Assembly (NCBI GenBank): GCA_022565355.1
Contig: JAIUMU010000002.1
Coordinates: forward strand, 496,001 to 560,000
Reading direction: 5' to 3'
DNA: 64,000 nt
Source: Idiomarina sp.
GTDB taxonomy: Bacteria > Pseudomonadota > Gammaproteobacteria > Enterobacterales > Alteromonadaceae
Position 1 is the stretch's first letter, and the number at the start of each line of letters is the position of its first letter. A model generated the notes under the pieces. That model saw only the letters and a list, made by a program, of their open reading frames with translations. It had not been told where the DNA came from and made no database searches. The translations under genes were made by a program, and so were the position numbers. This document shows, piece after piece, positions 1 to 64,000 of the stretch.

Positions 1-86
1 AAAAACTAGCGGAGCGTATGGCCGAGCTGCATCCGCACATTCGCATTAAACACCGCGAGCTGGATCGTAAACATGCCAAATCTTAG
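1..86 (+). CDS. rapZ: RapZ C-terminus (partial, cut by window edge)
   Basis: Only the last 27 codons are present, read in the frame starting at base 3 and ending with TAG at 84-86. The basic tail (IRIKHRELDRK) resembles the C-terminus of RapZ, the RNase E adapter that controls GlmZ decay in enterobacteria. That region carries the RNA-binding basic residues. The next gene encodes an HPr-like protein, and rapZ followed by ptsO/npr is the usual gammaproteobacterial order. The stop lies 14 bases inside the next gene, which suggests translational coupling. The identification rests on a short tail plus gene order. Confidence 0.7.
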   Translation, partial: KLAERMAELHPHIRIKHRELDRKHAKS

Positions 87-348
87 CCGTAGCATCGATA
101 TTCGTAACAAATTAGGGTTGCACGCAAGAGCCGCAACCAAGTTAGCGCGGCTTGCCAATGAATTTGATGCCAAGATTACCATTGCCCAAGATGGCAAGGC
201 TGTAGATGCTAGCAGTGTAATGGGCTTAATGTTGCTGGCCAGCCAGCAAGGGAAAACTATCGAGATTAACGCCACAGGTGCCGATGCAGAGGCGGCCCTA
301 GAAGCGATTACGCAGTTAGTGCAAAACCGCTTCCACGAAGACGAATAG
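73..348 (+). CDS. ptsO: NPr, HPr-like phosphocarrier of the nitrogen PTS
   Basis: This 91-residue protein is a full-length HPr-family phosphocarrier. The active-site histidine is His17 in GLHARAATKLA, and the second conserved block reads DASSVMGLMLL. NPr passes phosphate from PtsP (EI-Ntr) to PtsN (EIIA-Ntr), a regulatory cytoplasmic relay that does not transport sugar. Assignment to NPr rather than sugar HPr rests on the position directly after rapZ, as in E. coli ptsN-rapZ-npr. The start codon overlaps the end of rapZ by 14 bases. pmbA converges on it from the other strand five bases downstream. Confidence 0.9.
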   Translation: MPNLSRSIDIRNKLGLHARAATKLARLANEFDAKITIAQDGKAVDASSVMGLMLLASQQGKTIEINATGADAEAALEAITQLVQNRFHEDE

Positions 349-353
349 CAGGC

Positions 354-1736
354 CTAGGCGCCCGCTATTTTCATATTCTCTACCAATACAGATCCAGAAA
401 GTACGCCATGGCGCGGATCAACATCATCGGCCATTGCTACCATTTGTTGGAACATCTGCTTTAAATTACCCGCAATAGTAACTTCACTTACCGGGAATTG
501 GATTTCGCCATTCTCTACCCAGAAACCCGCAGCACCGCGGCTATAATCGCCGGTAACCATGTTTACGCCTTGGCCCATCAGCTCCGTAACTAACAAGCCA
601 CGGCCCATGCGCTTGCACAGTGCCGATAAATCCGCATCCAAATGGCTAGCCTTCGGCTGTACCCGCCAATTATGAATACCACCCGCATGGCCGGTGGTTT
701 GCATACCAAGTTTGCGCGCGGCATAACTGGTAAGTAAGTAGGTTTCTAGCACACCATTTTGCACGATATCGCGAGCTTGGGTAACAACGCCTTCATGATC
801 GAATGGGCTGGAAGCCAAACCGCCAGGAATCAACGGATCTTCATGAATATCTAACCAATCTGGGAAAATGGGTTGGCCAAGGTGATCGAGCAAAAACGAG
901 CTCTTGCGATACAAGCTGCCGCCGCTAATGGCGCCAGCGAACGAGCCAAACAAATGATGCGCTAAATCACTATGAAAGATAACCGGCGCCGAACACGTAG
1001 GAATAGAACGAGCCCCTAGGCGCGCCAATGTAGTAGCTGCCGCTTCTCGCGCTACAGCTTCTGGCGAACTTAGAAGTGCCGGATTACGCGCCACAGTATA
1101 GGCGTAATCGCGTTCCATTTTCTCGCCTTCTTTGGCGATTGGCATACAGCTTAAGCTTTGCCGAGAGCTCATGTAATGGCCGATAAAGCCATGGCTGTTG
1201 CCATACACCCGAAACCCGCAATGGCTGCTGTAGTGAGCGCCATCGGAGTTCACAATGCGGTCATCTACTGAGAGCATTACCGCTTCACAAGCTAAAGCCT
1301 GCTCGGTAGCATATTCAGGGCTTTGATCGGCGGCATAAAATAATTCTGGCTCTGGATAACCAAACGCCATTAATTCTTTATCGGCAAGGCCCGCACAACT
1401 ATCAGCTTGCGTGAACCGGGCAATAGCATCGGCTTTTTCCACCGCTATCGCCACCGCCTCTGGGGAAAGATCTGAGGTACTCGCGCTGCCTTTACTTTGG
1501 CCACGATACACGGTGATGCCCAGCGAGCCATCTTGATTAAATTCAACTGTTTCCACTTCGTTCAAGCGAGTACTTACGCTTAACCCGCGGCTATGGGCAA
1601 GAGCACACTCCGCTGCTGATGCGCCACGTTTTTTCGCTTGTGCAAGGGCTTCATCAAGCGCCTGCAACGCACGATCTAAATCTGGTTGTAATTGCTCTGG
1701 TGCCGTTAAATTTGCTGATGTTTTTGTAGTAGCCAA
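354..1736 (-). CDS. pmbA: PmbA/TldE, metalloprotease complex subunit
   Basis: PmbA (TldE) pairs with TldD to form a heteromeric protease known to mature microcin B17 and to degrade CcdA antitoxin. TldD holds the zinc site; PmbA has the same fold without the metal site, and indeed no HExxH is visible here. The ORF track opens at a TTG at 1748. I prefer the TTG at 1736, because GAGG sits six bases upstream of it, giving 460 residues starting MATTKTS (E. coli PmbA is about 450). The partner gene tldD is only 640 bases away on the same strand, with darP between them on the opposite strand. Confidence 0.88.
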   Translation of the reverse strand: MATTKTSANLTAPEQLQPDLDRALQALDEALAQAKKRGASAAECALAHSRGLSVSTRLNEVETVEFNQDGSLGITVYRGQSKGSASTSDLSPEAVAIAVEKADAIARFTQADSCAGLADKELMAFGYPEPELFYAADQSPEYATEQALACEAVMLSVDDRIVNSDGAHYSSHCGFRVYGNSHGFIGHYMSSRQSLSCMPIAKEGEKMERDYAYTVARNPALLSSPEAVAREAAATTLARLGARSIPTCSAPVIFHSDLAHHLFGSFAGAISGGSLYRKSSFLLDHLGQPIFPDWLDIHEDPLIPGGLASSPFDHEGVVTQARDIVQNGVLETYLLTSYAARKLGMQTTGHAGGIHNWRVQPKASHLDADLSALCKRMGRGLLVTELMGQGVNMVTGDYSRGAAGFWVENGEIQFPVSEVTIAGNLKQMFQQMVAMADDVDPRHGVLSGSVLVENMKIAGA

Positions 1737-1828
1737 GATGAACCTCAAAATATTGTGATGCGCCGCAGTGTATCGCCCTGCCGCGCTTCCTGATAAACTT
1801 ACCGCATTCTTTAGTTAGGTATTCAGCT

Positions 1829-2344
1829 ATGCAACACGATAATTCGAAAAATGATTCGTTCGACGATGATGATTTAAGTAAAACAGCCCTGAAACGCCAC
1901 TCTGCCGAAATGCATGATTTAGGCGTTAAGCTTGTGAAAATGGGCAACAATACAATTAAGCAACTGCCTCTTGATGATGAACTGCTCAGTAACATCAAAT
2001 TGGCCAAGAAAATCGAGAACAAGCGCGAAGGCTTTCGCCGGCAGCTGCAGTTTCTTGCGAAGCTATTGCGCCAACGCGATGTAGCGCCGATTCTTGCTGC
2101 GCTCGATGAAATTGAAAACCGCACCCTGTATCAAGCGGCGCATTTTCACAAACTCGAGCAATGGCGCGATCGTATCTTAAGCCAAGGCGATGATGCCATT
2201 CAGGCGTTTATTGATGAATACCCGCATGCTGATCGTCAGCAGCTGCGCCAATTCACTCGCCAAGCGCAAAAAGAGCAACAACAAGAAAAACCACCAGCCG
2301 CTGCACGCGCGCTGTTCAAATATATTCGCAGCGTGGCGGATTAA
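1829..2344 (+). CDS. darP: DarP (YjgA) ribosome biogenesis factor
   Basis: This 171-residue, highly charged protein matches the DarP/YjgA family throughout. Recognisable segments are the acidic N-terminus, the LGVKLVKMG and RRQLQFLAKLLRQRD blocks, FHKLEQWRDR, and the C-terminal AARALFKYIR. DarP associates with late 50S precursors and promotes peptidyl transferase centre maturation. It stands alone on the plus strand between pmbA and tldD, as in many gammaproteobacteria. The intergenic space to pmbA (about 90 bases) must hold divergent promoters. A GC-rich hairpin follows the stop. Confidence 0.93.
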   Translation: MQHDNSKNDSFDDDDLSKTALKRHSAEMHDLGVKLVKMGNNTIKQLPLDDELLSNIKLAKKIENKREGFRRQLQFLAKLLRQRDVAPILAALDEIENRTLYQAAHFHKLEQWRDRILSQGDDAIQAFIDEYPHADRQQLRQFTRQAQKEQQQEKPPAAARALFKYIRSVAD

Positions 2345-2347
2345 GAA

Positions 2348-2368
2348 CGGGCGCTAAAACAGCGCCCG
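2348..2368 (+). terminator. GC-rich hairpin between convergent darP and tldD
   Basis: The arms cgggcgct (2348-2355) and agcgcccg (2361-2368) form an eight-base-pair stem with a five-base loop, three bases after the darP stop and ten bases before the end of convergent tldD. There is no clear T-run on either side. It is therefore a plausible shared transcription boundary rather than a textbook intrinsic terminator. Confidence 0.5.
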
Positions 2369-2377
2369 CAGCAATGT

Positions 2378-3847
2378 CTACTCGGTTCCACCTACTGTCA
2401 TAGCATCAATTTTAAGCGTCGGTTGGCCTACGCCAACTGGCACGCTTTGGCCATCTTTACCACACACACCAATGCCTGTATCTAAGGCTAAATCATTACC
2501 CACCATCGATACTGCCGACATCGCATCAGGGCCATTACCGATTAAGGTAGCGCCTTTCAACGGTGCAGTGATTTTGCCATCTTCAATTAAATAAGCTTCG
2601 GAAGCCGAAAACACAAACTTACCCGAAGTAATATCTACTTGGCCACCTGAAAACTGTGGCGCATAAATGCCCCGCTTCACTGAAGCAATGATTTCTTCCG
2701 GTGTTTTATCACCACCCAACATGTAGGTGTTGGTCATCCGCGGCATCGGCAGATGCGCATAAGATTCACGGCGGCCATTGCCCGTTGGCGCAACACCCAT
2801 TAAGCGTGCATTGAGCTTATCTTGCATGTAGCCCACTAAACGGCCATCTTCAATTAAGGTATTGTATTGAGTTGGCGTACCTTCATCATCTACGCTTAAC
2901 GAACCACGGCGATTACTGATGGTGCCATCATCTACAATAGTAATGCCTTTCGCCGCAACTTGCTCACCCATACGGCCGCTATATGAAGATGCGCCCTTAC
3001 GGTTGAAATCACCCTCTAAACCATGGCCTACGGCTTCGTGTAACAACACGCCAGGCCAACCTGAGCCCAATACCACTGGCATACTGCCAGCAGGCGCAGG
3101 CTGCGCTTCCAGCATAATCAGCGCTTGCCGCACTGCTTCATCTACATAACTTTCAAAGCGTTGCTTTTCTGGGCCCTTACCATCGGTATCCAGCCATACC
3201 GGCTGCATAAAGTAATGGTAATCAACTCTACCACCGCCACCTGATGAACCGCGCTCGCGGCGGCCATTCTGTTCGGCAAGCACGCTGCAGTTTAAGCGCA
3301 CCAAAGGGCGCACATCGCTAGCTAAAGTGCCATCGGTGGCCGCTACCAACACATGCTCATAGGAACCGGTTAAACTTACACTTACTTCTTTAATGCGCGG
3401 ATCTGCGGCACGAGCGCGCTTATCCATAGCTTGTAATAAGGCAATCTTCTTCGGCTCGGCCAAGCTATCGAGTGGGTTATCAACTCCGTACAGCGGGGTA
3501 TGCTGAACCGCACTAAGCACGCCCACTTTGCGTTCAACACCCTGCTCGGCAATACCACGTGCAGCTGCTGCAGCTCGTTTTAGCGCCGGCGGATCAATGC
3601 TATCGGCATACGCAAAGCCGGTTTTTTCACCGCTAACGGCGCGCACACCAAGGCCGCGCTCAATATTGAAACTGCCACTTTTAACAATGCTATCTTCCAG
3701 TACCCAGGCTTCGTGAATACTGCTTTGCAGATAGATATCTGCATAATCAACACTGCCGTTATACATACTTTGCAAGCTTTGCTGCAGCGCTGAATAATCT
3801 AAATCGGCACTGTGTAACAAATGCTCGGCAACCTGAGTATCAATCAT
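2378..3847 (-). CDS. tldD: TldD, zinc metalloprotease subunit
   Basis: This 489-residue protein is the catalytic partner of PmbA. The metal motif [11 protein letters not shown] is intact at about residues 270-280, where TldD binds zinc and unfolded peptides enter the chamber formed with TldE. The length is close to E. coli TldD (481). The ATG at 3845-3847 lies inside the 3' end of the nitrilase gene (overlap of eight bases), so the two are probably translated in coupling. The gene is the last of a leftward run that starts at mreB. Confidence 0.94.
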
Positions 3848-4706
3848 GAATAAACTGCACCTTAAATTGGTTATGTTGTTGCACCGGCATTTGCTGGCGC
3901 ACTTTCGCTAATGTTTCTAAATCAAGTTCTACGGTTAAAACACCAGGCTCTGCACCTAGCTCACCAATAATTTCGCCCCATGGATTCACCACCATACTAT
4001 GGCCCCATGTTTCGCGGCCATCATCGTGCGTTCCCGTTTGGTTTGGCGCTAACAAATACACTTGGTTTTCAATTGCCCGCGCCTGCAGAAGCGGCTGCCA
4101 ATGCGCCGCGCCAGTAACTTTGGTGAACGCCGACGGCAGGGAAATCAGCTCGGCGCCCATATTGCGCAATGCCCGAAACATCTCGGGGAAGCGCAAATCA
4201 TAACACACCGCCAAACCCAGTTTTCCGAAAGGTGTATCTAGCACCACCAACTGCTCGCCAGGCTTGGTAAATTTCGATTCTTGATAGGTTTTGGTATTGT
4301 CGTTTACGGCTGCATCGAACAAATGGATTTTATCGTAACGGCTAACTAACTCGCCATCCGCATCAAACAACAGCGAAGCGGCTGCATAGCGATCATCTGC
4401 TTTAATCGCCATGGTGCCTGCTAATATCCACACGCCATACTCGCGGCAGCAGGCTTGTGTAAACTCTTGTACTGGGCCTGAACCTAATGGTTCAGCATAT
4501 TTACCTTGAGCCGCTTCGCCGGCGCCAAAGCGCGCAAAGGCTTCCGGGATAATCACTAAATGCGCCGGTGGTGTTTCGCTCTCAGGTTGTTCAGCTACTA
4601 AGTTCTGCAGCAGTTCACGAATAATTTTCTGGTTTTCAGCAAAATCAGCCCGCGAAGTAAATTGCAGCAAGCTAACTAGTGCTTTCGGCTGCGAGGAATT
4701 ACTCAT
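3840..4706 (-). CDS. Carbon-nitrogen hydrolase (Nit-type amidase)
   Basis: The nitrilase-superfamily catalytic triad is present: Glu in [10 protein letters not shown], Lys in YDKIHLFD and Cys in [12 protein letters not shown]. The closest family is NIT1-like amidases, which hydrolyse deaminated glutathione; orthologues commonly sit between yhdP and tldD in this clade. The ORF track starts at 4766, but that would overlap yhdP by 68 bases and adds an unconserved tail (MMMCCPVNYRK). The ATG at 4706 gives [10 protein letters not shown] and 288 residues and overlaps the yhdP stop by eight bases, the usual spacing in this operon. Confidence 0.88.
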
Positions 4707-7700
4707 TACCACCCTCCCGTATCGCTTCCGTATTTTCCGGTAGTTCACGGGGCAGCACATCATCACCCATTTCTGGTAACTCTACTTCGCGGCTATCCCG
4801 CTTCACTTCGGTAACTACCGGCTCACTGATGGTGCCGGTAATTTCATATTCCAACCGTGAAATTACTTGCGCATCGTGTAATACCCGATCGAGCACTAAT
4901 GCAGCGATACCACTTGGTGGGTTCACCATAAATGCCAGTAACACGGGCAAGCTCGAAGTAACTTTGGGTACGTAGCTCAATTGGTAATTTAACGATTCAT
5001 CCAGCAGATTAGTGTAGCCGCGCACCGACATATCGCCCGCAGAGCCATTCATGCGCGTGTTATTCGTACTTACTACGCCGTTATCTAACTCAAGCGTGCC
5101 GCCGAACGAAGAATAGAACATACCGCGGGCAAAAATATCGCGGAAATCCAAAGTAAGCTTGCGCAACACGCTATCTAAGCTCAATAACGAGAATATCCGC
5201 GCACCGCCATCGGATACATCGCGTAAATAGCCGGCGCCAAAGTTCCACACTACTTCGCCGCTCAGGGTTTCGGTATTCCAATCCTGTAGCGCGCCCTGCC
5301 AATTTAAATCAAAATTAAAGTTGGCTGAAGAATCGCGCACAATGGAGTTATAGCCCAGTTCGTTTAAATACGAGCCAATATTGCTGCTACGGAAGGTACC
5401 GCGAACACCGCTGGTTAAATCACTACCGTTACCTTGCCAACCACCTCGGGCTTGCAGCACGGTATTGCCTTTGCGTACTTCAAAATTACGTAACTGCTCA
5501 CCCGGCATCGCTGGCTCTAGGCGCATCGCTACTTCACCAAACTCACGCCCTTCATAACGGCATATGCGGCAGGTGAAAATAATGGGCGGCAGAGTATCTA
5601 ACCAACTACGATCTATATCTACCCCAGCGCTTTCAGTGCCTTCACTGCCAGAGCCCTCAGTGCCAGCCTCGCCATTGAGCCCAGCCATACTTTCCAACTC
5701 AAGGAAATCGGCAGCAACGGTGAGCTGGCCAGTACCAATTGTGCTCCAATCAATGCGGGCGCGGCCATTCTCTGCATTTACATCCAGCAACCAACCATCG
5801 CCACTACTACGGCCCTGTATTTGGGTTAAGGTAAAGTTTTGCCCAAACCAATACATATTCTCAATGCTGGCATCTACCCGGCTTAGCGGGGGAACCCAGG
5901 CGTTACCTGAGCTATCGTCTTCCGTAATCACTTCTAGCTCAGCGCCAGCAATTGAAGGTTCGGCGCCAGCAATGCTTTGGGTTGCCGCACTAGTTAAGGT
6001 GGTTATTACTGGTAACCATTCGCCTAAATCAGCTGTTGGTAACCCCGCCATAATGCGGAAACCGGGTTCAGATCGCGCGCCCACTGTGTAGGGGCTTTCG
6101 CCAACCTGCAGCTCCATCGCGTGAAAACCACCACTACCAATGGCCATTTCGCCACGCAAGTTAGCAACGCCGGCGATATCGGCAATCGCATTCAGCCTGT
6201 TCTCATCGCCATTTACATCAATCGCTAAAATGCGCTCTTCACCTGCGGATTTCATAAAGGGTGCAGGCAAACGAATATCCGTGGCCGTTAAATCGGTAGC
6301 CATCAGCCATTGGTACTGATACCCCCCATCACTAATCGCTAAATTAAAATCTGCCTGCCATGCGGCCAAGCCGCTCATTTGATCTAACAATGGCACTTGG
6401 GCATGCTGGGCACGCACCGCATCCATTTGCCAATCGCCTTGCACATCGGCGTGCAACTCATAGCCATCTGCCGTTGGGTTGCCTGTTAATGCTAGTGCCA
6501 CAGGCAAGCCGAGCAGTAACGCAGAATCACTCGCCACACTCAAATCGCCATTGCGAAAATCGAGCCGACCCTGCACTTCTCGCAGCCATAAATTCACAGG
6601 CTCAATAAAAATATCCTGGTTATCGAGGTTTACATACCCCTCGGCAACCACATCGGTGTTATCGCCCGCTAGAGGAATGTCCAAAGTAAATGCGCCGGTA
6701 ACGGTTCCGGCCGGATAAACCCGCTCTAACGCACCACCTACTGAGCCGGCCAACGGGCTCGCTGCAAACAATTGCTGCAGTTGCGGGCCGCTCGCCGCAA
6801 CGTCGGATGCAATATGCAAATGCCGTGCGTTACCCGCAATATCACGAATTTCCGCATGCACTTGCGTAAGCGGAATACCGTTTAACTCACCACCGCGCGC
6901 GCGGATATCCAGTTGTTCATCATAAAATTGCAGGGTGGCTTGCGTGTTTTCCACTGCAGGCCAATCTTGCCGGAACTTATAGTGCAAATTGTTGATAACA
7001 GCTTGTGCTTGCAGCACACCTTGCGCATCTCGGTATGGAAATCCTGCAAGCGGCCCACGCCACACCATCGCCAAGCTATCAACATCGCCATCTTGCAGTG
7101 CCTCGGTAAGATAGTTACCGAGGTTCTCACCCAGTTGCAGCGGCAGTAATGCCACCACATCAAGCACATCCATGCCGGTGCTGCCACCTGTGAGTAACCA
7201 ATCTACTTCGGTATCTTGATTAGCCCCGCCAGAGAAGCGCATTTGTTGCTGAATATCAGCGCCAGGCAAGCTAAATTCGGCGGTATCTATATCAAGATTC
7301 CACTGGCCATTCTCTTGCAGCCAACCTCCGCGGACTTCCATTTTGCTAAGCAGCTTGGCATCGTTATAGGTAGCTGGAGAAATAAGCCGTACTTCCTCTC
7401 CCGCCAGCTTAAATTGGCCTTGCTGTAAGCTGCTCCACACTTCCATTTGCAAACCACTAATACCCGGCACGCCGCGATGCGGCTGCCAAGTAAGATCGCT
7501 GCCATTGGCATAAAATTGCCAATCACGCTGCTCATCTAAGCGCACTTGCAAGGTTTCCAGATTGCCGCCCACTTGCAGGCCATCAAGCCAGCCACCTAAG
7601 GCCGCACCAGCCGAGCCAAATAAATTCCACAGCGGGCTAAAATCAATCAGCTCAATATCATTTACATTCCACAGGTGCTCGCCGTTTTGGTACTGCCAGG

Positions 7701-8664
7701 TAACCTGCTCGAACTGCCACTCCAAATCATTCAGCGCCACTTTCATGGGCGCCGAGTTCAGTACCCAGCCATCGTCTTGCGGGAACAATGTCCACGCCGT
7801 AGCGGGCGTAACCAACCGATGCTCAGATTCTGGGCTCTGCCACTCTAAAATATTCTGCTCGAAATTTAGCTGCCCATCACCAAAGCGGCCCTTATCGAAA
7901 TCGAGCCAGCCTTGTAAGTTAAACTCAGCGCGGTTAATGGCGGAATTTTCGGTAAGGGCTTGCAACCAAGGGGAGATATCCAGTTGCTGTGCTTCAATAA
8001 ACACACTGCCACTCATTACGGTAAAGGAATCACCTTCCAGATCCACAATGAAGTTCAGAGCATTAGCGGTAATATCCGGAATACTGAACAGCCCCACCGC
8101 CTGCCTGCGAGAGCCCTCGCGGCGCCAACTTAAACGCTGAATATCAATCGAACGTGGTGGTTGCTCAGCGAAATGTACGGTAACCACACCGTTGCGCAAT
8201 TGAAAATGCTCTAGCTGCTGCAACAGTAGTTGCTCGAGCGTGGCTTGTAGCTCGTTGAATGAGCCTACTTCCGTACTTTGCCGATAATGGATATCGAGCT
8301 GCACATCGGCGAGTTCAAAGTGCTCAAACAGCACTTGGCGCTGCCAAAGGCTATTCCAAAAATCGATGCCCAAACTGAAGTTGCCCACCGAGAAGGCTAC
8401 ATCGTTGCTTTCATCCAAATCGAAGCGCACATCGCGCAACACTAGTGCGGGCCCCGCGCCACTCCAGGTGGCCGAGAGGCTGCCGATGGCTATCTCTTGC
8501 TGAAAGCGTTGGCTAAGCTGGGTTTCGATATCACCACGGAAGTGATCGAGGTAGGGCAAACTAAAGCGCACTACACTAAGCAGCACAGCAAAGCCCACCA
8601 ACAGTACTGCTACTGTTAGCCATAGCTTGCGAATGAATAAACTTAAGGCGCTTTTAAAGGTCAC
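4699..8664 (-). CDS. yhdP: YhdP, AsmA-like giant envelope protein
   Basis: This 1321-residue protein has one N-terminal membrane anchor (about residues 12-32) followed by a very long periplasmic region. The segmented beta-rich AsmA/DUF3971 character matches YhdP. In E. coli, YhdP with TamB and YdbH moves phospholipid from inner to outer membrane. The start is GTG at 8662-8664, overlapping the rng stop by one base (TAGTG), which also fixes the start. Length is near the E. coli protein (about 1266). The large antisense ORFs in this interval are shadows of its codon bias. Confidence 0.92.
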   Translation of the reverse strand: MTFKSALSLFIRKLWLTVAVLLVGFAVLLSVVRFSLPYLDHFRGDIETQLSQRFQQEIAIGSLSATWSGAGPALVLRDVRFDLDESNDVAFSVGNFSLGIDFWNSLWQRQVLFEHFELADVQLDIHYRQSTEVGSFNELQATLEQLLLQQLEHFQLRNGVVTVHFAEQPPRSIDIQRLSWRREGSRRQAVGLFSIPDITANALNFIVDLEGDSFTVMSGSVFIEAQQLDISPWLQALTENSAINRAEFNLQGWLDFDKGRFGDGQLNFEQNILEWQSPESEHRLVTPATAWTLFPQDDGWVLNSAPMKVALNDLEWQFEQVTWQYQNGEHLWNVNDIELIDFSPLWNLFGSAGAALGGWLDGLQVGGNLETLQVRLDEQRDWQFYANGSDLTWQPHRGVPGISGLQMEVWSSLQQGQFKLAGEEVRLISPATYNDAKLLSKMEVRGGWLQENGQWNLDIDTAEFSLPGADIQQQMRFSGGANQDTEVDWLLTGGSTGMDVLDVVALLPLQLGENLGNYLTEALQDGDVDSLAMVWRGPLAGFPYRDAQGVLQAQAVINNLHYKFRQDWPAVENTQATLQFYDEQLDIRARGGELNGIPLTQVHAEIRDIAGNARHLHIASDVAASGPQLQQLFAASPLAGSVGGALERVYPAGTVTGAFTLDIPLAGDNTDVVAEGYVNLDNQDIFIEPVNLWLREVQGRLDFRNGDLSVASDSALLLGLPVALALTGNPTADGYELHADVQGDWQMDAVRAQHAQVPLLDQMSGLAAWQADFNLAISDGGYQYQWLMATDLTATDIRLPAPFMKSAGEERILAIDVNGDENRLNAIADIAGVANLRGEMAIGSGGFHAMELQVGESPYTVGARSEPGFRIMAGLPTADLGEWLPVITTLTSAATQSIAGAEPSIAGAELEVITEDDSSGNAWVPPLSRVDASIENMYWFGQNFTLTQIQGRSSGDGWLLDVNAENGRARIDWSTIGTGQLTVAADFLELESMAGLNGEAGTEGSGSEGTESAGVDIDRSWLDTLPPIIFTCRICRYEGREFGEVAMRLEPAMPGEQLRNFEVRKGNTVLQARGGWQGNGSDLTSGVRGTFRSSNIGSYLNELGYNSIVRDSSANFNFDLNWQGALQDWNTETLSGEVVWNFGAGYLRDVSDGGARIFSLLSLDSVLRKLTLDFRDIFARGMFYSSFGGTLELDNGVVSTNNTRMNGSAGDMSVRGYTNLLDESLNYQLSYVPKVTSSLPVLLAFMVNPPSGIAALVLDRVLHDAQVISRLEYEITGTISEPVVTEVKRDSREVELPEMGDDVLPRELPENTEAIREGGNE

Positions 8665-10133
8665 TACATCATTACCACATCAAATTGCTCTTGATGATAC
8701 AGAGGTTCAATTTGAACGTTAATTTGCTTCTCCACAAATACTTCTAACTCAGCAAGCGCGTGCGATTCATCATTTAACAACCGTTCGGCAACTGCCGCTG
8801 AAGCATACACAACAAACTTATCGGCAGCGTAAGCACGGTTCACCCGCACAATTTCACGCATAATTTCATAGCACACGGTATCTACGGTTTTCATAGAACC
8901 ACGGCCCTTACACACTGGGCACTCAGAACTTAACACATGCTCTAAACTTTCTCGTGTGCGCTTGCGCGTTAGCTCTACCAAACCCAACGAAGTAAACCCA
9001 GAAATACTGGTTTTCGCACGGTCTTTGGCAAGCGCCAATTCCAAGCTATGCAACACTCGGCGTTTGTGATCATCATTTTGCATATCTATAAAATCGACAA
9101 TAATAATGCCACCAAGGTTCCGTAACCGTAATTGCCGCGCAATGGCTTGGGTAGCCTCGGTGTTGGTATTGAAAATGGTTTCTTCTAAATTGCGATGGCC
9201 AACAAAGGCGCCGGTGTTGATGTCTATGGTGGTCATGGCCTCGGTTTGATCAATCACCAAGGTACCACCCGATTTCAACTGCACTCGGCGATCGAGCGCC
9301 CGTTGAATTTCATTTTCAACATCAAATAAATCGAAAATTGGCCGCTCACCTTCATAATATTCCAAGCGATCGGCTAACTGGGGTACAAACTCTTCCACAA
9401 AGGTATGCAGTTGCTGAAAACTCAGCCGAGAATCTACGCGAATACGCTCAATTTCCACACCCACAAAATCACGCAGCACTCGCGCAGCAAGATTCAAATC
9501 TTCGTACAGCATGCCGCCTTTCGAATTCTTCTTTTTACGCTCTTGAATTTTTTCCCACAAGCGCCGTAAAAATAACGCATCTTGTTCCAACTCTTCCGTG
9601 CCAGCACCTTCAGCGGCCGTGCGCACAATAAAGCCTATTTCTGTATCACTAAATTTATTCACTACACTGCGCAGGCGTTCGCGCTCGGCTTCGTTCTCAA
9701 TGCGCTGGGAAACGCCCACATGATTAGAGCGCGGCATGAGCACCAAATAACGCGAAGGAATGGTGACATCGGTAGTAAGCCTGGCACCCTTGGTACCCAA
9801 AGGATCTTTCACCACCTGCACCAAAATATACTGGCCTTGGCGCACCAAGCGCGCGATATCCGGTGGCGGCAGCTGCTCTCTATCCAGCTCTTCTACGTTA
9901 TCAATGCGGGTAATAATATCCGAGGCATGTAAAAACGCGGCTTTTTCCAAGCCGATATCTACAAAGGCGGCTTGCATACCGGGCAATACACGGCTTACTT
10001 TGCCAATGTACACATTGCCCACCAGCCCGCGCCGAGCTTCACGCTCAATATGTATTTCTTGTAAAATGCCATTTTCCACCAGGGCAACCCGGGTTTCACT
10101 TGGCGTTACGTTTACTAAAATCTCTGCACTCAT
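8664..10133 (-). CDS. rng: Ribonuclease G
   Basis: The 489-residue sequence begins with the S1 RNA-binding region (ILVNVTPSETRVALVENG) and continues into the RNase E/G catalytic core. The DFIDMQ block supplies metal-binding aspartate, and CPVCKGRG is the zinc-link cysteine pair. There is no long C-terminal scaffold, so it is RNase G (CafA), not RNase E. RNase G matures the 5' end of 16S rRNA and cleaves some mRNAs. Its start overlaps the maf stop by four bases (ATGA). Confidence 0.96.
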   Translation of the reverse strand: MSAEILVNVTPSETRVALVENGILQEIHIEREARRGLVGNVYIGKVSRVLPGMQAAFVDIGLEKAAFLHASDIITRIDNVEELDREQLPPPDIARLVRQGQYILVQVVKDPLGTKGARLTTDVTIPSRYLVLMPRSNHVGVSQRIENEAERERLRSVVNKFSDTEIGFIVRTAAEGAGTEELEQDALFLRRLWEKIQERKKKNSKGGMLYEDLNLAARVLRDFVGVEIERIRVDSRLSFQQLHTFVEEFVPQLADRLEYYEGERPIFDLFDVENEIQRALDRRVQLKSGGTLVIDQTEAMTTIDINTGAFVGHRNLEETIFNTNTEATQAIARQLRLRNLGGIIIVDFIDMQNDDHKRRVLHSLELALAKDRAKTSISGFTSLGLVELTRKRTRESLEHVLSSECPVCKGRGSMKTVDTVCYEIMREIVRVNRAYAADKFVVYASAAVAERLLNDESHALAELEVFVEKQINVQIEPLYHQEQFDVVMM

Positions 10134-10708
10134 TGGTTGTTATCCGTTATTGCCTGCCACTGCTGCAGCAATTGTTCGGTTTCATAAAGCGGTAGGCCCA
10201 CCACCGCAAAGTAGCTGCCACTAATGTGGCGCACAAATTTGCCTGCAACGCCCTGTATACCATACCCACCGGCTTTATCCTGCGGTTCGCCAGTTTGCCA
10301 GTAAGCGGCAATATCGGTGCTACTCAGGTTACGAAAGGTTACTTGCGTAGTTACCAAGCTTTGCCATTTCCCCACAGGGGTATGTAAGGCAACGGCCGTA
10401 AGCACTTCGTGCGTAGCACCGCTTAAACGCTGCATCATGCTGCTAAAGTGGGCAAAATCCGTTGGTTTTTCCATTACCGTATCGCCGGCTACCACTATCG
10501 TATCTGAACCCAGCACCCCAGCTTGCGGGTGATTGCTGGCTACCGCCGCCGCTTTTTCAGCGGCCAAACGCTGCACGTAATCGACAGGGCTTTCACCCGC
10601 GGCTTGTTGTTCGGCAATATTGGCAGGCTCGGTAACAAAGGGCACTTGCAGCAGTGCGAGCAACTCCTGACGCCTGGGGGAAGCCGATGCTAATACTAGC
10701 GTGTGCAT
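10130..10708 (-). CDS. maf: Maf-like nucleoside triphosphate pyrophosphatase (YhdE type)
   Basis: The Maf signature opens the protein (LVLASASPRRQELL), followed by GSDTIVV and the DKAGGYGIQG block, with 192 residues in all. YhdE-type Maf proteins hydrolyse dTTP, UTP and modified nucleotides and are used as house-cleaning enzymes; Maf proteins have also been linked to septum inhibition. The gene lies between mreD and rng, its conserved location. The start used gives the canonical N-terminus without extension. Confidence 0.95.
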   Translation of the reverse strand: MHTLVLASASPRRQELLALLQVPFVTEPANIAEQQAAGESPVDYVQRLAAEKAAAVASNHPQAGVLGSDTIVVAGDTVMEKPTDFAHFSSMMQRLSGATHEVLTAVALHTPVGKWQSLVTTQVTFRNLSSTDIAAYWQTGEPQDKAGGYGIQGVAGKFVRHISGSYFAVVGLPLYETEQLLQQWQAITDNNQ

Positions 10709-10750
10709 GCATACTCCTGCCGGTTGAATGGGTTATCGCATGGGAAGCGT

Positions 10751-11239
10751 TTAACGTAACTGAAAACTGCGGCGAATTTTCCGTAGTACCAAGAAAACCC
10801 AAGGCCAAAAAATGGCTGAACTTAAGGCTGGCCAAAAATAGTGCAACATCAAGGGCGCATTATTCAAATAATGCTCGAATAAATACACAATTGCCCGCCC
10901 TAAAAACACCAACACCATTACTAATAGCGCTTGCTGCGATAAGGAAAAATTACGAATTCGTTTGTAATACTGTGCTGCGGGATACGCCACTAACGCATAC
11001 GCTGCTGCATGAAAGCCAAGCGTTGAGCCAAGTAAAATATCCACCGCTAAACCCACCGCAGCCGCGTAACCGATGTTCACACGATGCGGCAAGGCGATAA
11101 TCCAGTAAATCACTACCAATAGGGGCCATTCTGGGCGCCACGCAGCCACTTGTATCGATATCGGCATCACCGCAAAAATCAGGCTCAATACGATAGTGAT
11201 TAAAATAATACTGCGCTGCATAATTCTGCGGGTAAGCAT
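10751..11239 (-). CDS. mreD: MreD, rod-shape membrane protein
   Basis: This 162-residue protein is almost entirely hydrophobic, with about five to six membrane segments, typical of MreD. MreD is an inner-membrane part of the elongasome that couples MreB filaments to peptidoglycan synthesis through MreC. Its ATG shares one base with the mreC stop (TGATG), indicating translational coupling. Sequence conservation in MreD is low, so gene order carries much of the call. Confidence 0.92.
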   Translation of the reverse strand: MLTRRIMQRSIILITIVLSLIFAVMPISIQVAAWRPEWPLLVVIYWIIALPHRVNIGYAAAVGLAVDILLGSTLGFHAAAYALVAYPAAQYYKRIRNFSLSQQALLVMVLVFLGRAIVYLFEHYLNNAPLMLHYFWPALSSAIFWPWVFLVLRKIRRSFQLR

Positions 11240-12135
11240 CAGTTTTGCTCCTCAACAGGGCGCTGACTTTGTTCACGTAACTCAGCTTCAGAGCGAACCG
11301 GCTGGGTTTCACTGCTGCTATCCCAAAGCAACAGCAACATCCGTATTCTATCTAAGTTTGCAATCGGGGCTGCTGATACTTGCGCAAAGGGTAACGATTC
11401 ATCCCGGGTAATGCGCTTAATACGCGCCACCGGGTAACCCTCGGGGAATACCCCACCTAAACCAGACGAAAACAATACATCGCCTTCTTGCAGTTCAGTG
11501 GAATGCGGCACATGCATTAACTCTAGCTGCGCGGTATCGCCCACACCTTGGGCAATTACGCGAATACCACTCAGCTCGGCCCGCGTAGGAATAGCGTGGC
11601 TCTGATCAGAAATTAGAATTACCCGCGCGGTAGTAACTCCCACATCGGCCACTTGGCCCACAATCCCATCGGCATCAATTACCGGTTGGCCAATATAAAC
11701 ACCATGCCGAGTACCTTTGTTCACCACCACTTGATGGGAAAAGGGATCGGAATCCACAGCAATTACTTCAGCCACCATGCGCAAACGTTCTTCGCGGCTA
11801 TCGCTGGCGAGCAATTCACGCAAACGATCGTTTTCCCGCACCAAAAACTGGAAACGCTGCAGTTGCCCTTGCAGCAGCAGGTTATCTTCTTTTAGTTGGG
11901 TGTTTTCACGCATAATGCGGCGCCGTGATTGCACTTGGCTAATCACGTTATCTAAGGCCTGTTCGGGCATTACCGCCAAGTATTGTACTGGGCTTACCAC
12001 CGAGTTTAGAAACGCTCGGATGGGCTGCATAGCACCAAGGCGGTGGTCTGCAAAAATAAGCAAAAACGCTAGCAACAAGGCTAGCGTTAAGCGGGTTTTC
12101 AAAGAAACCCTTTGTAGGAACAGATGCGAAGACAC
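11239..12135 (-). CDS. mreC: MreC, rod-shape periplasmic scaffold
   Basis: The 298-residue protein has a membrane segment at about residues 14-32, then a coiled coil (about 65-115, rich in Q/E/L) and the beta-barrel MreC core with DSDPFSHQVVVNKG and GLGGVFPEGYPVA. MreC links cytoplasmic MreB to penicillin-binding proteins in the periplasm. The C-terminal tail after about residue 275 is Ser/Glu-rich and probably disordered. The gene sits three bases downstream of mreB. Confidence 0.95.
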   Translation of the reverse strand: MSSHLFLQRVSLKTRLTLALLLAFLLIFADHRLGAMQPIRAFLNSVVSPVQYLAVMPEQALDNVISQVQSRRRIMRENTQLKEDNLLLQGQLQRFQFLVRENDRLRELLASDSREERLRMVAEVIAVDSDPFSHQVVVNKGTRHGVYIGQPVIDADGIVGQVADVGVTTARVILISDQSHAIPTRAELSGIRVIAQGVGDTAQLELMHVPHSTELQEGDVLFSSGLGGVFPEGYPVARIKRITRDESLPFAQVSAAPIANLDRIRMLLLLWDSSSETQPVRSEAELREQSQRPVEEQN

Positions 12136-12138
12136 TGG

Positions 12139-13197
<1,059 letters not shown>

Positions 13198-13205
13198 TTA
13201 TGGTA

Positions 13206-13211
13206 ATTATA
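13206..13211 (-). promoter_or_regulatory. Candidate -10 element of the mreB promoter
   Basis: On the minus strand the hexamer reads TATAAT, 24 bases before the mreB start codon. A clear -35 hexamer at the usual spacing is not visible; the nearest candidate (TTGCTA) sits about 20 bases away, longer than ideal. Confidence 0.4.
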
Positions 13212-13296
13212 TGGTTCGAAAGGCCTAACTTTAGCAAGCCGTGATCGCACGAGCAAGCGCGTTTACGCGGTTTTGCGAGATTTATACAGTTTCCGA

Positions 13297-13845
13297 TCAG
13301 TTACAACTGCCCGAGCGAATATAACCCTGGCTTTGCACACAAATTCGGCGGTTTTCTACCCCACTAATCTGCAACTCCACGGCACTCAGACCACAAGCTT
13401 CAGCACTAGTTTCATGGGCTAACGAAACCGGGCAACCTAAACTATTAAAAAGAAAGCCAGAGCTCGCATTGGCAAAGCTGGCAGTTACCGTAACTACCGC
13501 TGGAGTTGGAATATCTAGTAAGCGCTCACTATCAATTGGGTTGCCACAATCATAGGGCAAAATTTGTGAGGCCGTAAAATTAACGCCGTAACAAGGGTTT
13601 ACTACATCATGCATGGCACGCTGCTGCTGTAAACGCAGTAAACTTAAAGTGCGCGCTTCTAAGGTGGTTTCCGCCACACCTGCACCACTAAAAATCCGTG
13701 GCCCCACAGATACCGCCAAAATACCTAACAGCACAATAACAATCACCAGCTCTACCAAGGTAAACCCGAGTGCTTTGCCCGCCTGGGGGTTCACCACTGC
13801 CGAATGCTCAGCTAATGGCTGTATATTCATGTGCCGTACCTTCAT
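13297..13845 (-). CDS. mshC: MshC, minor pilin of the MSHA type IV pilus
   Basis: This type IV prepilin has the processing site and hydrophobic helix GFTLVELVIVIVLLGILAV and a cysteine-rich C-terminal half ending in RRICVQSQGYIRSGSC, characteristic of MshC. The track begins at 13863, but the ATG at 13845 has GGAGG seven bases upstream and gives MKVRHMNIQ, so I chose it (182 residues). Minor pilins prime pilus assembly and sit at the tip. The orientation is unusual: it reads toward mreB and away from mshD, whereas in Vibrio and Shewanella mshC lies between mshA and mshD on one strand. The 188 bases to mshD hold no gene and must contain the divergent promoters. Confidence 0.82.
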   Translation of the reverse strand: MKVRHMNIQPLAEHSAVVNPQAGKALGFTLVELVIVIVLLGILAVSVGPRIFSGAGVAETTLEARTLSLLRLQQQRAMHDVVNPCYGVNFTASQILPYDCGNPIDSERLLDIPTPAVVTVTASFANASSGFLFNSLGCPVSLAHETSAEACGLSAVELQISGVENRRICVQSQGYIRSGSCN

Positions 13846-14033
13846 GCAGCGCCCTCCTTTCATAAGCGGCTTTCAATAATAACGCGCTTCGCTAATACTC
13901 GCACTGTAATGCTAGGCAGTGTAACCGAAAAATTGTAGTATGAAGAACAATATATAAACATTTTCTGCGCTTACGCATACACTATGTGAAAGCTCATAAA
14001 ATTACTCGTTTTAGCTCTAGGTAGTATAACGTT

Positions 14034-14639
14034 ATGCGAAGAAAAGGTTGGCACATAGGATTGCGCCACAACAAAAGGCTGCGTACCCGCCTAACAGCAT
14101 GCCAAAGTACCTCGCCACAACGGGGGTTTACCTTGGTAGAGCTGATTGTGGGTATTGTTACCTTGGGTCTTACCTTCGTAATTTTGAGCGTTATTATTTT
14201 TCCGCAAGCACAGCGCAGCGCCGAACCTGTATTGCAATCCCGTGCAGCAGCCTTAGGGCAGGCCTTACTTGAAGAAATTATGAGCAAAGGTTTTGATCAT
14301 AACAGTGATTTTAGTGGCGGTGCGCTGCGCTGCGGTGAAACCGGCGCCCAGCCGTGTACCGATCCGTTATTGCTAGGCCCGGAAGGCGAAACCCGCGATC
14401 GCTTCAATGATGTAGATGATTATCATCAATTAGAGCTTAACTTTCCCGAGCTAGCCGATGCCTTAGGCACAGATTTAGCCAGCCGCTATAGCAACTTTGA
14501 GTTTGCCGTAGCCGTTTGTTACAGCAATCAAACGGGTGAATGCACCACTACCATTACCGCATTTAAACGGGTAACCGTAACCGTTACTACGCCTTTAGGC
14601 CAAGATTTTCAGTTTTCCGCAATTCGGGGGAACTACTAA
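14034..14639 (+). CDS. mshD: MshD, minor pilin of the MSHA type IV pilus
   Basis: This 201-residue prepilin has the cleavage site and helix RGFTLVELIVGIVTLGLTF preceded by a basic leader of about 30 residues. The C-terminal region has the conserved cysteines (LRCGETGAQPC; VCYSNQTGEC) found in MshD. No strong ribosome site precedes the ATG at 14034, so the start is uncertain, though the leader must begin upstream of the processing site. It is the first gene of a rightward mshDOPQ operon, and its stop overlaps the mshO start (TAATG). Confidence 0.85.
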   Translation: MRRKGWHIGLRHNKRLRTRLTACQSTSPQRGFTLVELIVGIVTLGLTFVILSVIIFPQAQRSAEPVLQSRAAALGQALLEEIMSKGFDHNSDFSGGALRCGETGAQPCTDPLLLGPEGETRDRFNDVDDYHQLELNFPELADALGTDLASRYSNFEFAVAVCYSNQTGECTTTITAFKRVTVTVTTPLGQDFQFSAIRGNY

Positions 14640-15505
14640 TGGCGTATTCCCACTCACAGTCCCATAACCTTCGGCATGCTCGCGGCTATACATTGGTAGA
14701 GTTGGTGGTGGTGATGGTGTTGCTGGGTATTGTCGCGATATTTAGCTTTAGCTATATCGCCTTTGGGGCGCGCATTTATCAAGATACCACCGGCCGCGAA
14801 CAGCTGGTTTCACAAACCCGCTTTGCCGTAACCCGGTTATCCCAAGAAATTCGCAATGCCATGCCGCGCAGCCTGCGGGTAAGCGATACCGATAACCACC
14901 GCTGTATCGAGTTTATGCCTATTGTGAGCAGCAGTAATTATGTACAAATACCGCGCCCTGGCCCAAGTTCTACCGATGATTTTATTGGTATTTTGCCTGT
15001 TCGCAGTAATGAATTGTTAGGCAATTACCTATTGGTGTATGCCACCAACCCGAATTTTATTTACGGCACCAACAACATACGCCGCAAAACCATTGATACC
15101 GTGGTAGAAAACAGCCCCGAGCCCGGTTTAGTAACCCTTGATTATGCCGATTCGCCACGCTTTTTCCCCACCAATAGCCCAGCCCGGCGCTTTTATGTTA
15201 CCAGCAACCCAGTAAGTTGGTGTTACAACGAAACTAGCGGCGAACTAGAGCGCTACAGTGATTATGGCTTATTTGGCACCCAGCAAAGCCAAGATCAATT
15301 GTTTAGTAATGGCCTTGCTAACAGAGAAGTGATGGCGGTAGGCTTAGTAAACGATATTAACGACATTGAGCAACTGCCCTTTCGTGTTTTTGAAGCCACC
15401 TTGCAGCGCAGTAGCCTAGTGCAGTTTGATTGGCGCTTCCAACGCAGTGGCAGCAACGAACCATTACAAATTTTACACGAGGTACATGTTCCTAATGTTC
15501 CATAA
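14639..15505 (+). CDS. mshO: MshO, minor pilin / pilus assembly protein
   Basis: This 288-residue pilin-like protein has the processing site GYTLVELVVVMVLLGIVAI after a short leader and a long C-terminal domain. The family is MshO, a PilW-like minor pilin that works with MshC, MshD and MshP at the pilus tip. The start codon is shared with the mshD stop, and the 3' end overlaps the mshP start by about 20 bases, so the block appears translationally coupled. Confidence 0.85.
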   Translation: MAYSHSQSHNLRHARGYTLVELVVVMVLLGIVAIFSFSYIAFGARIYQDTTGREQLVSQTRFAVTRLSQEIRNAMPRSLRVSDTDNHRCIEFMPIVSSSNYVQIPRPGPSSTDDFIGILPVRSNELLGNYLLVYATNPNFIYGTNNIRRKTIDTVVENSPEPGLVTLDYADSPRFFPTNSPARRFYVTSNPVSWCYNETSGELERYSDYGLFGTQQSQDQLFSNGLANREVMAVGLVNDINDIEQLPFRVFEATLQRSSLVQFDWRFQRSGSNEPLQILHEVHVPNVP

Positions 15506-16016
15506 GCCAAGGCATTATCCACACTCTGCATTAGCACCTGCTGGTGTGTTAGCGCAGCAACAACCGTTAGCGCGGCCTCCGCGCCAGCACGGTGGTGCTT
15601 TGGCCGTAGCTATTTTTATTATCGTAGTGATGAGTATTTTAGGGGTGGCTATGGTACGAATTTTGGGCGATTTAGGCCGCTCTACCGTAAGTGATGTGTA
15701 TGGTGCACGCGCTTACGCCGCTGCTCGCAGCGGTGCCGAAGTGTTTTTAACTCAGTTATTCCCGCTCAACAGCGCTGTGAATGCCAGTTTATGCCCGGAA
15801 CGCGTAAGTAACCTGCCCGCCACTGAAGTATTCACCGCCAGCTACAGCGAAGAAGGCTTAGCCAACTGTAACAGCAGCGTGCGCTGTGATCGTTTTGAAC
15901 TGCAAAGCCCTTTTAACGGCACGCACTTTCGCATTATCACCGAGGGCAGCTGTGATGCCGGCAGCATGGTGTATTCCAAGCAAGTCATTTTGGAGGCCGC
16001 CGATGGAATTTTCTAA
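15486..16016 (+). CDS. mshP: MshP, PilX-like MSHA biogenesis protein
   Basis: This protein has a basic N-terminus followed by a single hydrophobic helix (GGALAVAIFIIVVMSILGVAM) but no classical prepilin cleavage signature, as expected for MshP. A cysteine-containing C-terminal domain follows. The track start at 15426 lies deep inside mshO. Two nearby in-frame ATGs, 15486 and 15495, both follow a GAGG at 15479-15482, at suboptimal spacings of 3 and 12 bases. I give the first (176 residues). Its end overlaps the mshQ start by 14 bases. Confidence 0.8.
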   Translation: MFLMFHKPRHYPHSALAPAGVLAQQQPLARPPRQHGGALAVAIFIIVVMSILGVAMVRILGDLGRSTVSDVYGARAYAAARSGAEVFLTQLFPLNSAVNASLCPERVSNLPATEVFTASYSEEGLANCNSSVRCDRFELQSPFNGTHFRIITEGSCDAGSMVYSKQVILEAADGIF

Positions 16017-19000
16017 GCGCACATTATTCAACAAGTTTGGTGCTTCGCTACGCTATTTGTTCGGCCTCACCATCATACTGTTCTATGCCATGGGTGAGTT
16101 CGCTGTTGCGCAACAAATCAACCTATCAGCAGGCCAACGGCCTTCGTGTTCAACAAATAACTGGAATGTGGTTGGTAACCGTTACCACTGTGTTGGTGGG
16201 GGCGCTTCTATCACTATTCCAGCGAATAGCGTGGTTACCGCCAATACAAGTGCATTTTTGTATGCCGAGGCTGGCATTACGGTGCAAAACGGCAGCAGCG
16301 TGGGTAGTGCCGCAGCGCCCATTGGCTTAGGCGGTCGGTATAATAGTGTTACCGTAAGTAATTCAACTGTTGTAGGTAACCTTTTTTCATCTGCAGCCTC
16401 ATTTGTTTCAACCGGCACAGTAAATCCAGCATCTTCAAATATCGTTGTAACAGGCTCATCTGTAATTGGCGATGTAAGAACGAACGGCAGCCTGACCATG
16501 AGTGGCAGCAGCTTAACGGGTACTGTTTTAGTTCAAAATGCATCTACCATTAGCGATGGTTCAACCGTTAATGGCCCCATTCTGGTTACCAGTGGTTCTC
16601 TTAGTATCACAGGAAACTCAGAGGTAAATGGTAATATCCGTTCGAATTGCTGTAATGTAAACGTTACCGATTCGGCAGTATTGGGTAATATTGAATCTGG
16701 CGATAGTAATATTCAGATCACTAATAGTATTTTTTCTGGCGCTGTTGCAATCACCAGCTCGAATAACACCATTACGGTAACAAACTCCGAGATGTTAGCG
16801 GGTTCATTATCAGCATGGAACGTTACCATTGATAATCAAAGTGATATTGGCTCGCAAGCACCAATATTCGTGAATGCTCAAAATCAACTAAATAATGGTA
16901 GTGAATTAAATGCTATCTGCAATCCTGATTATCCGCGGTGCGCGGCAAATGCTATTGATTTGCAAAGCCAATTGCCCATGTGTACCGATGTTTGGCGCTC
17001 GGCACAGCGCACCGGTAATCAGTTTTTCCCTGAGCCCGGATATACGTTACCAGAAGAAGCATTAAATAATCCGCTCCCGCAAACGTTAGCGCCTGGAGAT
17101 TATTTACGGCGCGGTAATTTCGGTGATGTAAACGCAAATTGGAATGTAACCGGCGCTACGGCGCGAGTATATGTAGATGGCAATCTAACCATACAGCGAG
17201 GTCGGCGGTTAAACGTTAACGGGCCAGCAGAGAACCTTATACTCGTTGTTACTGGCAATTTAACTATAGAACCAGATGTGCAAATTAATGGCTATATTTA
17301 TGTGCAAGGCAATATTATCTTTACCCCTTTGAATACGCGCTGCACCTTTTTCAATTTATTGGGTGCTTGTATCGGTTCTTGGGTAAAAGACGAACCAGAC
17401 TCAAGTATTACTGGGGGTGTTGTTACTAACGGTTCCATCATCACGCCAAATGGCACGGAGGGGTCAAATGCTAGGAGGGAAGCAGCGCGAGCCACACCAA
17501 TTTTTACCTTCACGCAACCAAACCGCGCTATTCAAGGTGGTCGGTTTTGTTTAGGGCAACCGCGGCAAGAGTTATGGCTACAGTTTAGTGATAACAACTG
17601 GAGCCCAAGTGTTGGCTCAGTAGTAGATTCCTCACCACAAGCAAGTAGCGTTATAAATACTGGTGCGGGATTTTCATTCCCAACTGGCCCATTAAGCGTT
17701 CGCGCACCAATTCCCCCAAGCTTTGGTGCAGCAGGGCTTGATAGTGCACTAGTGGCCGATACCTCAACTAATTTTGAGGGAACATGTAGTTACGCAGAGT
17801 TTGCTCGTGACGATGTACAGTTCTTTTCCACCCCCAATAACCCCAGGATAGCGTCTAAAGGGAGCTTTACCATTGGCACCTGGGTTTATCCTACTAGTTT
17901 TCCTGGCTCTGATTTGATGACTATCGCTTCAAAAGATGAAAACTATGAGTTTCACATTACCAACGATGGAAGAATTAACTGGTGGTGGAACAATAGAAGC
18001 GGGCAGGTAAGGGAATTTACTTCTTCGTTTGCACTACCGCTGAATGAATGGAGCTATGTAGGCATTCGTTACACCCCAGGGCAACAAACCATTTTTCGAG
18101 TTAATGGAAGCACATTACAAACCACCACTAATAGTGATAACTCTGGCATATTACAGAACCAACAGGCACTGTTAATTGGTGCAGACCATAATTTTACCAG
18201 CCGTAATTTCGATGGGCGTATTGATGAGTTTCGTTTTATACGCGGCGCATTAACAAATAATGAAATTATCGCCTTGGCGCAAGAGCGAGCTTCTGAATGC
18301 CAAGATTTACTTACATTAATATGCACCAGTGATGATTTTCAGAATGCCAACAACTTTAACTTATTGTGGCAAACGAATAAATCGTCGGGAGATTTTACGC
18401 CCCAGATTGTTAATGGTAGGTTGCGGCTAAACGAAGCGGTAGGAAACCAAGCCACTGTAGCCTCGTTACGCCGAGCTTTTCCTGCTGCAGAGAATTATAT
18501 TGAACTTACCTTCGAGTTTTCTGCTTATGCGGGGAATTTATTCAATGGGAGTGTTGGCGGTGATGGTGTAGCCGTAGTGTTTTCTGATGCCGATGTTGTG
18601 CCTATTCCGGGCAGCTATGGTGGTTCGCTTGGCTACGCGCAACGTGATGGTTCTGGGGGGGGAGTTACCGGGCCTGGTTTTCAAGGGGGTTGGCTAGGAA
18701 TTGGGCTCGATATCTATGGCAATTTCGCCCAAGCATCAGAGGGCAGGCAAGGTGGTTTAGGGCTCCCGCTAAGTGGCACTAGAAACCGTGTATCGCTGCG
18801 TGGCGCAGAACAAGCTGATTATCAATTTATTCGTTCATCTGCACAACTAACGGGAATGAGCTCTAGCAGTGCAACACCTCCGGCGCCAGATCAGTATAAA
18901 ATTATTATTGATTCACGTGTAGCCAATACATCTATCATTACTGTTTTCCGGAAGCGCCCGAGCGATGCCGATTTTGTTGAAGTAGTAGCGCCATTTAATA

Positions 19001-21198
19001 TTTATAACGATTTACCTGCACAGCAACCTGCGGTGCCCGACCGCTTTAGAATCAGTTTTACCGGCAGCACCGGGGGCGCTTTTAGTATTCATGAATTAGA
19101 TAACGTAGAAGTGTGCGCTCTGCAATCGCAGCCATTAGGGGTTGTATTAGACCATGTACGCTTAAGCCATTCCGGCGAGCTGGTAAGTTGCTTCACCGAA
19201 ACCTTGAATGTTATCGGTTGTTTAAATGATGATTGCTCAGACCAATACAACGGAACTGGCGAGCTTCTGCTACAAGCCAGCAATGGCACTTGGGCAAACG
19301 CAACAGCAATTAATGGCGCCAATGCAACAGTAGAGCTTACAGCGGGTACAGGAACGGCCACCTTACAATATCCGAGCGGTGGGATTGCCGCGTACACCTT
19401 GCTAGATAGTGATCCGATTGCCGTATCCAACAACCCTTTGCGATGCTTTATTGGCAATATTCTTGCACCCAATGCGAACGCCGTGCCTTGCCAAACAAGC
19501 TTTATCACTGCCGGTTTAGCCTTTGTAAATCCGAATAATATCAATCAGCTAGACCAGCGCCCTATCGTTGCGGGCACTAATAATACTCGCGCTATTCGCA
19601 CGGTAGAAACCAATGTGTTAACCGGTGCCTGTGAAGCCCGAGTTGAAAATCAAACGTTACCCACCAACCTGCAGTTTAGTTGCCTGAATCCGGCAACCTG
19701 TGCGGCTGGTCAAACCGTAAACACTAATGGTGTTGTACTTTCAGCTAACTCCGCTAGCACGGTTCCACTTACCTTCAATAGCAATGGTGTGGCTGAACTA
19801 ACTAACTTTGCCTATACCGATGTTGGTGAAATTAGGCTTAATGCCAACCTGAGCATTCCTGAAAACACAGTAACGGAACAGCCTGCAATAACACTTAGTG
19901 GCGAAAGCCTTCCATTTGTGAGTACCCCTCATACATTAAGAGTATTGGCATTAAACAGCGATAATACTGTGCGCAACACTACCGATTCGTTTATTGCTGC
20001 AGGAGAAACTTTTTCATTAATCATTCAATCAGAAAATGCGCTTGGTGATGTAACACCTAATTTTGGCCGTGAGCTATCCCCTGCTGCGCCAACAGCCGCT
20101 TTCATTGAAACCATATTCCCCACCGCTGGATTCCCTGGTGTTTTAACGAATGGAAGTGCTTTTTCCGACAACAACGCACCTGACGGCAGTGTGCGAAGTG
20201 ACAATGTAGCTTGGAGTGAGGTAGGTTCCTTTACTATGCAGGCTGAACTACCGGGTAACACCTACTTAGGTGTAGATACCACCAGCACCTTAAATAGGCC
20301 TGCCAGCCCAATTGGTAAATTTTTTCCTGCCTATTTTAAAGTGGTTAACTCAAATGTAGTAGATGCTTGCACCATTGGTCAATTTAGCTATATGGATAAC
20401 CCCGATATTCTACTCAACTTCACTGTTGAAGCTCAAAATACTGGTGGTGTTATCACTCAAAATTACGGCCGAAACGATTACACAGGAACCGCTAACGTTT
20501 CTACTATTGCAACCACGAGCACTGATACTGCGGCCGATAGTTTTGCTGCAAGGTTCGCTTACTCTGCCGATGCTTGGGTAAACGGAGTGCTTTTCTTTAA
20601 TGAAGATAATGCGGTGTTTACGCGGCGCAACGATAACCTGCCTGATGGTCCATTTAACCCGGTTCAAGTAGGCTTACAAATCAGTGGTGAGCTTGATGGC
20701 CGCAACTTTTTGAGCGGCGATGCTTTACTTAATACTAGTGAAGGACCAAGTGTTCCTTTAACCGGACAACTGAACCTGCGCTACGGCCGCTTAGTGCTGG
20801 AAAACATTGCCGGCCCCGATGATGAAGATTTAGCCGTAGATTTGCGGGCCCAGTTTTGGAATGGCACACAGTTTGTTACTAACACCGATGATGGGTGCAC
20901 GCCATTTGCAGTGGCGAACCTGAGTATTATTTATAACCCCAGCGCGGTTGATACCACAGCAGGTGGCATAAATGGCAATATAGATGAAGGCCTAGTACCC
21001 TTCCCAGAATTGGTGTGGCAAGCACCAATAGCACCAAATAACGTAGGCGAATTTGAGTTTGAATACAGCGCCCCACCTTGGCTGCAATTTGATTGGGTAG
21101 ATGCCGATGGTGTGCCGCACTTAAGCCCGCGCGCCTTTGCAAGTTTCGGCCAATACCGTGGCAATGATCGGATTATTTTCTGGCTTGAGCTGCGTTAG
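16003..21198 (+). CDS. mshQ: MshQ, giant secreted MSHA-associated adhesin-like protein
   Basis: The gene encodes 1731 residues from the ATG at 16003. That start gives a signal peptide (hydrophobic stretch about 19-30, likely cleavage after AVA at 36), whereas the track start at 15886 lies inside mshP. In order: a Ser/Asn/Thr-rich repetitive region with short 'ITNS/VTGSSV' periodicity that looks like a beta-solenoid (about 40-330); a LamG/concanavalin-like domain (about 610-760); a second lectin-like beta-sandwich (about 775-1040); and a cysteine-containing C-terminal region of the DUF6701 type usual in MshQ. The lectin-type domains suggest a tip or surface adhesin for glycans, which is inference. 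It closes the mshDOPQ operon. Confidence 0.82.
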   Translation: MEFSKRTLFNKFGASLRYLFGLTIILFYAMGEFAVAQQINLSAGQRPSCSTNNWNVVGNRYHCVGGGASITIPANSVVTANTSAFLYAEAGITVQNGSSVGSAAAPIGLGGRYNSVTVSNSTVVGNLFSSAASFVSTGTVNPASSNIVVTGSSVIGDVRTNGSLTMSGSSLTGTVLVQNASTISDGSTVNGPILVTSGSLSITGNSEVNGNIRSNCCNVNVTDSAVLGNIESGDSNIQITNSIFSGAVAITSSNNTITVTNSEMLAGSLSAWNVTIDNQSDIGSQAPIFVNAQNQLNNGSELNAICNPDYPRCAANAIDLQSQLPMCTDVWRSAQRTGNQFFPEPGYTLPEEALNNPLPQTLAPGDYLRRGNFGDVNANWNVTGATARVYVDGNLTIQRGRRLNVNGPAENLILVVTGNLTIEPDVQINGYIYVQGNIIFTPLNTRCTFFNLLGACIGSWVKDEPDSSITGGVVTNGSIITPNGTEGSNARREAARATPIFTFTQPNRAIQGGRFCLGQPRQELWLQFSDNNWSPSVGSVVDSSPQASSVINTGAGFSFPTGPLSVRAPIPPSFGAAGLDSALVADTSTNFEGTCSYAEFARDDVQFFSTPNNPRIASKGSFTIGTWVYPTSFPGSDLMTIASKDENYEFHITNDGRINWWWNNRSGQVREFTSSFALPLNEWSYVGIRYTPGQQTIFRVNGSTLQTTTNSDNSGILQNQQALLIGADHNFTSRNFDGRIDEFRFIRGALTNNEIIALAQERASECQDLLTLICTSDDFQNANNFNLLWQTNKSSGDFTPQIVNGRLRLNEAVGNQATVASLRRAFPAAENYIELTFEFSAYAGNLFNGSVGGDGVAVVFSDADVVPIPGSYGGSLGYAQRDGSGGGVTGPGFQGGWLGIGLDIYGNFAQASEGRQGGLGLPLSGTRNRVSLRGAEQADYQFIRSSAQLTGMSSSSATPPAPDQYKIIIDSRVANTSIITVFRKRPSDADFVEVVAPFNIYNDLPAQQPAVPDRFRISFTGSTGGAFSIHELDNVEVCALQSQPLGVVLDHVRLSHSGELVSCFTETLNVIGCLNDDCSDQYNGTGELLLQASNGTWANATAINGANATVELTAGTGTATLQYPSGGIAAYTLLDSDPIAVSNNPLRCFIGNILAPNANAVPCQTSFITAGLAFVNPNNINQLDQRPIVAGTNNTRAIRTVETNVLTGACEARVENQTLPTNLQFSCLNPATCAAGQTVNTNGVVLSANSASTVPLTFNSNGVAELTNFAYTDVGEIRLNANLSIPENTVTEQPAITLSGESLPFVSTPHTLRVLALNSDNTVRNTTDSFIAAGETFSLIIQSENALGDVTPNFGRELSPAAPTAAFIETIFPTAGFPGVLTNGSAFSDNNAPDGSVRSDNVAWSEVGSFTMQAELPGNTYLGVDTTSTLNRPASPIGKFFPAYFKVVNSNVVDACTIGQFSYMDNPDILLNFTVEAQNTGGVITQNYGRNDYTGTANVSTIATTSTDTAADSFAARFAYSADAWVNGVLFFNEDNAVFTRRNDNLPDGPFNPVQVGLQISGELDGRNFLSGDALLNTSEGPSVPLTGQLNLRYGRLVLENIAGPDDEDLAVDLRAQFWNGTQFVTNTDDGCTPFAVANLSIIYNPSAVDTTAGGINGNIDEGLVPFPELVWQAPIAPNNVGEFEFEYSAPPWLQFDWVDADGVPHLSPRAFASFGQYRGNDRIIFWLELR

Positions 21199-21208
21199 CA
21201 GCTTATCG

Positions 21209-21248
21209 CCGTAACAAAAGCGTAACCAAAGCGCGCTAAAGTGTAACA
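21209..21248 (+). promoter_or_regulatory. Pho-box-like 11-bp direct repeats before the acid phosphatase gene
   Basis: Heptamers CCGTAAC (21209), GCGTAAC (21220) and a degenerate GCGCGCT (21231) follow each other every 11 bases, each followed by four mostly A/T bases, and TGTAAC follows at 21242. PhoB binds repeats of CTGTCAT-like heptamers with four-base A/T spacers, the same 7+4 geometry. A very similar array precedes the TonB receptor gene. Confidence 0.5.
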
Positions 21249-21274
21249 TTGCCCTTCAATTTTAGGAGTTTGCT

Positions 21275-22681
21275 ATGTTCACCCGCCAGCGCACGCGCGT
21301 GTTGCCTCTTACTTTGCTACTCACCAGTGCCTTTGCCCTTTCCGCTTGCACGTCTGGGTTGGCACCTTCGGCAGCGGTTAGCCCGGCCGGCCACCAAGAA
21401 GCAACAAACACAGTTACCTACTACACCAGCAAAACGCCATACCACCCCCGTGATGATTGGAAAAATTACAGCGCAGCCCCTGCAGGGTATCAATTAGTTA
21501 GTATTCAACATGTAGCGCGCCATGGTTCTCGCGGCCTTTCAAGCCCCGATGCCGATGATTTGGTGTTGCAACTGTGGCTGCAGGCGCAACGAGAACAAGC
21601 ACTTACACCACTAGGTTTAACATTAGGCCCAGCAGTAATTGACATTCTGCGCATTCACCATGATTTAGGCTATGGCCAACTCAGTGGTTTAGGTGAACAA
21701 GAACACCGTGATATGGCCAGCCGCCTTATCGCTCGGCACCAAGCTGCTTTAACTGAGCTAGCGCCAACAAAGCAGTTTGGCGTAATGCACTCGGGGCGCT
21801 CTCGTGCCCGTGATAGTGGCCATGCGTTTATTACCGGCTGGTTAGCAATAAAGCCAAACGACAGTGAGCGCTTTTTACCCGCAGAAGCCAATGAACAGGT
21901 AGTATACTTTCACTCTGCCGAAGGCTCCGAGGGCTATGATGCCTACAAAGATGGTCCGCGCGTTGCGGCGGTAATGAACGCCTACTTGGCCGATACCCGC
22001 ACCTTAAATGCCAGCAATGAAATTCTTACCCCGCTGTTTCAGCCAGAATTTATTGCCCGCTTACACAGCGGCCATTATGCCTTTACTGCCTATGATGATC
22101 CGGAAGATAAAATTACTAATGCCGAAGAAGCGGCCATGGCGATATATGATTTGTTTAGTATTGCAGTAAATTTATCTGCAGAAGGCGCACCCGATTTTAC
22201 CCGCTTTATTCCGCCAGCTACCCGTGAATGGCTAGCATTTTTAGATGATGCCGATTCCTTTTATGGCCGTGGGCCTGGCTTTGCCGATGAAGATATTAGC
22301 TATGCAGCGGCGGGTAATTTAGTGCAGGATATGTATCAGCGAGCGCAAGCGGTGGCAAGTGGTAACAGTAATGAGTTTGCCATGTTCCGCTTTACCCATG
22401 CGCAAGCATTAATGCCAGTAGCAACCTGGCTTGGCCTGCCCAATGCAACCCAGGCAGCCCCAGAGAATGAGCCCTTTAGTTACAACAATAACCCTTGGCG
22501 GGCAGCCATTATTGCGCCCATGAGTGCCAATATACAATGGGATGTATATCAAAACGATGCGGGTGAAACCCTTGTAAGAATGCTTTGGAACGAGCAAGAA
22601 ACCGCGTTTGCGGCCCACTGCCAACCCTACCAAGGCTATTTTTATCAGCTCGCCGAACTGGGCCGCTGCTACAACCTATAG
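21275..22681 (+). CDS. Histidine acid phosphatase / phytase-like lipoprotein
   Basis: This 468-residue protein begins with a lipoprotein signal (lipobox LSAC, Cys25) and carries the branch-2 histidine phosphatase motif RHGSRG, nucleophile His83. The proton-donor region appears as FTHAQAL near residue 370. Branch-2 members include phytases and glucose-1-phosphatases that release phosphate from organic esters in the envelope. A ribosome site (AGGAG) lies eight bases before the ATG. The neighbouring TonB receptor and metallophosphatase and the Pho-box-like repeats support a phosphate-scavenging role. The actual substrate (phytate or another ester) cannot be told from sequence. Confidence 0.8.
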   Translation: MFTRQRTRVLPLTLLLTSAFALSACTSGLAPSAAVSPAGHQEATNTVTYYTSKTPYHPRDDWKNYSAAPAGYQLVSIQHVARHGSRGLSSPDADDLVLQLWLQAQREQALTPLGLTLGPAVIDILRIHHDLGYGQLSGLGEQEHRDMASRLIARHQAALTELAPTKQFGVMHSGRSRARDSGHAFITGWLAIKPNDSERFLPAEANEQVVYFHSAEGSEGYDAYKDGPRVAAVMNAYLADTRTLNASNEILTPLFQPEFIARLHSGHYAFTAYDDPEDKITNAEEAAMAIYDLFSIAVNLSAEGAPDFTRFIPPATREWLAFLDDADSFYGRGPGFADEDISYAAAGNLVQDMYQRAQAVASGNSNEFAMFRFTHAQALMPVATWLGLPNATQAAPENEPFSYNNNPWRAAIIAPMSANIQWDVYQNDAGETLVRMLWNEQETAFAAHCQPYQGYFYQLAELGRCYNL

Positions 22682-22710
22682 ATATCCCTTGTCATCAAAT
22701 GATCGCCATT

Positions 22711-22754
22711 AGGTAACCATTTGGTAACACAAGCGCACCGTTCTTGTCATATTA
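22711..22754 (+). promoter_or_regulatory. Pho-box-like 11-bp direct repeats before the TonB receptor gene
   Basis: Four heptamers start exactly 11 bases apart: AGGTAAC (22711), TGGTAAC (22722), GCGCACC (22733, degenerate) and TTGTCAT (22744). TTGTCAT is one base from the Pho-box core CTGTCAT. The order (two GTAAC units, a GCGC unit, then a better unit) repeats that seen before the acid phosphatase gene. Confidence 0.55.
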
Positions 22755-22764
22755 CGCTTTTATG

Positions 22765-22801
22765 ATGCTATTCCATCACTACTACAACGATGGGATAGCA
22801 T
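22765..22801 (+). promoter_or_regulatory. Stem-loop abutting the TonB receptor start codon
   Basis: Arms atgctattccatc (22765-22777) and gatgggatagcat (22789-22801) pair over 13 positions with a single G-T wobble and an 11-base loop. The right arm ends directly before the ATG at 22802 and contains the only purine-rich ribosome-site candidate (GGGA). It could hide the ribosome site in mRNA or act as a palindromic DNA operator. Confidence 0.5.
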
Positions 22802-25645
22802 ATGAAACCTTCAAACCTTGCAAAGGCTCGCACATCAAGCCGCACACAGCGCACTATTGTAGCTGTAGCCGTAGCAGCAGCACTTACCGGCTACGTAGCG
22901 GTAGCTCAAGCACAAAGCTACGTAAACGCTACTGCCTCTTCGGTACAAACCATTTCAGCACCCGCTATTCGCGGTCAGGTAGTAAGCCCTACTGGGCAAT
23001 CATTACAGGGCGCTATTATTCGTTTAATGGGCACGAATCGCGAAACCACTACCGATCGCCAAGGGCGTTTTCGTTTTGATGGCTTAAGCCCAGGTAACTA
23101 TGAAGTAAGCGTAGATTACATTGGCTTTCAAAACCAAACGGTGGCAGCAACGGTAACCGCCAACGCTGGCCAAGAATTTTTATTCGAGCTTGCAAGCTTA
23201 TCGGTAGAGCGCATTCAAGTGGTAGGTAGCCGCGATGCCCAGGCCCGTGCCTTAAATGCCCAGCGTGCTGCCGATAACATTAAATCAGTGGTATCTTCCG
23301 ATTTCTTGGGGCGTTTCCCAGATGCCAACGTTGCCGAATCTATGCAACGCTTGCCGGGCGCATCTATTCAGCGTGATCAGGGCGAAGGCAAATATGTAAA
23401 CGTTCGTGGTGCGCCTCTTGAATACGCTAACGTATCCATTGATGGCGTGGTATTACCCTCACCCGATGGCGGTACTCGAGCAGTAGATTTAGATACCATT
23501 CCAGCTGATGTTATCGCTGCCCTAGAACTAACCAAAGCCATTACCCCCGATATGGATGCCGATGCCATAGCCGGTAACATTAATATTGTTACTCAGGGCG
23601 CTTTAGATGCCCAAGGCCGCATTATGCGTGGCAGCTTGGCTTTAGGCCGTAACGAAAAAGGCAATGGTGATTCGCACCGCGTTTCTGCCACCTTTGGTGA
23701 TCGCATTGGCGATAACAATAACTTAGGCTTTTTAGTATCGGTAAACAATAGCGAAACCAACCGGGTTACCGATAACGTAGAAACATCGTGGTTTGAAAAT
23801 GATAATGGCGTATTTTTGCCAGAAGAGAACGAGTTTAAAGATTACGAAGTAAAGCGAAGCCGCACCGGCGCCAGCGCACGTATGGATTTCCGCCCTTCAG
23901 ATGATGCCCATTTCTTTTTAAGCCACACCTACTCGCGCTTTGAAGATTATGAGTACCGTGATTCCTTGGTAGTAGAATATGATCGCTTTGAAGCAGGCTC
24001 TAACTCAGTTACAGGCGTTTCTGGCCGCACTACGTTTGAAAAAGAAATGCGCCACCGTACCTTTATCAACCGCATTAATGCCACGCAGTTTGGCGGTCGC
24101 CATTTCCTAGACAATGTTACCATTGATTACTCTGCTGCTTACACCCGAGCATCGCAGGTGTATCCGGATCGTGATTACCTACTTTACCGCGAAACCAGCC
24201 GACCACGCATGGCGTACGATTACAGCAACCCAGATTTGCCAACATTCCAAATCCTTGATGGCGATAATAACGTGGTGCGCAGTGATTTTAACTTCCCTGT
24301 TGAAGATTTAAGATGGCGCCGCTATGAACGCCGCTTCGGTGATGCCGAAGATAAAGAGCAAGCTTACACCCTAAACTTCACAATGCCAGGCGAATGGGGT
24401 AATGCCTACGCTACCTTTAAGTTTGGGGCGAAAATGCGGTTACGGGAAAAGTATAGTGATGAAGATCGCAGCCGCAATAGCGTTGGCGCCGGCGCACCTG
24501 CATTTGCTGATGTTATTATTGATCGTAATTCATTGCCATTTGATGGTTTTTACAATAATGGCCCGAAAATGATTCGCAACTTTGTGGATGTTTACGGCTC
24601 ATTGTTTGAAAACGAAGATTATTTACCACGAGTTGCCGCGTCTATTACCGGTGATTACCAAGCTAGCGAAGATACCTACGCTGCCTATGCCATGAATACC
24701 TTAGCCTGGCAAAACACCACACTAGCCTTTGGTGTGCGGGTTGAGCACACCAAGGTAACCGGTGATGCCTTTGAGTTTGATGCCGATACCGAGGAAGCTA
24801 CACCCGTAAGCGCCAGCAGCGATTACACCAAGGTGTTTCCAAGTGTGCATTTACGCCATGAGCTGGATAACGGAGTAATTCTACGCGCGGCTTACAGCAC
24901 TGCATTAAGCCGCCCGAACTTCGAAGATATGGCACCCTACGTAATTGTGGAAGATCGCGAAACCGGTATTGGTAGCGTAGATATTGGCAACACCAGTTTA
25001 AAGCCAACCTTCGCCCATAACTTTGATTTAATGGCTGAGTACTACATTGAGCCACTTGGGTTAATTTCTGGTGGCTTGTTCTACAAAGATCTTAAAGATC
25101 CAATCTTTAAAGCGCGTAGCACCTTTGTGGGGGGTGAATTTGATGGCTTCCGCATGGTGCGCCCAGAAAATGCCCGCAGCGGTGAAATTTATGGTTTAGA
25201 GCTCAACTGGCAACAATCGTTAGCCTTCTTGCCTGGTGCTTGGTCTGGTTTGGGCTTTTTGGCCAACTATACCTACACCGAATCATCTGCCGATTTGCCC
25301 TTCGGCATTGGCAAAACCGATTTAGCCGGTACCAGTAAAACCAGTTACAACTTAGGTATTAGCTATGATTCGGAACGCCTAAGTGCACAGTTAGCCTATA
25401 ACTATCGCTCCGAGTTTATTGATAGTTACGATACCGCTAACCCGAACCTAAATGTGTACTGGGATGGCCGCGGCACCATGGATTTCACCCTCAGCTACAA
25501 AATTAATAGCAACTTCACCTTGTTTACCGAAGCCAGTAACTTAACCGATAGTAAAGCGGTGCGTTACCAAGGCGATCGTACTCGAGTGTATGAGCATGAG
25601 CAGTTTGGCCGTGCTTGGCAGGTTGGCGTGCGGATGAACTTCTAG
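22802..25645 (+). CDS. TonB-dependent outer-membrane receptor with carboxypeptidase-regulatory N-domain
   Basis: The 947-residue protein has a long signal peptide (hydrophobic core VAVAVAAALTGYVAVA), then a CarboxypepD_reg-like beta-sandwich (about residues 50-135, GQVVSPTGQSLQGA). The plug domain follows (FPDANVAESMQRLPGASI; VNVRGAPLEYANVSIDG), and a 22-strand barrel ends in the terminal aromatic signature VGVRMNF. The plug wording matches the Caulobacter/Xanthomonas TonB receptor class (TIGR01782-like). Such receptors import large or scarce ligands. Placed between two phosphatases and behind a Pho-box-like array, it may take up an organic phosphate such as phytate; this is inference. Confidence 0.88.
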   Translation: MKPSNLAKARTSSRTQRTIVAVAVAAALTGYVAVAQAQSYVNATASSVQTISAPAIRGQVVSPTGQSLQGAIIRLMGTNRETTTDRQGRFRFDGLSPGNYEVSVDYIGFQNQTVAATVTANAGQEFLFELASLSVERIQVVGSRDAQARALNAQRAADNIKSVVSSDFLGRFPDANVAESMQRLPGASIQRDQGEGKYVNVRGAPLEYANVSIDGVVLPSPDGGTRAVDLDTIPADVIAALELTKAITPDMDADAIAGNINIVTQGALDAQGRIMRGSLALGRNEKGNGDSHRVSATFGDRIGDNNNLGFLVSVNNSETNRVTDNVETSWFENDNGVFLPEENEFKDYEVKRSRTGASARMDFRPSDDAHFFLSHTYSRFEDYEYRDSLVVEYDRFEAGSNSVTGVSGRTTFEKEMRHRTFINRINATQFGGRHFLDNVTIDYSAAYTRASQVYPDRDYLLYRETSRPRMAYDYSNPDLPTFQILDGDNNVVRSDFNFPVEDLRWRRYERRFGDAEDKEQAYTLNFTMPGEWGNAYATFKFGAKMRLREKYSDEDRSRNSVGAGAPAFADVIIDRNSLPFDGFYNNGPKMIRNFVDVYGSLFENEDYLPRVAASITGDYQASEDTYAAYAMNTLAWQNTTLAFGVRVEHTKVTGDAFEFDADTEEATPVSASSDYTKVFPSVHLRHELDNGVILRAAYSTALSRPNFEDMAPYVIVEDRETGIGSVDIGNTSLKPTFAHNFDLMAEYYIEPLGLISGGLFYKDLKDPIFKARSTFVGGEFDGFRMVRPENARSGEIYGLELNWQQSLAFLPGAWSGLGFLANYTYTESSADLPFGIGKTDLAGTSKTSYNLGISYDSERLSAQLAYNYRSEFIDSYDTANPNLNVYWDGRGTMDFTLSYKINSNFTLFTEASNLTDSKAVRYQGDRTRVYEHEQFGRAWQVGVRMNF

Positions 25646-25682
25646 TTCTGCTGCACGAACGTTGCAACACTGCGTTGTGAGC

Positions 25683-25714
25683 AAGCCAGTACGCACGGAA
25701 GCGTGCTGGCTTTT
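25683..25714 (+). terminator. Intrinsic terminator after the TonB receptor gene
   Basis: The arms aagccagtacgc and gcgtgctggctt pair over 12 positions with one wobble and a six-base loop and run into TTTTA. It separates the receptor gene from the downstream phosphatase gene, which therefore needs its own promoter. Confidence 0.75.
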
Positions 25715-25763
25715 ATCTTATGAAAGCTAAGGTATCACAGTTTTTTCCCAAAGAGGATGTACT

Positions 25764-27230
25764 ATGTTATTCAGTAGCCTATCGTTATTACTATTTCCCC
25801 TCGCCAGCAATGCCATTGAGCCTACGCTTGTGGCCACTGCGGCGAATGCACCCGAATACCAGCAGGTAGAACGCAATACCCTAGTGCCTGCCGGTGCAGT
25901 GCGCTATGCCCCCAGTATATTTCCCGACCGCATTGTCTTAGTGCCCGCCACCAATGCCGCAACGGCCCAAGGGGTAAGTTGGCGTACCGATGCTTCGGTA
26001 ACCCATGCGGTTGCGGAAATAGCACCGGCCATAAACACCCCAGGTTTGCATTATCACGCCCGCACCGTTCATGGCGCCAGCTTAGCCTTAAGCACTACAA
26101 ACGGAGCGGCCCATCATCACCATGTTACCTTCACTGATTTACAGCCCGATACTCTGTATGCCTATCGCGTGCGCGGTGGCAGCGCCCAGCAAGGCGATGC
26201 GCCAGCGCAAGTGGCGTGGAGTGAATGGTTTCAGTTTCGCACCCCCACAGCAGAATTTAGCCCCTACACCGCGGTATATTTTGGCGATGCCCAAAACGCC
26301 GTGAAATCGCACTTTTCGCGGGTTGTTCGCGAAGCCTTTCGCAGTGCACCAGAAGCCATGATCATGGTGCATGCGGGTGATTTGGTGAACTCACGCTATG
26401 GCGAGCACGATGATGAATGGGGCGAGTGGTTTGATGCCGGCGGTTGGATGCACGGCATGGTGAACCAATTCGTAGCAGCTGGTAATCATGAGTATATCGA
26501 GCACGAAACCGGCCCGCGCACTATTGTGCCGCAATGGTCAGCGCATTTCGGGGCACCGAAAAATGGCCCAGAGCCACTGCAAAGCTCGGTGTACTTCAGC
26601 GATTTCCAAGGGGTTCGCTACATTGCCCTTGATTCTATGCAAGCACTGCAAAGTGAAGAATACGCCAAGTTACAGGCCGATTGGCTGCGCCAAGTACTAA
26701 GCAACAACCCAAATCACTGGACCATTGTTACCCATCACCACCCTATGTTCTCGGTATCACTTGGCCGTGATAACCCGCCGTTGCGCGAACATTGGCAGCC
26801 AGTATTTGAAGAGTTTGGCGTAGATTTAGTACTGCAAGGGCATGATCACACCTATGGCCGCGGGCAGAATATTGCTGAAGGCAGCAGTGGTCAGCTTACT
26901 GCCGAAGGGCCAATGTATGTGGTTTCAGTAGCGGGCCCGAAAATGTATTTGGTAGGCGAACGTGCCGAGCAGCATATGCAGGCTACTGCAGAAGAATTAC
27001 AGCTGTTTCAAACATTGCACTTCACCGCCGATACCTTGCGCTATCAAGCGCGCACCGTTACCGGCGAGTTATTTGATGCGTTTGATTTAGTGCGTGATGA
27101 ACAAGGTAATGTTGCGGTGGTTGATCGTGGTATAGATAAGGCTTCGCCCTTGATTATGCATCGCTGCAGCAACCCAAATAAACCACGGGAAACCCGCTGC
27201 TGGAATGGTACTGAAGTAATACAGCCGTAA
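25764..27230 (+). CDS. Secreted metallophosphoesterase, purple-acid-phosphatase-like
   Basis: The 488-residue protein starts with a signal peptide (LSLLLFPLASNA). An N-terminal fibronectin-like domain (about 60-160) precedes the calcineurin-like metal core. All metal-binding motifs are visible: YFGDAQ, HAGDLVNSRYGEHDDE, AGNHEY, THHHPMFS and GHDHTYGR. This arrangement is that of purple acid phosphatases, periplasmic or extracellular phosphomonoesterases with a dinuclear metal site. It follows a terminator, so it is transcribed separately from the receptor, but it probably serves the same phosphate-release role. No Pho-box-like repeat was found in its short upstream region. Confidence 0.87.
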   Translation: MLFSSLSLLLFPLASNAIEPTLVATAANAPEYQQVERNTLVPAGAVRYAPSIFPDRIVLVPATNAATAQGVSWRTDASVTHAVAEIAPAINTPGLHYHARTVHGASLALSTTNGAAHHHHVTFTDLQPDTLYAYRVRGGSAQQGDAPAQVAWSEWFQFRTPTAEFSPYTAVYFGDAQNAVKSHFSRVVREAFRSAPEAMIMVHAGDLVNSRYGEHDDEWGEWFDAGGWMHGMVNQFVAAGNHEYIEHETGPRTIVPQWSAHFGAPKNGPEPLQSSVYFSDFQGVRYIALDSMQALQSEEYAKLQADWLRQVLSNNPNHWTIVTHHHPMFSVSLGRDNPPLREHWQPVFEEFGVDLVLQGHDHTYGRGQNIAEGSSGQLTAEGPMYVVSVAGPKMYLVGERAEQHMQATAEELQLFQTLHFTADTLRYQARTVTGELFDAFDLVRDEQGNVAVVDRGIDKASPLIMHRCSNPNKPRETRCWNGTEVIQP

Positions 27231-27285
27231 ATGTGTAAGCCCTTGCTGTAGTTTTTTGACGGTAGGCTACACCGCTGCTAAAATT

Positions 27286-27302
27286 GTGTTAATTATTCAC
27301 AC
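27286..27302. promoter_or_regulatory. Palindrome before the parD-like gene, possible autoregulatory operator
   Basis: The 17 bases read GTGTTAATTATTCACAC, an inverted repeat with only the fifth position of each arm unmatched. ParD-type ribbon-helix-helix proteins bind palindromes before their own genes. The site lies 36 bases before the parD start. Confidence 0.4.
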
Positions 27303-27338
27303 ACTTCATGTGCAGATGCAAAGCAGCGAGGGCTTTTC

Positions 27339-27659
27339 ATGGCGAGAACAACCAGTGTAACTATTGGCTCCGAGCTAGACCATTTTGTTAACCAGTTAGT
27401 AAAATCTGGTCGATATGGCTCAACAAGTGAGGTGATGCGCTCAGCACTGCGGTTACTTGAATTACAAGAAGAGCAAGTGGCGGCATTGAAAGGTGCTTTA
27501 GCAGCCGGTGTAGCCAGTGGAGAGAGTGAGTACAGCTTGGATGAATTAGCCCAGCAAGTTAAAGCCAAGCATGTTATTTATTATCAGGCACTCGCCAACA
27601 CTGTGTTTGTAGTGCGCATTCTTCATCAGCAAATGGAGCCGAGAATACTCGACCTTTAA
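27339..27659 (+). CDS. parD: ParD antitoxin fused in frame to a ParE toxin remnant
   Basis: Residues 1 to about 77 are a complete ParD antitoxin: ribbon-helix-helix N-terminus (TTSVTIGSELDHFVNQLV), GRYGSTSEVMRSALRLLE, and the acidic C-terminal toxin-binding part. The last 29 residues (KHVIYYQALANTVFVVRILH and onward) read like the C-terminal end of ParE/RelE toxins, not like ParD. The simplest reading is an internal deletion that removed the parD stop and most of parE and joined the rest in frame near 27565. The product would keep DNA binding and lack a working toxin. A GAGGG ribosome site precedes the start. Confidence 0.8.
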   Translation: MARTTSVTIGSELDHFVNQLVKSGRYGSTSEVMRSALRLLELQEEQVAALKGALAAGVASGESEYSLDELAQQVKAKHVIYYQALANTVFVVRILHQQMEPRILDL

Positions 27660-27664
27660 ACTAT

Positions 27665-28561
27665 TTATTGTGCCAGGTGATCATTATACAAAGTGCGAAT
27701 CCAGCGCTCTTCATTAATAAAGTTCCAGCTCCAATCTGCCCACTGTTCACCTAAACCAGTGGCCACCATGGTATCTACATCGGCGCCCGCCGCATGCCAA
27801 GCACGCACCTGTTCGCGCGTTTCAATGATCATATCGTGCAAACGCAAATAGCCCGCTTTGTTCATTAACGGCCCATGCCCCGGCACAATTTGGGTATCAT
27901 CATCCATTTTTGCGGTTAGCGCAGCAATGGCATTAATGTAGCCCTGCACCGTACCGCCAGAATTTAAATCAACAAAGGGAAAGCGATCAACAAAGAACAA
28001 ATCACCCACATGAACAATGTTCGCCCCTTCTACCCACACCACCATATCACCATCGGTATGGGCAGTTGGATAATGCTCTAACGTAAGTGAGTACTCACCT
28101 AAGTTAATTTGCAGGCTATTATGGCCCAACACCGTAGGAAGGCCCGCACGCGGAAACTCGCTATCTGCCGCTAAGCGGGTACGCACATTGCGATGGGCAA
28201 CAATAGTAGCTCCTAAGGTTTCGTTCATATACGCATTGGCGCCTACATGATCACCATGAAAATGGGTATTCACTAAATAGCTTAACGGCGCTTGCCCCAG
28301 CTCGCTAATTTTGCCACTAATCGCTTCTGCCATACGGGCAAACTGGGCATCTACCAGCAAGGTATGCTGGGGAGTGGCCACCAACATCATATTTCCGCCC
28401 TGCCCTTCAAGCATGAACACGCCATCGGCCAGCTTGGTTTATTGTACGTTTTGTGCCGCTGCTGCACCGGCCAAAGCAAACGCTAACACTGCCGCACCGA
28501 GCACCATGCTGCGGCGAATCAGTTTTGCTACCGGCCATGTGGTTTTGGTCGTTCGGTTCAT
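27665..28561 (-). pseudogene. MBL-fold metallohydrolase split from its signal peptide by an in-frame stop
   Basis: Reading from the ATG at 28561 gives a signal-peptide-like start (RSMVLGAAVLAFALAGAAAA), then NVQ, a TAA at codon 41 (28439-28441), and in the same frame TKLADGVFMLEGQGGN and the full metallo-beta-lactamase-fold domain. The zinc motifs are intact: THFHGDHVGAN, PTAHTDGDMV and VPGHGPL. Members with this layout are exported hydrolases related to the quinoprotein-relay/SoxH group. The track shows only the part from 28420. With the stop, an exported product could be made only by readthrough; an internal start would yield a cytoplasmic enzyme. A sequencing error in the stop codon is the main alternative. 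Confidence 0.78.
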
Positions 28562-28573
28562 TATTACTCTCCA

Positions 28574-28625
28574 TAAAAAAATGCTGTACTTCAACCTATA
28601 GGTTTAGTTGAAATGCAGCATTTTG
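28574..28625 (-). terminator. Intrinsic terminator after the Calx-beta lipoprotein gene
   Basis: On the minus strand AAAATGCTG...CATTTCAAC pairs with GTTGAAGTACAGCATTTT over about 16 of 18 positions and is followed by a run of seven T. It lies between the stop of the lipoprotein gene and the start of the metallohydrolase pseudogene, both on the minus strand. Confidence 0.75.
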
Positions 28626-28657
28626 GATCGTTTTTCGCCTGTAAAGCCGAAATTATT

Positions 28658-30640
28658 TTATTCCGGCGCCACAATGGTAACGTTAATTTGCCGCTCGCTA
28701 AATGAGATTGGCAAAATAGCATTACTTGCTTCGGTGAACACCAAACTAAAGGTTCTATCCGCTGTAGCAAAGCTGCCTACCAAGGTAAAGGTAATGGCAA
28801 CTTCACGGTCACCCCGAGCAAAGGTTACGGCGCTGGGAATCGCGGTAATATCACGCCCAAACAAGGCGCTACCTTGGTTTACTACTAAGCGCAACTCACC
28901 TGGTAAAATAGCGGCGGGCGTAAGCGGTAACACCACAGTAATGGTTGAGTTTACTCCCTCTGGCGGCCGCACTACTTCCAATTCAGTATCAATGCTTACA
29001 CTTGGTAACTCGCTATCGGCACCGCCAATGGCTACCGCAAACGAACGGCTTGCAGGTAATAGTACATTTTCGGCATGGCTAAACTGTAGTTGCAGCTCTT
29101 TCGCTTCTAGCAAACCTCCTTCGTACAATACTTCTAGTGGCACGCGGACAATATCATCACCGGCCGCAAATTCTATGCGCTGGTTCTCAATTGCGGTGTA
29201 ATTAATGCCCGCCAAAGCAGAGCCGGCAAAGGTACGCACCACCACCGAGCCATCTTTGCTAGCCGGCTGCGAAAGTGCCAACCAAAATTCATATTCTACC
29301 GCGCCTACGGCTTCCCGTGGCTCGGGCACATTAATTACCGCTGGCAGTTGCAATTCAGGCACTACCTCGGTGTTTGCACTAGGTTGAATGGTAATATTAA
29401 ACTGCTGGGTACTAGGCAGCTGCACATTAACGGGTGCAGAAAGCTGTACCGCAAAGGCTACCACTTCGGTTTCGTTGTTTACATGGTTTACGGTAACGGG
29501 TAGCAATATTTCAGTAGCACCAGCTGCAAAGGTTATTTCATTATCAACGCTTTGAAAGTGAACCCCCGCCTGGGCGGTAAGTTCTTGGCTGCGCACCTGC
29601 ACACTACCGGCTTGGCTAGCAGGTGCCGATAACGCCATTAATAACTGATAATCCCGGCTGCCTGCCGGTGGCGCATATAATTCGGTAAGGCTTGGCAAAG
29701 CAAGGCTTGGGGTAGCAAGCTCATCATTACTGTTCACTACCGTAACCGGCACGCTGCGCTCGCTTGGCAAGCTAATGTTTTCGCTACGCACCGCTAAAAT
29801 AGAAAACTCTAGGTTACTGCTTTGGTTAGCATCATGTAATAAGGTAATGGCAAAAGCCACTTCTTGGGCACCTGCGGGAACCGCAATGGTTTCATTCAGC
29901 GTAGTAAAGTGGGTGTCGGCTTCGGCGCTACCATCTACGCTTTGCAAGGTAACACTGCCAGCGCTCGCCGTTGGTGCATCTAAGGTGAATACGATGGGGT
30001 ATTCCACACTGCCACGGCTAGCGCGTGGTGCCCGCAGGCTTAATTCCGAGGGCAACTGCAAGTTTGCCACCACGGGCTCTGGCTCAACCCCAGTATCGGG
30101 CTGCTGCGGACGTGGCGTAATCGTTATTTGGTGGTTTAGGGCGCTACTACCATTGATATCGAGGTTTACCCCGCTTACTACGGAAACCGTAAAGGAGCCG
30201 CCGTTAGCAGCGGCACCGCCATCTAAAATTTCAATCGCGGTGGAAACCAAGCGTTCGCCTTCTGCGAAATTTACCACTCTATCTAAGGGTGCAAAATGCT
30301 CACCACCCAGTGCTGTGCCATTTACGCTGCGAAGGCGTACCGAACCCACCGCTGGGGCCGCGCGGGATAATTCAAGCTGCAAGGTGTACATACGGCTAGC
30401 GCCAAGCGCCGGCTGCTGCACCTCACCAACGCCCCCTAGGCTAACTGTGGGATACGGGTTATTCACCGCACCGGGTTTATTATCTGGGTGTTCTTCGTTA
30501 CAGCCACTAAGCACCACAGCCAGCATTAGCACGGCTACTGGCGCCAAAACTGAACGTAAATGGGCACCTATGTGAATAATAACCGAGAAAAGCCCTTGAG
30601 AAGCAGTTGAAACCAGAGCACTAGAACGGACAAAAAACAT
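28658..30640 (-). CDS. Surface lipoprotein with five Calx-beta-like repeats
   Basis: The 660-residue protein has a lipoprotein signal (LAVVLSGC) followed by five related repeats of roughly 110 residues. Each carries the pattern 'G(S/T)A..G.(H/N)(F/Y)..(L/I/V)...(I/V).FA.G', for example GTALGGEHFAPLDRVVNFAEG. This is the Calx-beta/Na-Ca exchanger type beta-sandwich used by bacterial adhesins and surface proteins. The ATG at 30640 has AAGG nine bases upstream; the track start at 30649 has none. No enzyme motif is visible. It is inserted within the MSHA locus between the broken pilin and the phosphatase segment, so a surface-adhesion link is possible but unproven. Confidence 0.7.
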   Translation of the reverse strand: MFFVRSSALVSTASQGLFSVIIHIGAHLRSVLAPVAVLMLAVVLSGCNEEHPDNKPGAVNNPYPTVSLGGVGEVQQPALGASRMYTLQLELSRAAPAVGSVRLRSVNGTALGGEHFAPLDRVVNFAEGERLVSTAIEILDGGAAANGGSFTVSVVSGVNLDINGSSALNHQITITPRPQQPDTGVEPEPVVANLQLPSELSLRAPRASRGSVEYPIVFTLDAPTASAGSVTLQSVDGSAEADTHFTTLNETIAVPAGAQEVAFAITLLHDANQSSNLEFSILAVRSENISLPSERSVPVTVVNSNDELATPSLALPSLTELYAPPAGSRDYQLLMALSAPASQAGSVQVRSQELTAQAGVHFQSVDNEITFAAGATEILLPVTVNHVNNETEVVAFAVQLSAPVNVQLPSTQQFNITIQPSANTEVVPELQLPAVINVPEPREAVGAVEYEFWLALSQPASKDGSVVVRTFAGSALAGINYTAIENQRIEFAAGDDIVRVPLEVLYEGGLLEAKELQLQFSHAENVLLPASRSFAVAIGGADSELPSVSIDTELEVVRPPEGVNSTITVVLPLTPAAILPGELRLVVNQGSALFGRDITAIPSAVTFARGDREVAITFTLVGSFATADRTFSLVFTEASNAILPISFSERQINVTIVAPE

Positions 30641-30704
30641 GTGAAGCATCCTTGAATTATCGCACGTTTATGCGAATAACATTTTTTGTTGTGGTTACCC
30701 TATA

Positions 30705-31374
30705 TTAGCAGCCACTGGTGAAAATAGTAACTTCTGGCGGTATATTTGCAGCCGCTGCACGAACATAGCGAATTCGGCAATTGTTATTGTTCGTGGCTAC
30801 GCCTTCAGGGCGAAAGTTACGCTGCGTACCACTGCCGGTTACGGTGTAATTATGTTCTTCAAGCACCCTATCAATACCTGCGGCAGAGGCATTGGGGTAA
30901 CCATAGTGGGTGCGAATAAATTCTGCAGCAGTACAATTCTGCTTTAAGCAAATTCGAGTACTTACTGAATTATCTGCAGCTGCGCGAACATTACATGCCG
31001 CATCTAATTCACATTTTCCGGGTAAGGGGTAATGCTGTGTTAATTGCCCCTTCCATGCCGCGCAACGCGGCAATTCGCGCATCGGTTTTTACATCAAAAA
31101 ATCGCGGCGCAGCAACTACCGCAACAATACCCAATATAATGATAACGATAATAAGCTCTATCAGCGTGAACCCTTGTTGGTGCTGTGCTGCTATTCGTTT
31201 GTTTTCTAACGGCTTGTTTGCTGCGGGCTTAGCGACTAAGCTGGCCACCACACTCTGCAACCGCACAGGAAACACAGGTATTCGGCACCCGTTGTTGGTG
31301 GTTTTTTGTAAGGTTTCTTCCGTGCTTTGTACGTTCTCCATGAACCCGCCCCTAGCAACACTGCAGCATCGCAC
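30705..31374 (-). pseudogene. Second mshA-like prepilin, broken by a +1 frameshift
   Basis: Two overlapping ORFs form one pilin. The first (31374-31009) has an unusually long leader, the prepilin site [20 protein letters not shown] and [20 protein letters not shown], then stops right after LPLTRKM. The second ORF continues in the next frame with [25 protein letters not shown] and a C-terminus NCRIRYVRAAAA...SGC that parallels the end of MshA. One surplus base near the AAAA run (about 31016-31022) explains the shift. It is a tandem relative of mshA, 219 bases downstream of it. A sequencing error cannot be excluded. Confidence 0.78.
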
Positions 31375-31553
31375 ATTAGCGTGCTTACCCTATTAGATTA
31401 CACCACCCCCGCGGATTAAAAACTATACCAAAGTGCATAGGCGCGGAGCATCGGGATGCTCTATGATTGAGGCACCGAATAGGTGAGGATGTATTCAGCT
31501 TATTTGCTATTAGAAGTAGGTCGATATCCTGCGATAATAATCAATAGAAAACA

Positions 31554-31579
31554 AAAAAGGCTTCCGAAGAAGCCTTTTT
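31554..31579 (-). terminator. Intrinsic terminator after mshA
   Basis: The minus strand reads AAAAAGGCTTC, loop TTCG, GAAGCCTTTTT and continues in T-rich sequence. The 11-base stem with a stable tetraloop and T-run lies 15 bases after the mshA stop and fits strong termination of the pilin transcript before the pseudogene copy. Confidence 0.88.
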
Positions 31580-31593
31580 ATCGAGCTAAATAA

Positions 31594-32109
31594 TTAACAC
31601 TCGCCATCAACAACAGTAACCGTAGGAGTTCCACCTGCAGCAGCAGCTGGCTCATACTTCACGAAGCAACCGATAGAATCAGTCCAATTCGCACCTACTG
31701 TGATACTGCCTAAGTATACTGCCACAACAGAGTCCACTGCCGCTCCGTCTAAGAAGCTTTCGTCAGCTTCTACTACAGTCCAGTCAGCGCTCAAGTCTAG
31801 AGCTGCAATAATGCCGGCAGCGTTTGCTGTTGGATAACCGAACTTCAGCTCTACATCTTCCACTTCACATGCGTCATCGCTAGCTGGACCACATTCGTCT
31901 TGATCGATGTTGTTGATACCTGCAATTACTGCTTTACCATAAATAATACCTGCAGCACCGTTCATACTTCCTTCAACACCTTTCAGTGTAGAAATACGCG
32001 CATCTGTTGCAAAATTAAAGAACCGCGGTGCTGCGGTTACAGCCAAAATGCCCAAAATGATGATCACAATGATCAATTCGATTAATGTAAAACCTTTTTG
32101 TTGTTTCAT
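31594..32109 (-). CDS. mshA: MshA, major pilin of the MSHA type IV pilus
   Basis: This 171-residue type IVa prepilin has a five-residue leader, the processing site [20 protein letters not shown] and the N-terminal helix extension FFNFATDARISTLKGVEGSM. The C-terminal domain has paired cysteines (DECGPASDDAC; IGCF...GEC). Its position at the end of the mshB-mshA pair and the strong terminator after it fit the major subunit. AGAGG nine bases before the ATG is a good ribosome site. The MSHA pilus mediates surface attachment and retracts under control of MshE. Confidence 0.92.
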   Translation of the reverse strand: MKQQKGFTLIELIIVIIILGILAVTAAPRFFNFATDARISTLKGVEGSMNGAAGIIYGKAVIAGINNIDQDECGPASDDACEVEDVELKFGYPTANAAGIIAALDLSADWTVVEADESFLDGAAVDSVVAVYLGSITVGANWTDSIGCFVKYEPAAAAGGTPTVTVVDGEC

Positions 32110-32168
32110 GAGAATTACCTCTAATTTGCCTATTAAATTTAAGTTTCCGTGGCAGTAATGCCTGCCTA

Positions 32169-32762
32169 CTAATTGCTACGATTGAGGTTTACGTTTACGC
32201 CCCCGGTACGTGGGTTGTACACGAAATTATTACCTACCGATTGATAATCGTCACCCTCTGGTGCAGTTGGCAGGCTTTTTAAGGTACTGGCCTGGTAAAA
32301 CACACAGATATCATTGGTGCCGTTGTTTTCCGCCGATACATAGAATCGCACGCGATCTAGTTCGGTGAAAGTAGTGCTAGCTGTCGGCGCTCCTTGCAAT
32401 ATTGCGGCAAACAAGCTCCGGCAGTCTTCTGCATTCATGTTCTCATCGTGAGCAGCAGGGTTGTTTAACCCGCTCACTGGATAACCGCGATTGCCATCTA
32501 CATATACTTGGATTTCATCAATCAATACGATTGCGCCTGCCCCGGTATTTATATCATCACCTTGTGGGCGGCCATCAAGCTCCCACTGGCCTCGAACAAT
32601 GCCTACAGCACTGGTGAAACCGCCAGCAACACCCTCAACAGAGGCATCTTCTGCTTGGCCTGCAATGTTTGTAAAGCGAGGTAATGCCGAAGCTGCCAAC
32701 AAGCCAAGAATAATAACAACGATAATCAATTCGATTAACGTAAAGCCTACCTGTTTTTTCAT
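32169..32762 (-). CDS. mshB: MshB, minor MSHA prepilin
   Basis: The 197-residue prepilin has a short leader, cleavage site and helix [20 protein letters not shown], then RFTNIAGQAEDASVEGVAGG, the MshB-like variant of the pilin helix. The C-terminal part contains two cysteines (EDCRSLF; DICVFYQA) typical of the family. It directly precedes mshA (59-base gap). The 212 bases between it and mshF are A+T-rich, contain no gene and probably hold the pilin promoter. Confidence 0.88.
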   Translation of the reverse strand: MKKQVGFTLIELIIVVIILGLLAASALPRFTNIAGQAEDASVEGVAGGFTSAVGIVRGQWELDGRPQGDDINTGAGAIVLIDEIQVYVDGNRGYPVSGLNNPAAHDENMNAEDCRSLFAAILQGAPTASTTFTELDRVRFYVSAENNGTNDICVFYQASTLKSLPTAPEGDDYQSVGNNFVYNPRTGGVNVNLNRSN

Positions 32763-32974
32763 GTTGTTACCTTCCTAAACACTATCGAATTACTGCAAAT
32801 GGCACAGGTTTCCTAGATCATACCGAAACTAAAATATATATCTCTATACCAATCGTTATATATTTCACCTTTCTTTAGGTTAACTTTTTTTTAACAATGT
32901 GGATTCGTAGCGGTTTTCTAGAAAAACTTAGTTACAGTTTTGCAATGTTTCCGGCGAGTGGTTTTTCGCACTTT

Positions 32975-33535
32975 CTACGCTGGCTTCGGTTCATGATAAA
33001 TTTGTCCATTTGAGGGCTGATAACGAAAACGCAAAACACCATCATAATAGAAATAACAAAAACCACGCGCTCCCTCTACAGCATATTCAGCTTGCAATGT
33101 TTTCTGTAAACTTTCTGCTGCGCCAAGAGTTTTCCATACTTGCAAACAAAATTCATTTTGCTGCTCTGCATTGCTTAATTCAGTAATTTCTTGCCCAGGT
33201 TTTGCTACTGGCCAGCCGCTCCGGCCCATTGGCACTTCTACAAAACTATCACCACTTACTTCTAGCGATACTTGCCTTGGTTCACCCAGGCGTATCCATT
33301 CTACGTGCGCTAGCATTACGTAACTTTGAAACCGGCTTGCTGCTGCATCAAATTCGGTATCTTGCCAGCCACCTACATTATTCAACCACATGTTCTGTAA
33401 GCCACCACGCATCAGTAAGCCCACAATCATAATACTGGCAATGGCCACTAGTAAGCGTGTACCCAACGCTGCTTTTCGTTCGTTGCCTAACTTCTCTGGA
33501 TTACGCCGTGGCAACTGTTGATTAAAGTTGCCCAT
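32975..33535 (-). CDS. mshF: MshF, MSHA biogenesis protein
   Basis: This 186-residue protein has one N-terminal membrane segment (about 28-45, LLVAIASIMIVGLLM) and a periplasmic domain. It sits three bases downstream of mshG and before the pilin genes, the fixed MshF position. Its exact role is not settled; members are required for efficient pilus assembly and resemble pilin-like accessory proteins. Sequence similarity in the family is low, so context carries the call. Confidence 0.75.
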   Translation of the reverse strand: MGNFNQQLPRRNPEKLGNERKAALGTRLLVAIASIMIVGLLMRGGLQNMWLNNVGGWQDTEFDAAASRFQSYVMLAHVEWIRLGEPRQVSLEVSGDSFVEVPMGRSGWPVAKPGQEITELSNAEQQNEFCLQVWKTLGAAESLQKTLQAEYAVEGARGFCYFYYDGVLRFRYQPSNGQIYHEPKPA

Positions 33536-33538
33536 AGT

Positions 33539-34834
33539 TTACATACCACCCGAGTAGGCACTCATCATCTCCCACATGGGTAAGAAAATCCCCAATGCTA
33601 GGAATAGCACCATTACCGCAACAATGCTGATCATGATGGGTTCGATACGTGCGGTAATATTCTTTAAATCGTAATCCACTTCACGTTCATAATATTCAGC
33701 AGCTTCTACCAAAAGATCATCAAGGCTTCCGGTTTCTTCACCCACCGAAACCATTTGCAGCACTAACGGTGTAAACAAACCACTATTTCTACTTACTCGT
33801 AACAAGGTTTCACCACGCTCAATGCCTTTGCGCATATCTGCAACGCGAACCGACATGTAACGATTATCGAGTGTTTCAGACACTAACCCCAATGCTTGAG
33901 TAAGCGGCACCCCTGAATTCAACATTACCGAAAAACTCCGGCAGAAGCGCGCTAATAAAGAGCGTTCTACAATATCTCCTACTGCTGGCATGCGTAGCTT
34001 CCAGCCATCCCATCGCTCCCGCGCCTCAGGCTTTTTAAGCCATTGCACTACAGCAGTAATCGCAAGCGCTAAACCAAGCACGAGTAGCCAAGTATAGTTC
34101 ACGAAAAATGATGATGATGCCAGCAGCATTCGCGTTATTAGCGGCAGCTCCACACCAAAATTACTGAACATACTGGTAAATTGCGGTATTACAAAAATAT
34201 TCAGCACTACAACAGCAACAAGCAAAAAAATACTCACAAAAATTGGATACCGAGAAGCGGCTTGAATTCGTTTACGAGTATCAAGCTCACCCTCTAAATA
34301 CTGTGCTAGCTGGGCAAAACTCTGCTCTAATCGGCCGGTGTTTTCACCCACATGCACAACCGCCACCACTACGCGGGGGAAAACTTTTGGATGCTCTGCC
34401 ATTGCTGTAGAAAGGCCACGCCCCCGCTCTAACTGCTCGGCTAAATCTTTTAATGCGGCACCCAGCTTCTTATTTGTAGCGTTTTCAGCAAGGCCTTCCA
34501 CTGCTCGTAGCATTGAAATACCAGCTTTAGTAAGCGAATACATTTGCCGAATAAACATGATTAAATCTGGCAGTGGTATCGGCCGTTGCAAGAAATCAGG
34601 TAAAGCAATGCCCGCTCCGGATTCAGTTTTCTTGATCCCGCCTTGTTTTCTCCCACCAAGGTTCGCAGCGCTTTTGCTGGCCACGTTACGCCCCCCCGTT
34701 GTGGGTAAAATGCGCAGCGGCGTAATGCCAGAGCTCAAGAGCTGATCGGCAACGGCACTCTCGCTGGCGGCGGCAATATTGCCACTTACCTGCTTGCCTG
34801 CTCGGTTGCGTCCTTGGTAGCGAAAATTAGCCAT
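33539..34834 (-). CDS. mshG: MshG, PilC/GspF-type inner-membrane platform protein
   Basis: The 431-residue protein has the GspF/PilC architecture: two repeated cytoplasmic helical domains (about 70-200 and 270-400) with three membrane segments. Typical motifs are FIRQMYSLTKAGISMLRA, VVHVGENTGRLEQ and its second-half counterpart MVSVGEETGSLDDLL. It anchors the assembly ATPase MshE to the membrane. Its start shares one base with the end of mshE, an overlap consistent with translational coupling. Confidence 0.95.
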   Translation of the reverse strand: MANFRYQGRNRAGKQVSGNIAAASESAVADQLLSSGITPLRILPTTGGRNVASKSAANLGGRKQGGIKKTESGAGIALPDFLQRPIPLPDLIMFIRQMYSLTKAGISMLRAVEGLAENATNKKLGAALKDLAEQLERGRGLSTAMAEHPKVFPRVVVAVVHVGENTGRLEQSFAQLAQYLEGELDTRKRIQAASRYPIFVSIFLLVAVVVLNIFVIPQFTSMFSNFGVELPLITRMLLASSSFFVNYTWLLVLGLALAITAVVQWLKKPEARERWDGWKLRMPAVGDIVERSLLARFCRSFSVMLNSGVPLTQALGLVSETLDNRYMSVRVADMRKGIERGETLLRVSRNSGLFTPLVLQMVSVGEETGSLDDLLVEAAEYYEREVDYDLKNITARIEPIMISIVAVMVLFLALGIFLPMWEMMSAYSGGM

Positions 34835-36630
34835 TAGCTTCGCTCGCTACCATTACTATCCGAACCACTATCACTTTCCGCTTTAGCTGCTGCTAGTGCT
34901 ATCGGATCTTGTTCATCAAATACAGGCGTGCCCGCGGCTAGGGTAAGCACTTCATCTACCGAGGTAATTCCTTGCAAAGCATACTCTAGCCCCACTTGCG
35001 CTAGTGTTTTAAAACCTTTTACTGCGGTAGCTGCTTCCGCAAAGCCCTGAGTATCGCTATTGCGCAGTGCCGCCATCATTGCTTCATTTAATTCTAATAA
35101 TTCGAATACACCCACTCGGCCACGATATCCGGTGAAGTTACAACGGTTACACCCTCTGCCTTTGTGATATTTTCCATTACTCGGGGCGCCGGGCACTACA
35201 CTGCGCAGTAACATTTGCTGCTGAGCATCCGGCTCATGTTCCTCTGTGCAGTGTTCACAAATACGACGAACTAAGCGCTGCGCTATTACGGCGCGTAATG
35301 CGCTTGCTACTAAGTAAGGAGCGCCGCCCATATCAATTAAACGCATAGCTGAGGTTATGGCATCATTGGTGTGTAATGTTGATAACACCAAGTGGCCGGT
35401 GATCGCGCCCCTTAAACCTATTTCCACTGTTTCCTGATCGCGCATCTCACCTACCATCAAAATATCTGGATCTTGACGTAACGACGTGCGGAGCACGCGG
35501 CCAAAGGTGAGGCCTATTTTACTATTCACCTGTACCTGGGAAATTCGTGGTAAGCGGTATTCAACTGGGTCTTCTACGGTAATTATCTTTTTATTGGGCT
35601 GATTTAGCTCGCTTAACACCCCATATAACGTGGTGGTTTTACCCGAACCGGTAGGGCCTGTTACCAAAATCATGCCGTATGGCCGGCTCATGTGGTAACG
35701 CATTTTCTTTATCAATTCATCCGGCATACCGGTTTGCTCTAGAGACAGCAAACCATGGGATTGGTCGAGCAAGCGCATAACGCACGCTTCGCCCCATTGC
35801 GTAGGCATTGTAGATAGCCGCACATCAATTTCATGGTTACGCACGTGCATTTGAAAACGGCCATCTTGTGGCAAGCGCTTCTCAGAAATATCGAGACCAG
35901 CCATTAGCTTTAGGCGCAACACCAATGCAGCGGCAATTCCGCGCTCATCAAGCATGTTTTCTTGCAATTGGCCATCTACCCGCTGGCGAATCCGCAAGCC
36001 GTGTTCATCTGGCTCTAAGTGAATATCCGAAGCACGTATTTGTACTGCATCCGCAAAAATAGATTTTAATAACCGAGCAACGGTTACATCATCTTCGTTA
36101 TCGCCGGTTATACTGCCGAGATCAAGTTCGGTTTCGTCTTTCGCTTCTTCTTGCAGCTGGCTTGCGTATTGTTCAATTTCTTGGGTGCGGCGGTAAACGG
36201 TATCAAACGAATCATATAGCTGCCGCTCTGCAACTACCGCGAGATTAATATCTCGTGGCGATAGAATGGCGCTTAATGCATCAATCGCTGTTAAATCAGC
36301 AGGATCGCTCATAGCCACCAGTGCCGAGCTATCATCTGCCTCAATCACTAGCGCTCGATGTCGGCGCGCCTGAACTTCTGGAATCAGCCGAGCAACACCA
36401 TCATTCAAACGGCGTTCACTTAAATCGATTACTGGAACGCTAAGTTGCTGGGAAAGGAACTCTAGCAACTGCTGCTCGCTTAAATAACCTAGCTCAATCA
36501 ACAAATCACCGAGCTTACGGCCACTCGATTTCTGTGCTGTTAGCGCTTGGCTAAGTTGCTCTTCGCCAATTATTTGCTCATGAACAAGTAAATCGCCAAG
36601 ACGCATTTTTAAACGAGGACGGCGTGCCAT
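34834..36630 (-). CDS. mshE: MshE, pilus extension ATPase with c-di-GMP-binding MshEN domain
   Basis: The 598-residue protein begins with two tandem MshEN motifs (RLGDLLVHEQIIGEEQLSQAL and the KLGDLLIELGYL segment), the module shown for Vibrio cholerae MshE to bind cyclic di-GMP. The GspE/PilB ATPase core follows, with Walker A GPTGSGKTTT and Walker B region DPDILMVGEMRD. A zinc-type cysteine set is present (CEHC, CNRC). MshE powers MSHA pilus extension when c-di-GMP is high. One position of the first MshEN motif (HEQ where LxxxG is usual) departs from consensus. A c-di-GMP phosphodiesterase gene lies elsewhere in this window. Confidence 0.95.
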   Translation of the reverse strand: MARRPRLKMRLGDLLVHEQIIGEEQLSQALTAQKSSGRKLGDLLIELGYLSEQQLLEFLSQQLSVPVIDLSERRLNDGVARLIPEVQARRHRALVIEADDSSALVAMSDPADLTAIDALSAILSPRDINLAVVAERQLYDSFDTVYRRTQEIEQYASQLQEEAKDETELDLGSITGDNEDDVTVARLLKSIFADAVQIRASDIHLEPDEHGLRIRQRVDGQLQENMLDERGIAAALVLRLKLMAGLDISEKRLPQDGRFQMHVRNHEIDVRLSTMPTQWGEACVMRLLDQSHGLLSLEQTGMPDELIKKMRYHMSRPYGMILVTGPTGSGKTTTLYGVLSELNQPNKKIITVEDPVEYRLPRISQVQVNSKIGLTFGRVLRTSLRQDPDILMVGEMRDQETVEIGLRGAITGHLVLSTLHTNDAITSAMRLIDMGGAPYLVASALRAVIAQRLVRRICEHCTEEHEPDAQQQMLLRSVVPGAPSNGKYHKGRGCNRCNFTGYRGRVGVFELLELNEAMMAALRNSDTQGFAEAATAVKGFKTLAQVGLEYALQGITSVDEVLTLAAGTPVFDEQDPIALAAAKAESDSGSDSNGSERS

Positions 36631-37820
36631 TAGTAACCTAACGCCTCCCTTTGCTGCGCGGCAAACTCTTGTGCCGCCGATGACAAAGTGGGATCTTGCA
36701 ACGCACGCCGATAAGCTTCACGAGCGCGCGCTATATAATCTCGGTTCTCATTGCTTGCCGCTTGGTATTGCTGCGCTAACTGCTCGAGCACAAACCCCTG
36801 CGCTATCCACCAATTCCCCTGTTCTGGGCGCCACTGCAGTAATGTTTGATAGCTCTCAACAGCCATGGAGTAATGGCCTAGATCGCTAGCTAAATTAGCA
36901 CGCTGCAACAGCAGGTCGGCATCGTTTGGCAAACGCACTGCAACATCGCTCAGTAACTGTAATGCATACTCTGGTTGATCAATACGCTCGTAGATCCGCG
37001 CCTTTAACAAAACAAAGGCATGATTCTGCGGTGCTCGTTGCACCCCTTCCTGCAATAACTGCAATGCATCACCAGCAAAACCGCGGCCAAACGACAACGC
37101 AGCTAACTGCAAGCGGGCATCATGATGGTTGGGCTCTAGCGCTAAAGCTTCTTGAAAACGTTGCATTGCTTGCCGAATATCATTGTTATCAAGCGCTTCG
37201 AGACCACGCCGATACAAAGTAGCCGCACTTTGCGTACTGCTGCTACGTTGTACATTCATTTCACCAGCGGGTTCTGGCTCTGGTTGCGATTGTTGAACAA
37301 CCTGCGCGGTAACCTCACTTACAACCTCCACTGCTGGCGTTGTTGAAGCTGCGGCGCTCGTTTCTGGTTCGGCTAATGTATTGCTTTGTGCACTCTCGAT
37401 TGTTGCCGCATCAGTGCCTGGCGCTACCACGGATGGCGCTATCACGGGCTGTGCTACTTCTCGAGCGCGTTGGTTCGCAGTTCCAGCAGCAACATTCGTA
37501 GTGCGAACATTTGTGCTATCACTTGCTACGGGCTCTGGTTGTTCTGTTTGCTCAGACGTTGCAGTAATACTTGCGCGCGCGCTCGGCTCGATACGCAATT
37601 GTTCAGCCGTTGGCAACGCGGTGCTATCATCGCCACGAAAATGTTGCCATGCCGCCAGCACGCCAAAAATAAGCACCACAAGAATCACTCCGGCCAGTGC
37701 ATACAGCCAATTGCGCGAACGCAGTGGCTTGCCAGAGTAGATATATGCTGCGCGCTGGCCACCATTCGGTTGCTTCTCGCGGGCATCAATATCTTTTAGC
37801 ATTTGATTAATAATACTCAT
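36630..37820 (-). CDS. mshN: MshN, TPR-containing MSHA biogenesis protein
   Basis: The ATG at 37820 gives MSIINQMLKDID, the typical family start, and overlaps the mshM stop by four bases. The track start at 37895 adds 25 unrelated residues inside mshM. The protein (396 residues) has a cytoplasmic tail, one membrane segment (about 38-55), a low-complexity Pro/Ala/Glu/Thr linker, then TPR repeats in the periplasm (about 210-396, for example YRRGLEALDNNDIRQAMQRF). MshN probably helps secretin assembly or stability, judging from its partners. Confidence 0.87.
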   Translation of the reverse strand: MSIINQMLKDIDAREKQPNGGQRAAYIYSGKPLRSRNWLYALAGVILVVLIFGVLAAWQHFRGDDSTALPTAEQLRIEPSARASITATSEQTEQPEPVASDSTNVRTTNVAAGTANQRAREVAQPVIAPSVVAPGTDAATIESAQSNTLAEPETSAAASTTPAVEVVSEVTAQVVQQSQPEPEPAGEMNVQRSSSTQSAATLYRRGLEALDNNDIRQAMQRFQEALALEPNHHDARLQLAALSFGRGFAGDALQLLQEGVQRAPQNHAFVLLKARIYERIDQPEYALQLLSDVAVRLPNDADLLLQRANLASDLGHYSMAVESYQTLLQWRPEQGNWWIAQGFVLEQLAQQYQAASNENRDYIARAREAYRRALQDPTLSSAAQEFAAQQREALGY

Positions 37821-38728
37821 ACGGGTATCCACCCTAAGGTATAGGCTGCAATCAACCCTACTGCTGAGGCGGCAGCAATACCGGCCAAGAACCACGTTGC
37901 ATCATGGCGCTTTGGCATTTTCGCGTCTTCGGTATCTGCAATCGCGTTTTTCGCATCTTGTACGGTAATTTCATGGCGCCCCGCACCGTACGCCAATAAC
38001 AATACTTTATGGCTGAGTACATTTGCCAAACGTGGCACACCACGGCTGCCTTTGTGAATCCACCAAATTACTTCAGGCGTGAATAACATTGGCCCTTTAA
38101 ATCCAGCAATTTGGATACGATGATGCATATAGCGCGCTAATTCTTCTTCACTGAGCGTTTCTAATCTATAAGAAAAACTAACTCGTTGCCGTAATTGCCG
38201 TAACTCACGCGTAGCCAAACGCTCATCAAGCTCTGGCTGCCCAAACATCACCAGCTGTAATAACTTGCGCGTTTCTGTTTCTAAATTCGATAGCAAGCGC
38301 AATGCTTCTAAGCTTTCGTTTGGCAAAGCTTGGGCCTCATCAATAATAAGCACTACCGAGCGGCCTTCTTTATTTAGCGCTACTAACTGCTTCTCAATAG
38401 CTCTCGTAAGTTGGTGCTGATCCACATTTTGGTGATCTGGCACACCTAGTTCCGCTGCTACCGCATGACGAAGTTCTTCCGGAGGCAAATATGGGTTGGG
38501 GATATAGGCCGTTACGAAATGATCTGGAATTTCGTTAAGTAACTTTCTACAAATAAGGGTTTTCCCAGTACCTACTTCACCGGTAACTTTGATAAATCCC
38601 TCTCCGGTTTTCAGCGCCGTAATCAACACCTGCAGAGCCTCGTTGTGAACCCGAAGGTCACAATAAAAGCTGGTATTTGGCGTTAATGTAAACGGCAATT
38701 CCGAAAAGCCGAAGTGGTATAAATACAT
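37817..38728 (-). CDS. mshM: MshM, ExeA-type AAA ATPase
   Basis: The 303-residue protein opens with the ExeA/GspA-like start (YLYHFGFSELPFTLTPN). It has Walker A GEVGTGKTL and Walker B SVVLIIDEAQALP, and ends in a membrane segment (FLAGIAAASAVGLIAAYTLG). Relatives use ATP to help insert or assemble the secretin through the peptidoglycan. It lies between mshL (secretin) and mshN, its standard place. Confidence 0.92.
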   Translation of the reverse strand: MYLYHFGFSELPFTLTPNTSFYCDLRVHNEALQVLITALKTGEGFIKVTGEVGTGKTLICRKLLNEIPDHFVTAYIPNPYLPPEELRHAVAAELGVPDHQNVDQHQLTRAIEKQLVALNKEGRSVVLIIDEAQALPNESLEALRLLSNLETETRKLLQLVMFGQPELDERLATRELRQLRQRVSFSYRLETLSEEELARYMHHRIQIAGFKGPMLFTPEVIWWIHKGSRGVPRLANVLSHKVLLLAYGAGRHEITVQDAKNAIADTEDAKMPKRHDATWFLAGIAAASAVGLIAAYTLGWIPV

Positions 38729-38775
38729 AGTTTTCCTTGCGCAAGCCTAATTAAATAGCGAACGGCTAAAAAGTG

Positions 38776-40431
38776 CTACTGATTCTCATACCAACGGCGC
38801 AGTAATTCGCGTGAAGCTTCTAACTCGGTATCCCAAGTATCCACACCCACTATCGTTGGCCGTAGCATTATTACGAGCTCTTTCTTAACTTCCCGTTGCC
38901 GACGATTTTTAAATAACTCACCAAACAATGGGATACTTCCCAATAAAGGCACTTGGCTTACTTCGTCTGTATAAGAAGTTTGCATCAAGCCGCCAATCAC
39001 TACCACTTCGCCATCACGCGCTCGAATAATGGTGTCTGATTCACGAATGTTACTCCGCGCCAGCGGCAGCACTAATGTTTCTCGATTTAAGGTGATAATC
39101 TTCTCTTGCTCTTGGGTTTCGGTAACCGAAGGGCGAATGTGTAAGGTTATGGTACCGTCATCTGAAATCTGTGGTGTTACATCTAAGGCAATACCAGAGA
39201 AAAACGGCGTAAGTTGTACATTCGGTGTTGAGGTAGTAGCGGTTCCTGTGATTGTAGTTGTAGATACATCGGTAACGAAGTACTCGTCCTCACCAATTTT
39301 AATTACCGCTTTTTGGTTGTTGGTGGCCGTTACCCGAGGGTTAGAAAGTACCTGAACATTGCCCTGGGTAGAAAGCATTTCCAACATGCCATTAAAGCTT
39401 TGGTTTTGAAACTGCAGGCCAAATACGCCGCCTAATGATGGCCGATCTACGGAGCCGCCACTAAAGCTAAACTCGGAAACCCCACTGCCAATTCGGCTGG
39501 TAATACGGCTCCAATCTACGCCTTGTTGATATCCCTCACTCAGCGATACTTCAACAATACGTGCTTCTAGAATTACTTGGCGCTGCAAACTACTTTCCGC
39601 AGCTTTCAGGAAATCTTGCGCGGCACGAATTTCGTGAGGGTAAGCACGTATTGTAGCTAAACCTGCTTGTGCCGACACTACTACTCTGCGGCCCTCGCCA
39701 GTTCCTATAATACCTTCCAAAATCTCTTGTAAGCCATTCCAAAAATCAGTTTCAGACTCGGAGGAAATTGTTGATCCCGTTTGCCCTGAACGGCCACTCA
39801 TACTGCCGCCAGCGGGCAACCCACCCATCGCGCCGGTATTACCTAAGTTACCACCGCGAAGGTTATTTTGGTTACTTGAGCCAGCCTGCTGATCGGCAAC
39901 GCCCCCTGAAGTAATCGAGGTTTGCGATTGCCCTTGGCGGCGCAAAGATAAATAATTCAATTGCAGTGTTTCGGTGCGTAATCCGGCAGGAAAAACTCGA
40001 TAAATACGGCCTTCTCTACGAATATCGAAACCGTAAATATCTTGCACTACATCTAATGCTTCTTGCAGTGTTACATCGCGCAAATTAACGGTAATACTGC
40101 CGCTCACTTCTGGGTGAACTACCAAACTATAAGGACTTTCATTAGTGAGTTGGGCAAAGAAATCAGCCGCGCCTACTTGGCGAGCTTGCACAGAGAACCG
40201 AGGTTCTTCCAAAAAGCGAGTACGCTCAGCCCGTTCGTTCACTGGCTGCCGCAACTGGCTTCTCACATCATCGGGCAATTGCACTCGTTGTGTTGAAGCA
40301 CTGGAGCGCTTTTGGCTACCGGTACGCAATGCATGATCCGCTTCATCAGCAAGTTGCTCCGCTGGTTTTGTAACGCAGCCAGCGAGCAACATACTCATTA
40401 CAATAATGGTTAGGCTAAATACATTCTTCAT
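38776..40431 (-). CDS. mshL: MshL, outer-membrane secretin
   Basis: The 551-residue protein has a lipoprotein signal (SMLLAGC), a secretin/TonB short N-terminal domain (about 85-150), a Gly/Ser/Asn-rich linker and the secretin C-domain. The latter includes LEARIVEVSLSEGYQQGVDW, VQVLSNPRVTATNNQKAVIK and GLMQTSYTDEVSQVPLLGSI. Secretins form the multimeric outer-membrane gate through which the pilus exits. The start overlaps the mshK stop by four bases. Confidence 0.95.
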   Translation of the reverse strand: MKNVFSLTIIVMSMLLAGCVTKPAEQLADEADHALRTGSQKRSSASTQRVQLPDDVRSQLRQPVNERAERTRFLEEPRFSVQARQVGAADFFAQLTNESPYSLVVHPEVSGSITVNLRDVTLQEALDVVQDIYGFDIRREGRIYRVFPAGLRTETLQLNYLSLRRQGQSQTSITSGGVADQQAGSSNQNNLRGGNLGNTGAMGGLPAGGSMSGRSGQTGSTISSESETDFWNGLQEILEGIIGTGEGRRVVVSAQAGLATIRAYPHEIRAAQDFLKAAESSLQRQVILEARIVEVSLSEGYQQGVDWSRITSRIGSGVSEFSFSGGSVDRPSLGGVFGLQFQNQSFNGMLEMLSTQGNVQVLSNPRVTATNNQKAVIKIGEDEYFVTDVSTTTITGTATTSTPNVQLTPFFSGIALDVTPQISDDGTITLHIRPSVTETQEQEKIITLNRETLVLPLARSNIRESDTIIRARDGEVVVIGGLMQTSYTDEVSQVPLLGSIPLFGELFKNRRQREVKKELVIMLRPTIVGVDTWDTELEASRELLRRWYENQ

Positions 40432-40820
40432 GAACCGTCCCGTAAGCTAGTACGCGTAATACCGGAGAATACCGACAATACCACTATTTCGTTATCTCGC
40501 ATCAACAACACCCGATCCGCTTCAATGCTGCGAATGATCCAGCCATTAAGCTCATCACCAATGTGAAAATGCTCATTGTTGATTACTGCCACACTGCCCT
40601 GACTGCTATAACGAATTAAGTTTAATTTAAAGTTAGACAATCGATTGCCTTGCAAACCAGCGCGTTCACTATCGCGAATCGCTGGCCGAGTTGGGTCACG
40701 TTCTGCTGGCCGCGTTTCGCTAGCGAAAGCCGCTGCGCTTGTAAACCCAAAAACGTTGCTGCTACTGAAGCTTAGGATACACAAGGCTAAACTAACGTTT
40801 AGTACACTCTTATTCTTCAT
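40428..40820 (-). CDS. mshK: MshK, MSHA biogenesis protein
   Basis: The ATG at 40820 gives a 130-residue protein with a signal peptide (VLNVSLALCILSFSSSNVFG) and a C-terminal part (HFHIGDELNGWIIRSIEADRV) like the PilP/GspC homology region. The track start at 40853 adds 11 residues and a longer overlap with mshJ. PilP-like proteins connect the inner-membrane complex to the secretin, which fits the position between mshJ and mshL. Confidence 0.8.
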   Translation of the reverse strand: MKNKSVLNVSLALCILSFSSSNVFGFTSAAAFASETRPAERDPTRPAIRDSERAGLQGNRLSNFKLNLIRYSSQGSVAVINNEHFHIGDELNGWIIRSIEADRVLLMRDNEIVVLSVFSGITRTSLRDGS

Positions 40821-41487
40821 TGCGCGCTCCTTGACGAGTAGACACCGCAACATTCGCTTGGCTCAAGGTATACAACTGCAAGCGAATCCGCGCTAGCGGA
40901 TATGCATCTACTTGGTAATCAAGCTCTTGCCAATAGAAACCAAAGGGTAAATCTTGTAAACGTTGCAAATAATCACGTACCGCAAAATAACTACCCTCTA
41001 ACTCCACGGTAACGTTATGCTGTAATACGGATCCCCCAGCTACATCTTCTAAAAATGGCACGGGTGCGTATGTATCAAAGGAGCGCAGAAGCAACACACT
41101 TTCCTGCGCACGCCCTGGATTAGTGAGCATTGCTTGAATCCAATCCAAAAGCTGTTCTGGCTCAATAAATTCGGCCAACCCATCCAACTGCTGATGCAAT
41201 CGGGTGCTGCGGCTTTGCAGCTGACGCTGGCGGCGCTGAATTTCTAGGTTAGGGTCATTTTCAAGCTCCGCACGTAACGCTGCCACCTGCTGATCAGCAT
41301 TCCGAGCTTGCGTTTGCGCCTGCTGAATCTGCCGTTCGAGATTCGTTTTTGTTATGCTTGCGGGTTCGAGCAACAGAATAAACCCTAGCCAAGCAACTAG
41401 TGCAATACTTACTACCGCAATTATGTACTGCTCGCGCGCAACGCGACCGGCATACCATTCCTGCAACTGGGCTAAACGTTCACTCAT
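40810..41487 (-). CDS. mshJ: MshJ, PilO-like inner-membrane protein
   Basis: The 225-residue protein has one N-terminal membrane segment (about 24-41), a coiled coil (about 45-110) and a small alpha/beta periplasmic domain (HNVTVELEGSYFAVRDYLQRL), the PilO/GspM architecture. PilO-type proteins pair with the PilN-type protein encoded directly upstream. Overlaps of four bases with the upstream gene and eleven with mshK show tight packing. Confidence 0.87.
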   Translation of the reverse strand: MSERLAQLQEWYAGRVAREQYIIAVVSIALVAWLGFILLLEPASITKTNLERQIQQAQTQARNADQQVAALRAELENDPNLEIQRRQRQLQSRSTRLHQQLDGLAEFIEPEQLLDWIQAMLTNPGRAQESVLLLRSFDTYAPVPFLEDVAGGSVLQHNVTVELEGSYFAVRDYLQRLQDLPFGFYWQELDYQVDAYPLARIRLQLYTLSQANVAVSTRQGARNEE

Positions 41488-42164
41488 TGTTCAGCTCCTA
41501 TAGGTAATGGCCGGCGATCTCCATTGCTTTCTAGCTCGTCACCATTCAGCTCACCTACTGGAATAACCAATCTCGATGCGCTGGCAGGTGTTCCTTGTAA
41601 GATGAAATTCAATATATCTTGGTCATCACGTTTCAGTTCAACCATATTAAAACGGCTAGCTGATAACGTTGCCGCGGTTTTGAATTGCTGCATCCACAAT
41701 GGCAACAAACTCGCATCTACTGCTTTACCATGAAGAATTACTGAACCTTGGCGCTGTTGAATACGCGTAAGCCATAAGCCATCTCGATGTAATCGGGCTA
41801 AATCACTCAATAAACTCGCATAATCATGCTGATCTAACTGGCCTCGCCGCTGCAACTCAGCTAATAAACGCTGGCGAGTAAGTACTTCAGCTTCAAGACG
41901 CAAAACTTCTGCTTGTAAACGCGCATCTGGCCGTATCGCGGCTAATTGCCCACCTAATTGTGTTATCTGTTGCTGTGCATTGGCTCGTTGCGCGGTGGCA
42001 GTAGCAAGTTCGCTCTGTAAACCGCTTACTTGCCAGCTCATTACGCCTTTAGCAGCAACTAGTGCAACTATAAGCAAAAGAATAACAAAAAGAATGCGTG
42101 GTAATGTTAACCAGGGTTGCTCTGGAATGAGATCGGCTTGAAAAAGATTAATGCTATGCTTCAT
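41484..42164 (-). CDS. MshI2, PilN-like inner-membrane protein
   Basis: The 226-residue protein begins with a short cytoplasmic PilN-type segment (INLFQADLIPEQPWL), which in PilN binds PilM. A membrane helix (about 24-43), a coiled coil and a periplasmic domain follow. In Shewanella this reading frame is often called mshI2. It lies between the PilM-like mshI and PilO-like mshJ genes, overlapping each by four bases. Confidence 0.82.
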   Translation of the reverse strand: MKHSINLFQADLIPEQPWLTLPRILFVILLLIVALVAAKGVMSWQVSGLQSELATATAQRANAQQQITQLGGQLAAIRPDARLQAEVLRLEAEVLTRQRLLAELQRRGQLDQHDYASLLSDLARLHRDGLWLTRIQQRQGSVILHGKAVDASLLPLWMQQFKTAATLSASRFNMVELKRDDQDILNFILQGTPASASRLVIPVGELNGDELESNGDRRPLPIGAEQ

Positions 42165-43153
42165 GTCGCATCCCCCTTTTTTTCGCCCAATGCTTGTTCA
42201 GCTAACAGCCACAATAAGCCGCTTATTCCCGCGGCATCGCTATAATCGCCTGCCGCTAAATCTTTTGCCCAGCCTGGGTAGGCCAATGCACTCACTTGCA
42301 TACCCAGCTGCGCGGCAATCACTTCGGCTACCTTATCGCTATGCGCATGATTAAATGCAAGCTCTATATCAGCAAGTGGCGCTTGCCGTAATTGCCCAGT
42401 GTAAAAATCTTGCGAGCGCTGCAGCTCAATGGCCAAACTTTCCATGGTATCTAAATCTTGGGGATCTATTTTTTCCAGATTATACGAACCAGGTAAGCGG
42501 CGACTTAAAATCAATTGCTGCCGAACAATAATCTGTAGCTGCGGACGTTCGCCGGGAACTTGCGAAATAATCATAGTGCGTAAATCTGCATCGGCCCAAT
42601 GTATAAAAGCTAGGTCTTGATTTACAATGCCTTGTATCGCAAAGCCAGCATCACTCAAGGCCAACACCCAGGGCTGTACTTTATTGCGGCTCACCGCCAC
42701 CACGTTAACCTTTTTCGCACCAGCAACTTGTACAGGGATATCGTAATAATCGAGAAGTAGATCTGCCGCAGGTATGGAAACTAGATCTTTCAGCGTCCAC
42801 TGCAACGTTGGGGCAATATCTTGCGCTGGCACATCTGGCTTATCTACCGCAACTTGTTCTACCAAACTGCTACTTAAAACAATTTGCAGCGGTTGGCCTT
42901 GAAAATCGAAGCGCTTATACCGCTCAAGCAACGCTGCAATTGCGCCCAGCGTATTGCCGCTACCGATTTCTACTTCATCGTTTACCACAAGCTGCCAAGT
43001 TTTGCCTGCATGCTTGAGTGCCGCGCCCGCCGCTTCCGAATCATTAACTGCTTTTAAAATAGCAAGCTGCACTGCAGATTCAGTGATTCCGAATGCTACT
43101 AATAAACGCTGCTGTTTAGCGGAACGAAACTTGAACAAAAAATTACCTCTCAT
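42161..43153 (-). CDS. mshI: MshI, PilM-like actin-fold protein
   Basis: The 330-residue cytoplasmic protein resembles PilM/GspL-type actin-fold proteins, which bind the PilN tail and organise the alignment complex. No membrane segment is evident. It is the first gene of the leftward twelve-gene msh assembly operon. The 190 bases upstream are A+T-rich, contain no gene and probably hold the operon promoter. mshH, which often precedes mshI, is not in the window; pyrC is the neighbour instead. Confidence 0.82.
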   Translation of the reverse strand: MRGNFLFKFRSAKQQRLLVAFGITESAVQLAILKAVNDSEAAGAALKHAGKTWQLVVNDEVEIGSGNTLGAIAALLERYKRFDFQGQPLQIVLSSSLVEQVAVDKPDVPAQDIAPTLQWTLKDLVSIPAADLLLDYYDIPVQVAGAKKVNVVAVSRNKVQPWVLALSDAGFAIQGIVNQDLAFIHWADADLRTMIISQVPGERPQLQIIVRQQLILSRRLPGSYNLEKIDPQDLDTMESLAIELQRSQDFYTGQLRQAPLADIELAFNHAHSDKVAEVIAAQLGMQVSALAYPGWAKDLAAGDYSDAAGISGLLWLLAEQALGEKKGDAT

Positions 43154-43332
43154 TGCAGACGCGGTTATCGATCACGATAGCTATCACTAACTCATTATAT
43201 TGATCAATATTTGTTAATATTTTCTAAACTATGTCACTAACTATTCATATTCTATAGCTTTTTCCAAGAAATTTCGTCATTTAATAGGTATGACGAATGA
43301 TATATGCCGTATGGTTAGCCCTGCAAGAACGG

Positions 43333-43364
43333 CAGTGGCAAGTTCGTTAGGCAACTTGCCACTG
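43333..43364 (-). terminator. Twelve-base-pair hairpin overlapping the pyrC stop
   Basis: CAGTGGCAAGTT (43333-43344) and AACTTGCCACTG (43353-43364) are perfect complements around an eight-base loop containing the pyrC stop codon. There is no T-run, so it may be a Rho-assisted end or an mRNA-stabilising hairpin rather than an intrinsic terminator. Confidence 0.5.
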
Positions 43365-44465
43365 TAACGCTCTACCGGCCCAATATGGCACCCAGGTTTC
43401 ACCACCATGGGTAACTGTTTTCGGTGCATGCCATGGTTTTTGTACCAAGGTAATGGTTTCGGTATTGCGCGGGCGGCCATAAAAATCAGCGCCGAAATGG
43501 CTAGCAAAACCTTCAAGCTTATCCAGTGCATTCAGTTGCCCAAACGCTTCGGCATAGAGCTCGATAGCGGTAAATGCAGAAAAACATCCTGCACAACCAC
43601 AGGCGGTTTCTTTTGCCGCCTGTACATGCGGGGCAGAATCGGTGCCGAGGAAAAACTTCGGGTTACCACTAATAGCGGCTTGCTGCAGCGCTTCTTGATG
43701 GGTGCGGCGTTTTAGCACTGGCAAACAATAGTTGTGCACATGCACACCGCCTACCAACAAATCATTGCGGTTCATGAGAATATGCTGCGGCGTAATGGTT
43801 GCGGCCACTAGATCATGGGCTTCACGTACAAAATCAGCGGCATCTTTAGTGGTGATGTGTTCAAGCACCACTTTTAAGCGCGGGAATTTCTGGGTAATAG
43901 GCGCTAAATAGCGCTCAATGAATACCCGCTCGCGGTCGAAAATATCAATCTCAGGCTCGGTAACTTCTCCATGAATCAATAATGGCACACCAAACTCTTG
44001 CATGGTTTCTAATACTGGCCCCATTGCATCAATGGTTCTCACGCCAGAACTCGAGTTGGTAGTGGCGCCCGCTGGATACAGCTTATAACCGATAATATTT
44101 GGGTTTTGCGCCGCTTCGCGCACATCAGCTGGGCTAGTACCTTGAGTTAAATACAGTGCCATTAGCGGTTCAAAGTTACTCTCTTCTGGCAGCACTGCCA
44201 TAATATGATGCCGATATTGCTCAGCCAAGGCTACCGTGGTTACCGGTGGCACTAAGTTTGGCATAACAATGGCGCGCCGAAATACTCGCGCGGTGGCTGG
44301 CACTGTCATCGCCAGCATATCGCCATCACGAAAATGCAGATGCCAATCATCGGGCCGAGTAATGGTTAACGAAGCTGGTGTGGTATGCGAAGAAGAGCTC
44401 GAATCGCTGCGAGGCGCTGAAGATGTAGCATGAATAGCTGAAATAGAAGGTGCTGTGTTCGACAT
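43347..44465 (-). CDS. pyrC: Dihydroorotase (pyrimidine synthesis)
   Basis: PyrC closes carbamoyl-aspartate to dihydroorotate. The class II (E. coli-like) motifs are present: zinc ligands in [10 protein letters not shown], the lysine-containing [27 protein letters not shown] and the aspartate block FLGTDSAPH. The 372 residues exceed the usual 345 by a Ser/Thr-rich N-terminal extension of about 33 residues of unknown role; translation could start later, but no better ATG with a ribosome site was found. The leader contains a terminator-like hairpin directly before the start codon. Confidence 0.95.
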
Positions 44466-44530
44466 AAAAAAGGCTCCGCAGGTATTCGTAGAAGTAATAC
44501 TTCATAGAATACCATTAGAGCCTGTTTTCT
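44466..44530 (-). promoter_or_regulatory. Structured pyrC leader: nested hairpin, T-run and embedded ribosome site
   Basis: On the minus strand AGGCTC, GGTATTC and a GAAGTA/TACTTC core pair in nested fashion with GAATACC and GAGCCT. The symmetrical internal loops are of four and three bases, and TTTTTT and the pyrC ATG follow at once. The only ribosome-site candidate, CGGAG, lies in the right arm. The element has the shape of an attenuator or a translation-blocking hairpin. An ATG inside the left arm opens an overlapping short frame that crosses the pyrC start. Confidence 0.6.
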
Positions 44531-44592
44531 CGAAAACTTTCTGCTGTTTTCCGTAAGCAGAACGCATTCCGTTAGTGCTGTTGCTTAGCGCT

Positions 44593-44643
44593 ATTACTTA
44601 CGCTCAATTACTTACGCATAACTACTTACGCACAATTACTCAC
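44593..44643. repeat. 14-bp tandem repeat at the macB stop codon
   Basis: Three units (attacttacgctca, attacttacgcata, actacttacgcaca) and a partial fourth follow each other every 14 bases. The fourth covers the macB stop. On the coding strand each unit contains GTAA, so every reading frame meets a TAA shortly after the gene end. Confidence 0.75.
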
Positions 44644-46681
44644 TGGCTAGCGCTTGCACTGGATCGAGCTGTGCCGCTTTACGCGCTGGCACATAACCGA
44701 AAATTAAACCGGTTAAGAAAGCACAACCAAAGGCCATTATTACTGGGCCAGCCGCAAACACTACGCTGTTCCCTAGGCTAGAAATAATCCAGGTAATGCC
44801 TAAACCAAGGCCCACCCCAATTAAACCACCTAACAAGGCTACGGTTACCGCTTCTACCAAAAATTGCATGCGTATTTGCGCACCCCGCGCCCCTACCGCC
44901 ATGCGAATACCAATTTCTCGGGTACGCTCGGTAACACTCACCAACATAATATTCATTACCCCGATGCCTCCTACTACCAGTGAAATTACAGCAATTACGC
45001 CCAGTAGCAAAGTCATGGTGTTTTGCGTTTCGGTGGCCGTTTCAATAATCGACGCCATGTTGCGAATTTGGAAATCTTCCACCCCATGACGCTCCAATAG
45101 CAAGCTATGCACCGCATCGTTGGCACGTTGCATTACCACAGGATCGCTGCTTTCCACCGCAACCGTTACGTTGCGCAAGAAACGTTGGCCGAACAAACGC
45201 AATGAACCTGTAGAATAAGGCACAAACACCACATCATCTTGGTCTTGGCCCCAAGGGCTGGCCCCGCGCTCGCTCATTATCCCAATTACCCGGAACAATA
45301 CGTTATTGATGAGCATTACCTCACCCAACGGATCCCGGTCGGGGAATAGCTGGGTAGCAACCGTTTTACCGATTACTGCAACGGTGGCATACAGATCTTC
45401 ATCTTCTTGGGTAAAGAAGCTGCCGTATGCAACATCCCATTGCCGTGCCACCGGAAACATATGATAGGTGGCATTTACTTGCGCTTCTTTATCAAAGCCT
45501 GCGCGGCGCAGGGTGCGGTTGCCCGTTAGTTCTGGCACTGCGGCAAGAATATCGGGCAGCTCGTTAATCGCATCCACATCTTCGGGCACCAGCGTAGCCA
45601 CACTCCAACGGCCCCGTTGGTTCGGCGCCCCCGGAAACACGGTAAGCAGGTTCGAGCCCATGGCGCTAATGCGATCTACCACATCTTGGCGGGCACCTTG
45701 GCCAATGGCGAGCATCGAAATTACTGCCGCCACACCAATTACGATACCTAGCAAGGTAAGCGCAGTACGGAAAATATTCTGCCGTAACGCAGTGAATGCG
45801 GTAATTACAGAACGCCCAGCATCAAGCAACGCACCCGGTTGGCCTGCACCCGGGCCTTTCGGTGGCACTACATGCGCACCTTGTTCTTTCGTGCGAGTAT
45901 CCGCGAGAATATGGCCATCTTTCAGTTCAATTACCCGATCGGCATGGGCTGCCACTTCATGATCGTGGGTGATTAAGATAATGGTATGGCCCTGCGCTGA
46001 TAAATCTTTGAGCAGCGCCATTACTTCTTTACCACTTTGGCTATCGAGTGCACCGGTTGGCTCATCGGCAAGAATGATTTCGCCACCGTTCATCAGCGCA
46101 CGCGCTATGGAAACTCGCTGCTGTTGGCCACCGGAAAGTTCCGAAGGTTTATGATGCATGCGATCTTCAAGGCCTAAACGGGTAAGCAATTGCTCAGCAC
46201 GTTCATGGCGCTGTTCTGAACCCATAGAGGTATAACCGGCAGGTAATTCAGCATTTGCTACGGCAGTGGCCCCACCCAGCAAATTGTATTGCTGGAATAC
46301 GAAACCAAATGCGCTGCGCCGCAGGCTCGCCAGCTGATCTACGTTCATGTCCGCAACCGCTTGGCCTTGGAAATGATAGTCACCCGTGGTGGGCTTATCC
46401 AAGCACCCAAGAATATTCATTAGGGTGGATTTGCCTGAACCCGAGCTACCCACGATGGCCACAAACTCACCGGCATGGATATCAATATTGATACCGTGCA
46501 ATACCTGGGTGTTGATCGGCCCCGTTTGGTAGCTCTTGGTAAGGTTACGAATTTTAATCATTGGCTCGCGGCTGTTTCCAAGCCGCTCATGGCTGTTTTC
46601 TGGCCGCTCAAGGCTGTTTTCCGTCCGCTCAGGGCTGTTTTCGTTGCCGCTTGCAGCTTGCTTCGAAGCTTGGTTCGCCAT
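44636..46681 (-). CDS. macB: MacB, tripartite efflux ABC transporter (ATPase-permease)
   Basis: The ABC domain is N-terminal (Walker [10 protein letters not shown], signature [15 protein letters not shown], Walker [15 protein letters not shown]). It is followed by four membrane segments and a large periplasmic domain (FtsX/MacB_PCD), 681 residues in all. With MacA and TolC this class exports macrolides, enterotoxin or envelope compounds. The first 40 residues are an Asn/Ser/Glu/Arg-rich extension made of heptad repeats ([27 protein letters not shown]) before the usual start [15 protein letters not shown] eight bases before the ATG at 46681 supports translation of the extension. Confidence 0.92.
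46562..46645 (-). repeat. 21-bp tandem repeat encoding heptads at the MacB N-terminus
   Basis: Nearly four in-frame copies of a 21-base unit (core GAAAACAGCC..GAGCGG) encode the consensus ENSxERx. The copies differ mainly at the third and sixth heptad positions. Confidence 0.75.
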
Positions 46682-46685
46682 CTGC

Positions 46686-47819
46686 TTAGCCTCGCATCAT
46701 CCGCATTCCGCCCGGAGGCATTCCAGCTTGAGTAGGAATAACCACTTCATCGCCAGCGCTTATGCCTGATTTGATTTCCGTGTGCACACGATCGCTAATG
46801 CCCACTTCTACCCGCACCGCTTCTGGGCGACCATTGCGCATTACTTGCACTTCAAACTGGCCCCGGCCTGCTGGGCGCACTGCACTTGCAGGCACAGAAA
46901 CCACATCTTCGGCGCTATCCACTACAAAGAACACTTGGGTGGTCATCTGCGGTAACAACACGCCATCTGGGTTTGGAATTTCAAACAAGGCGTTATAAAG
47001 AACTACGTTATTTTCAATGCTTGGCGTAGGCTCAATAATATCGAGCGTGCTATACCAACGCTGGCCACGGTTGCCCAAAGTAGTGAAGTACACATCCATA
47101 CCATCGCGTAAACGGCTTACGTCTGCTTCCGAAACTTGTGCTTCCACACGCATTGTTGATAAATCAGCAATGGTCATAATGGTTGGCGTAGTTTGTGCAG
47201 CGTTCAACGTTTGCCCTCGGCGGGCAACAATGTTGGTAACCGTACCCGGCATGGGTGCGAAAATACGCGTGTAGTTAAGGTTCGCTTCATCGGCACGCAA
47301 CGAAGATTCGGTTTGTTCAATTTGCGCTTGTACTGCATCGCGGCGCGCTTCTTCAGCACGGGCCGTAGCTGCGGCACTTTGCACTAGCTCTTCCGAGGTG
47401 GCGCGATCTACAAACAGCTTTTCTTGGCGCGCCAAATTAATATTGGCTAAATCCAAGGTGGCTTCACGCTCACGCTTTTGCGCTTGTTGGAAACGTAATT
47501 GCGCGCGCACGCCATCAAGCCGTGCCTCCAATACCGTAGCATCAATTTCTGCCAATACTTGGCCGCGTTCAACGGTGTGGCCAACTTCTACATGCAACAC
47601 CTCTAACTGACCCGATACCTGCGCGCCTACATCTACAAAATCAAGCGGCTGCAAACGGCCAGTTGCCGTTACTACCACTTCAATATTGCGAACTTCTGCT
47701 TTCGCGGTGTTAATACGTTGTTCGCCATTGTCCTTTGGCCAAATTAACCATGTAGCCACTGCTGCAATCACCACAATGATTACTACAGCCCACAACCAGC
47801 CACGCCCTGTTTTTTTCAT
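46686..47819 (-). CDS. macA: MacA, periplasmic adaptor of the efflux pump
   Basis: The 377-residue membrane-fusion protein has an N-terminal membrane anchor ([18 protein letters not shown]), a split lipoyl domain ([38 protein letters not shown]), a long coiled coil between the halves (about 100-180), and beta-barrel and membrane-proximal domains. It bridges MacB to an outer-membrane TolC. The macB start lies four bases after its stop; tdk follows macA's upstream side at three bases, so transcription may start before tdk. Confidence 0.93.
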
Positions 47820-47822
47820 TTT

Positions 47823-48455
47823 CTAATCACCCTCTACTAAAGGAAAGGTCTGCTGGTTAATTCCAGCAGCCGCCAAAGCTTCAACCCAATGTTTACGGCA
47901 ACAACTCACATATCGATCGTTACCACCAATCGCAACCTGTTCTCCGGAGTTCAATGCATTACCCTGTTCATCGCATCGATACACCATGGTGGCCTTGCGA
48001 CCGCAAAAACAAATTGTTTTCAATTCTGTTAATTTATCGGCGATCGCCAACAACCCAGCACTGCCCGGAAAGGCATTACCAAAGGCATCGGTGCGAATGC
48101 CATAACACATTACCGGCACGTGCAATTCATCTACTACGCGCGCCAACTGCCACACTTGCTCAGGGCTTAAGAACTGCGCTTCATCAAGCAAAATGCAATC
48201 AATGCCCTGTTCATGCATTTGCTCGTTAAGCATGCTTTGTACTCGGCGAAACAAATCCGTTTTCGGCGTAAATGTTTCTGCACTTCTTGAAAGCCCTAGG
48301 CGCGAATGGATTTTCCCCTCTCCCGCCCGTGTATCCAGTGCTGGCGTAAGCAATACCACATGCTGATCACGTTCTTCGTAGTTGTATGCCACTTGCAACA
48401 ACGATGTGCTTTTGCCGGCGTTCATTGCCGAGTACGTAAAATAAAGTGATGCCAT
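47823..48455 (-). CDS. tdk: Thymidine kinase (class II, zinc-containing)
   Basis: The ATG at 48455 gives MASLYFTYSAMNAGKST, the usual start with the P-loop; the track start adds 39 unconserved residues. The 210-residue enzyme phosphorylates thymidine for dTMP salvage. Walker B-like CILLDEAQFL, the substrate lid YGIRTDAFG and zinc cysteines ICFCGRKA and SCCRKH are visible. It lies upstream of macAB on the same strand and divergent from add, placing two nucleoside-salvage genes back to back. Confidence 0.95.
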   Translation of the reverse strand: MASLYFTYSAMNAGKSTSLLQVAYNYEERDQHVVLLTPALDTRAGEGKIHSRLGLSRSAETFTPKTDLFRRVQSMLNEQMHEQGIDCILLDEAQFLSPEQVWQLARVVDELHVPVMCYGIRTDAFGNAFPGSAGLLAIADKLTELKTICFCGRKATMVYRCDEQGNALNSGEQVAIGGNDRYVSCCRKHWVEALAAAGINQQTFPLVEGD

Positions 48456-48581
48456 AATGTGTCTTCTTTCGTAATAGTTCGCATGCGCTTGTGCGTTTTC
48501 CGCGCAGTACACTAGGGCGGACGATATGCGAGAGTGAATTTTGCTGCAATGCAAAACCGCGCAAACGCACAAAAAATGCGA

Positions 48582-48587
48582 TATAAT
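48582..48587 (+). promoter_or_regulatory. Candidate -10 element of the add promoter
   Basis: A perfect TATAAT lies 36 bases before the chosen add start, in the tdk/add divergent region. No good -35 hexamer is evident at 16-18 bases. Confidence 0.45.
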
Positions 48588-48622
48588 TCACCGCTAAATT
48601 TATGTGCAGGAGTAATTTACAG

Positions 48623-49879
48623 ATGCAGCCATCAGCAAACCCATCGCAAACCACCTACTCACTTGATTTCATTCGTGAAATACCGAAGGCGGATATTCAC
48701 CTGCACCTCGATGGTAGCTTGCGGCCACAAGGCCTGATTGAAATGGCCAAACGTAGCAAGATTGAGCTGCCATCATACACCGTTGAAGGGTTAAAGGAGT
48801 TGGTTTTTAAAGACCAATATCAAAACCTTGGCGAATATTTGCATGGTTTTCAGTACACCTGTGCGGTGCTTCGTGATCTTGAGAATATGGAGCAATCGGC
48901 CTATGAACTGGCCATGGATAACCTTGCTGAAGGCGTAAACTACATTGAAGTGCGCTTTGCACCGCAGTTATTGATGGATCCTACCGTAGGTATCGGCTTT
49001 GACGACGTGATGCATGCAGTAAACAACGGGTTGGCAAAAGCCAAGGCAGAATACAATGCTCGCGCCGATGTTGGCCTTTCCGCTGGGTTAAAGCCGCCAT
49101 TCGAGTACGGCATTATTAACTGTGCGATGCGCTCGTTTGGTAAGAAAGGGTTTTCACCTTACTACACCCAGCTGTTCACCTTATTGCGTGATCATGATTC
49201 GATGGATGTAATTAAAGCTGCAGCAATGGAATTGATTCGCGCCAGCGTACGCATGCGTGATGAAGATGGCTTGCCGATTGTAGGCTTGGATATTGCTGGC
49301 CAAGAAAACGGCTATCCAGCGCATAAATTCAAAGAAGTGTATGAATATGCACACCAAAACTTTCTGCTGAAAACGGTTCACGCGGGTGAAGCGTATGGTG
49401 CAGAGAGTATTTTTGAAGCCCTCACCACCTGTTACGCCGATCGCTTAGGCCACGGTTATTCGCTGTTTTCACCGGATATGATTGAAGATCCGAAGATTAC
49501 CGATAGAGAAGCCTACAGCCGCGCATTAGCATCGTACATTGCCGATCGCCGGATTGCCGTAGAGGTGTGCCTCACCAGTAACATGCAAACCAACCCTAGT
49601 ATCGGCAATATTAAAAACCACAACTTCCGCCATATGCTGGAAAGCCGCATTGCTACGGTAATTTGTACCGATAACCGGTTAGTATCGAACACCACGGTAA
49701 GCGATGAATACAAGTTGGCGCTGGATAACTTCCCTGTTCCATTGAAGCGTTTAAAAGATATGGTAGCGTACGGCTTTAAGAAAAACTTCTTCCCTGGCAC
49801 CTACGTTGATAAACGTGCCTACGCCAAGCACACCCTTGAGTACTTTGATGTGGTAGCGCGTAAGTATGGGTTTATTTAA
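48623..49879 (+). CDS. add: Adenosine deaminase
   Basis: The 418-residue enzyme converts adenosine (and deoxyadenosine) to inosine for purine salvage. Metal and substrate motifs are in order: KADIHLHLDGSLRP, TVHAGEAYG, RLGHGYSLF, VCLTSNMQTN and CTDNRLVSNT. It is longer than the E. coli enzyme (333), with an insertion around residues 130-200. The start at 48623 was chosen because AGGAG lies ten bases upstream; the track start at 48602 lacks a ribosome site. A terminator follows. Confidence 0.9.
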   Translation: MQPSANPSQTTYSLDFIREIPKADIHLHLDGSLRPQGLIEMAKRSKIELPSYTVEGLKELVFKDQYQNLGEYLHGFQYTCAVLRDLENMEQSAYELAMDNLAEGVNYIEVRFAPQLLMDPTVGIGFDDVMHAVNNGLAKAKAEYNARADVGLSAGLKPPFEYGIINCAMRSFGKKGFSPYYTQLFTLLRDHDSMDVIKAAAMELIRASVRMRDEDGLPIVGLDIAGQENGYPAHKFKEVYEYAHQNFLLKTVHAGEAYGAESIFEALTTCYADRLGHGYSLFSPDMIEDPKITDREAYSRALASYIADRRIAVEVCLTSNMQTNPSIGNIKNHNFRHMLESRIATVICTDNRLVSNTTVSDEYKLALDNFPVPLKRLKDMVAYGFKKNFFPGTYVDKRAYAKHTLEYFDVVARKYGFI

Positions 49880-49922
49880 GGCATCGCCGCATTAGCTGTG
49901 TTGCTCGAGCCAGAAATACAAG

Positions 49923-49950
49923 AACGCCGCTAATTTAGCGGCGTTTTTTT
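49923..49950 (+). terminator. Intrinsic terminator after add
   Basis: AACGCCGCTAA and TTAGCGGCGTT form an eleven-base-pair stem with a minimal loop, followed by a run of T. It lies between convergent add and the glycosyltransferase gene and could serve both strands. Confidence 0.9.
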
Positions 49951-49972
49951 GAGCTTGGCTTACCCGCTACAG

Positions 49973-50920
49973 TTAATTCAATGCCTGTTCTAACTTGTGC
50001 CACAAGCGCAAAACTGGATACACGTTAATCTGGCTATAGCGGAAAGGAATTTTCGCTGGCCGTTCCGTATGTAGATAATACTCGGCCACCGGAAGCTTTC
50101 GCGCCACATCCCTTGCTTTTAAAGCCTCTACTTCATTTTCACTCATACTGTTAAAACGGTTAGGTGTGGTGCCACCTAATGCTTCAGCACGCTTTACTGC
50201 TTTAGTTTTCTGCTTCCCGCGAAACACCGGTACTTCCGGTAAAAACATCGCAAATGGATGCAACATAAACCCCATTTTACCGAATAAGCGCTGCGCTTGT
50301 TCGGCATTTTCAGTTTCACCTTGGATAAATTGCCACTGCGCCTTAATGAGCCGAGGAATATGCAAAATCATCGCATCTGCGTAGCTAATGCCACGAGGGT
50401 TTGCTTTCGCGGGATAGTGGCGAAAATACACTGGGTAATCAGCAGCCAAACGAGTAATGCGTACATCACGAGCTTTCCTCGCCCCCTTCAAAAACAACGG
50501 ATTCAAAAAGGCGGCGTTCGGATATTGCTGATAAAAGCCATGAATATTCTGCCAATCATCTGCACTTACATCACGCACTACTTGCATATCGTCTTGTAAA
50601 AACAAAGCGAGCTCGGTTGCATCAGCAGTGTTGCCCTGAGCGGCGTTCGCCAGCTCTAACGCTGCCTGCATATTGTTATACAAGCCGCCATGGCGAGCGT
50701 GTTCGTGTTGTTCAGGTTGATGCAAGCGCACACCGCTTGGCAAGTTGGCAAGATAATGCTGAGTATCGGTATCATTGCTGTGATCATCGATTACGGTAAT
50801 CAATGCGCCGGGGATATGGCGCAGCACTGAATCTACGCAGTTGCGTAAAAAATCACCGCGATTGTAGGAAAAAATAAATACCAACAGCTTCGGGTTCACG
50901 CTGTTGTTTTGAGTGCCCAT
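49973..50920 (-). CDS. Family 2-like glycosyltransferase (GT-A fold)
   Basis: The 315-residue protein begins with the GT-A nucleotide-sugar fold: LLVFIFSYNRGDFLRNCVDS, then ITVIDDHSNDTDTQHYL and the DXD-like FLQDDMQVV. No membrane segment is seen, so it is probably cytoplasmic and transfers a sugar to a lipid or surface polysaccharide; donor and acceptor cannot be inferred. It stands alone, with no polysaccharide cluster around it. The C-terminal third (about 200-315) is basic and has no recognised motif. Confidence 0.75.
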   Translation of the reverse strand: MGTQNNSVNPKLLVFIFSYNRGDFLRNCVDSVLRHIPGALITVIDDHSNDTDTQHYLANLPSGVRLHQPEQHEHARHGGLYNNMQAALELANAAQGNTADATELALFLQDDMQVVRDVSADDWQNIHGFYQQYPNAAFLNPLFLKGARKARDVRITRLAADYPVYFRHYPAKANPRGISYADAMILHIPRLIKAQWQFIQGETENAEQAQRLFGKMGFMLHPFAMFLPEVPVFRGKQKTKAVKRAEALGGTTPNRFNSMSENEVEALKARDVARKLPVAEYYLHTERPAKIPFRYSQINVYPVLRLWHKLEQALN

Positions 50921-51010
50921 TAGCAGCCCTCCTGTAAAAACACGTTGTTATTTTGAAGTACGCTAACCACCGTCTACAAGTGTAGAAAAGTAACCATTAC
51001 TCAGTTTTTA

Positions 51011-53431
51011 CTATTTGCACCATTTCCGTTGCCATTCATATTCGGGCGCCGGCCGATCAAAGTAATATCCTTGCATGTTCACGTGTTCACGCTGGCAATA
51101 TTCATTTTGCTCTCGCGTTTCAATACCTTCAGCAACAATACGTAAATCCAAGTTCCGCGCGATTGCGGTAATCATTTTCACCATGGCTACATCGCGTTTA
51201 TTTTTCGGCAGCCCTTGGGTAAAGCTTTGATCGATTTTTAATTCTTGAATCGGCAAACGCTGCAAATATGCCAATGAAGAATAACCCGTACCAAAATCAT
51301 CGAGAGCAAACTGCACGCCTACTTCGCTAATGGTTACCATTTGGCTAATTACTTCATGCATATCATCAATGAATAAGCGCTCGGTTACTTCTAGCACCAA
51401 CCCTTGTACATCGGCATTCGCGGCATTAAAAATATCCAGGAGCTCAGTTCTTAACTGGTTTGAGCGGAAAAAACGCGGGCTAATATTCACCGATAGGGTC
51501 CAGTGCAGCCCTTTTTCTTGCCACTTCGCCAAACACATCGCTGCTTGCTTTAACATTAGTCTGTCGAGCTTAATAATCAAATCTGAACGCTCGGCAACGG
51601 CTACAAACTGATCGGGTGGCACCATGCCCTCGGTTGGGTGTTGCCAGCGCGCTAATGCCTCGGCACCAATCAACTCACCATCTGGATTAAATTGCCCCTG
51701 TAGGTACATTTCAATCTGATCGTTTTCAACTGCGTAATACAAATCGCGCTCTAAACCAAATAAGCTTTCGGCCTGCTCGCCATCGCCTTGGTTGTATATC
51801 GCTACCTCACTGCCACCCTTCTCTTTTACTCGATGTAGCGCCGTTTCGGCTTGCCGGAATAAATCCTCCGCAGAAGCACTAGCCGCTAGATTGGCAAGGC
51901 CCAGGCTCATGGTAAGCTGCACACGCTCGCCATAAATATCGAGCGGCTCCTCAACCATTTGCTTCAACTCCCAAGCAAAATCATTGGCTTTCTCTACGGT
52001 ATTTTTGCCGGTTTTTGAAAATTTCACCAAGCAGGCAAAGTTATCCGCCCCCGTGTGGGCGAGAAACACATCATGGGTTAAGAAGTTCTGCAAGCGCTTG
52101 GCCATGGCGTTAATTACGGTATTACCGTAATCGTAACCACGGGCATCGTTAATCCGCTTCATGCGATCTATATTCAGCAATATTAGCCAGTAATCCCGAT
52201 TCGCCGACGCCTTTTGCAAGAGCCCACTAATGTGCTCCATTAACGACAAACGATTGGGTAAGCGGCTTAAATGGTTGTAGTAAGCTAAAAAGTGCAGCCG
52301 TTCCTGAATTTGCTTCTGCGCGCTAATATCCTGCTTAATCCCCAGGTAATGGGATATTTCACCTTGCTCGTTACGCACGGGGGAAATGGTTTGCAGCTCG
52401 GAATACTCACTACCATCTTTGCGCTTATTCTTTAGCTCCCCGGTCCATGGTTTACCTGCTAATAAGGTTTGCCACATTTTCGCATAGGTTGCCTTAGACG
52501 TTTTTCCGCTGCCCAAAACACTGGGGTTTTTACCTAGCAATTCTTCTTCCGTATACCCTGTATTTTCCAGCAAGGCTCGATTCACATATTCAATTTTGGG
52601 CTCTAATGAGGTAATGATTACGCCCTCATTACTTTGCTCTAACGCGGTAGAAAGCAGGTTTATTCTGTTTTCATTACGAAAACGCTCGCGCACCATTTTC
52701 TCAGTGCCGCGAGCAAGCTGCGCCAACTCACTTTTTCCTTCTACCGGGATCTTATCGATAAGCTCGCCGTGCTCAAGTTTCGCGATGGCCGCGCTGAGCT
52801 GCTCCACTGGGTAGGTAATGCGGCGCTGCAAAAATAACATCAATAATAAAAATAGAATCGAGAAAAAACCAATGGCGATAAAAATCGTTTGGCGCCGCTC
52901 GAAAACTGCAGCCTGCCAATTAATTCGATGTTCATATTCAAAAAACAGCAACTGTTGTTCTGCTCGGCCCAGCTCTTTGCTGGTTGCTGTTACCGGCACA
53001 TATACCGCGTAGGAATCGCCACTATGCTGGGTATCAAAAATGATAATGTTCGAGGCCAGCGCTTGCTGCAGCAGCTCTACTTTTAGTGCTGGTACCTCCG
53101 CAAATATCGGCCGATCAATTAAGTTCCACTGATGGGCGTTACTTACTCGCAAAATGGTGCCATTCTCACTTACATTAAACACATTGCGAACGCGTCGATT
53201 GGTATTAATTTCTAGGAGGATTTCATCTACCGCGGTACTTAATTCATAACGCAATGCGCGGTTCATAGAGCCCTGGGCAATGTTCGCCATGGCAGTTACT
53301 TCACGCTCACCATGCAAGTGATTTTGCCGCACCTGCTCATTCACAATCGCCAGTACCCCAGCAGCCAAAGCGATACCGCCCACCAGTGCGAGATAAAGTA
53401 ATAGCTGCGTGCGAATGCTTGATAGCCGCAT
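51011..53431 (-). CDS. Membrane c-di-GMP phosphodiesterase (HAMP-PAS-GGDEF-EAL)
   Basis: The 806-residue protein has two membrane helices (about 7-27 and 173-193) bracketing a periplasmic sensor domain, then HAMP, PAS (about 255-375), GGDEF and EAL. The GGDEF site is degenerate (TGADNF), so cyclase activity is unlikely. The EAL site looks complete (AEALARW, SVNISPRFF, LEVTERL, DDFGTGYSSL, AEGIETREQ), predicting c-di-GMP hydrolysis. The gene begins two bases after the solute-binding lipoprotein gene, suggesting that the lipoprotein senses a ligand for it. MSHA pili respond to c-di-GMP through MshE, a possible target. Confidence 0.9.
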   Translation of the reverse strand: MRLSSIRTQLLLYLALVGGIALAAGVLAIVNEQVRQNHLHGEREVTAMANIAQGSMNRALRYELSTAVDEILLEINTNRRVRNVFNVSENGTILRVSNAHQWNLIDRPIFAEVPALKVELLQQALASNIIIFDTQHSGDSYAVYVPVTATSKELGRAEQQLLFFEYEHRINWQAAVFERRQTIFIAIGFFSILFLLLMLFLQRRITYPVEQLSAAIAKLEHGELIDKIPVEGKSELAQLARGTEKMVRERFRNENRINLLSTALEQSNEGVIITSLEPKIEYVNRALLENTGYTEEELLGKNPSVLGSGKTSKATYAKMWQTLLAGKPWTGELKNKRKDGSEYSELQTISPVRNEQGEISHYLGIKQDISAQKQIQERLHFLAYYNHLSRLPNRLSLMEHISGLLQKASANRDYWLILLNIDRMKRINDARGYDYGNTVINAMAKRLQNFLTHDVFLAHTGADNFACLVKFSKTGKNTVEKANDFAWELKQMVEEPLDIYGERVQLTMSLGLANLAASASAEDLFRQAETALHRVKEKGGSEVAIYNQGDGEQAESLFGLERDLYYAVENDQIEMYLQGQFNPDGELIGAEALARWQHPTEGMVPPDQFVAVAERSDLIIKLDRLMLKQAAMCLAKWQEKGLHWTLSVNISPRFFRSNQLRTELLDIFNAANADVQGLVLEVTERLFIDDMHEVISQMVTISEVGVQFALDDFGTGYSSLAYLQRLPIQELKIDQSFTQGLPKNKRDVAMVKMITAIARNLDLRIVAEGIETREQNEYCQREHVNMQGYYFDRPAPEYEWQRKWCK

Positions 53432-53433
53432 GA

Positions 53434-54438
53434 TTACCCTCCCGTTAATTCATAACAAGAGGGCAAAACTGCCGGGTGATCAATTAAACCGTTGCTGTGC
53501 ATGTACGTATTCAGGTTTCTCACAATAGTGGCCAGTTCAGCCGTAAGCATCTGCCGGTTTTCTTGGTAATCCGGGAAATGTAATCCAGTAAGTGCAACTT
53601 CTAATTCTTCTCGATTTAAGCCGGTATTATTTAGCAACATCGTTTCCGTTGCTGCTTCACGATCGAACAAGTTTTGCCGCCCAGATTCCCATACATCAGC
53701 CACTAACCACTCCAGCATTTGCTGTTCGCGCCGCCACACTTCGCTGCGCACAAGCAAAACATCCACAATTTCATGGGGGATTTCGGAGCTATCAAAAACA
53801 ACCTTAGCGCCTAACGCCTCGAGTTGGCTAATAAAGGGTTGATAAGTAATCACCATATCAACGGCACCGGAAGTTAAACCTTCTGCATGTTCGGTTGGCA
53901 ACAGCATTTTTGTTTCAACATCATCGCGAGTGAGCAATAATGAATCCATAGCGCGCTGCAAGAAATAGCCGCCAAGCGCGGTTTCTTCGTAGCCGATTAC
54001 CAACGGTTTTTTCGAGAAGCTCACATCTTCAGCAATTAACATTGCATCAGCGCCAGCAGAGAAGCTCAATACTCGTGCTACACAGAAATCGAGGTTGCTT
54101 CGGCTTTGTAAGCTGATGGCTTCATCCAATGTTACCAAAGCACCATCGAGCTGACTGTTTGCCATTAAGCGCGTTACTACGGTGGTGGAGGGCATCATGG
54201 TAAGCTTGTAGGCGCGCTCACCGTAATATTGATCTAAGAATGGGCACTGCACACAGCCACTGGCATCGGCTAAATACAAAGGTTGATAACCAAGCCACTG
54301 ATTTCCCGCAAGATTAACCGGTTCACGCGGTGGTGCGCAGGCAAGCAAAAGACTAGCTAGCGCTAGAGTAAGAGATACTCGGTAGATCGATCTTAGCAAA
54401 ACCACCCCCAATTGATGTAGCCACTCACACGCGCACAC
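53434..54438 (-). CDS. Solute-binding lipoprotein (NMT1/SsuA-like), probable sensor partner
   Basis: The 334-residue protein has a lipoprotein signal (LALASLLLAC) and the NMT1/THI5-type periplasmic binding fold (GNQWLGYQPLYLADASG; TSGAVDMVITYQP). No ABC permease or ATPase gene is nearby. It starts with GTG overlapping the gabD stop by one base (TAGTG) and ends two bases before the EAL protein gene, so the three are expected as one mRNA. This recalls NspS-MbaA of Vibrio cholerae, where a binding protein controls a membrane GGDEF-EAL enzyme. The ligand is unknown. Two extra cysteines (CVQC) near residue 61 are unusual. Confidence 0.78.
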   Translation of the reverse strand: MCACEWLHQLGVVLLRSIYRVSLTLALASLLLACAPPREPVNLAGNQWLGYQPLYLADASGCVQCPFLDQYYGERAYKLTMMPSTTVVTRLMANSQLDGALVTLDEAISLQSRSNLDFCVARVLSFSAGADAMLIAEDVSFSKKPLVIGYEETALGGYFLQRAMDSLLLTRDDVETKMLLPTEHAEGLTSGAVDMVITYQPFISQLEALGAKVVFDSSEIPHEIVDVLLVRSEVWRREQQMLEWLVADVWESGRQNLFDREAATETMLLNNTGLNREELEVALTGLHFPDYQENRQMLTAELATIVRNLNTYMHSNGLIDHPAVLPSCYELTGG

Positions 54439-55898
54439 TATGCCTGAATACAGGTATATTTTAGCTCACAATATTCATCTAAGCCCTGATGGCCACCTTC
54501 ACGACCAATTCCGGACGATTTTACGCCACCAAATGGTGCGGTGGCGTTGGAAATAAGCCCTGTGTTCACCCCTACAATGCCCGCTTCAATTCCTTCGGCA
54601 ACGCGGCGAATACGGCTTACATTCTGCGCATAAAAGTATGCAGCTAAGCCAAACTCGGTAGCATTGGCATACTCGATGGCTTCACTTTCTTCTGTAAAAG
54701 GAATTAAGGGTGCCACTGGGCCAAAGGTTTCTTCACGGGTGCAGCGCATTTTGTGGCTACCATCGATTAATACCGTTGGCGTGAACCAGGTACCACCTAA
54801 CTTATGGCGCTCGCCGCCAAAAGCCACTTGCGCACCATGCTGCACCGCATCGGCAATATGTTCCTCAACTTTTTCTAGTGCCGCAGCACTAATGAGCGGG
54901 CCAATTTGCACCCCTTCATCGAGGCCATTGCCTACTTTTAGCTCGGCAACTTTAGCCACTAATTTTTCGCTAAACTCTTGGTACACGCCGCGCTGCACAT
55001 ACACGCGATTTGCGCATACACAGGTTTGCCCAGCATTGCGGAATTTACTATCGATCAGGCCTTGCACAGCGGCATCTACATCCGCATCATCAAACACCAA
55101 AAACGGTGCATTGCCGCCCAACTCTAAGGATACTTTCTTTACCGTTGGCGCACAGGCAGCCATAAGCTCTGCACCTACTGCAGTAGAACCGGTAAAGCTT
55201 AATTTGCGCACGATTTCACTATTGGTAAAAGCTTCGCCAATGGCTTTTGCGCTACCGGTAACTACGCTAAACACCCCGTTCGGCACCCCGGCTTCTGCCG
55301 CAAGTGCGGCCATTGCCAGCGCGGTAAGCGGCGTTTCTGATGCGGGTTTCACCACTATGGTACAACCTACAGCTAATGCAGGTGCTACTTTGCGGGTAAT
55401 CATGGCGGCTGGAAAATTCCATGGCGTTATCGCAACACATACACCAACCGGCTCGCGAGTTACGATAATACGTTGGTTTTCTTGCGCACCGGGAATGGTT
55501 TCACCATACACGCGCTTGGCTTCTTCGGCGAACCACTCGATATAACTGGCCGCATAAGCTATTTCGCCCTTGGCTTCCGCCAATGGCTTGCCTTGCTCTA
55601 AGGTCATTAACTCGCCTAGCGCATCTTGATTCTGCATTAACAGGCCATGCCAGCGCTTTAAAATTGCCGATCGTTCACCAGCTGTTTTCTTGCGCCATGC
55701 GGGTAGTGCTTGCTCGGCCGCAGCAATGGCTCGCTGCGTTTCTACTTTACCGGCGTTGGGTACGTGCGCTATTTCTGCACCGGTTGCTGGGTTTTTCACA
55801 GCAATGGTGGCGCCGCTATCGGCAGCAACCCATTCTCCATCGATGAAACAGTGTTCATGCAGCAACGTTTTTACACTATCGCGAATGTTCATGTTCAC
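54438..55898 (-). CDS. gabD: Succinate-semialdehyde dehydrogenase (GabD-like aldehyde dehydrogenase)
   Basis: The 486-residue NAD(P)-dependent aldehyde dehydrogenase has the catalytic glutamate block LELGGNAPFLVFDDAD, the nucleophile Cys in GQTCVCANRVYVQ and ITPWNFPAAMITRK. GabD oxidises succinate semialdehyde from GABA or putrescine breakdown to succinate. The double cysteine C-V-C is typical of SSADH. No gabT or puu gene lies beside it, so substrate choice within the family is inferred. It heads the operon with the binding lipoprotein and EAL protein. Confidence 0.87.
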   Translation of the reverse strand: MNMNIRDSVKTLLHEHCFIDGEWVAADSGATIAVKNPATGAEIAHVPNAGKVETQRAIAAAEQALPAWRKKTAGERSAILKRWHGLLMQNQDALGELMTLEQGKPLAEAKGEIAYAASYIEWFAEEAKRVYGETIPGAQENQRIIVTREPVGVCVAITPWNFPAAMITRKVAPALAVGCTIVVKPASETPLTALAMAALAAEAGVPNGVFSVVTGSAKAIGEAFTNSEIVRKLSFTGSTAVGAELMAACAPTVKKVSLELGGNAPFLVFDDADVDAAVQGLIDSKFRNAGQTCVCANRVYVQRGVYQEFSEKLVAKVAELKVGNGLDEGVQIGPLISAAALEKVEEHIADAVQHGAQVAFGGERHKLGGTWFTPTVLIDGSHKMRCTREETFGPVAPLIPFTEESEAIEYANATEFGLAAYFYAQNVSRIRRVAEGIEAGIVGVNTGLISNATAPFGGVKSSGIGREGGHQGLDEYCELKYTCIQA

Positions 55899-55937
55899 TC
55901 CTGGTTATTGGTTTGTACCGTATTTATATAATATTCA

Positions 55938-55972
55938 ACAAAAAAAGCCGTGTTCTAGATCAACACGGCTTC
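55938..55972 (-). terminator. Minus-strand intrinsic terminator upstream of gabD
   Basis: On the minus strand AGCCGTGTT and AACACGGCT form a nine-base stem followed by seven T. It cannot end gabD, which starts to its left; it should end a transcript coming from the right, where a 51-codon ORF (56192-56037) lies. Confidence 0.8.
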
Positions 55973-55989
55973 TCATTTATAGCTACACA

Positions 55990-56036
55990 TTTGTAACTAC
56001 AGAGGTGTAACTAAAGATGTGTAACTACATAGCTAA
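55990..56036. repeat. 14-bp tandem repeat after the 51-codon ORF
   Basis: The motif tgtaacta recurs at 55992, 56006 and 56020 (14-base period) with a degenerate fourth copy twelve bases on. On the minus strand each unit carries TAGTTA, so stop codons recur after the ORF, as in the repeat after macB. Confidence 0.6.
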
Positions 56037-56192
56037 CTACTCGCTATCGTAACAGCCGTATTTAAAACGGAAGGATACGTAAAATTTACCGCCTCGACTT
56101 GGTGAACGGATGGATGCATGCCCTAGGGCCTTTGATTTTAAAGAGCTCACGTCAAAGTAGCACAACTCGGTCTCCTCAGCTATATTTACCAT
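56037..56192 (-). CDS. Unknown 51-residue ORF, possible recombinase remnant
   Basis: This ORF is too short for the track. It starts ATG-GTA-AAT at 56192 and ends in TAG at 56037. The middle reads ASIRSPSRGGKFYVSFRFKYG. This faintly resembles the N-terminal arm-type DNA-binding segment of some phage integrases, where a 'GK.Y..FR..G' pattern is common, but the match is weak. A repeat and an intrinsic terminator on the same strand follow it, consistent with a real transcript. It sits exactly where the sequence turns A+T-rich. It may equally be a functional small protein. Confidence 0.35.
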   Translation of the reverse strand: MVNIAEETELCYFDVSSLKSKALGHASIRSPSRGGKFYVSFRFKYGCYDSE

Positions 56193-56388
56193 TTTAGATT
56201 TTCAGTAAAAATAATGCAGTTATCACTATAAAATAGACGGTTGATTCGGCTTATATTTACATTTTTAATCAAACAGCTTAGCAAGAACTGACTAGACTCT
56301 CGTTAATCCCCTAGAAATCCTTTGCAGCGTTTATGCTGTTCCTTTCCTCATCATTTACCGATAATACCTACCCTTGCACTGCAAAAGA

Positions 56389-57132
56389 TCACCAATATTG
56401 CTCGATGATTTTAAACACCCAAAGGATTTTAGTCGAGAATACAACTTTAGATCCTTCATTATATTCAATCAATATTGAGTCTAAATAAATAGAATCGGGG
56501 CTTTCTAAGTTTGTAATATACCAAACCCCAGACCCACTTTTACCCTTTGGCTTAACTGGCGTATTTTTTTGTACATTATTTCCATATGAGAGGCATGTGT
56601 GTTTGAGTAACGACTTCCCATGCTTTACAAATAAAGCTTCATCATAAAAGAACTTTCCAGCATAAGCATAGGCACTTATAGCTTTTTTTAATCTGATTCT
56701 TGGATATTTGTTTCTAGACAACGGGTAACCATGAGTGAACCCATACGCCACATTCTCCACAAAGTCCCAAGGAAGCGCAATTCCTGATTTAACGACATTT
56801 AACCCGTTTTTTTGGACGAATTCACTACTTAGATGAACAATTCCAATGTCTAAGTTGTCGTCTTCCCCTTCGGTAATAACCCATTGTCCCGATAAACTAA
56901 CAAGACCACTCTTCGTAAATAGCATTATCCCTTGTTTAACTCTATTAACTGCTCTAATGACATGACCAGCAGTAACAAAGTACGATTTAGATTTGTACTC
57001 AATAATGACAGAGCTTCCTAACAGTTTAGGTTCGCTTCGACTTTCTGAGGTAAAAACTGCGTAAGTGTATTTGTCGGCATATCGCTGTGATACTTCTAAA
57101 GCATTCAGTATCGCTTGGCTAGAAAAATCCAT
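56389..57132 (-). CDS. Trypsin-like serine protease, coupled to a nuclease gene
   Basis: The 247-residue protein carries a chymotrypsin-fold triad: His57 in YFVTAGHVI, Asp95 in DNLDIGIVHL and Ser199 in GKSGSGVWY. There is no signal peptide or membrane segment, so it should act in the cytoplasm, which is unusual for this fold in bacteria and common among phage-defence effectors. Its ATG shares one base with the stop of the upstream nuclease-like gene (TAATG), implying co-translation. The last 35 residues are hydrophobic/aromatic. The 196 bases downstream to the 51-codon ORF contain no feature I can name. Substrate unknown. Confidence 0.72.
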   Translation of the reverse strand: MDFSSQAILNALEVSQRYADKYTYAVFTSESRSEPKLLGSSVIIEYKSKSYFVTAGHVIRAVNRVKQGIMLFTKSGLVSLSGQWVITEGEDDNLDIGIVHLSSEFVQKNGLNVVKSGIALPWDFVENVAYGFTHGYPLSRNKYPRIRLKKAISAYAYAGKFFYDEALFVKHGKSLLKHTCLSYGNNVQKNTPVKPKGKSGSGVWYITNLESPDSIYLDSILIEYNEGSKVVFSTKILWVFKIIEQYW

Positions 57133-58325
57133 TACAGTACATTAACCTCTGGCTCAGCTAACAAGTAAGGCTTGAGGCGCAGAAAAACTAGCTTCTCGGA
57201 TAGGTTATCTTTGTATGAAAAGTAAACGATATTAACTCCATTCTCTTTACTCTTAAGGAGTTTATCTTTATCCCGCGACTTAGCCTTTTTCAATCCCTCG
57301 TCCCCACCAAATAGGCCAATGGGTTTGAAGTGTTGCTCTCCCTGATATTCGATAGCCAAACATAATTCTGGTATGTATACATCAAAGCGCTGCCTATTTA
57401 ACCAAGGAGGAGAGGCTTCGCGCTGGATATTAAACTTAGGGAAAAGTACCTCGATATAATTGAATAGAAGAGTTTCATTGACCCACTTTTCACCAATTTT
57501 AGCGACCCCCTTCATACCTCTCACCTTGTTTTCTGCATCCCGCTCATCCAAACCCTCTGATATTTCAAATTTGCGGATGTAAGCTCCGTAACGAACTTTA
57601 AATGCAGAACCATACATTTTGTGACAAAAGGTCAAATCAGAGTTAGTACCTTTGCACAGGTGGCAAATACCTTTTTTATAGTTTTCGTTTTGTAAAGCAT
57701 ATTGAATATGAGGATGAGTAGAAGCCAGATTTCCTCTTGAGCGCCCAGCTTTTGTGACTGCGTCTTTGAAGCAATCACAAAAATAACTTTCTCCAGTAAC
57801 TTTATTATAGAATGTCTGCCTCCACTCCCATACTCCCAGTCTCGATGGTTGAAGCTCTAATTTGACCATCTTGAGTAAAGCTCTCAACTTCGAAAGAAGT
57901 TTTGGAGAAAAATGAATCGCACCAAGACTTACAAGAACACGATTTTTCGTTTTCAACTGAAATGTTTTAGTTTTAAAAGTAGATGGCTCATCTGAATAGG
58001 GATAAAAAGGGCTAACAAGGATAAATTTGGGTAACTTAAAACTTTTCACATCGAGCGAAGTATCGAGGGTACTGCTCATATCAAACTGAGCATAACGAAT
58101 TTCCAAGCCATTGTTTTGAATATATTCATTCAGAGATAGTTCTTTTGCAGAGTAGTGAGAAGTGAAAGTTGACTTGAATGATGACAGAGTTAAACCGACT
58201 GGATGTCTGATGAATTCACAGAGTGCTTCAAACAAACTATCTGGAATAGATAATCTCTCGGACATTATTTTCTTCTGGCAGCTAAGAAGAAAATCCTCCT
58301 CCGAAAACTCAAAAGCCAGTTCCAT
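57132..58325 (-). CDS. Probable PD-(D/E)XK-type nuclease with zinc-type cysteines
   Basis: The C-terminal quarter of this 397-residue protein has a homing-endonuclease-like PD-(D/E)XK core: Asp315 in RFDVYIPE, Glu326-x-Gln328 in LAIEYQGEQHF, then SRDKDKLLKSKENGVNIVYF, the usual helix-strand ending with basic residues. Cysteines CDC (183-185) and CHLC (221-224) may bind zinc. The N-terminal half (1-170) is not recognised and may be a sensor or target-binding part. It is the first gene of a two-gene operon with the serine protease. About 280 bases of non-track sequence upstream hold its promoter and a possible 34-codon ORF on the other strand. Codon use is A+T-rich compared with the core genes. 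Confidence 0.65.
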   Translation of the reverse strand: MELAFEFSEEDFLLSCQKKIMSERLSIPDSLFEALCEFIRHPVGLTLSSFKSTFTSHYSAKELSLNEYIQNNGLEIRYAQFDMSSTLDTSLDVKSFKLPKFILVSPFYPYSDEPSTFKTKTFQLKTKNRVLVSLGAIHFSPKLLSKLRALLKMVKLELQPSRLGVWEWRQTFYNKVTGESYFCDCFKDAVTKAGRSRGNLASTHPHIQYALQNENYKKGICHLCKGTNSDLTFCHKMYGSAFKVRYGAYIRKFEISEGLDERDAENKVRGMKGVAKIGEKWVNETLLFNYIEVLFPKFNIQREASPPWLNRQRFDVYIPELCLAIEYQGEQHFKPIGLFGGDEGLKKAKSRDKDKLLKSKENGVNIVYFSYKDNLSEKLVFLRLKPYLLAEPEVNVL

Positions 58326-58404
58326 TTTGATAACACTCCAGTAGGCAGCCTTGGTCGCTTCATAGTGACATAGTTATTCTAGCGAACTAGTTGGAGGCTC
58401 CATC

Positions 58405-58509
58405 ATGCACCATTTGGCCTCTAGGTTACAACATAACAAGAAAACCATAACGAAGCTTCAAGCATTCAGAACGCCGGGAGTTACCATCCCGATGGTACAG
58501 CAAGTCTAG
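58405..58509 (+). CDS. Possible 34-residue small protein
   Basis: This short ORF, below the track limit, has an excellent ribosome site (GGAGG, seven bases before the ATG) and begins MHHLASRLQHNKKTITKL. It is basic. There is no homology I can name, and chance cannot be excluded. The rest of this intergenic stretch (58326-58604) holds a short perfect palindrome TACCATC-CC-GATGGTA (58482-58497, inside this ORF) and a TATACT hexamer at 58538. Confidence 0.3.
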   Translation: MHHLASRLQHNKKTITKLQAFRTPGVTIPMVQQV

Positions 58510-58604
58510 CCCTCTGGGTATTCTGCTCTCACCAAGCTATACTCTAATTGTTTGAGATACCGCATGCTGATGCGCTGTGAACGGAGACTTAAAGGAGAAG
58601 CCTT

Positions 58605-58835
58605 GTGGCAAATCAACTTGACGTGCTAGCGTTGGCAGAAGAAGTAAAACGCGATTGTGAATCAGGAGCGCTGTACCAAGACCTACTATCTCAAGGACAA
58701 ACGCTATATGGTAAAAATCCAACTTATCCAGATCACATCGAGCGCATCACTCCTGATGGGAAGAGGACGCTTGGCTATTGGCATCATGGTCAGTTTGTTG
58801 AAGACTTTTGCCTTCTATTGAACAGAGTACTTTAA
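58605..58835 (+). CDS. Unknown 76-residue protein
   Basis: The gene starts with GTG and has a good ribosome site (AAAGGAG, eight bases upstream). The product is acidic at its N-terminus (LALAEEVKRDCESG) and contains DGKRTLGYWHHGQF toward the end. I do not recognise the family. It ends ten bases before the next small gene, so the two probably form an operon; the size pair (76 and 93 residues) and the defence-island setting would suit a toxin-antitoxin or accessory pair, without direct evidence. Confidence 0.6.
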   Translation: MANQLDVLALAEEVKRDCESGALYQDLLSQGQTLYGKNPTYPDHIERITPDGKRTLGYWHHGQFVEDFCLLLNRVL

Positions 58836-58845
58836 GGTATCGCTA

Positions 58846-59127
58846 ATGCCCTATTGCCACACGGTTTTTCACGTAACTTCCCCTGAACAAATCGAAAATG
58901 TGCTATCGACTCTTACGAGAGAAAGTTTTGTGAGAGGCAAAGCAGCTTATCACCTTGCGAACGACGTTTATTCTATTGATGCTGGTGAGAATGATATCCG
59001 CGCCATTTACGATAAAGAAAAAGAGGTCATTAGATTTTTCTGTCGTTATCAGCGAGACATAGCTTTTTACGAGAAAAAGCTCCAAACCTTTGCTATAAAA
59101 AACAATATCGATATAAGACCTCAATAG
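58846..59127 (+). CDS. Unknown 93-residue protein
   Basis: This is a small protein of mixed charge, with VFHVTSPEQIENVLSTL near the start and a basic, aromatic C-terminal half (IRFFCRYQRDIAFYEKKL). No catalytic motif, membrane segment or signal peptide is seen, and I do not recognise a family. It follows the 76-residue gene at ten bases and is followed by the 43-bp repeat array about 50 bases after its stop. Confidence 0.55.
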   Translation: MPYCHTVFHVTSPEQIENVLSTLTRESFVRGKAAYHLANDVYSIDAGENDIRAIYDKEKEVIRFFCRYQRDIAFYEKKLQTFAIKNNIDIRPQ

Positions 59128-59176
59128 GGCGAAATACGACCATACCTTCAAACTTCTTTCTTCAAAAGCTGCTGTG

Positions 59177-59485
59177 GTGCAATCCCGTGCGCTGAGTCGA
59201 TTGTTCGGATAACTCACAGGCGCAACACCGTGCGATCAATCGATTGTTCGGATAACTCACAGGTACAACACCGTGCGATCAATCGATTGTTCGGATAACT
59301 CACAGGTACAACACCGTGCGATTAACCAATTGTTCGGATAACTCACAGGTACAACACCGTGCGATTAACCAATTGTTCGGATAACTCACAGGTGCAACAC
59401 CGTGCGATTAACCGATTGTTCGGATAACTCACAGGTGCAACACCGTGCGATTAACCGATTGTTCGGATAACTCACAGGTGCAACT
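59177..59485 (+). repeat. 43-bp tandem repeat array (six full units plus partial ends)
   Basis: The invariant 20-mer ttgttcggataactcacagg starts at 59201, 59244, 59287, 59330, 59373, 59416 and 59459, always 43 bases apart. The other 23 bases vary at only a few positions, and neighbours share variants (units 1-2, 3-4 and 5-6 group together), showing local duplication. A degenerate half unit precedes and a truncated one ends the array. The period is not a multiple of three and stops occur, so it is not a coding repeat. Later units can fold as CCGA-TTGT-TCGG and GGTG-CAA-CACC hairpins. Confidence 0.92.
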
Positions 59486-59596
59486 TTATGCTTTGAGCAG
59501 GGATATTTAACCGTCAGTGGTTTCTCTTTGACTTGAACATAGACTAATGCATATGTGTCAAATTGATAGAACCTAAATTAGTTGCTTCAAAACGAG

Positions 59597-59620
59597 AAAA
59601 GCCACCCGAAGGTGGCTTTT
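59597..59620 (+). terminator. Intrinsic terminator upstream of the HEPN-SIR2-HerA operon
   Basis: AAAAGCCACC and GGTGGCTTTT form a ten-base stem with a CGAA loop; T and A runs make it work on either strand. It separates the repeat array from the Abi gene. The stretches 59486-59596 and 59621-59734 otherwise show no gene; the latter presumably holds the operon promoter and a small CCTCA...TGAGG inverted repeat. Confidence 0.85.
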
Positions 59621-59734
59621 CCGTAGAACTTTTTCGCATGAGACCTCAATCTAAATGAGGCTACTCCGCCTTTATGTATTGTAGTCTAGACATGTTATTA
59701 TCCGAAGTCAACAACTTGAAAGCAGGGAAAGCAA

Positions 59735-60751
59735 TTGAAGTACATATCATCCAGTAGATTATCAGTTTACGAGCACCATCTTAAAGTTAAACACGATGAA
59801 GTGCTAGCGGCTTATCATTGGAACAAAGCTCTGTGTGCTGCGCTTTTCCCTGTTATCCAATGCTTGGAGGTTACATTGCGAAACGCTATTGATTGCGCAA
59901 TACGAGAAAACCCTCCCAAAGCGGCTAAAGGTCAATATAGTACTGGACCAGACTGGATCTTTTCCTTCACTGAGTACATGGGAAATAGAACACTTCCTAA
60001 TCACAAAAGATACACAAAAAACGCACGTCCCAAACAACCCGTGGACAAACAAGGCTACGTGCTGGCCTCCAACAAGACACGACTAATTACAAACTATCTA
60101 TGGGAGGAGAAGAAAGTTGTTGATGCAAGCAAAAAGCTAAAAAGAGTTGGTAAATCTGTTACACCAAACAATGTGATCTCTGTTATGGATTTCGGCTTCT
60201 GGACGAATTTTCTCTCTATCACATATGAAGACATTAGTTCGCAAATGCTGCTTTGGCCTAACCAGCTCAAAACAGTCTTCCCTAATGCTCCGGTCGGAAT
60301 CACTAGATCTGACATAGAAAAAATTTTTTTATCCATCAAAGAGTTGCGAAATAGATTAACTCATCACGAGGCTATCTGGAAGTTCTTTTATGATAACCCG
60401 GTTACTGGAATGCCTGATTACTCGAAACCCGTTTATGGTGCGAAAGCCAGTTGCTCACTTTTATTAAAGCATTACGAGGATATCCTAGAAGCTATTAAGT
60501 GGATGAGTAAGGATAGGTTAGCTAGATTTCTTGAACACCATGGTGACGCACGTTTTAGAGCCTTATGTAGCCTTGATGGGCTTCATAGTTTCATCTCTCC
60601 AGAGAAAATCACTTGTACTCATCCTATTAATAAAGGAGGGTGGGGAGTTAGAAAACTTCTAAACCAGTTAGAGAACGGGGAACCTGTGAGAATCACACGT
60701 AATGGGAAAACTGTTTATACATTGGCAAAAGATTTTCATAGAAGCTTCTAA
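59735..60751 (+). CDS. Abi_2-type HEPN protein with a Phd-like C-terminal segment
   Basis: The start is TTG with AGGGAAA a few bases upstream. The 338-residue protein has the Abi_2 (AbiD/AbiF) pattern: FPVIQCLEVTLRNAID in the first helical block, and the HEPN ribonuclease signature R-x4-H as Arg205...His210 in ELRNRLTHHEAIW. Such proteins cut RNA in abortive infection. Residues about 304-331 (GVRKLLNQLENGEPVRITRN, then GKTVYTLA) read like the core of Phd/YefM antitoxins, an odd addition. It lies 44 bases before the SIR2 gene on the same strand, so it is probably in one operon with SIR2 and HerA. Confidence 0.75.
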   Translation: MKYISSSRLSVYEHHLKVKHDEVLAAYHWNKALCAALFPVIQCLEVTLRNAIDCAIRENPPKAAKGQYSTGPDWIFSFTEYMGNRTLPNHKRYTKNARPKQPVDKQGYVLASNKTRLITNYLWEEKKVVDASKKLKRVGKSVTPNNVISVMDFGFWTNFLSITYEDISSQMLLWPNQLKTVFPNAPVGITRSDIEKIFLSIKELRNRLTHHEAIWKFFYDNPVTGMPDYSKPVYGAKASCSLLLKHYEDILEAIKWMSKDRLARFLEHHGDARFRALCSLDGLHSFISPEKITCTHPINKGGWGVRKLLNQLENGEPVRITRNGKTVYTLAKDFHRSF

Positions 60752-60795
60752 ACGTGCTAGTAGCGATTTAAAATTTTTTAAAGGGAGTTGATGCT

Positions 60796-62064
60796 ATGAG
60801 TGAAGATAAACAACTTGCGAAGGACTGTCTAATATTTAAACAAGGACAGGATAGTTTGCTTGGTGATAATGAGAGTCTTGAAGATGGTATCGAGAAGATC
60901 AGAAGCAAACTATCAGATCTAGCAAATATTAAAAATCTTCACTTTTTAATGGGCGCCGGAGCTAGTTCAGGTGCTATACCGACTATGGCTAGACTTATCA
61001 ATATAGTGGAAGCGAGAGTTGAGGGGCAGGAAACAGCGAACGATTTGGCATCACACCCTGATGACCTGATACATGATGAAGTGAAAGCACGATTCAAATC
61101 TGTTAAAGATGTCTCTCCAAACAATTTAGAAGACATACTTGGCACTCTCTATTCAAAGCGTGAGTATTCAAAAGGAATTAACGAGAAAGACAGCCTGAAT
61201 GACTTTCTTATAGAGTTAATTGAGTCTCAAATCTATTCATCTATCAACATTGACTGCACAACCGCTGAAGATTCACTAAGTTTATACAAAAAACTTTACC
61301 AGAAGTTGGCATTGCGAAATAGAGATCTCGCGAGAGTCAACGTATTCACCACTAACAACGACTTACTCAGCGAGACAGCATTAGGCTATCTTAATATCAA
61401 CTACAACAACGGTTTTAGTAGTGGTCTGTCTCGTACATTTAATCCTGCGCGTTTTTCTTACACATTTTCACGCAAGATTGATCCAAGTGTCGAAAAGTAT
61501 GAGCCTCTAGAGAATATGGTTTATCTTTACAAGCTTCACGGATCGATTAGTTGGATAGAATCAGATGACAACTCATTTTTTAACATCAAAGAGGTCGATG
61601 TAGTTCCTAATCAGCCAGCAAAATACAATAATGTACTTATCTACCCGACGCCGCTGAAACAAAATAAAAGCTTAGGTTCTCCTTATGCGGATCTAATTAG
61701 AGAGTTTCAAAACAAGCTCTTACTCCAACATGGTGTGTTAATAGTTATCGGTTATAGCTTTAGCGATGAACATATAAACAATGCGATTTATTCAGCTCTT
61801 GCGTCTAATTCAAGCCTTAGCGTGGTTATCTTTGGTAACTATTACCCTACTGAAAATCTTACGAAACTGACTGACAGGCGGATTTATCAGATCTCAGGGG
61901 AAATTGATGTTCCTGCTAAAACGGGCACAGCATCCTCAAAGGAAAATATTCACTACTTCAACTATATAGTAAATAACTTTATTCCTGATTTAGATCGCAG
62001 CAAAGATGTTGAAATACTTGAGGAGTTCATTAATTCTCTGAAGTCATTAAAGGGTGCAAAATGA
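60796..62064 (+). CDS. SIR2-family NADase of a SIR2-HerA defence pair
   Basis: The 422-residue protein has a defence-type SIR2 fold: nucleotide loop LMGAGASSGAIPTM (53-66), VFTTNNDLL with the catalytic-type Asn187, KLHGSISW with His248, and VIGYSFSDEHINNAI. SIR2 effectors of anti-phage systems deplete NAD+ on infection. AAGGGAG nine bases before the ATG is a good ribosome site. The stop overlaps the herA start (ATGA), which fits the known SIR2-HerA pair, where the two proteins form one large complex. Confidence 0.9.
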   Translation: MSEDKQLAKDCLIFKQGQDSLLGDNESLEDGIEKIRSKLSDLANIKNLHFLMGAGASSGAIPTMARLINIVEARVEGQETANDLASHPDDLIHDEVKARFKSVKDVSPNNLEDILGTLYSKREYSKGINEKDSLNDFLIELIESQIYSSINIDCTTAEDSLSLYKKLYQKLALRNRDLARVNVFTTNNDLLSETALGYLNINYNNGFSSGLSRTFNPARFSYTFSRKIDPSVEKYEPLENMVYLYKLHGSISWIESDDNSFFNIKEVDVVPNQPAKYNNVLIYPTPLKQNKSLGSPYADLIREFQNKLLLQHGVLIVIGYSFSDEHINNAIYSALASNSSLSVVIFGNYYPTENLTKLTDRRIYQISGEIDVPAKTGTASSKENIHYFNYIVNNFIPDLDRSKDVEILEEFINSLKSLKGAK

Positions 62065-64000
62065 GGATCGGGAAAATCACTTCAGTAAATTTTAACCAGT
62101 TTAGAGTGAAAATATCTTCAGAGATAAGAGGAAACTCTGTCAATGTTTCTGGTACTGTGTATTACTTCGGTAATATCGGAAGTTATTTAAAGACAGTTAA
62201 TTCAGTAGGTGAGCATTTAATTTGTGAAGTTATGTCAATTTTTGATAGCGATAACAGTTTAGGCTCAGCTGCTTATGATTTTGACAGTAATCGTGAACTA
62301 CTCTTGAAGCCTATAGGTACAATCACGAGAGATAATAGATTTAACCTTGGAGTTGGTATCTTCCCCGGAATATATAGTGAAGTAACCGTCGTCACTTTCG
62401 ATGATATGGAACTAATTCTTCATACCGGGAAAGATAAAGAGCTAAGCAAAACGATTCACCAAAGCTTTTTCCTCGGTGAGAGTAAAAACCTAATTAACTA
62501 CCCGATTAATATTTCGATAAACTCGTTTTTTAATATTCATTCGGCGGTGCTTGGCAACTCTGGTAGTGGAAAATCAAATACGATAGCTCATATCATCCAA
62601 GAAATTCACAAGAAAAAAGATAACTCTGCTATTGGTTCGCGAATACTAATTTTTGACGTCAACGGCGAATATAAAAATGCTTTTACAGGACACGAGATCA
62701 GCCCGTTTCTAAAGGTAAGGTTATTAAAACCAAATATTGAGACAGTTGAAGACGGCGTAGAACCATTTTACCTTCCGCACTTTCTTATGAATATTGACGA
62801 ATGGAGTTCGTTCCTAATGGCTACGGATGCCACCCAGCGGCCCTTCTGGGATAAGGTGCTTCAGGAAAGTTATAAGTTTTATATGATCGCGACCCATGAG
62901 GGAGCTAGCAGACAAAAGCTAATAAACTACCTTAGATTTAAGATCTGTAATCTAATCCACATACTGCAAGCACAAGGCGACAGTGATACGGCAATTATTA
63001 CTACCGCACAAGGAATAATTTATGGATTTTTAACGCTTATACAAATGGATACGAATCTTCACCGCGCATGTAATCAAGAGGGAGTGTTAAAGGATATAGA
63101 AGACTTGTATGCGAGTTGCACCATTAATTATGGTAGAAATGAAGGCAAGTTAATGAGTGCGGTACAGTTAGTTGAAAACAAGATTAATAACAATTCTCTG
63201 CGAGAAGTTATAGACTATAGAGCATCTGGCGAAGAGTATTTCGACTACCGATTTTTGAAGCAGGCAGCGAATCTTACCTTATTAGAAGAGGATGCTAGAG
63301 GTAATGGTCGGATAAGAGAATACACGTCTACGATGATGACACGATTAGATTTTTTCTTGGACAACCCCGATTGTGCTTTCATGAGACAGTCGCCCAACGG
63401 AACGACAAATATTGACCAGTACCTTGATTGGTTATGGCAGCCTAATAGCATAGTGCCATTACAAACTAACATGCTGATTATCGACACTAGCGAGCTATCA
63501 AAGGATGCATTAGAAACATTAACCTCTGTAACCTCAAGGCTTAACTTTACGTCAAGAAGGAAACTCAAAGGCTCAGCAAGGCGAGAGAAGCCAATACATC
63601 TAGTGCTAGATGAGGCTCATCGCTATATCAAGAAGGATTCAAAGTATTTACTTCGTGAAAATATATTCGAGCAGATTGCCCGTGAGGGCAGAAAGTACGC
63701 ATTGTACTTATTGGTATCATCGCAACGCCCCTCAGAATTGTCTGAAACTGTTTTATCGCAATGCTCAAACTTCATAGTCCATCGAATACAAAATGAAGTA
63801 GATATGAAGTACGTATACGCCATTCTTCCTTACTTTTCAGATGATTTTGCTAACAAAATCAAGCAATCTGTTCCCGGAGAAGCTCTAATATTTGGTAACT
63901 GTGTTTCAATGCCACTTCATGTGCGAGTAAAACAAGCGTCCCCTGAACCTAATAGTGAGAACTGCAAAGTTCATGAAGAATGGTTTAAGCCATTTCCGCC
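62061..64000 (+). CDS. HerA-like hexameric ATPase, partner of SIR2 (partial, runs off window)
   Basis: The track omits this gene because it has no stop before 64000; 646 codons are open. The N-terminal beta-barrel (HAS type, about 1-120) precedes Walker A GNSGSGKSNT (from residue 165), Walker B HLVLDEAHRYI (Asp517-Glu518), then IAREGRKYALYLLVSSQRP and SELSETVLSQCSNFIVHR, the FtsK/HerA signature of DUF87 ATPases. HerA proteins form hexameric rings that act on DNA ends. With the SIR2 gene overlapping at ATGA, this is the second subunit of a SIR2-HerA anti-phage system. The length suggests that only a short C-terminal tail is missing. Confidence 0.9.
   Translation, partial: MRIGKITSVNFNQFRVKISSEIRGNSVNVSGTVYYFGNIGSYLKTVNSVGEHLICEVMSIFDSDNSLGSAAYDFDSNRELLLKPIGTITRDNRFNLGVGIFPGIYSEVTVVTFDDMELILHTGKDKELSKTIHQSFFLGESKNLINYPINISINSFFNIHSAVLGNSGSGKSNTIAHIIQEIHKKKDNSAIGSRILIFDVNGEYKNAFTGHEISPFLKVRLLKPNIETVEDGVEPFYLPHFLMNIDEWSSFLMATDATQRPFWDKVLQESYKFYMIATHEGASRQKLINYLRFKICNLIHILQAQGDSDTAIITTAQGIIYGFLTLIQMDTNLHRACNQEGVLKDIEDLYASCTINYGRNEGKLMSAVQLVENKINNNSLREVIDYRASGEEYFDYRFLKQAANLTLLEEDARGNGRIREYTSTMMTRLDFFLDNPDCAFMRQSPNGTTNIDQYLDWLWQPNSIVPLQTNMLIIDTSELSKDALETLTSVTSRLNFTSRRKLKGSARREKPIHLVLDEAHRYIKKDSKYLLRENIFEQIAREGRKYALYLLVSSQRPSELSETVLSQCSNFIVHRIQNEVDMKYVYAILPYFSDDFANKIKQSVPGEALIFGNCVSMPLHVRVKQASPEPNSENCKVHEEWFKPFP

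Follow-up and report, generated by a model that had tools for sequence, protein, structure and literature searches.

The sopC locus of plasmid F has 43-bp repeats, and in both sopC and iteron arrays, units of about 43 bp follow one another directly in tandem, all in one orientation, with a fixed core and a spacing of whole helical turns. The BOX elements of pneumococcus are dispersed intergenic elements with a variable number of tandem boxB units of ~45 bp. In type III toxin-antitoxin (ToxI) systems and with the AbiF ncRNA (PMC12373285), a gene for an abortive-infection RNase is preceded by tandem repeats, from which a terminator-like hairpin separates it. A further system is the GInt, or Genomic Island with three Integrases. 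As described in the passages on GInts in PMC5385486, these islands comprise the ginABCD operon and cargo, are inserted site-specifically (many of them at the end of ssb, leaving its product unaltered), excise as circles and carry short imperfect direct att repeats of 10-17 nt at both ends. According to the same passages, GinC is without some recombinase features and GinD without any domain, and the acquisition of foreign DNA by Gin integrases is a feasible role but one without evidence.

The array described here is located in a 64,000-nt stretch of the genome of an Idiomarina species (hereafter the window), and it shares with sopC and iteron arrays the tandem layout, fixed core, single orientation and helical spacing. 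It differs from them in being located in a chromosomal island, with no partition or replication gene identified next to it, and in having a core that is no clear palindrome in most loci. Like BOX elements, it has relatives that are dispersed and intergenic with a variable number of tandem units; unlike BOX, these arrays are low in copy and island-limited, and no conserved end modules were found around them. Its island has the four-gene recombinase operon, the insertion at the end of ssb and the variable cargo on the opposite side of the GInts described in PMC5385486, whose passages on GInts describe no internal 42-43-bp array, unlike the island in the window. Neither a limited literature search, short of a full review, nor a keyword search of the GInt paper turned up an account of an array like this one. 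Dispersed phased repeat arrays in general are not new.

The array in the window has a period of 43, 7.2 copies, 95% matches, no indels and a score of 506 in Tandem Repeats Finder, by far outscoring the other four arrays in the window (at most 97). The 20-mer TTGTTCGGATAACTCACAGG is present in exactly seven copies (at 59201, 59244, 59287, 59330, 59373, 59416 and 59459), which bears out the seven invariant 20-mers at an exact 43-base period reported in the preliminary description. By pattern search with up to one mismatch allowed, no further copy occurs in the 2.72-Mb genome. Unit 3 has the same sequence as unit 4, and unit 5 the same as unit 6; units 1 and 2 are two bases apart. The variants that neighbouring units have in common point to recent growth by unit duplication. 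Thus, the window array has recently been expanded and homogenised to seven units by unit duplication, and the recent expansion claimed earlier holds for the window copy only. As the entire 43-bp unit repeats with a 95% match, the array does not have the unrelated spacers of a CRISPR array. The small hairpins noted earlier are real to the extent that each window unit contains an imperfect inverted repeat, GTGcGATTAaCCGA..TCGGaTAAcTCAC, and that the array folds more stably than its shuffles (z -2.2 on the + strand, -5.2 on the - strand). However, the related arrays have no consistent RNA structure, with z between +0.5 and -1.9 for most pieces and -2.2 / -2.6 for one 60-base piece. Rfam gave no match beyond sub-threshold mir-994 hits, which were judged spurious.

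The array had been placed between two small genes and a HEPN-SIR2-HerA operon within a defence island. This setting is right and can be made more precise. A recombinase operon lies just past the window (window coordinates 64181-69589) and adjoins the 3' end of ssb. Its products are of 447, 535, 683 and 146 aa, of which the 447-aa protein matches Phage_integrase (1.1e-12) and the 535-aa protein NF041502 (557 bits). The 683- and 146-aa proteins have no Pfam match and are homologous, in order, to genes of an island on another contig of the same genome, C10; position and size, with no domain match, suggest the third recombinase for the former and GinD for the latter. In five relatives (G002, G008, G014, G017, G018) ssb is followed directly by gabD, which indicates that ~13.7 kb has been inserted here; the ssb of the host genome still ends in ...DDDIPF despite the insertion. 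With a three-recombinase and GinD operon at one island end and a site-specific insertion at ssb, the defence island of the window is, on sequence comparison, cargo carried by a GInt whose insertion site is the 3' end of ssb (Table 1). The ssb end and ~56,063 have an 8-nt stretch, TAAAACGG, in common, embedded in a longer imperfect match; so short a match is not significant alone. Short 14-bp repeats (CTACACATGTGTAA, 3.4 copies, 55983-56029) also lie between gabD and the cargo, right at the left island end, and are possible sites of recombinase binding there. Many relatives of the NF041502 protein (L156-L171) are located near low-complexity, Q/G-rich coding repeats resembling the ssb linker, and insertion beside ssb thus seems to be the rule for this type of recombinase.

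Table 1. Features of the array and its island in the window coordinates
Feature	Position	Strand	Remarks
GInt-type island, window part	56063..64000	.	left end approximate; island runs to ~69,756 (end of ssb)
P3, 76 aa	58605..58835	+	no Pfam, NCBIfam or PADLOC family
P4, 93 aa	58846..59127	+	no known family; conserved SIDAGENDIRAIYD...FFCR; frequently paired with P3
43-bp tandem array	59176..59484	+	seven full cores and a decayed half-unit at the left edge; Tandem Repeats Finder, pattern search
First invariant 20-mer core	59201..59220	+	homologous cores at other loci
Last invariant 20-mer core	59459..59478	+	pattern search
Abi gene leader	59599..59675	+	terminator-like hairpin and GAGACCTC..GAGGC element; part of the Abi unit, not of the array
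Abi_2 / PD-T4-5-like HEPN protein	59735..60751	+	Pfam Abi_2 6.5e-10; PADLOC PD-T4-5 1.7e-24
SIR2 of SIR2-HerA defence pair	60796..62064	+	family searches
HerA ATPase	62061..64000	+	extends ~19 bases beyond the window end

The exact window array is absent from the 60 relatives searched, and its 20-mer has no match in 398 other family genomes or in the genome and virus collections. Searches of IMG/VR with the exact and the degenerate core, of E. coli genomes with the region from P3 to the array, of plasmids with two of the other arrays and of phages with one of them were also without a match. Within the host genome, the 11-mer TAACTCACAGG is confined to the window array and one site beside a P3 gene on contig C10. 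There, at C10:1080-1566, six diverged cores flank the P3 homologue, one just upstream of its start codon and more right after its end. A sequence-only model of the array units, run over 199 family genomes, found clusters in four, including new ones in G109, Idiomarina rhizosphaerae (G192) and I. ramblicola (G226). Five related loci are known in all: the window, C10 and these three. G109 is an Alteromonas-type genome, and its array locus matches Alteromonas macleodii plasmids at 99.8% over 870 bp. A degenerate core pattern searched in 84,980 species gave true arrays in two Idiomarina only, together with eight unrelated single matches, about the number expected by chance (our estimate, 8.6). Single pattern matches in G157, G158 and G075 were rejected as likely chance matches inside coding DNA. 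The window array aligns with that of I. rhizosphaerae over 109 bp, more than one unit (67%, E 2.6e-10), and with that of G109 over 88 columns (67%, E 2.3e-5). Judged by these alignments, the repeat is not a private minisatellite: it is common to different genera and not a local stutter. The earlier proposals had been set against a random expansion with no conservation in relatives; what the search of the host genome and its relatives found instead was that islands elsewhere, including those of other genera, carry diverged arrays with this core and period.

P3 homologues are present in 23 of 249 family genomes and P4 homologues in 13 of 150. P3 adjoins three of the five arrays (window, C10 and G109) and was not detected in the genomes of I. 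rhizosphaerae and I. ramblicola. Most P3/P4 loci are without an array, and together with the two arrays without P3 this led to the rejection, as a general rule, of an operator obligatorily tied to P3/P4. The structure model of P4 has a pLDDT of 85; a fold search of the P3 and P4 models against the PDB gave no significant match, whether to a DNA-binding fold or to any other. The P3/P4 family has several copies per genome (in the host, C2:316725-317292, C8:57309-57578 and C10:1126-1314), and in Alteromonadaceae it is often found near defence genes (SIR2-like, hsdR-like). Two further cargo genes on the - strand have no assigned family: the product of 57132-58325 resembles, by eye, a PD-(D/E)XK or Vsr-like nuclease (...RFDVYIPELCLAIEYQGEQHF...), and that of 56389-57132 has a weak match to LmuA (6e-4).

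A core of ~20 bp, TTAATCRRATAACTCACAGGT, is common to all five loci, with the cores mostly 42-43 bp apart. Between loci the core is 76% identical, whereas the ~22-bp spacers reach 46% against 44% for shuffled spacers, in a comparison of the four loci with usable full units that somewhat favours the core, as the loci were found by the core and the core matrix was built from them. The core-to-core distances are 43 bp (six times) in the window, 42 (twice), 31, 84 and 262 bp on C10, 42 bp in G109, 42 bp (twice) in I. rhizosphaerae and 127 bp in I. ramblicola. Every one of them is within 1 bp of a whole number of 10.5-bp helical turns; 84 and 127 are near multiples of 42 and perhaps reflect lost units, and the helical-phase argument leans mainly on 31, 42 and 262. 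Cores within one array all have the same orientation. This integral-turn phasing of the cores is suggestive. A conserved core, a free spacer and a constant helical spacing, which together are the signature of spaced (putative) binding sites, are thus all present in a small sample of five loci. With the core conserved, the spacer free and the RNA structure inconsistent, DNA binding sites fit better than RNA.

We tentatively favour, at somewhat less than even confidence, a helically phased row of putative binding sites for a protein probably encoded by the island, a row that has recently been expanded here. Each site would be an asymmetric, cis-acting core of ~20 bp on the GInt cargo, separated by a spacer of ~22 bp that is free in sequence but fixed in length. 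Neighbouring sites, about four helical turns (42-43 bp) apart, would lie on the same face of the DNA and allow cooperative binding. The restriction of TAACTCACAGG to the window array and the C10 site suggests that the sites are island-specific, and, as the core occurs nowhere else in the host genome, the gene for the putative binder probably belongs to the islands and not to the host chromosome. A plausible role would be local control, by silencing or looping, of the adjacent small genes or of the island, perhaps as an operator or silencer; the placement of the C10 cores around P3 is as expected for operator sites. Counting against binding sites, no protein gene common to the flanks of all five arrays was found, most P3/P4 loci have no array, the P3 and P4 models have no significant match to a DNA-binding fold, and five loci are few. 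Protein binding, the identity of the binder and its purpose are what we infer. Of the four options listed in the preliminary description, a protein-binding array is the best supported, by the conserved core, free spacer sequence and fixed spacing. A structured RNA has lost ground through its inconsistent structure, and so has a recombination site, given the position of the array 3 kb inside the island and its absence from 19 regions with related recombinases.

The main rival is a dispersed, non-functional or selfish minisatellite that would hitchhike with islands, with recombination copying and homogenising it; we consider this unlikely but serious. The recent unit duplications in the window are in line with it, as are the unrelated neighbouring genes among the loci and the patchy distribution, with clusters in 4 of 199 family genomes and two true array loci among 84,980 species by one degenerate pattern. 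Neutral drift, however, should erode core and spacer alike, yet core identity is well above the random level of the spacers and the spacer length is kept. Another explanation is a landing or exchange site at which defence cassettes are stacked, akin to integron-like cargo exchange. All five loci are within ~9 kb of multi-recombinase operons: the C10 array adjoins an operon homologous to that of the window island, beside uvrD, and the arrays of G109, I. rhizosphaerae and I. ramblicola are near other sets of tyrosine recombinases. Moreover, arrays are located at junctions between cargo modules, and that of I. rhizosphaerae abuts a truncated UvrD-like gene fragment. Such a site is nevertheless improbable, since the window array is away from the island ends (near 56,063 and at the 3' end of ssb), homology between the recombinases next to different arrays is detectable only for C2 versus C10, and neither the core nor a comparable intergenic array was found in any of 19 other regions around relatives of the second recombinase (~349 kb, or 367 kb when an additional part of the I. 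rhizosphaerae region is counted), nor in 19 control regions. This absence, which also speaks for the minisatellite, suggests that the array is optional cargo and not the recombinases' own site. A GInt att or recombinase recognition site was rejected, as the island ends are without the core and 0 of the 19 other regions have it. That the array acts like sopC or iterons, in partition or replication, and so stabilises the circular form of the island after excision is very improbable: the period and tandem layout resemble known centromere arrays and GInts excise as circles according to the GInt passages of PMC5385486, but neither ParA/ParB nor Rep genes were identified in its vicinity and related islands are without it.

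It is also quite improbable that the array acts as a structured or processed RNA, such as a type III or AbiF-like repeat antitoxin of the downstream HEPN (Abi_2) toxin. This reading draws on the order of tandem repeats, terminator-like hairpin and Abi_2 HEPN gene, which recalls ToxI and AbiF, and on the inverted repeats and folding of the window units. Unlike in those systems, the Abi gene has a separate conserved leader of its own, ACGAGAAAAGCCACC..GGTGGCTTTTCCG followed by GAGACCTC..GAGGCGACTCCGCCTTGATG, which is ~80% identical in 261 plasmid records. On plasmids of Klebsiella, Citrobacter, Enterobacter, Yersinia and Pantoea it precedes Abi homologues; on those of Serratia and Vibrio vulnificus, where it occurs as well, the leader alone was compared. 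No array precedes any of the aligned leaders, so that, as far as this comparison tells, the array is not the antitoxin RNA of the HEPN protein. The arrays elsewhere are not linked to a common toxin gene and have no consistent RNA structure, and Rfam gave only sub-threshold miRNA hits. A repeat RNA and toxin kept as a pair, as in ToxIN, are thus not found here: Abi homologues occur without the array, and the other arrays without a common toxin gene. A type III antitoxin for the HEPN gene was rejected, as the conserved intergenic part is this separate leader and the homologues lack the array. The leader itself may be an ncRNA controlling the HEPN protein. It has no match in Rfam at E<=5; it is comparable to AbiF RNA (RF03085), yet not matched by that model.

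Beyond the phased binding sites favoured above, the arrays might represent a new class that moves among the multi-recombinase islands of marine gammaproteobacteria and serves these islands, either as a joining site for defence cassettes or as a nucleoprotein site, akin to a centromere or silencer, to which a new family of small island proteins binds; we regard this as rather improbable. If the array is a functional site, it would help to approach a poorly understood matter, namely how anti-phage cargo is kept, controlled or assembled by multi-recombinase islands. Even if it is non-functional, the HEPN-SIR2-HerA set of the window can now be assigned to a named mobile element whose insertion site is known. 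Two minor observations concern the other Idiomarina islands. A truncated UvrD/RecD2-like 3' fragment (L132:9293-9520) directly adjoins the I. rhizosphaerae array. Additionally, both array-bearing Idiomarina islands contain related small genes that are ParD-like by eye (L132:11629-11844, - strand; L133:9114-9347, + strand).
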